A DNA stretch of 25,798 bases from Amanita rubescens. Its lineage: Eukaryota; Basidiomycota; Agaricomycetes; Agaricales; Amanitaceae. The notes beneath the pieces were generated by a model that was not told the origin of the DNA, searched no databases, and saw nothing but the letters and a program-made list of their open reading frames with translations. This document shows positions 1 through 25,798 of the stretch, in pieces (positions within the stretch are counted from its first letter, which is position 1; every line of letters begins with the position of its first letter). Position numbers and translations under genes: made by a program. The stretch lies in the NCBI GenBank assembly GCA_015039365.1, contig WION01000655.1:1-25798 (forward strand). The letters run 5' to 3'.

Positions 1-480
1 TCGCGAAATGGTACTGGGACTTGACGAAACCCAAAAAAGGTTTACCTTCCGGTACGATCGATCTCATCCCTCGAAACCGAATTGCACTGCTCCTGCTCAA
101 GTTGGCGTGGAGAGGCTATCCTTGTTTCATTCGAGAGAACACGGTTGGATATGCCGCGTTCCTTCTTCCGTCTCTGAAACTTACAAGCACGGGTCGTCTC
201 TTACGTTTTCCCTGCCGATTCGACGCTCGCCGATCTAGTTCTTCATCACGGTTTTGCGTTTCACAAGTTGCCTCAAAAAGACGGAAGCCAACGTGAGGTC
301 TACCCTCGGCTCTCCAAAACTGATTATACCGCTGTGTTTTGTTCGTGCTTTTTGTTGTACGTTTTCCCTTAATGTATCAATACATATTGTCTTAAGAACA
401 TTGTTCACGAGTTCTGATTGGGATCACGTGCATCAAGATGTCAAGTGGAAATAGAGTGGTGAGAATAGAACAATAACCAG
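1..480. other. Left edge, no recognisable gene
   Basis: Two overlapping plus-strand open frames (8-238 and 21-296) occur here, but neither resembles a family I know and both run through each other. A short stretch near 215-300 in frame 1 reads like coding sequence (a DLVLHHGFAFHKL segment) without a start or a clear family. The window begins inside this region, so a gene may continue to the left. Confidence 0.3.
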
Positions 481-684
481 GGGACCTATTTTGGGTTCGT
501 TTGTGCGTTCATCAATCACGATCGTCACCTTGGAGCGTGGTGGGAATCCCTCGTGGGGGCGTCAGGAAAGGAAATATTCAGGGGGTATAGTGACGGGCGC
601 AGCGCGAGGCTTCCACGTCAACGGCGATCTTCCTTCGGTCCTCACGCGTATAAGCGCTGACAGCGCTCATGACTTGCCCCGTTC

Positions 685-888
685 CAGTTTGACTCAAACA
701 CTGACTTCAATGACCTCACGGCGGTGGCCGCCGCAGTAGACGTCAAGCAGTGTCATTACATAGTGGTGCCTGCCACTGTGGCAGACCGGTACGCAACTCT
801 TCTTTTCCTTTCTTTTCTCGACCTGGCTGATTCGGAGCTCTGTTGTAGCACTCATGGAGATGTGATTGCGCCTAGTTTGCGCCACTAG
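685..888 (+). pseudogene. Possible gene fragment (weak DEAD-box helicase resemblance)
   Basis: One plus-strand frame is open from about 685 to a stop at 886-888 and reads like real protein, with the segment QCHYIVVPATVADRY near 735-795. This vaguely resembles the linker between the two RecA domains of DEAD-box RNA helicases such as Dbp8/DDX49. No helicase motif (Walker A, DEAD, SAT) is visible on either side, and there is no start or splice context. If genuine it is a short remnant. The family name is a guess from one segment; a database search should decide it. Confidence 0.2.
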
Positions 889-1233
889 GTCACGCAAATT
901 TCCAAGTAGTTGATCCAACGTTTAACGGCGTGTGGTTGTGCTCCCTTAATGCAAGAAGTCTGCCCTTGGGTGTTGAGCTGCGTGAAGCACGATTGAAGAA
1001 ACGAAGGCCGTAAGTACGCCTATTCTCTTTGGAGCAATCGTTCCCTTGCAACTATGGCTGAATCAAACGGCGGGGTCAACAACTCATCTATTAGGATGCA
1101 GTCGGCACGTTCGCAGTCTGATTCTCAGCTCTCGAAAGTCCTTTTTGCGGCATAGAAGTTGATTCCAAATGGCCCGTTAATCATTACAGCGCAACAAAAC
1201 ACTAGAGTCGTCGTCACCTCATGGATTTGCAGG

Positions 1234-1403
1234 CTAAATAGGTTCCAAGCAGCCCGGGACAAGACTATATGACCTTCCCTGCCTTTCCTTGTATCATCCA
1301 CGATGGCCCACCCGTCTCCTCGCCCAACAGTTACAACCTGACCTTCTTCGAGTCCCATCTCAATGTCTCCCTCAGGCTTGAACGCATATAATGTGCGATA
1401 CAT
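1234..1403 (-). pseudogene. SH3-domain fragment, frameshifted near its end
   Basis: Read from 1403 leftwards, the minus strand encodes a canonical SH3 fold start: the ALYDF-like motif (TLYAFKPEGD), then LEEGQVV, the GDGWAIVDD core and KGREG. The expected next motif, LVPxxYLEPI, is present as LVPGCLEPI followed by a stop at 1234-1236, but in another frame. About 8 extra bases (CATATAGT on the minus strand) sit between GREG and LVPG. SH3 domains bind proline-rich peptides, usually in cortical or endocytic adaptors. No upstream exon of an SH3 protein is visible: the frame has a TAA just before the fragment, and the neighbour is an unrelated gene remnant on the same strand. The family call is strong; functionality is unlikely. 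Confidence 0.6.
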
Positions 1404-1446
1404 CCCAGCAGGAAGTTATGTATCGGCTCACGCCGCATCAAAGTCC

Positions 1447-2322
1447 TTACGGTTCGAAATTACGAGTCTCAGTACCCCGGCCCGTCCCGGCCAAGCCCTT
1501 GAACCATACCTTATCCAAAAGATAATCCACTTTCCTAACTCCTCCATTCCTCGCAACCCATTCCGCAACCCATTCCTTCAAAGTTCCATTTGCGCACCGC
1601 TTGTAGAACGCCTGGTTCACTTTATCCTTCATCACGGGATCCAGCCTTTTCCAACCACTGTGAGTGATCTGCTCATGCAACGTGCGGTGAATCTGAGATA
1701 ACACGTTTCCCAGAGTCATAGTAGGATGTTCAGGGAGCGAAATCGTCCCCATCTGTTCGCGGTAACCGTATGGGCTGGACCCGAGGACGATAGGCCATTC
1801 AGGAATCTCATCGCATACAATTCCAAGGCGGGACACTAGGGGACGCGTAGCGGGTTGAGCTAAGGTATCGACGCTGAGAAAAGCTGGCTCCCCGTGGATG
1901 ATTTGCATGGGTAAGTACTGCGATGAGAGATTGAATATGAAGTCGTTGCTAGGCGTGTCACCATTGAGGAACGGATGGATAGTAAATGCGCCACCGAACC
2001 GGAAGAAGACGACTGTCAGACTGGGTGTTAACGAGGGCCGTAATACTCTGCAGATATAGCTCTCATGCTTCGTGACGTCTGGTTGGGAGGAGGTGTGGTA
2101 TCGGGCCGCAACCGATACAATACGTTGGCATTCTGCATGTGATAAATTGATCAGCCGAGTGCTTGTAGCCCCAGCGACGGCAAAGATTCCTCACCAGTGA
2201 CGCTATGAAACGCGGCGCTTCGTCTCGCTCGTATCATCAATCACAAGCCCACCCGATTCCAAAGTATCGTTCGAATACACAGAGCAGTGCGTATTGAACA
2301 GCGTAGTCTGCGCCCTGATCAT
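1447..2322 (-). pseudogene. DUF6699-type gene with two in-frame stop codons
   Basis: On the minus strand a single frame of 292 codons runs from an ATG at 2322-2320 to the stop ending at 1447. The C-terminal half has features I associate with the Agaricomycete family DUF6699 (function unknown): IHPFLNGDTPSNDFIF, then ATRPLVSRLGIVCD, IPEWPIVL, a segment IHRTLHEQI and the ending VDYLLDKVWFKGL. The N-terminal part (NDTLESGGLVIDDT, then INLSHAECQRIVSVAARY) also looks coding but is not a family I recognise. Two stops interrupt the same frame at 2203-2205 and 2191-2193. No good splice pair removes both, so I read it as nonsense-disrupted. An unseen intron is the alternative. The N-terminal part could also be a separate fused piece. 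Confidence 0.55.
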
Positions 2323-3700
2323 TCACGTCCAGATTTTTTAGTCTGGACATGTTAGTTTGGTAGATGGGGATGGGTCGAAGAACATACCGAGAGGTATTAA
2401 CGGGGTAGCACCCTTGCGCGGTAGTTTTTGGAGAAAATACCTTCCATGTTTAGCCTGAGTTCCTCTTACGCGATGGCAGTAGCACGCCTCTAACAACCCC
2501 ATAATAGCCGTGTTTAGTAAGTCTGGTAGTTGGATTCTACAAGAGAGATTATAAATCAGGGCGTATAGGATGATCGAATAGCAATTCACAGTACTGGTGA
2601 CTTTTATATAGCATGTTAAGGCAACGCCAAGCATGCTGTTACGTGGATGCGGAGGCCTTCGCTTCTGTCGTGACCTTGAAAGTTGGCTGGACAAGTGAGC
2701 AAAAACGCGATTAGGGCTAGGATGGTGGGGGGAAGTAGCCAGACAGTGGTAACGTGAACGTTGGGGGACGACGGGAGAAAGGGCCCTGGGATCAGATGCG
2801 CAAGTCGTCAAATGTGGGCAGATATGCTCGTGAGACGGCAAAGTATTATCATAATAGTCGGTGCGGAAAGGATTTACGAGGCGAAGACGGAGCCTACATA
2901 TGAGTGAGAGCGTGTAAGCGAGTAAAGGCGGAGGTGTGATGAGCTGTTTCGACCAAATATGGAGGCCACGTCAGCGTCGTTAGCAGTCACACCCAAATGC
3001 TGGAAGGAAAACTTACTCGTGTGATCCAAGCGCGCTTTAGTATAAACCATCAAGGTATACCCTGAAGGATTAAACTCAATGCCCCCACTCCTCTTCCATA
3101 CTCGAACTGTAGCTTATCAACGAATGTGATGGTCCTCAAATAGAGGGTTTAGAACTTTGCTATGTAACGTTTGTGTATGTCAGCTTTTACGATGTCGAAG
3201 GAAGACGAGTGGGACGCACTTAAGATTCCCAGATTAATTATACCAGTAGTGGGCCCTTCGCACGTCGGTTGGATTTGTTGTGAGATACATGTCCAAGCCC
3301 GTGTAGGTTAGGCAGCAGGTCATCGTCTAGATTGAGGTTTGGTCGTGCACTTGTAGCACAAGGCCGGGAGGGTACGTTGGAGAATGGTGGTGGCACTGAG
3401 TCTGACTTGAAAGTCGAGGAAAGTTTATGACTTGGCGCTTAATGTAAAGACGAGGGATGTAGAGGGAACAAAGTGGTCTCACTGCAAGGTTATACATGGT
3501 TGGGAGACGGGCGCGCGGAAGAGTTAAACGGGGAGTCTCAGAGAAAAGAACTTGTTGAGAGCGAGAAATGGCCAGCGGCCAGCTGGGGACGCATTTGTAT
3601 TCGAGCATCGAACCGTCTCTACCCCGTCCCTGTTGAGCGCTGAGCCTTCACTGTTGTAGACGATGGTGATCTGCAAATGAAACACGAGATACTCGTTCAC
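2323..3700. other. No gene recognised
   Basis: Open frames on the minus strand (2338-2841 and 3327-3608) are low-complexity and show no domain, no convincing splice structure and no family resemblance. I see no RNA gene and no repeat here. Given the decayed genes on both sides, this is probably degenerate subtelomeric sequence. Confidence 0.4.
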
Positions 3701-3734
3701 CGGAAGCAATAGCCTCAGCAAGGGCGGCGTTTCA

Positions 3735-4380
3735 CACAGGTACCAGGCCGGCGAATCTGGGCCACGTCGGGTGAGGGTGAAGCAGGGTCTACAACCATGC
3801 TGGGGGGGTGGATAGCGCCAAATGAAAAAGCCGAGTTGCGAGCGCTGAAGGCCATATAGTGATGAATGGCGCGCCTGCTGCGGACATGCTTTCCAGTCTG
3901 TTGAGATGCGTTTGTCGACCACCTCGGACCAGCGCTTAAGTTTTTCTTTGACTTGGCGTCGGTTTGATTTTGACCCAGATCACGATGGCGCCGATGACGA
4001 CGAGGAGAGGAAGGAGGACGGCAGCGACGGGTTTTTCGCGGGAAGAAGATTGAGATGCGCTTGTAAGTTATCGACCATCTCGGACTGAGAGACGCCTGGT
4101 GGAGCGGTGTAGGTAGCGGTAATGGTGGAGCAGAGAGAACGATGTCGATGGACTGGACATTGCTGAGGCAAGGCTGAAGCGAGTTGCCGAGAGTGGGCGC
4201 AATACAGCCGCGGCCTGAGCACGTCTTGCGTGGGCGCGACGAACTTGCCGGTGAGTGGAACGCATGAAGAGTGACGGTGGTGGATGGGCGCTGGGTGTGG
4301 ATCAAGAATGAATGAAGCACCGTCAGCAAAGGTATATACAGAAAGGGATGAACGCACACCTTCATAAGTACTGGACCCTT
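3735..4380 (-). pseudogene. Decayed single-pass membrane protein gene
   Basis: Coding-like pieces lie in order on the minus strand but in different frames. First comes an extracellular-type segment (YTAPPGVSQSEMVDNL near 4095-4050). Next is a hydrophobic helix of about 20 residues (PVAAVLLPLLVVIGAIVIW near 4040-3975). Then, after a frame change, comes a basic juxtamembrane stretch (VKEKLKRWSEVVDKR, near 3955-3910). After another frame change come SARNSAFSFGAIHPPSM and VDPASPSP near 3845-3785. This order (ectodomain, membrane helix, basic and serine-rich tail) is typical of a type I membrane protein. The frame changes lack splice sites that would join them, so I call it a pseudogene. No function can be assigned. 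A short related sequence occurs twice (about 3903-3932 and 4052-4087, GAGATGCG...GACCA/CT). Confidence 0.5.
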
Positions 4381-4399
4381 CTGTCCGTCTCCGTCATTT

Positions 4400-5230
4400 T
4401 CCACCCTTGCGCCGTATAGCCTGAACAGCTCACATACCCACCCTTTGCTTGGAGGACGTCATGTAGTCGACACATTCATCGAGGATAACAAGAAGTTTTA
4501 GGAATGTTCAGAGGCGAAACACCGAAATCACTTTTCGCTTAGCGCATACCTGATCTGGTGAAAGAGACCTCAGTAGACAAGTCACAACTTTTGCAGTGAC
4601 CCACCAGTCTTCTACCCTCGTCTTTTTCATACGTTTGTTGGCTTGACCATAAGATTATATTGGCGGAGACGGGCAGTGTGTGTAGAAGCGGGTCAGCGAA
4701 AGGACGGAGCGGAGCACCATCGTAAGCGAGCGCCCGTCCGCACTGGCCTGAGAGTCCGTAGTTTCGAGAAAGGGCTAGAATAAGACGGGGTGATCGGACG
4801 GGGTCTACCACGTTGCCGAATGGAGAAGTTATCCAAATACGTATGGCTGGGTCTGTGCTGCCTCGTGAACTTATTATAGTCCTGCGCGCTCCGAGTCGCA
4901 ACCCTTTGACCAGACGCACCATTCGGTTTCGCTCGTACCCGTGCCACACAGTCACTAATACACTCGCATCGCTCTGCGCCGTGCGCGCTCTTGACCAAAC
5001 GCTAACCAGCTCCCACGGTTACCCGACGCACCGTTATCTCTTTGATCTCGACTCGCCAGACACACCATCTACACTTCACGTATAGTAGGTCAAGCCACAT
5101 CATTGAAATCGCCGTTGCTGCTTGCTGATATCTTAATCCAGAGTCCAGGCACATCATCCATCGAGTCCAGTACACAACTCTTCTTGATTCACATTTACGA
5201 CCCAGCTATCACTTGCTTTTTCCACTATCT
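4400..5230. other. Intergenic region upstream of the GTPase gene
   Basis: Open frames on both strands (4539-4955 minus, 4693-4998 minus, 4813-5085 plus) overlap and show no family. A short motif, GCGCGCTC followed by GACCAAACGC or GACCAGACGC, occurs at about 4886-4918 and 4984-5003. This stretch probably includes the promoter of the gene starting at 5303. I cannot point to a defined TATA box. Confidence 0.35.
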
Positions 5231-5233
5231 CTG

Positions 5234-5289
5234 GTGAGCATTTCCGACTTTTCACCACCCTCAATCAAACAATCTGATCTTGATCCTAG
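5234..5289 (+). other. Probable 5'-UTR intron of the GTPase gene
   Basis: GTGAGC at 5234 and a pyrimidine-rich stretch ending CCTAG at 5289 delimit a 56-nt intron just before the ATG at 5303. The length matches the coding introns of the gene. It is inferred from sequence only. Confidence 0.45.
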
Positions 5290-5302
5290 CACAACATCAG
5301 TC

Positions 5303-8300
5303 ATGGCAGCTACAACTGGTGCACCTTCTTTGAGTAGGCTGATTTATGGACTCAGCATTTTTTATTAATCCTTGACTGACATAGTATCAGATGCAGATGA
5401 GACACATGTTCAAATACTCAAGGAACGCTATCTATGCCCACATTTTCGCATCCTTGTCATTGGGAGGGCTAATGCAGGCAAGACAACCATCCTTGAGAAG
5501 GTTTGTGGTGTAGCAAAGGGGACAAAGTCCATCGTATATGACAAGGATGGTAAGTTGGTCTGAATTTTGTGCATCCTTTGACTGTTGAGTTTCTTGCAGG
5601 TAATATGCTTGAACAGTCTGTGATTCATTTGATGCCATCACTTGAGGTGAGTCGGTTAATGATGTATGAATGTACCCATGCACATGCAAAGACAACAGAG
5701 AGGCCTGCATGATATTGAGCATCAAATTACATACCCTGGAAGTAACTTTATCTTCCATGACTCTCAGGGTTTTGAAGCTGGTTCAACTGAGGAATTGGAG
5801 ATTGCTTGGAAGTTCATTGAAAGGAAATCTGTAGAAACTGAGCTGAAGAATCAGCTGCATGCAATTTGGTATCTTGCTTTATCCCTTTACAATACTGTCT
5901 AACCTGATTTCCTGTAGGTACTGTATACCCATGGATAGCCCTCGTCCCATTCTATCTGCAGAGCTTGAATTCTTCAATAAAGGGACAGGCAAAGGTAAGT
6001 CTAATGAATTTGTGTACCATCTTGTTGGGTTTGGAGAGATCATTGTCACCTCCTTTCCAATGGCTAAATTGCCACAAAATCAACTAAGTAATCAACAGTG
6101 TACTGATTAGTAAATATTTCCCTTACAGTTCCTTTGGTGGTTATATTCACCAAATTTGATGGTCAAATAAACATTGAATTTGCCAATTTGACTGATGCAA
6201 AGAATGAAGATAAGTGGGAGAGAGCCAGGGAAATTGCTCAAATCACTTTTCAGAAAGTTTATCTTCCAAAAGTGTTGGATGCCAAATGTCCTCCCAAGGG
6301 ATATGTGCAACTGGAAGGTGAGAATGATGAGGATTTCTTCCCAAAAAATGGGAGTAATGTTGTTTCATAGACATGGATTTACCAGAGAAGAATTGTGCTG
6401 AATTAACTCAGCAAACTGCTGATGCAATAGATGATGACAGCATACATCAGCTGTTTGTTTCAACACAGATGAATAATCTTGACCTTTGTGTCAAATCTGC
6501 ACTTCAGTGAGGATCACATTCAAAATGTCACTTACTGACATTGACATTGTTCAGACATGTTCTGAAACATAAACATTGGACATGGGATGATGTCATTCTC
6601 ATAGTTTTTGGAAAATTTCCACATTTCTGGGTATGCATTTTTGTCAAACTGCACATTGGCATAGGAAAATTTAAATGGCAATAGGTGGACAGAGAGGTAG
6701 GTGGCCTTCATATGGAATGATAAATGCTTGCAAAAGTTCATCAGGAGGTAAGTAACACTCCAATACCTTCACATGAAAACAAGATTAGTCATGCTTCAGA
6801 TGGCCAATGAAAAACTGAGTGAAGCACAGGTCAGTTGTCACCATATTCTTGGTGGCAGGATCTGATAATATTGATATCAGTGGGTAAGTGACATTGCACT
6901 AGCATAGATCTGATATATTATCTGATGACAACAGTTTGTGAGTAATGGTTCCCTTTGTGATCAGCAGTCTTGTCCCATAATCTACAGGAAGTGAGTGACA
7001 TGACTCAATTTTGATTTTTGGTAAATGATCCTATGGTGCATCATATGACCAATAGCAAGTGAGTTAATCTATCATTGTAAGCAGACTTCTCAATCCAGTC
7101 TCTCATGGACAGGGAGTGAGTAATACAACACTGCTTCACACTGCATCTGACCTGCTTAAAGAAAGTAAGCAACATTGATGTTTGTTCAGCTTATCAGACA
7201 TAACTCAATGAAGAACAGAAAGTTGGTGACATTCTATTATCTGAAAGAGAGTCTCAACAAATTTCATTGGATTAATAACAGGAAGTAAGTGAGATTTCCT
7301 TTCTGTCTGCTTAAAACATTACATCTTGTCTTAAAACAACAGACAGTAAATATTTCTCCTATTCAAAGCCTCTTGATAAGCTATTTCAACACAAACAGGA
7401 TGTATGTGATCCTTGAGATGTGAATTAATCATATGAAATACCATGGCAAAAGAGAGTTGGTGGCATTTTTTTCTTTTTTCCCAACTCATGGTGCTAATTC
7501 TATTCTAAAAGGAAGTGAGTGATGCTGGCCACTCTGCTACAGGACAATTTGGACACATTGTTTTGTTCTACAGATTGTGGGTGATATTGCAAGTTTTGTA
7601 AAAAGCAGTGAAATCACATCTTTTCCTATGAACATAGAAGGTTAGCAGCATGTCATGCTGGTTTAGTGGTTCAAAAGATGACCTTATCAAAATTTTGCCT
7701 ATGGCCAATAGTATGTGAGTAACATTGCAAATATTTATGAAAAGCTGCTTATGTATTCTTTTCCTGTGACTGACAGGATGTGAGCAACATTGAAGATTTT
7801 TGCAGAAGGCAGTCCAAGTCTCATCACATCTTTTCCTATGACCAACAGGGAGTGAGTGCCAACATTGCACATTTTGTGAAAGGCAGTCTCATCACATCTT
7901 TTCCTATGACCAACAGCGAGTGAGTGACATTGCACATTTTGTGAAAGGCAGTCTCATCACATCTTTTCCTATGACCAACAGCTTGTGAGTGACATTGCAC
8001 ATTTTGTGAAAGGCAGTCTCATCACATCTTTTCCTATGACCAACAGCAAGTGAGTGACATTGCACATTTTGTGAAAGGCAGTCTCATCACATCTTTTCCT
8101 ATGACCAACAGCGAGTGAGTGACATTGCACATTTTGTGAAAGGCAGTCTCATCACATCTTTTCCTATGACCAACAGCGAGTGAGTGACATTGCACATTTT
8201 GTGAAAGGCAGTCTCATCACATCTTTTCCTATGACCAACAGGGAGTGAGTGACATTGCACATTTTGTGAAAGGCAGTCTCATCACATCTTTTCCTATGAC

Positions 8301-9992
8301 CAACAGGAAGTGAGTGACATTGCACATTTTGTGAAAGGCAGTCTCATCACATCTTTTCCTATGACCAACAGCAAGTGAGTGACATTGCACATTTTGTGAA
8401 AGGCAGTCTCATCACATCTTTTCCTATGACCAACAGCAAGTGAGTGACATTGCACATTTTGTGAAAGGCAGTCTCATCACATCTTTTCCTATGACCAACA
8501 GGGAGTGAGTGACATTGCACATTTTGTGAAAGGTAGTCTCATCACATCTTTTCCTATGACCAACAGCGAGTGAGTGACATTGCACATTTTGTGAAAGGCA
8601 GTCTCATCACATCTTTTCCTATGACCAACAGGGAGTGAGTGACATTGCACATTTTGTGAAAGGCAGTCTCATCACATCTTTTCCTATGACCAACAGCGAG
8701 TGAGTGACATTGCACATTTTGTGAAAGGCAGTCTCATCACATCTTTTCCTATGACCAACAGGGAGTGAGTGACATTGCACATTTTGTGAAAGGCAGTCTC
8801 ATCACATCTTTTCCTATGACCAACAGGGAGTGAGTGACATTGCACATTTTGTGAAAGGCAGTCTCATCACATCTTTTCCTATGACCAACAGGGAGTGAGT
8901 GACATTGCACATTTTGTGAAAGGCAGTCTCATCACATCTTTTCCTATGACCAACAGGGAGTGAGTGACATTGCACATTTTGTGAAAGGCAGTCTCATCAC
9001 ATCTTTTCCTATGACCAACAGCTTGTGAGTGACATTGCACATTTTGTGAAAGGCAGTCTCATCACATCTTTTCCTATGACCAACAGCGAGTGAGTGACAT
9101 TGCACATTTTGTGAAAGGCAGTCTCATCACATCTTTTCCTATGACCAACAGGAAGTGAGTGACATTGCACATTTTGTGAAAGGCAGTCTCATCACATCTT
9201 TTCCTATGACCAACAGGAAGTGAGTGACATTGCACATTTTGTGAAAGGCAGTCTCATCACATCTTTTCCTATGACCAACAGCGAGTGAGTGACATTGCAC
9301 ATTTTGTGAAAGGCAGTCTCATCACATCTTTTCCTATGACCAACAGCGAGTGAGTGACATTGCACATTTTGTGAAAGGCAGTCTCATCACATCTTTTCCT
9401 ATGACCAACAGCGAGTGAGTGACATTGCACATTTTGTGAAAGGCAGTCTCATCACATCTTTTCCTATGACCAACAGTTCGTGAGTGACATTGCACATTTT
9501 GTGAAGGCAGTCTCATCACATCTTTTCCTATGACTAACAGCTTGTGAGTGACATTGCACATTTTGTGAAAGGCAATCTCATCACATCTTTTCCTAGGATA
9601 AACTTTTCTCCATGTTCAATGAAGAAAAGGAAAGGACCTTTGCAGTCAAGGTACATATTTTTGTTCTTTTTTGAGGCATAGTACATACATAACTTATGCC
9701 ATTGCAAAAAGCCTATTAATTGCCAGGTCTTAGTTTGTAAATCATTTCTTTTCATTTGCTGTATTTATGCTTAAACCTTCAAGCAATTATCATCATTGCC
9801 AAGCTATCCTTTTGGATCAATAAACCATTTGTGCCATCAGTCACAGAAGCCTTGGACCAATACATCCAAAAAAGCTATGTTCAGAAGCTCAAGACTGACA
9901 TTACTCCTGACATTATTCACTCTGATCATCAAGATTTGGTCACATTACTCTATAGGCAGGTGACACACATTGATGGTGGGTACTTTGTCTAG
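5303..9992 (+). CDS. P-loop GTPase with 56 predicted introns, 44 of its exons only 3 nt long
   Basis: The predicted protein is about 445 residues. Exons: 5303-5333, 5385-5549, 5600-5646, 5699-5868, 5918-5994, 6129-6317, 6371-6506, 6555-6630, 6685-6696, 6745-6747, 6800-6829, then 43 triplets from 6881 to 9543, then 9597-9650, 9727-9736 and 9784-9992. All phases join without a stop. GTPase motifs are clear: G1 GRANAGKTT, G3 DSQG, G4 TKFD and a G5-like VSTQ. HAIWYCIPMDSPRPI is typical of a fungal GTPase group of unknown cellular role. The C-terminal domain has WTWDDVILIVFGKFPHFW before the array and a hydrophobic segment ending SIIIIAKLSFW after it. The array lies between these two parts and would add about 44 single residues. 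The gene is AT-rich compared with both flanks. A processed form that skips the whole array would also stay in frame. GTPase identity is near certain; the micro-exons need cDNA. Confidence 0.85.
6697..7851 (+). repeat. Diverged 5' part of the intron-triplet array
   Basis: Twenty introns begin in this stretch and their lengths vary from 46 to 71 nt. Except for a 30-nt exon at 6800-6829, each pair is separated by 3 nt: GAG 6745, TGG 6881, TTT 6935, GAA 6988, CAA 7056, GGA 7113, then AAA 7162, AAA 7219, GAA 7282, ACA 7343, GAT 7399, AGA 7453, then GAA 7512, ATT 7574, AAG 7638, TAT 7712, GAT 7777 and GGA 7849. None is a stop. Several units keep traces of the core intron (GTRAGTGACATTGCAC at 6884, ATGACCAATAG before 7056), so they look like older copies. 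Weak sites exist: GTTGGT donors at 7222 and 7456, GTTAGC at 7641, AAAG acceptors before 7162, 7453 and 7512. Boundaries there are less sure. Confidence 0.7.
7852..9596 (+). repeat. Homogeneous 65-bp array: 62-nt intron plus one variable codon
   Basis: Each unit starts GTGAGTGACATTGCAC, contains CTCATCACATC and a possible branch-point ATGAC, and ends CCAACAG. Twenty-five units begin at 7920 and every 65 bp to 9480. A 65-nt variant starts at 7852 and a shortened last intron at 9544 ends CCTAG at 9596. Substitutions in the 24 units from 7920 to 9479: one (C to T at 8534). The triplets vary: CGA 7917, CTT 7982, CAA 8047, CGA 8112, CGA 8177, GGA 8242, then GAA 8307, CAA 8372, CAA 8437, GGA 8502, CGA 8567, GGA 8632, then CGA 8697, GGA 8762, GGA 8827, GGA 8892, GGA 8957, CTT 9022, then CGA 9087, GAA 9152, GAA 9217, CGA 9282, CGA 9347, CGA 9412, TTC 9477 and CTT 9541. 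Read-through in any plus frame meets stops, so it is not a plain protein repeat. Confidence 0.9.
9727..9736 (+). other. 10-nt micro-exon of the GTPase gene
   Basis: Joining exon 9597-9650 directly to 9784-9992 gives the wrong frame. A 10-nt exon bounded by TGCCAG on the left and GTAAAT on the right restores it. The junction then reads AVKVLVSIIIIAKLSFW, a smooth continuation into the C-terminal domain. The flanking introns are 76 and 47 nt. The frame repair is the evidence; it is not confirmed by transcripts. Confidence 0.65.
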
Positions 9993-10990
9993 TCATGCAT
10001 TCAATACTTATGAACAATTTATGGCAGGGTGAAACACCCAGCATGATATTCTGGTGATTTATTATTGGCTGCATTGCCTTTGCATTGAGCTCATATTTAT
10101 TTGTACATAGATCACTTCTCATATGCCTTCCTTTTGTTATTAATGTGGATTTTATACCTATATATGTATAATAAAGAACCGTTTTTTCCTGGAAGTAAAG
10201 GTATCTGTTAAAAGCTTATATGCTTAATATATCAGCCCTAAAATAGCTAAGGAATTGGTGGTGTAGTTTTGGAGATATAAAGGAAACAATGTATATCTGC
10301 TTTCATGGAGACTTTCCTTATTTGGAGGCATGTGACAGTGATACATTGTGTCACACAGTACAATCTGCATCTAGCAATTATTTTTTTACATACTCTGATG
10401 AATTTATCATGTGCAAATTATGAAGCTGTGTAGTGCTTCATTTTTGCTGCTCTGTGAACTTGTAGATATCATGACCCAGCTGAAGGTGTCTGTGCCAGCT
10501 GTGTCCTTTAACAGGCAGACTGTCCTTGGGTTGGGTTTTATGGCTGAGGGTTTGGTTGATGGGTAGAGTCTGAAGAAAGCACAACTGTATTGTAACTAGC
10601 CTAGGAGGACAGGGTGGAGTTGAGACTGGGAGGACAGGGCTCTAAAACATGGGTCAGCATCTGTCATAACATTGGCAACTGAGAACATAGCATATTGACT
10701 TGTTTGGCATTTGGTCCAGTTTAACCAGCACATCCATGGGAAAGTATCTATCTATTTCTTTGCTTTTGTCCTGCATTTACTCTGGTCTGCCACCTGGTGT
10801 GGCCCTCTCACAGAAGGGTGTTTCATCAGTGCGAACCTGTTTGCCTTCAATATCTTGTTTTGCATCACCTTTCCATGGATCTAATTTGATTATATAGGCC
10901 TAAGTCAGTAAGGGTGGGGGGTTTAGGGTAAGCAGGGGGGGGTTAAGGGTATTGGTTTTTCGCATAGCATGGCTCAAAATCTAAAAATAA
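9993..10990. other. AT-rich region, no intact gene
   Basis: A 65-codon plus frame at 10700-10897 shows no family. The minus strand over about 10890-10690 reads protein-like in one frame (DPWKGDAKQDIEGK, then TDETPFCERATPGG) with a stop inside, which suggests a decayed gene or transposon piece. At 10916-10955 there is a G-rich tract holding one TTTAGGG and one TTAAGGG. Confidence 0.3.
10170..10175 (+). promoter_or_regulatory. Candidate polyadenylation signal
   Basis: AATAAA lies about 180 bp after the GTPase stop codon in an AT-rich stretch. It is the canonical signal in a plausible place, but fungal signals are loose and the call is tentative. Confidence 0.3.
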
Positions 10991-11066
10991 TCCGCGGATA
11001 TATTTTTGTTAATATGTATATAACACACATGAAACACAATATATTATATTATTCGGTAGATATTTA

Positions 11067-12424
11067 ACCGCGGATGAAGACATCAGAATAGGCGGAATGA
11101 TGTCTGCCTTCAGAACATAGGATATTTTATGATCCGCCAATGACAACACTGGAATGGGCGGAACATTTCTGCATCTTTTCGTCCGCGGATGTCAGTGTTT
11201 GAATCGGCGGATCTCTTAAACTCTGATATTTTGTAAATAGCATTCCGCCGATTACACCGCTGAGATCGGCGGAAGATATTCTTTACTTAGATCATATATT
11301 TGGACATAGCATCTACTGATGAAGAGACGATACATGGAGCACTCTATTTGAATGTTAAGTAATGGAAACAGTCTTGTGGTTAAAGTACTATCCGCCAGTT
11401 CATGCATCAGAATCAGCGGATGAAAAGGAAAATATTGAGAGAGATAGGTGTGACGCGACTCTGCGCTCAAGCTTGAGAGTCATTAGCAGCTTTGAATGAG
11501 ATATTGAAGTTGAGAAATGAACATAGGTGTGACGCAACTCTGCGCATGTTGAACGAGATGCCAAGTGATTCCAGAGAGAGGAATTGAAGTTGAGAAATGA
11601 ACGTCGACTCTGCGCTGAAGCCAAGAGAGAGCGGGTTGAACAAGATGACAAGTGATTCCAGAGAGAGGTTTTGAAGTTGAGAAACAAACATAGATGTGAC
11701 GTGACTCTGTGCTCAAGCCAAGAGAGAGAGCGTGTTGAACGAGATGTCAAGTGATTCCAGAGAGAGGTAATGAAGTTGAGAAATGAACATAGGTATGACG
11801 CGACTCTGTGCTCAAGCCTGAGTGTCGTTATCAGTATTGAACGAGAAGCACAGCTGTTTGTGAGATCAAACCTATTGAGTATCCGCTGATTCAATCGTCA
11901 GAATCAGCGGATATCTGAGCATTGCAGGAGTAGTTTGTTTTGATGGCTAGAGCGTGAAAGTGGAAGTCAAAGTGAAATAAGTATCCGCCGATTCAGACAT
12001 CTGAATCGGTGGAGGTATCTAAACAGTGCACAACATGATGGGAGGGTAGGATATAGAAAGATGTTCCCACATGATAAGACCTTCTGGACCTAATGTCCAC
12101 CAAATAGGTATGTATGTTATGAAGGCCGTATCAGCGTTTTCTGACGTGTAGAAGGGTGGCGTTACTGATTGGAGGATGCAGAAGGGCTTGCTGAACACGG
12201 TAATAAGGGCAAAGTGTTGAGGTGGCATGTACGTCATGTTCACCTATACTGTTGTCATTGTCAATGAACATCTACACTGAAGACTTGTGCCAGATGTCTC
12301 GCATTACACCGCGGACCCTGTTTTTTACATCGGCGGATGTTCACATCACATCCTCTGTGCACAACGTATGTCAGATATACCACCAACATGTCAGTACGCC
12401 AATGACGACAGTATAATAGGCGGA
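11067..12424. repeat. Dispersed copies of a 30-bp palindrome
   Basis: Nine copies of a fixed-length motif with 6-bp arms TCCGCC and GGCGGA (small variations) and 18 bp between: 11067-11096, 11133-11162, 11182-11211, 11244-11273, 11391-11420, 11882-11911, 11984-12013, 12308-12337, 12395-12424. In the best copies the arms are longer: at 11984 almost the whole element is self-complementary (TCCGCCGATTCAGA, then CA, then TCTGAATCGGTGGA). Spacing between copies is irregular, but the length is always 30 bp. A bare TCCGCGGA at 10991 may be a collapsed copy. No coding sequence accompanies them. Confidence 0.8.
11446..11830. repeat. Minisatellite, about 110-bp degenerate units
   Basis: Recurring pieces in fixed order are GAAGTTGAGAAATGAACATAG, GTGACGCGACTCTGCGCTCAAGCC with variations, AGAGAGAG, TTGAACGAGATG and AAGTGATTCCAGAGAGAGG. 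There are about four units with indels. Open frames on the minus strand across it (for example 11400-11894) repeat the same peptide in several frames, as expected when a repeat lacks stops, so I do not call a protein. Confidence 0.65.
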
Positions 12425-12508
12425 GGTTCTGCTCAGCGATACCAACATTGTATCCCAATGACGACATTTAAGTATTCAGGTGAGTATCTGCTCAAATATA
12501 CCAACGTT

Positions 12509-13110
12509 GACCGCTAATGACGACGGTCAAATAGGCGGACTATCTGCTCACATCTACCAACATTGACCACCAATGACGACGGTCAAATAGGCGGACTATC
12601 TGCTCACGTCTACCAACATTGACCGCCAATGACGATGGTCAAATAGGCGGACTATCTGCTCGAATCTACCGATGTTGACCGCCAATGACGACGGTCAAAT
12701 AGGCGGACTATCTGCTCACATCTACCAACATTGACCGCCAATGACAACAGTCCAATAAGCTGAGTATCTGCTCACATCTACCGACGTTTACCGCCAATGA
12801 CAACGGTCAAATAGGCGGACTATCTGCTCACATCTACGACGTTGACCGCCAATGACGATGGTCAAATAGGCGGACTATCTGCTCGAATCTACCGATGTTG
12901 ACCGCCAATGACGACGGTCAAATAGGCGGACTATCTGCTCACATCTACCAACATTGACCGCCAATGACAACAGTCCAATAAGCTGAGTATCTGCTCACAT
13001 CTACCGACGTTGACCGCCAATGACGACGGTCAAATAGGCGGACTATCTGCTCACATCTACGACGTTGACCGCCAATGACGATGGTCAAATAGGCGGACTA
13101 TCTGCTCATG
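12509..13110. repeat. 56-bp minisatellite built on the 30-bp palindrome
   Basis: About 11 tandem units of roughly 56 bp. Each has a copy of the 30-bp palindrome (ACCGCC, AATGACGACGGTCAAATA, GGCGGA) plus a linker CTATCTGCTCACATCTACCAACATTG with variations. Units differ at a few sites, and a block of four variants (with GATGGTC, GACGGTC, ACAGTCC...AAGCTGA, ACGGTC) recurs with a period near 223 bp, which shows higher-order duplication. Confidence 0.8.
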
Positions 13111-13112
13111 TT

Positions 13113-13257
13113 GATGCCAATGTCGACATTCAAATAGGTGGATTATCTCTTCAGTGATGCCCACATTGTCTGCGATGACGACGTTCGAATAGGTGGACGA
13201 CGATCTTCTCAGCAAACATCAACATAATCCACAGATAACAACGTTCAAGTAGGCGGA
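13113..13257. repeat. Three further 30-bp palindromes
   Basis: Diverged copies of exactly 30 bp lie at 13113-13142, 13168-13197 and 13228-13257, ending GGTGGA, GGTGGA and GGCGGA. Left arms are degenerate (GATGCC, GTCTGC, TCCACA). They continue the array after the tandem part stops. Confidence 0.65.
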
Positions 13258-13863
13258 ATCTTCTGCACACACATATGGTCTCACTCACCCCTACAATACT
13301 AATCGACATCGAAGTCTTCTTGGTGACGGACGCTGGAGATGTGATGTTGGTAGCATTCCTGATGGATAAGGTACATTGGTGCGTATGTTAATGCTATCAT
13401 AGACTTATAGCTGACCGCATACATCTCATCAGCCTCCAGCGCACATAGCATTTACCATATTCGTTCATTACATCATCGTTACTGTATACATACGTGCCAC
13501 ATCAAATGAAATGATACAACTAGATCGAACAAAATCCATGTTGCGCAATGTGTTGCGCCTTGTGATCCATTAATATCCCCTCAATATGTGCTGAAACACG
13601 AGATGAAACGCTTTACCCATCAACCCTTCCTGCATTTACACGTACCAAGCGCCCCTTTCTAGACCAGCAGGTGCTAACCTTGATGTACCGTTTGCATGAG
13701 GCATGATAGGAGTCAGGCGATGATGTCAATATCGATGTCGGTAAGCGATTCCACCTGTTTCACTTGTTTGCTTGCCGATTAATGCAAACGTGTTACAGCT
13801 AAGGGTCAGCAATGATAAGTAGAGCACCGCTCATTCTCGCTGATTTGCCGTGCATCTCACATC
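13258..13863. other. Intergenic region before the ParB-like gene
   Basis: No open frame of interest and no repeat. It presumably holds the promoter and 5' leader of the gene starting at 13864. No specific regulatory motif can be supported. Confidence 0.35.
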
Positions 13864-16800
13864 ATGTCTGACACAATCGTTCAATCTGAAAACGTCTTTA
13901 ACACGCCCAGCACCGAGAAAGATGAGGAAAAACATGGATTTAAACCAAAGGTGAGTTTTTGGCGTACTACAATCGGTCAGTTGGAGTGGCTGACAATGTA
14001 TTTAGAAGATTCCTGTTCCTCGCCCAGCGAATCGCGCTAAAGTTGCTCAGGAAATGGTGAATACGGAAGGCTCCAAAATGCAAGTAGATGCGCTGGTGCG
14101 TATACCATCACCAATCATGATTGATTCCTGATCTAATGATTAACTAGGCTACCGGTTCGGACGCTTCAAAGGAGGACGGTGAAGAAGAAAAGGAAAAGGA
14201 AAATGAGGCAGATGGAAACGTTCAAGTATGTATTATTACTCGTATGGTGTCAAACATGCAGCGCTAATGGACATTCAATAGGATGGACCCGGGGGCGATG
14301 GCAATATGTCTAAAAAGAGAAAAGGAAAGAAGAAGGCGCAAAAGGTAAGGAACGAAGCATTAGTATCGTTCAGAGACTTATACAGTGGGTAACAGGCAAA
14401 ATCGAATAAAAAAGGGAAGGGGAAGAAGCGGGAGGCAGATGATGATGTGGATATGGACGATGGCGGTGATGATGACGATGGAATGGATGAAGATTATAGG
14501 CCAGCGAAAGGCAGCAAGGGGGAGCCGAAGGTGATGGAGGCAAAGATGGAAAAGGAGACGGCGAAGCACAGCAACGAGGAGGAGAAGGTTGATGCTGCTC
14601 AGTTTTCAGTCAACGTGATCAACTTATTCAACGCACCAATGGAAATCCATTTCGGCAATTGGAACACCCGACCTCTCGTCGCCCTTGAATGGAAGAAGCT
14701 GAAGGCGTCGATGACAACGCAAGGGATCAAGTCGTTTTCCAATGAGCACATGATGCCGCTGGTTATCAAACGTCGACATGTTGATCCGTCATGCGTGGAC
14801 AACAACGTGAGCGGGTATGCAGCGAAGACGCTGGCGTTAAGCGAGGAGGGGAAACAGGAGGTGAAGAGACTTGAGATGGCGGGTGGAAGACACCGGCTGG
14901 CTGCTGTGAAGTCGATCAAACAGGATAAGGAGCAGGATGTTGCGAAACTGAAGAAGCAGCACCAGATCCTAAGCAAGAAGCGGGCTGTGAAGGACGATGC
15001 GGTGATGAAGAAGCTGCAGAACTTGAAAGACTATGAGGAAAAAATCGCGAAGCTGGAGGAAGAGATATCTAAGATCGGACTATGGGGAGTTATTGTATAC
15101 GATGAAGGTAAGCGTTTGTGATGAATCTGGTATCGGAAACGCTGAATGACATGGGGATTTGACAGACAAATTGAAGGAGGACGAGCGGCTTCTTCCATAT
15201 CTGTCAATGAATTTAGCTGTTCAACGCTATGTGCAGACGGATGGAGAGGCACTACTGCATGCGATACACACTTACCTCAAACTCTTGAAAGACGGAAACC
15301 AGCAGGCAGCAGATGCCTACGTCGTAAAGTGCCAGGGAAAGGGCCAGCCTCTGTTGAACGTCAATTACTCAATGCCGAATACGGAGGGGCGTGAATTTGC
15401 GATGAAACTATATAAGCTACAGTGTTATATGGGTCATACAACGGCATTCAATTCGAAGTGGATCAAAGACCATCTCATTGGAGTATATGGAGGGGTAAGT
15501 GATGCGTTTTGCGTTGAAGAAGAGTGAATTAATGAATGTATTGAATAGATATTGTGCGAGATTACTGAGTATCTCATGAATATCATGATATCACTATTCA
15601 CGCCTACGAAAGTATTTACTATGGACAACGACGATATGTTCCATAAATACCAAGAACAGAATGAGACGGATGGAGAGATGACGATGGATGCAGGGATGAA
15701 GAATAACATGGAAGTGTGTTGGAAGTGGATGGCGTCGAAGGAAGCACTTGAGAAGCCGGGTCTAGTGTTTCTATTTCCAGTCTCTCAGGACCAAAAAAGA
15801 CCGGAACTGGACCGGACCAGGACCGATTTGGACCGGACTGCAGTCTCAGGTCTTAGGAGGTCCAAGGGCAGTCCGGTTCCGGTCTTTTTAAATTTTTAAA
15901 ATCAAAAAAACCGCAAAAGACTGGTCTAGACCGGTCCTAGACCGCTAATGTCACATGTGACCAACACAGTCATGTTCTCCTATATTTTAGCTTTTTTTTG
16001 AGTATTGAAACATAAAAAACGGTTGAGATTTGAGTTCACAGTAGTAAAGTTTGTCTAAAGTTATATATAACATGTGAATTTTGAAAACATCTGTTGTTGC
16101 AACACTCCAGGTAAGGTATTCTGAAATTAACTAATCTAGGTATGCTCTAGTACATCCAATGGAACATAGTTGAACAGTGGGAGGGTGAGGGTCAGCAACA
16201 CTGGGCTTCATTCTCTCTTTGGTGATCTCTTTGGCAATCTCTTTGGCAATGTTTGGCAGTCTCCTGGCATCATTAAAAATGGTTTAATCTGGCTTATCTG
16301 GAGTGCAACTGGGTGTGAGATGATGTGAGGGGGTGGAGTGGGGTCTAATGGGACAAGCTGAGCAGTGGGAGGGTGAGGGTCAGCAACACTGGGCTTCATT
16401 CTCTCTTTGGTGATCTCTTTGGCAATCTCTTTGGCAATGTTTGGCAGTCTCCTGGCATCATCAAAAATGGTTTTATGTGGCTCATCTGAGTGCAGCTGGG
16501 TGTGAGAGGGTGTGAGAGGGTGAGGGTTAGGAACATATTGATATTTATGAAGTTTTGTAGTTTTAAATTGTTGTATGGGAGACATAGGGACTTAGAAACT
16601 AATGTAAGGACTGGTCTAGACCTGTCCAAGACCAGTCCAGACCAGTCCAAGACCGGTCCAAACCAGGACCAGTCCAAGACCGGTCCAAACCAGGACCAGT
16701 CCTGGACCGGTCTTAACTGGTCTTTTTTTTAAATTAAGACCGGTCTTGCGGTCTTAAGCGGTCCGGTTCCGGTCTTTTTGATATCAGGGACACCCTGAGA

Positions 16801-17311
16801 CTGGTCCGGTTTCGGTCTTTCCAAAAAAGGAAAAAAAACCGGACCAGACCGGACCTTGAATCACTAGCCGGGTCGACAGGAGCCTCTGGTTGAGGAGATG
16901 CTTACAACGGAGATCGCGGATGGATTGGATGAGCTGCTTGGGAGCGTGACGAATCATCTGATGGTATGGGGATCAACCGAGTGGGAGGAGGCCTATGTGG
17001 ACTATCTGGACAGGCTGAAGGCGTTTATCGACAAGAAGTACACGACGGAGCTTTGTGAAAACGCGAATCTTGAACTTACGGTGAATCAAACAATCTGGCG
17101 AAAGATAGAGTGGGTGACGATGAAGCACCGAGCGCGACAAGAGCAGCCATTTCCACTTCTGACGAAGAGTTTATTGCCACGATTAGCTGACGCTCTGAGT
17201 CAAGTGCAGAACGCAATTGCAGAGGTGAGCAGGAGCCGTTCTTTTGTTGACCATTGTCCAGAGCAGCCGCCTATGTTGGAGTCACAATACGCGGAAGTAT
17301 CAGAGTCATGA
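13864..17311 (+). pseudogene. ParB/sulfiredoxin-like domain gene split by a hAT-like insertion
   Basis: Exons: 13864-13950, 14006-14095, 14148-14225, 14282-14344, 14396-15107, 15166-15494, 15549-15762, then after the insertion 16875-17311. All phases agree. With the inserted DNA ignored, the frame spans about 669 codons and ends TGA at 17309-17311; a 42-nt intron at 17225-17266 is optional. The N-terminal 120 residues are Lys/Glu/Asp-rich (KKRKGKKK-like, MDDGGDDDDGMDEDY). The middle has NWNTRPL, PLVIKRRHVD and EMAGGRHRLAAVK, resembling the box with GxRR/H of the ParB/Srx fold, then a coiled-coil-like Lys/Glu stretch. The basic tracts suggest a nuclear or DNA-binding protein. The insertion lies in an exon and brings a stop at about 15897-15899, so this allele should give a truncated product. 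Domain call moderate; gene structure strong. Confidence 0.7.
15763..16866. mobile_element. Non-autonomous hAT-like element, 1104 bp
   Basis: The element is flanked by the 8-bp direct repeat GCCGGGTC (15755-15762 and 16867-16874), the size typical of hAT target duplications. Its ends are TAGTGTTTC and GAATCACTA, imperfect inverted repeats. A subterminal inverted pair (CCAGTCTCTCAGG near 15777, CCTGAGACTGG near 16794) and many GACCGG/CCGGTC motifs follow, like the subterminal binding repeats of hAT elements. No transposase is visible. Inside, a 148-bp segment is directly repeated (16172-16319 and 16360-16507, period 188), and GACCAGTCCAAGACCGGTCC repeats near 16630-16700. Confidence 0.85.
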
Positions 17312-18280
17312 GACATCGATGCCATCCCATATCACCACATATCTTTCGGAGTCAAGCCACAATGACCATCCGCCAATTTTGACTGTGGAATACGCGGAAC
17401 AGTCATATTACTATCGTATGTCCATCCACTACAATGATCGTACGCCAATGTTGACTGTGTAATACGCGGAACAGTCATATTACTATCGTATGTCCATCCA
17501 CTACAATGATCGTACGCCAATGTTGACTGTGCAATACGCGGAACGGTCACATACCACCGATTCACCATCTTATGATCACCTACCACAATGACCATCCGCC
17601 AATGTTGACTGTGCAATAAGCGGAACGGTCGTATTACTATCGTATGTCCATCCACTACAATGATCGTACGCCAATGTTGACTGTGCAATAGGCGGAATGG
17701 TCACATACCACCGATTCACTATCATATGATCACCTACCACAATGACCATCCGCCAATGTTGACTGTGCAATACGCGGAACGGTCGTATTACTATCGTATG
17801 TCCACCAACTACAATGATTGTACGCCAATGTTGACTATGCAATAGGCGGAATGTCACATAACAAATTCACGATTGTATGATCACCTACCACAACGACCAT
17901 CCGCCAATGTTGACTGTGCAATACGCGGAACGATCCCGTATCACCGATTCACTATTGTACGATCACCCACCACAATGACCATCCGCCAATATTAACAGTG
18001 CAATACGTGGAACGGTCATATCACTATTTTGTGTCATCCACCATAACAACCATCCGCTGATATTGACAGTACAATGCGCGGAACAGTACTACGTTCACAT
18101 GCTATGACTATCCACCTACATCGCTATTTAAATCCGCGGAGCAGGCTTATCATTCACCACCACAACTATCTGCTTATGTCAACATCGTAATCCGCGGAGC
18201 AGTCTTATCACCCACCACCTATACCATCTACTGGCGGTCAAGACTTTGCATCCGCCAATAACGACATTACAATAGGCGGA
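17266..18280. repeat. Second array of the 30-bp palindrome
   Basis: Copies of exactly 30 bp lie at 17266-17295, 17369-17398, 17441-17470, 17513-17542, 17595-17624, 17667-17696, 17749-17778, 17821-17850, 17900-17929, 17982-18011, 18053-18082 and 18251-18280. Left arm TCCGCC or TACGCC, right arm CGCGGA or GGCGGA, core usually AATGTTGACTGTGCAATA. From 17369 to 18011 they form a tandem repeat with spacing of 72 or 82 bp. Bare TCCGCGGA sites near 18132 and 18191 may be shortened copies. The core differs from the first array, but length and arms are the same. Confidence 0.85.
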
Positions 18281-18295
18281 ACGCTCCTATCCCTC

Positions 18296-18590
18296 GTCGT
18301 CATACTTCCATCAACATTGACAACCGCGAGAAAAACATTCCGCACATCACAGCGGTGTAATGGGTGGTCTTTTTTGGATCAAGGTCTCAATATTCCAAAC
18401 TGCATGCCATTGCTCTGCTTATCGATCCATTCAAATCATCATACTTCCATCGATGTCGACAACCGCAAGAAAATTGTTCCGCACATCACAGAGGTGTAAT
18501 GGGCGGTCTTTTTTTGGATCAAGGTCCCGATACTCCTATCTACGCCGCACGACATCGCTCTCCTTATAGATCTATTCAAATCATCAAAAC
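18296..18590. repeat. Tandem duplication, about 140-bp unit
   Basis: Two copies, about 18300-18437 and 18439-18590. Both contain CATACTTCCATC, GACAACCGC, TTCCGCACATCACAG, GGTGTAATGGG, TTTTGGATCAAGGTC and ATTCAAATCATC in order. The second copy has several substitutions and indels. Short plus frames across both are by-products of the duplication. Confidence 0.7.
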
Positions 18591-18626
18591 AAATTCTTGT
18601 GTTGCCTGCATATCATTCCGCGCATC

Positions 18627-19091
18627 ATGACTTCCACATATGCGGAGCTTTCATTTGCCTTTCCTCGCTTATATATTGTTTACTTACTTATGCTCAAACA
18701 GATTAATCGCTGGATTGATCCTTTGGCAGAACACCTCATCATCGCCGTGAAGGGTATCGCTTTAGCAAGAGACCATTCAGCTTGGGTTATTCGCACTATC
18801 AGGAGTAACTCAGAGGCTTTCTCAGATCCTCCTGCAGCCGCTCGTGCCGTATGTATTCTCATCTATTCATCTATTTCTCAATCTCACGTATACTTCAAGT
18901 ACGCTCACTTCTTCTTTGCACATATCGACTCTCTCTACGCTTTGGAAGATGATCTCACTGCCATCGATTTGCCTGAACGCAACTCAACATCCAAATACTT
19001 CAGCGAAGCTTACTTGGACGAAAACGATCCTGATGCCGCCGATGAAGTCAACAATATCATCAGGAAAACAGTGGGGGTTTGGTATATATAG
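18627..19091 (+). CDS. Unrecognised small protein
   Basis: ATG at 18627 opens a frame of 154 codons to TAG at 19089-19091. A likely intron at 18849-18899 (GTATGT to TTCAAG, 51 nt) is a multiple of three, so spliced and unspliced forms both stay in frame; the intron part reads unlike protein. The product would be helical and mildly hydrophobic at the start (FPRLYIVYLLMLKQINRWID), with an acidic second half (ALEDDLTAIDLPERN, AYLDENDPDAADEV). I know no family with this pattern. It follows the palindrome array directly. The end could be cut short, since VGVWYI looks like run-off into non-coding sequence. Confidence 0.45.
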   Translation: MTSTYAELSFAFPRLYIVYLLMLKQINRWIDPLAEHLIIAVKGIALARDHSAWVIRTIRSNSEAFSDPPAAARAVCILIYSSISQSHVYFKYAHFFFAHIDSLYALEDDLTAIDLPERNSTSKYFSEAYLDENDPDAADEVNNIIRKTVGVWYI

Positions 19092-19099
19092 ATAGTTCT

Positions 19100-19530
19100 G
19101 ATCAATAATTCCCACACTGAAATTAACATATAAGACATTATCAGGGCTTATCTATTGTTCAAAGAGTTGTAAAAAAGGATAAGGCAATGATACCCTACCA
19201 GTAATTATTGTAGGATGTGATAAATGAATTCCAGTCTGTGATTACTATATAAGACATTGCCAGAGATTACAGCTGATATATCTGAATTGCAGTGAGGGAT
19301 CTCCCACTGATAAATTGCACAACAGTCTTGTAAAATGTGATCAAGAATTCTCATTCTGCTGCTGCTGCATAAGATATTATCAGGTCTTACGGTCTTTTTA
19401 TCTGAATGTTATTGAATGGTCACCCACTGTCAACTAATATGTTCCTTGACATTCTTGTGAGTTGTGATCAATGGATTCCACTCTGCAGCTGCTATGTCAA
19501 GACATTATCAGGTCTTACAATATATGTATA
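19100..19530. repeat. Degenerate minisatellite, about 125-bp units
   Basis: Three to four diverged units share TCCCACTG, CTTGTAAAATGTGATCAA, AATTCCA/CATTCTG, CTGCTGC and ATAAGACATTATCAGGTCTTAC. No coding potential. It starts just after the gene ending at 19091. Confidence 0.55.
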
Positions 19531-20340
19531 TATTCAAACTTGAGGGTACTATGGGCCACTGCAACCAAGCCCCCCTTACTATGTTCATGCACTAACACCT
19601 GCTTCCATAATGAGAGGGAACTGGCAGAGAGAGAAATTGAAGGAGAGAGGCCACTGAGTACTCGAGGAGGCTGCCACCTGATGCTCTCTTTGGCTCTCTA
19701 GGCTTTGGCGCATACATGGGAAAGTCAGATTGATCTGACTTTCCTATTTTGGTATGCTTCCTCATTAATTTCCTGTTGACATTGTGGCTTACTTGTATAG
19801 ACACATGCCTCAGTCGTTTGCGTACACGACTGGGCTCATTACTACTTCTACAGGTTATGAGCCCCATGCCCATTGCACGCAGAGATTATTACAGCAGCTG
19901 AAATTCTTTGCAATATATCCCCTACAATCTCCCTAGATGATTTTGTTAAATTGTTACAAATGTTGAGAAACTCAATGTGAACGGCAAGAATTGGGCAGTG
20001 TTCTACAGTCAGTTTGTCACCGCAGCGCACCAGATGGGGTATACAAGCATCTTGATGGCTCGAAACTGGCAGGCCTAGTCTAGCAAACAAACTTGACCTT
20101 TCTTTGAGCACAGAGAAGACAGCCTTTGCAGGAGTCGGAGTGCTAGTAGCAACATGGGGCAAGAACGAGGACCTAGCTATACGTCAATTCCGACTTCGTC
20201 CACCCAGATTTCTGCCGGAATCGGCTGCCGCTACACAACTTTCCACATTATCATTCTGTTGAATTTCAATGTTCTGTGTCAACTTTGCTGATTACAATTC
20301 ATTTGGACTGATGATGTCTATTATTTAGCTAACTCTTAGT
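19531..20340. other. Unassigned sequence with one minus-strand open frame
   Basis: The minus strand is open from 20162 to 19848 (104 codons) and reads protein-like (EFLNICNNLTKSSREIVGDIL), but I recognise no family and see no splice structure. It may be a transposon fragment, given the Copia remnant downstream. Nothing else stands out. Confidence 0.25.
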
Positions 20341-20386
20341 CTTTTACTCCTACTTATTGAAATCACAAGTAGATAAGACATGTGTG

Positions 20387-20436
20387 ACTTACACAAGATG
20401 TGAAGTAACCCAGAAAGTAACATCTTGTGTGTAAGT
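20387..20436. repeat. Inverted repeat (15-bp arms)
   Basis: ACTTACACAAGATGT at 20387-20401 pairs with ACATCTTGTGTGTAAGT at 20420-20436, allowing two unpaired bases, with an 18-nt loop. It could be the border of a degenerate element. No target duplication was found. Confidence 0.5.
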
Positions 20437-20899
20437 GCTCCTAAGTGAATAAGCCAAAGTGTAGGTTTCCTGATGTATTTTTTAGAATACATGCTTGTTT
20501 TCTCAATTTGTTAATATCACCCAAGTTGTACTTTATCAGTCAATTGTTTAAAGACGCAGACCACAACTTATGGATCCTAATCTTGATCCGAATCTTCACT
20601 GCCACTTGGTTATGTGGGCCGCTGCAGTGCACAGCAAGTCCGAGGCCTATTTAGGCTATTTATATCTTAGAAGAGCGCACAAACGTTGGTTGATGACATT
20701 GGACTCAAAAACAATCTTATTCACCTGCAACTACTATAATACAACCTTGTGGACTTAAATAATATGTTTACGTAGACATCTGCAAGTCCTAGAATACAAT
20801 TTCGTGAGCATGATAGTCTAAAACAGCGGGTAAGATGTCTCCGAATGAATATTTGTAGTGTGGCAGGTGACACTACGCATTTCTTCATGTGGTTGCAGA

Positions 20900-21583
20900 A
20901 TGTATTGGTTCGTTATACCCCGCATATGGGAAGAAATGGAATAGACGTACAAAACGTAAGTAATAGTGGGCTTTGAGTCTCAGGATGTTCATTTCGATGA
21001 AGGCAAACTGGTAGAACCTAGCCGAGTCACAATTGAAACATAAGTTAGCAAAAACGAAGCTGAAACAGATGAAATACGCACCTCAGAGCAGATTGAGCCA
21101 GAATGTGACTCAGACTCATCTGTTGACCTTCAAGACCTTCTGGATGTGACAAATGATGGTGACGACGACGGAGACGATCCTAATGGACCACCTGAACGTT
21201 CTGGAGGCATAGGGAACACTGGCATGATGCCAGCTCATCTTCTAGGAGAGAAAACGCTTCAAAGCGCTCTAGCCAATCCGCAATCAAATTTCGCGCTACG
21301 CCGACGTCAACATCGGATTCAGCAACCTCGATAACCCCGGAAACAGCTGCGACTTACCATAAAACGTCCAGCACTCCACCTGCAGACTCTTATCTGCCTG
21401 CACCTTCTGATGAACCTCGTTGTTCGGCGAGAAATCGAAGAGTGCCAGTCCGCAACGACGATGATAGGTACTTTGTGACATCCTATGGGAGCCGCGCTGG
21501 TCAAAACATGGCTGGGAAGACTGGCATGGCAGGAGGAGGAGGAGGAGATAACGACTGGAGGTCGAGCACACACCTGATGTGAC
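20900..21583 (+). pseudogene. Decayed Ty1/Copia retrotransposon fragment (integrase-RT linker)
   Basis: Pieces of a Copia polyprotein appear in order on the plus strand with frameshifts: RYTPHMGRNGIDV near 20910-20950, the diagnostic SQDVHFDEGK near 20980-21010, an acidic linker (ECDSDSSVDLQDLLDV, then DDDGDDPNG) near 21100-21190, and SARNRRVPVRNDDDRYF near 21425-21475, which resembles the basic segment before reverse transcriptase. Neither LTRs nor an RT core are visible. The (S/T)RDVxFDE motif is characteristic of Copia integrase C-termini. It is clearly non-functional. Confidence 0.55.
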
Positions 21584-21960
21584 ACAAGTCACAAACGTGA
21601 CGGACGAGAATGTTATCCACTCGTTTCGATCCTCCCGGGACAGAGGGCATGTGAGGCTGAACTTGAGGTTGTATTGATGTTTGAATGTTCAAGGAGGTAC
21701 CAAAGTGGCTGATATGATAATGGGGGGGTGGTGGTAGACGACAATTGTGTTGAGAGGCTGGAACCGATTATTACTAATCGATTTGCACTCCGCCAACAAA
21801 AAATTGTCATTTCGTCATGAGATAGAAGCTGGAGAACCGGAATTGATGTGAGGATATCATGTAGCATAGACTAAAGAATATTATTACACATTAAAGAAAG
21901 AGTGATCAATTTGAAGTCGATTAAGAAACGCAGAGTTGGTATTACGGGACTTACCGGCGT

Positions 21961-22374
21961 TTAACGTGTTCCAAAAGAGGAAAAAACCGCGATTTGATGG
22001 GTCACAAAATCGGTATAAGAGACCGAGTCCTTCACTTCGTTCGGCCTCGGAACATTGGTATTATCGCTGCGCGGCCAAAGAAACGAAAGTACGACTGTGT
22101 GTAGAAATGTGCAATTAGCCTTTTCGTAGTGAATCAATTCGACCTCTGGATAACCTTCTCTCGGTATTTCCAAGCGGCCAATTTGATGTGTCTCGAATCC
22201 ATCCCATTTGCCCATGACTCTTCGCAATGCGTTGAGACACGGCAATCGATCTCGGAGGGCTCGGGACGCTAAACCACGCCGGGCATGTTCAGGACGAAGA
22301 AACGCAAGATGACGAGGATAAGATGGGGTAAACGGGAATCGCTCGCTGCTCTGCATTAGCACCGTCACCATCAT
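21961..22374 (-). CDS. Unrecognised open frame, possibly a gene remnant
   Basis: A minus-strand frame of 137 codons without a recognised domain. The central part (ALRRVMGKWDGFETHQIGRL, then EIPREGYPEVELIHYEK) looks like genuine protein by composition; the ends do not. There is no convincing intron and no paralogue in the window. It could be a single exon or remnant of a larger gene. Confidence 0.25.
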   Translation of the reverse strand: MMVTVLMQSSERFPFTPSYPRHLAFLRPEHARRGLASRALRDRLPCLNALRRVMGKWDGFETHQIGRLEIPREGYPEVELIHYEKANCTFLHTVVLSFLWPRSDNTNVPRPNEVKDSVSYTDFVTHQIAVFSSFGTR

Positions 22375-22485
22375 CTTTTCATACTACGCCAAGGCTTTCC
22401 GTTTAGGTGGTTTTCGGGTCGAGGTGGTGGAGTGGGAAGGAGGGCACGAGGACTGGGTTGTGAGCTTGATAATCACGGCAGTTCA

Positions 22486-23289
22486 TAGTGTTCTAAAGTC
22501 CGGTTGTGCAACCGGCAAAAGACCGGGACCGGACCGGACCAAATTCGGTTGCAACCGAACTTCAGTTGCCGGTTTTGGCAATTCTGAGATGCAATCGGTT
22601 TCGGTCCGGGTTTTTTGGCCAGAAGTGAAAGACCGGTTGGTAACCGGTTGCAACCGGTCTTTTACGGAAACCGTTGGGAGGTGTGGAGGGGTGGATTGGC
22701 CAGTGGGGACTCGGATGATGCTGCTAAAATTAGAAATTATTCTAATTTTAGCAGCATCATCCAACTGCCCTTTCATGCATCCACCTATATAACCCTTTGT
22801 ACACAACTATTGTGAGGGTTGGAGGGTGGATTCGCCAATGGGGACTTGGATAACATTGCTAAAATTAGAAATGTCCTTGAACAAATTGCTGAGACATAAC
22901 AAATTGCTGAGACATATCAATGACATCACTTTAGTCTAATTTTAGCAACGACATCCAACTGCCCATTTTCGCATCCACCCATTCAACCACTTGTATTAAT
23001 GTAGTAAATGTCAAATCTTGAAAAATTACATATCCAATGTCCGTAACATAGCTTATCTGGTGGTCTAGGATATTATCTATGTATATTTCGAAATTTTCAG
23101 TATTACATAAGCGGTTTGGGGCAAAAACCGGTTGCAACCGGTTGCAAAACCAGCCTGCCCTACTGCAGGACCGGTTTTCACCGGTTTCGGTCCGGTTGCA
23201 CCAAAATCCGAAATTTCAAAAACCGGTTGCAGTCCGGTTGCACCAAAAATAGCGCAAAAAACCGGACTGAACCGGACTTTCGAACACTA
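22486..23289. mobile_element. Non-autonomous hAT-like element, 804 bp, CCGGTT-rich
   Basis: The ends are 20-bp inverted repeats with one mismatch (left TAGTGTTCTAAAGTCCGGTT, right complement TAGTGTTCG then AAAGTCCGGTT). It is flanked by the 8-bp duplication GCAGTTCA (22478-22485 and 23290-23297). Both features are diagnostic of hAT superfamily insertion. CCGGTT and AACCGGTTGCAACCGG repeats crowd both subterminal regions. No transposase is encoded. The middle contains two hairpin units (see separate entry). Confidence 0.9.
22713..22762. repeat. Perfect 23-bp hairpin inside the hAT-like element
   Basis: Left arm 22713-22735 and right arm 22740-22762 are exact complements around an ATTA loop. 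Weaker complementarity extends outward (GTGGATTGG...CATCCAC). A related but opened copy lies at about 22827-22980, sharing GCTAAAATTAGAAAT and TCTAATTTTAGCA arms with about 60 bp between. This suggests a palindromic unit nested within, or duplicated in, the larger element. Confidence 0.8.
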
Positions 23290-23359
23290 GCAGTTCACGC
23301 GCACGCTGGCTCATGGCGGTTCACGCTGGCTCACGACAGTCCACGGTGAGTCACGGTGT

Positions 23360-24270
23360 TCATGACGGATCACGACGTGAGGGCATATGCATCTGGACCG
23401 TCATAAATATATGGGGAGCCTGCCTACTGTTGTTTGGCGGAAACCTGTGATAGGTGCCACTGTAGGTCGCCAACGTCGTCGGGGCTCGTCGCCGTCGTGT
23501 GCGAGTAGGGGGAAGGCTCCGGGGTACTAGAGGGGGGGCGCTATCAAGGTCGTCAAGTTCGTCGTTGTCATTGAGTGAGAGGGAAGGCTGGGGGTGCGAG
23601 TGAGAAAAAGAGGCCCCTGGCAGGAGGTCCGTCGACATCTTCATGGTCTGTCAGTGGATGAGGGGTTCGATGGCTAGGCCGAGGATGGAAGCGACGTCCT
23701 GGAAGAGAATGGGCTGTTGGCCTGGGGTGGGGAAGTGGGAGGAGGAGAGGTTGCTAGTGGTGAATGTGCCGCGGAGGCAGGGGATGGTAGAGGGTTTCTC
23801 GTTTGAGAGCCTGGGTTGAAATAAGGGTTAGTAGAACGGGACGAGAGAAGGGACGGTCATGCCGAGTAGTTGAAAGCCTCTGTCGGGTCAGAAAAAGTCG
23901 ACGGTCGTGGCGTAACAATCTGGGAATGGAACTGTGAAACGCAAGCGTAACTTGGATGGAACGGTATACCTAGGGGAAAGGCGCAGACGTGGTTAATCGA
24001 GCTCGCATTTGGTAACTCGAAGCATGCGTGGATGTTGTCGACCTGCCAGTGGAGGTTTGCCTGGATGATTGCAACCAGCGACGACGCAGGAGAACATGGT
24101 AGCGAGGGACCCGGGGCGCGAGCGAGAGAAAGACGGGTAGGGAAGTGCTTTCAAGGTCATCAACTCGAAATTCATCATTTTCGTCGGGTGGGAGAGAAAT
24201 TCGGGGGTGCGAGCGGGAGAAAGAGGCTCTGGGGTACGGGAGTGCCATTAAGAATGACTCACCTCCCAAA
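23360..24270 (-). pseudogene. Duplicated, unrecognised minus-strand coding-like sequence
   Basis: Two minus-strand segments are related: 23620-23450 (GASFSHSHPQPSLSLNDND, then ELDDLDSAP) and 24235-24080 (RASFSRSHPRISLPPDEND, then RVDDLEST). Between them other frames read like exons: ANLHWQVDNIHACFELPN near 24065-24015, and CLRGTFTTSNLSSSHFP then QQPILFQDVASILGLAIEPL near 23790-23660. The pieces suggest a gene with exons on the minus strand plus a partial duplication. I recognise no family and cannot join the pieces into one model, so I call it a remnant. Confidence 0.35.
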
Positions 24271-24384
24271 GGTCGTGGAATCGAGTTCTCGTGCCTTTAC
24301 AGCCATCTCCCTCGCCTCCCGTACCTCCTCATACCTCGTCTTGCTTGCATCTTTCTTAACCCCTCGCGCACGTCCAATCGTCAC

Positions 24385-24815
24385 ATGACAAAAGATTCCA
24401 AGCCTCAATTCTTCGCCCTTAAGACCAGCCGAAAGCAGGCGCTGCCAGCTTCAGAAGAGGTGATAGTGCAGGAGAGAACCTGTCAAGCGTTGAGATATTA
24501 CGCGAGTAATGTACGAGCAGTGTTCAAAGACGATCAGGAAGTGGATTGGGTTGTAGTGTGAGTTGAATTGTGGTTCTCATTCGGTTTGGCTGATACTGAA
24601 CAAAACATTCGCGTAGCGGCAAAGCACATGACGGGGGAACAGATGGAAGATTAGGAATGCATTGGACTGTGCGCGGCGTTCAAGACGGCTATGCGAAGTT
24701 TACGTTCCATGTCTTCCGGACGGGAAGGAAAGCTAGAGCGTTCGACAATGGAGGAAAGAATGTGAGGCTGGACGTGAATAGGAAATGCCACCCATTGGAC
24801 AGGCGTAGCCGCTAA
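24385..24815 (+). CDS. Small two-exon protein of unknown function
   Basis: ATG at 24385; exon 24385-24557; intron 24558-24616 (GTGAGT to GCGTAG, 59 nt); exon 24617-24815 ending TAA. The frame joins exactly and gives 123 residues. The second exon holds a compact sequence, GKAHDGGTDGRLGMHWTVRG then YAKFTFHVFRTGRKARAF, with the alternating pattern of a small beta fold. The frame is also open upstream of 24385 back to about 24145, so an earlier start is possible. No signal peptide or membrane segment. I recall similar sequences only as hypothetical proteins and give no function. It is the last gene before the telomere. Confidence 0.55.
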
Positions 24816-25606
24816 TGAACGCGAAGGACATATAAATGCGGAAGGAGATGGATGGGACAGGATGAATGGGACGGAATGAAAGAAGGGTTGGACTCTGAAC
24901 AGTCGGTTTCAATCATCACGATATCCTTGCAATATCTAAAAGTAACATACCTTGGTAGTTGTACATGTCTTAGCCTATGCTTATTTCTTGGTGTCTCCAC
25001 AAAAGAGAGTGAGCGCGTCTAATACAGCCCCAATTATATTTACTGGAGGTCATCACGTAATAGATCTACCGCCAGATGATCTAAAACTGATCGCTCTCCT
25101 TGTGACGTCAGTGTCTCCCCAATCAGTACACTAAAGTAAAGACGGACCAATGCTTATGATTATTAGGAAGTTGAACAGACTTCGTACATTATGCCATGCA
25201 ACACGGCTGTCTACACGATAAATATTTCCCTGCTAGTACGATATTCAGCGAATGTTTGAAAATTATGAAGCTTACTGCATGTGAACATGAGTATATGGTC
25301 CAGAACTTGCATCCCGCGGTATAGGCCACTATTGCCGGTGGAGCAGGACGAGAAGATGCCATGTTAAATGGGCCGTTGCTCATCTCTGCGTCTTCACAGT
25401 GTTGAGTGGAGTCTTGGTTTCTGATTCTTAGTTAGCCGCCTTCGTCGACGGACGGACACAGTAAATAAGCCTATCACGGTGGGTCAGGTTGATTGATGTA
25501 GTAAGAAAGTAGGGTTCATATATATGCAACAATCTGGAATTTGCATCTGATCAGCCTCATGATGTCCAGGCATGCAATTTTGTATCATGGGAATCTGTGT
25601 CGTTTT
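24816..25606. other. Subtelomeric sequence without genes
   Basis: Open frames are short (up to about 64 codons) and show no family. No repeat or telomeric variant precedes the telomere; the change from unique sequence to TTTAGGG is abrupt. Confidence 0.45.
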
Positions 25607-25798
25607 TTTAGGGTTTAGGGTTTAGGGTTTAGGGTTTAGGGTTTAGGGTTTAGGGTTTAGGGTTTAGGGTTTAGGGTTTAGGGTTTAGGGTTTAGGGTTT
25701 AGGGTTTAGGGTTTAGGGTTTAGGGTTTAGGGTTTAGGGTTTAGGGTTTAGGGTTTAGGGTTTAGGGTTTAGGGTTTAGGGTTTAGGGTTAGGGTTTA
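25607..25798 (+). repeat. Telomere, (TTTAGGG)n
   Basis: About 27 near-perfect TTTAGGG units run to the end of the window, with one TTAGGG unit near the edge. The G-rich strand runs 5'->3' outward, as expected for a right chromosome end, and the array stops with the sequence. The seven-base unit is the plant-type repeat, not the TTAGGG reported for most filamentous fungi. Confidence 0.95.

Follow-up and report, generated by a model that had tools for sequence, protein, structure and literature searches.

A GTPase-family gene of Amanita rubescens with an array of introns separating single codons

The window analysed here is a stretch of 25,798 nt from the Amanita rubescens genome (contig C604), and its forward strand carries a gene at 5303-9992 whose frame is open once spliced. 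GT-AG parsing places the first eight exons at 5303-5333, 5385-5549, 5600-5646, 5699-5868, 5918-5994, 6129-6317, 6371-6506, and 6555-6630, the last of these ending in FGKFPHFW. Together these exons (5303-6630) encode a GTPase domain with the P-loop GRANAGKTT, which has homologues in NCBI and JGI and into which the N-terminus of the protein leads. The protein matches Pfam PF01926 (P-loop GTPases) at the curated cut-off (21.9 bits vs 21.9), and the Pfam search as a whole returned GTPase matches and one weak DUF, with no NLR or WD match. Downstream, a short exon encoding VDRE (6685-6696; VGRD at the same place in the relative P0004) stands immediately 5′ of an array of 46 introns and 45 internal exons (6697-9596), and the exon DKLFSMFNEEKERTFAVK (DKLFSMF; 9597-9650) stands immediately 3′ of it, with counterparts 3′ of the array in other loci (C79, C667, C769, C340, C170, and C82). 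The last exons (9727-9736 and 9784-9992, with the stop codon at 9990-9992) encode the C-terminal part with the hydrophobic IIIIAKLSFWI, as in the C-termini of relatives. A 7-nt exon at 9727, at a junction outside the array, was rejected because it breaks the GT rule; the exon 9727-9736 (GTCTTAGTTT), read by eye, obeys that rule, keeps the frame, and yields VLVS-IIIIAKLSFW, the same as in relatives. The open spliced frame and the DKLFSMF exon agree with the preliminary description of this DNA, which had placed the array between upstream exons ending in FPHFW and VDRE and a good downstream exon.

All 46 introns between the VDRE and DKLFSMF exons are GT...AG introns of 46-71 nt, and 44 of the 45 internal exons are 3 nt long, all in phase 0; the earlier count of introns and single-codon exons thus stands base by base. 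The first one-codon exon is GAG (E; 6745-6747), a residue also present in P0004 (VGRD-E-MANKQLSEAQ), and the sole longer internal exon (30 nt; 6800-6829) encodes MANEKLSEAQ, which corresponds to MANKQLSEAQ in P0004 and VTNEQLSETK in P0002. The 43 triplets that follow, from TGG (6881-6883) through CTT (9541-9543), begin with an old block of 15 one-codon exons (W F E Q G K K E T D R E I K Y; 6881-7714), whose introns are diverged and vary in length (46-71 nt) and in divisibility by three. Two further codons, GAT (D; 7777-7779) and GGA (G; 7849-7851), are found as YDG in P0002 and P0004. A young block of 26 hypervariable one-codon exons then extends over 7852-9543 (R L Q R R G E Q Q G R G R G G G G L R E E R R R F L); 25 of its 27 introns are 62 nt long and 23 of the 27 are identical to their consensus. 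The young introns form a 65-bp tandem array. The last intron of the array (53 nt; 9544-9596) belongs to the same family and ends in TTCCTAG. This block layout, like the old-block comparison below, was obtained with a parser that admits only 3-nt exons and penalises stops, and the parses of other loci and of the C340 intron lengths likewise admitted only 3-nt exons; the freer counts are an exon-length-free count over 13 arrays and a chain-length test.

In the chain-length test, 3-nt exons followed one another up to 43 times on the forward strand of the window and up to 4 times on the other strand, compared to at most 3 in 100 dinucleotide shuffles. Control exon sizes of 1, 2, 4, 5, 6, 8, and 9 nt gave chains of at most 2, and the chain of 26 obtained with 7 nt is an echo of GTGAGTGA. 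Five loci gave 3-nt chains of 30-57, against at most 3 in 100 shuffles of each. With exon length left free, all 26 young exons of the window are 3 nt, and eight of the 13 arrays consist entirely of 3-nt exons (26/26, 35/35, 69/69, 28/28, 45/45, 35/35, 22/22, and 70/70). For C228b the free count gives 27 exons that are 3 nt long, one of 0 nt, and two 58-nt stretches; the 3-nt-only parse reads these as 52-nt introns that the free count missed. In C340, successive exons remain 3 nt long although the introns span 46 to 94 nt. Chance or a trivial period is rejected by the shuffles, the exon-size control, and the arrays whose intron lengths cover every remainder modulo 3; the preliminary claim that the regularity is no trivial period, which had pointed to older intron lengths that are not multiples of three, is borne out by these controls.

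The array is not restricted to the window. The first 235 nt of the old block match at least 40 genomic loci (the best 40 of 113 candidates scored), and arrays occupy the same place of an expanded GTPase family in 25 of the 26 loci that were parsed, near-identical duplicates among them. The loci read were found through array or GTPase similarity and all belong to one family. Runs range from about 20 to 86 consecutive one-codon exons. These observations modify the preliminary picture of a single gene with codon-wise introns: the reading of the triplets as coding exons is supported, but the single gene gives way to a family. That family, and the hypervariability of the young codons on homogenised introns, had been overlooked in the earlier description. 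Could the arrays be an assembly artefact or pseudogenes? One locus, C76, is a broken copy, and non-3-nt exons occur in four of the 13 young arrays (17 of 45 in C749, 5 of 47 in C13, 1 of 35 in C254, and 1 of 11 in C599), which may be decayed. Most of the 25 array loci nevertheless carry their own codons, the C-terminal exons remain open even after at least 80 one-codon exons, and the same kind of peptide occurs in independent data, namely the relatives' contigs described below; we regard this explanation as hardly credible.

We then considered whether the triplets are coding. The old block was parsed in 18 of 21 loci; in these 18 its 15 codons stay near WFEQGKKETDREIKY, while its introns have diverged and gained indels; between C604 and C79, all 45 codon sites are identical, vs 392 of 439 interior intron sites, with a further 43 gap columns. 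No in-frame stops occur among 208 young triplets (11.9 expected), though frame 1 of these triplets also has none in 202, and three arrays with diverged introns likewise lack them (0/82 in C340, 0/57, and 0/49, with 7.0, 2.4, and 4.0 expected). Two JGI contigs of relatives, P0002 (386 aa, 1446 nt) and P0004 (311 aa, 1903 nt), contain WFEKGKKESDREIEYDG and VGRDEMANKQLSEAQWFEHGKKDTDKQIVYDG within one frame, and because the introns are missing from them we take both to be transcripts. P0002 continues for 43 residues past the old block, from DG, and then runs on into sequence homologous to the final intron of the array (VRFHFRGSPNPTSC; VRFHFSSPTLTSC in C79). In P0004 about 970 nt lie outside the frame and the N-terminus is missing. 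When joined, the 49 single codons of C776 give a peptide that aligns to P0037 (478 aa, 1486 nt), a further JGI contig of a relative with a continuous frame, and none of 1000 shuffles reaches the score; across all comparisons of joined codons with relatives' peptides, 16 of 48 pairs were reached by at most 10 of 1000 shuffles, nine of these by none, and the joined codons of C386 had no match in the eight relatives' peptides tried (at least 64 of 1000 shuffles reach the score). A region-based protein search found only P0004 and P0001, and a search with profile A1 returned five rows, including P0101 and P0124 with a variable region at the place of the array.

Another account would be that 6697-9596 is one large intron removed whole, with a non-coding minisatellite inside it. 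The young block is indeed a clean 65-bp tandem repeat, and for four genes with arrays (P0001, P0007, P0008, and P0028) the gene model at NCBI ends before the array. Such an intron is at odds, however, with old-block codons kept beside diverged introns, with the lack of in-frame stops, with the codons found joined in relatives' continuous frames, and with C340, where exons stay at 3 nt beside introns of very unequal length. Codon conservation and the relatives' contigs in particular led us to reject this account, which we consider highly improbable. Because relatives' intronless contigs carry the joined codons and in-frame stops are absent, the triplets are most likely real coding exons, spliced codon by codon, and the predicted spliced peptide would read ...VDREEMANEKLSEAQWFEQGKKETDREIKYDG, then the variable codons, then DKLFSMF.

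The young block shows the reverse of the old-block pattern, with variable codons on nearly uniform introns. Young-intron DNA has at least 568 matches in the genome, and 512 intron copies were parsed at 13 loci. In all 13 arrays measured, diversity was 17-75 times higher in exons than in introns, and mean intron identity between arrays was 0.982-0.991 (36 pairs of nine arrays, with C749 and C599 left out and C13 and C254 lacking a parsed old block). The consensus, GTGAGT...CAACAG, has a GTRAGT-like donor, like U2-type spliceosomal introns, and across the 62-nt introns (n = 476) positions G1, T2, A4, and G5 are invariant and A61 and G62 differ in three copies each. The young codon pool comprises 25 triplet types, with CGA, GGA, GAA, and CAA making up 169 of 288 codons, and none of the 288 is an xGT or xAG triplet.

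Near-identical introns at 13 loci could also result from an introner-like invasion, in which copies of one intron inserted at every codon boundary of a once-continuous exon. An invasion of this kind would account directly for introns that are identical while the codons next to them differ, and introners are known in fungi (PMC4457414). Triplets on either side of a young intron mostly differ, so a target-site duplication is not visible. The narrow codon pool is unlike ordinary coding sequence, and no continuous copy of the variable peptide appeared among the genome matches listed, which is weak as a negative. We know of no insertion mechanism that gives 3-nt spacing. Lastly, the difference between C79 and C667 amounts to exactly one unit, a codon together with its intron, which indicates unit duplication or loss. 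An invasion therefore seems quite unlikely to us.

Other comparisons between and within arrays also involve whole units. Five gene pairs with flanks 98.4-99.0% identical have unrelated codon orders, as in C257 and C228b (flanks 99.0% identical, z 0.2), whereas duplicates with flanks 99.9-100% identical share codon order (z 12-20); C604 and C82 (flanks 98.0%) retain a weak trace of shared order (z 2.0). C79 contains an 18-unit duplication with its intron variants in register, in which 3 of 1119 intron sites differ vs 11 of 54 codon sites. Ten gap-free codon replacements were counted in three comparisons (all three bases changed in four, two bases in two, and one base in four), a count that depends on register and leaves out one exon of 4 nt as well as introns that differ in length. 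Their base-change spectrum is close to what random sampling of the codon pool would give, so that point mutation as the sole source of codon change was rejected, on replacements that are few and register-dependent. An alternative reading of GAT CGA TAT CGA vs TAT CGA CGA TTT in C79 is that two units were lost and two gained, and ATC GGA to CGA CGA can likewise be read as unit loss and gain; in either register, whole units change. Growth by simple duplication of single units found no support either, as adjacent identical codons were not significantly enriched in any of seven arrays (P 0.058-0.35); repeated three-codon words were enriched in only two of the seven (C228b, P 0.008; C82, P 0.033). 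Codon-plus-intron units are thus replaced, gained, or lost as wholes.

Taken together, we consider it probable that this GTPase-family gene has its 46 GT-AG introns removed singly and its one-codon exons joined, and that recombination in the introns shuffles the codon cassettes. The spliceosome would take out the introns one by one, so that the triplets are translated without interruption, and the homogenised introns would serve as spacers for recombination, by which single codons of a disordered loop are shuffled. Near-identical introns could undergo unequal exchange and gene conversion, which would add, remove, or swap single-codon cassettes; since almost all exons are 3 nt long and all introns are in phase 0, such events would leave the frame and the splice signals intact. 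The same exchange would homogenise the introns while selection keeps the codons diverse; as exchange alone would homogenise the codons too, the model also needs selection or an elevated mutation rate of the codons. Single-codon reshuffling is probably the use of the array. Phase-0 introns and nearly uniform 3-nt exons also mean that any exon skip stays in frame, which would suit combinatorial alternative splicing, where any donor pairs with any later acceptor and one gene yields many in-frame peptides; for the micro-exon genes of schistosomes, alternative splicing has been considered as one source of protein variation (PMC10526429). No isoforms were encountered, however, the old block is whole in P0002 and P0004, and combinatorial splicing by itself leaves the codon hypervariability between loci unexplained, and we consider it unlikely.

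The predicted structure of P0024 has pLDDT <50 at residues 319-344 of a variable part at about 319-353, with confident parts on either side, so the variable peptide is predicted to form a disordered loop that differs in length and lies between the GTPase part and the C-terminal helices. IRG/dynamin-like GTPases reached TM <0.5 in the 50 Foldseek matches listed, and Arf-like, EngB, and septin GTPases ranked after them within about 2 Z units; BDLP was in the Foldseek list and absent among the 50 matches listed of a further structure comparison. Among solved structures, searching by sequence turned up nothing better than weak matches to Arf, septin, and EngA/Der (best E 0.0021). By analogy with other expanded fungal nonself-recognition families, diversity of the loop probably serves recognition. 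We tentatively propose, at somewhat less than even confidence, a codon-cassette system: an immune-like GTPase family in which each variable residue sits on its own homogenised intron copy, recombination rewrites a recognition peptide codon by codon and always in frame, and the spliceosome joins up to 86 single codons.

If true, this would set a new limit for serial exon size, with exon equal to codon up to 86 times in a row, and would raise the question of how U1 and U2 repeatedly define splice sites 3 nt apart. Introns would gain a new use as recombination spacers around single codons, opening a new route to hypervariable peptides, and gene catalogues would truncate these A. rubescens genes, and perhaps their counterparts in other mushrooms, immediately upstream of the variable part. 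The preliminary description knew of no gene of such structure, and we likewise found no description of consecutive one-codon exons in the literature searched (titles and the starts of abstracts, with few subscription journals covered).

Several known systems share single features with these arrays. Introners (PMC9860276, PMC4457414) are also near-identical introns in many copies, but the A. rubescens copies read follow one another in tandem with a single codon between them, all at the same position within one gene family. Drosophila homothorax splices a single 3-bp micro-exon (PMC7392893), whereas the A. rubescens array has consecutive 3-nt exons. In Podospora het-d/het-e, WD repeats are exchanged within and between family loci and a few hypervariable codons are under diversifying selection (PMC1805685); A. 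rubescens arrays similarly have repeat bodies homogenised within and between loci and few hypervariable sites, but the Podospora repeat encodes a WD domain, whereas in A. rubescens it is an intron that is homogenised and a single codon that varies, and the protein is a GTPase rather than an NLR. Schistosome micro-exon genes are variable genes with runs of very short exons (3-81 bp) of mixed sizes and introns of up to 5 kbp (PMC10526429); the A. rubescens array resembles them in its tandem tiny exons in multiples of three, but differs in having up to 86 successive one-codon exons separated by nearly identical introns of about 62 nt.

We parsed the array gene of the window contig (C604; 25,798 nt of a 75.7-Mb Amanita rubescens assembly) at positions 5303–9992, where GT-AG junctions, one of them corrected, predict about 445 residues in 57 exons. 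Exons 1–8 encode a P-loop GTPase (Pfam PF01926, with a match exactly at the cut-off), and the VDRE exon that precedes the array is followed by GAG, a 30-nt exon, 43 successive triplets, DKLFSMFNEEKERTFAVK and the C-terminal part. The preliminary description had counted 46 introns and 45 internal exons, 44 of them 3 nt long, and our parse of the window gave the same numbers. Using fixed donor and acceptor scores and an exon size of 3, the longest chain was 43 in the window and at most 3 in 100 shuffles. Because the contig terminates in about 27 copies of a telomere-like repeat, TTTAGGG (25607–25798), the gene looks, from sequence, to lie about 16 kb from an apparent chromosome end. Two satellite-like tandem arrays with motifs CCGCCAATG or CGCCAATG lie at 12485–13108 and 17357–18087, with units of 56 and 223 bp and of 72 to 226 bp, respectively.

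The array structure stands as first described, but not the view that it belongs to a single gene, as it is common to a family of GTPase genes. A DNA search with two intron copies returned at least 568 genome matches, those listed falling on 12 contigs, and the loci fetched from this search held 13 arrays, the window's own included. The old block of the window is a set of 15 one-codon exons with diverged introns, and a search with its initial 235 nt matched at least 40 loci (the best 40 of 113 candidates scored). Seven of eight paralogues picked by GTPase similarity carry arrays of 21 to 62 triplets each; the eighth (C76) breaks off within the GTPase part and has no array. Homology in this copy (L043) stops at the equivalent of window position 5946, beyond which nothing matches the gene. 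Five more loci hold 49 (C46), 49 (C776), 25 (C124, at 38 kb), 25 (C386) and 41 (C1) array triplets. Arrays were present in 25 of the 26 loci read; these include near-identical duplicates (C79/C667/C239, C769/C228a/C254 and C114/C311), and the independent arrays are therefore fewer than 25. The longest runs of one-codon exons comprise 86 (C79), 85 (C667) and 82 (C340), and downstream of these three arrays are exons for HELFSMF... and ...IIIAKLSFWI... or ...IIVIAKLSFWI.... Contig C228 carries two array genes almost 50 kb apart in opposite orientation (L037, 1–9.9 kb, and L038, 48.5–58.4 kb), whose codon arrays are unrelated (z 0.1).

In the old block, codons are kept and introns have diverged. 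The same 15 one-codon exons, WFEQGKKETDREIKY, recur with few changes in 18 of the 21 parsed loci; no old block was parsed in the broken C76 or, with the strict parser, in C254 and C13, although old-block DNA is present in the latter two at 93% and 92%. This parser allows 3-nt exons only, a bias from which conserved codons do not arise. Between C604 and C79, 45 of 45 codon sites are the same versus 392 of 439 interior intron sites (43 gap columns), and between C29 and C340 the values are 39 of 45 and 311 of 415 (106 gap columns).

The young block shows the reverse pattern, with introns kept and codons hypervariable. Leaving exon length free, we recovered 512 intron copies in 13 loci, and 8 of the 13 arrays consisted purely of 3-nt exons. 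The diversity comparison used the 476 introns that measure exactly 62 nt, leaving out 36, together with 471 three-nt exons; the exon/intron diversity ratio was 17 to 75 in all arrays, and in the window diversity was 0.462 for exons versus 0.0090 for introns. The triplets are of 25 types, CGA, GGA, GAA and CAA being the commonest, and stops, xGT and xAG are all missing from the 471 exons, the last two absences fitting an avoidance of new splice sites. Exons of other lengths occur in C749 (17 of 45), C13 (5 of 47), C254 (1 of 35) and C599 (1 of 11), arrays which may be decayed or contain sequence errors. Several exons of 0–4 nt are seen in C749 (L032) and C13 (L041), which are probably decaying copies. 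In C228b all exons are 3 nt in the strict parse, but not in the free-length parse, which overlooked short introns.

Comparisons between paralogues indicate how these codons change. Duplicates with 99.9–100% identical flanks keep their codon order (z 12–20). The orders of C257 and C228b are unrelated (z 0.2), even though their flanks share 99.0% identity across 2,142 nt; when C769 or C228a was paired with C257 or C228b, the four comparisons gave z of −1.0 to 1.0 at 98.4–98.5% flank identity, and C604 and C82 gave a z of 2.0 at 98.0%. C79 and C667 are one exact codon-plus-intron unit and one intron length apart, with differences at 1 of 4,283 intron and 0 of 210 codon sites. From C769 to C228a, ATC GGA becomes CGA CGA, with 2 of 2,232 intron sites differing; from C228a to C254, GAA CTT GCA becomes CGA CTA CTA, a run also found in C13, and the pair further differs at 3 of 2,108 intron sites, in the lengths of two introns and by a single 4-nt exon. 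C79 also contains an 18-unit duplication with intron variants in register, whose halves, aligned without gaps, differ at 3 of 1,119 intron and 11 of 54 codon sites, three codons being changed at all three bases. Two of these three can alternatively be read as two units lost and two gained; under either reading, the change is by whole units. Gene conversion and unequal exchange between the near-identical introns would be the simplest mechanism for the unit changes. Selection would keep the codons diverse, though a mutation process targeted at triplets may also do so.

We also asked whether the triplets are coding. In six young arrays (C604, C769, C257, C228b, C82 and C79), frame 0 has no stops in 208 triplets, with 11.9 predicted from per-position base composition (P 7e-6), and the other two frames have 0 of 202 and 13 of 202. 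In C340, C170 and C46, where introns have diverged (mean identity 0.74–0.76; 15–21 different lengths), frame 0 stops number 0 of 82 (7.0 expected), 0 of 57 (2.4) and 0 of 49 (4.0). The absence of stops alone is no proof, since a stop-free founder codon set could also give it.

Contigs of relatives in JGI contain the codons already joined. P0002 (386 aa, 1,446-nt contig) reads ...WVDRAVTNEQLSETKWFEKGKKESDREIEYDG... and P0004 (311 aa, 1,903-nt contig) ...WVGRDEMANKQLSEAQWFEHGKKDTDKQIVYDG..., each within one frame. The P0002 contig has no space for the gene's introns; that of P0004, with about 970 nt beyond the frame, may be spliced in part, and it contains a counterpart of the window's lone GAG exon. 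P0002 continues for 43 residues past the old block and then reads VRFHFRGSPNPTSC, resembling read-through of the final array intron in C79, VRFHFSSPTLTSC; P0002 would best be interpreted as a transcript lacking all array introns except the last. It is foreign to this genome, with exon identity of about 89% in the best match among those listed. Within a deeper subfamily, P0037, a relative's protein (FESADDAAGKEREYYDDG...KERDHRR), aligns both with the 49 single codons of C776 when joined (FERAESIARDERQFYDEDG...KERNKRQ) and with the joined codons of C124, and in either case 0 of 1000 shuffles did as well; the 25 joined codons of C386 had no match among the eight relatives' peptides tried. P0023 and P0024, two further JGI proteins, are identical at 298 of 317 positions upstream of the variable site and 87 of 92 downstream, versus 15 of 33 inside it, where they have 52 and 35 residues. 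Together, these results support the initial reading of the triplets as exons spliced codon by codon, the splicing itself being predicted in A. rubescens.

Judging from their gene models, other mushrooms may also harbour arrays that have gone unrecognised. By eye, 20 of the 23 NCBI models of the family that were read, from Amanita, Jaapia, Mycena and other genera, stop before the FPHFW site that ends the GTPase exons or within about 35 residues past it (the exceptions being P0065, P0112 and P0119), an end point that coincides with the array position. JGI contigs such as P0023, P0024 and P0037 extend well beyond this site. The JGI contigs P0100 and P0103, whose GTPase part resembles Gymnopus P0110 by eye, are identical at 252 of 301 positions up to WFPH. 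Past it they have H-, E-, R-, L- and N-rich segments with strong differences between the two (their score was reached in 11 of 500 shuffles), and this appears to be the same hypervariable site, seen in a different genus.

In the parts of the literature accessible to our search, we found no gene with consecutive one-codon exons. Schistosome micro-exon genes have exons of 3–81 bp and long introns (PMC10526429), Podospora het-d/het-e exchange repeats with four hypervariable residues each within and between loci (PMC1805685), and introners are dispersed near-identical introns (PMC4457414, PMC9860276). The A. rubescens arrays share one trait apiece with these three systems.
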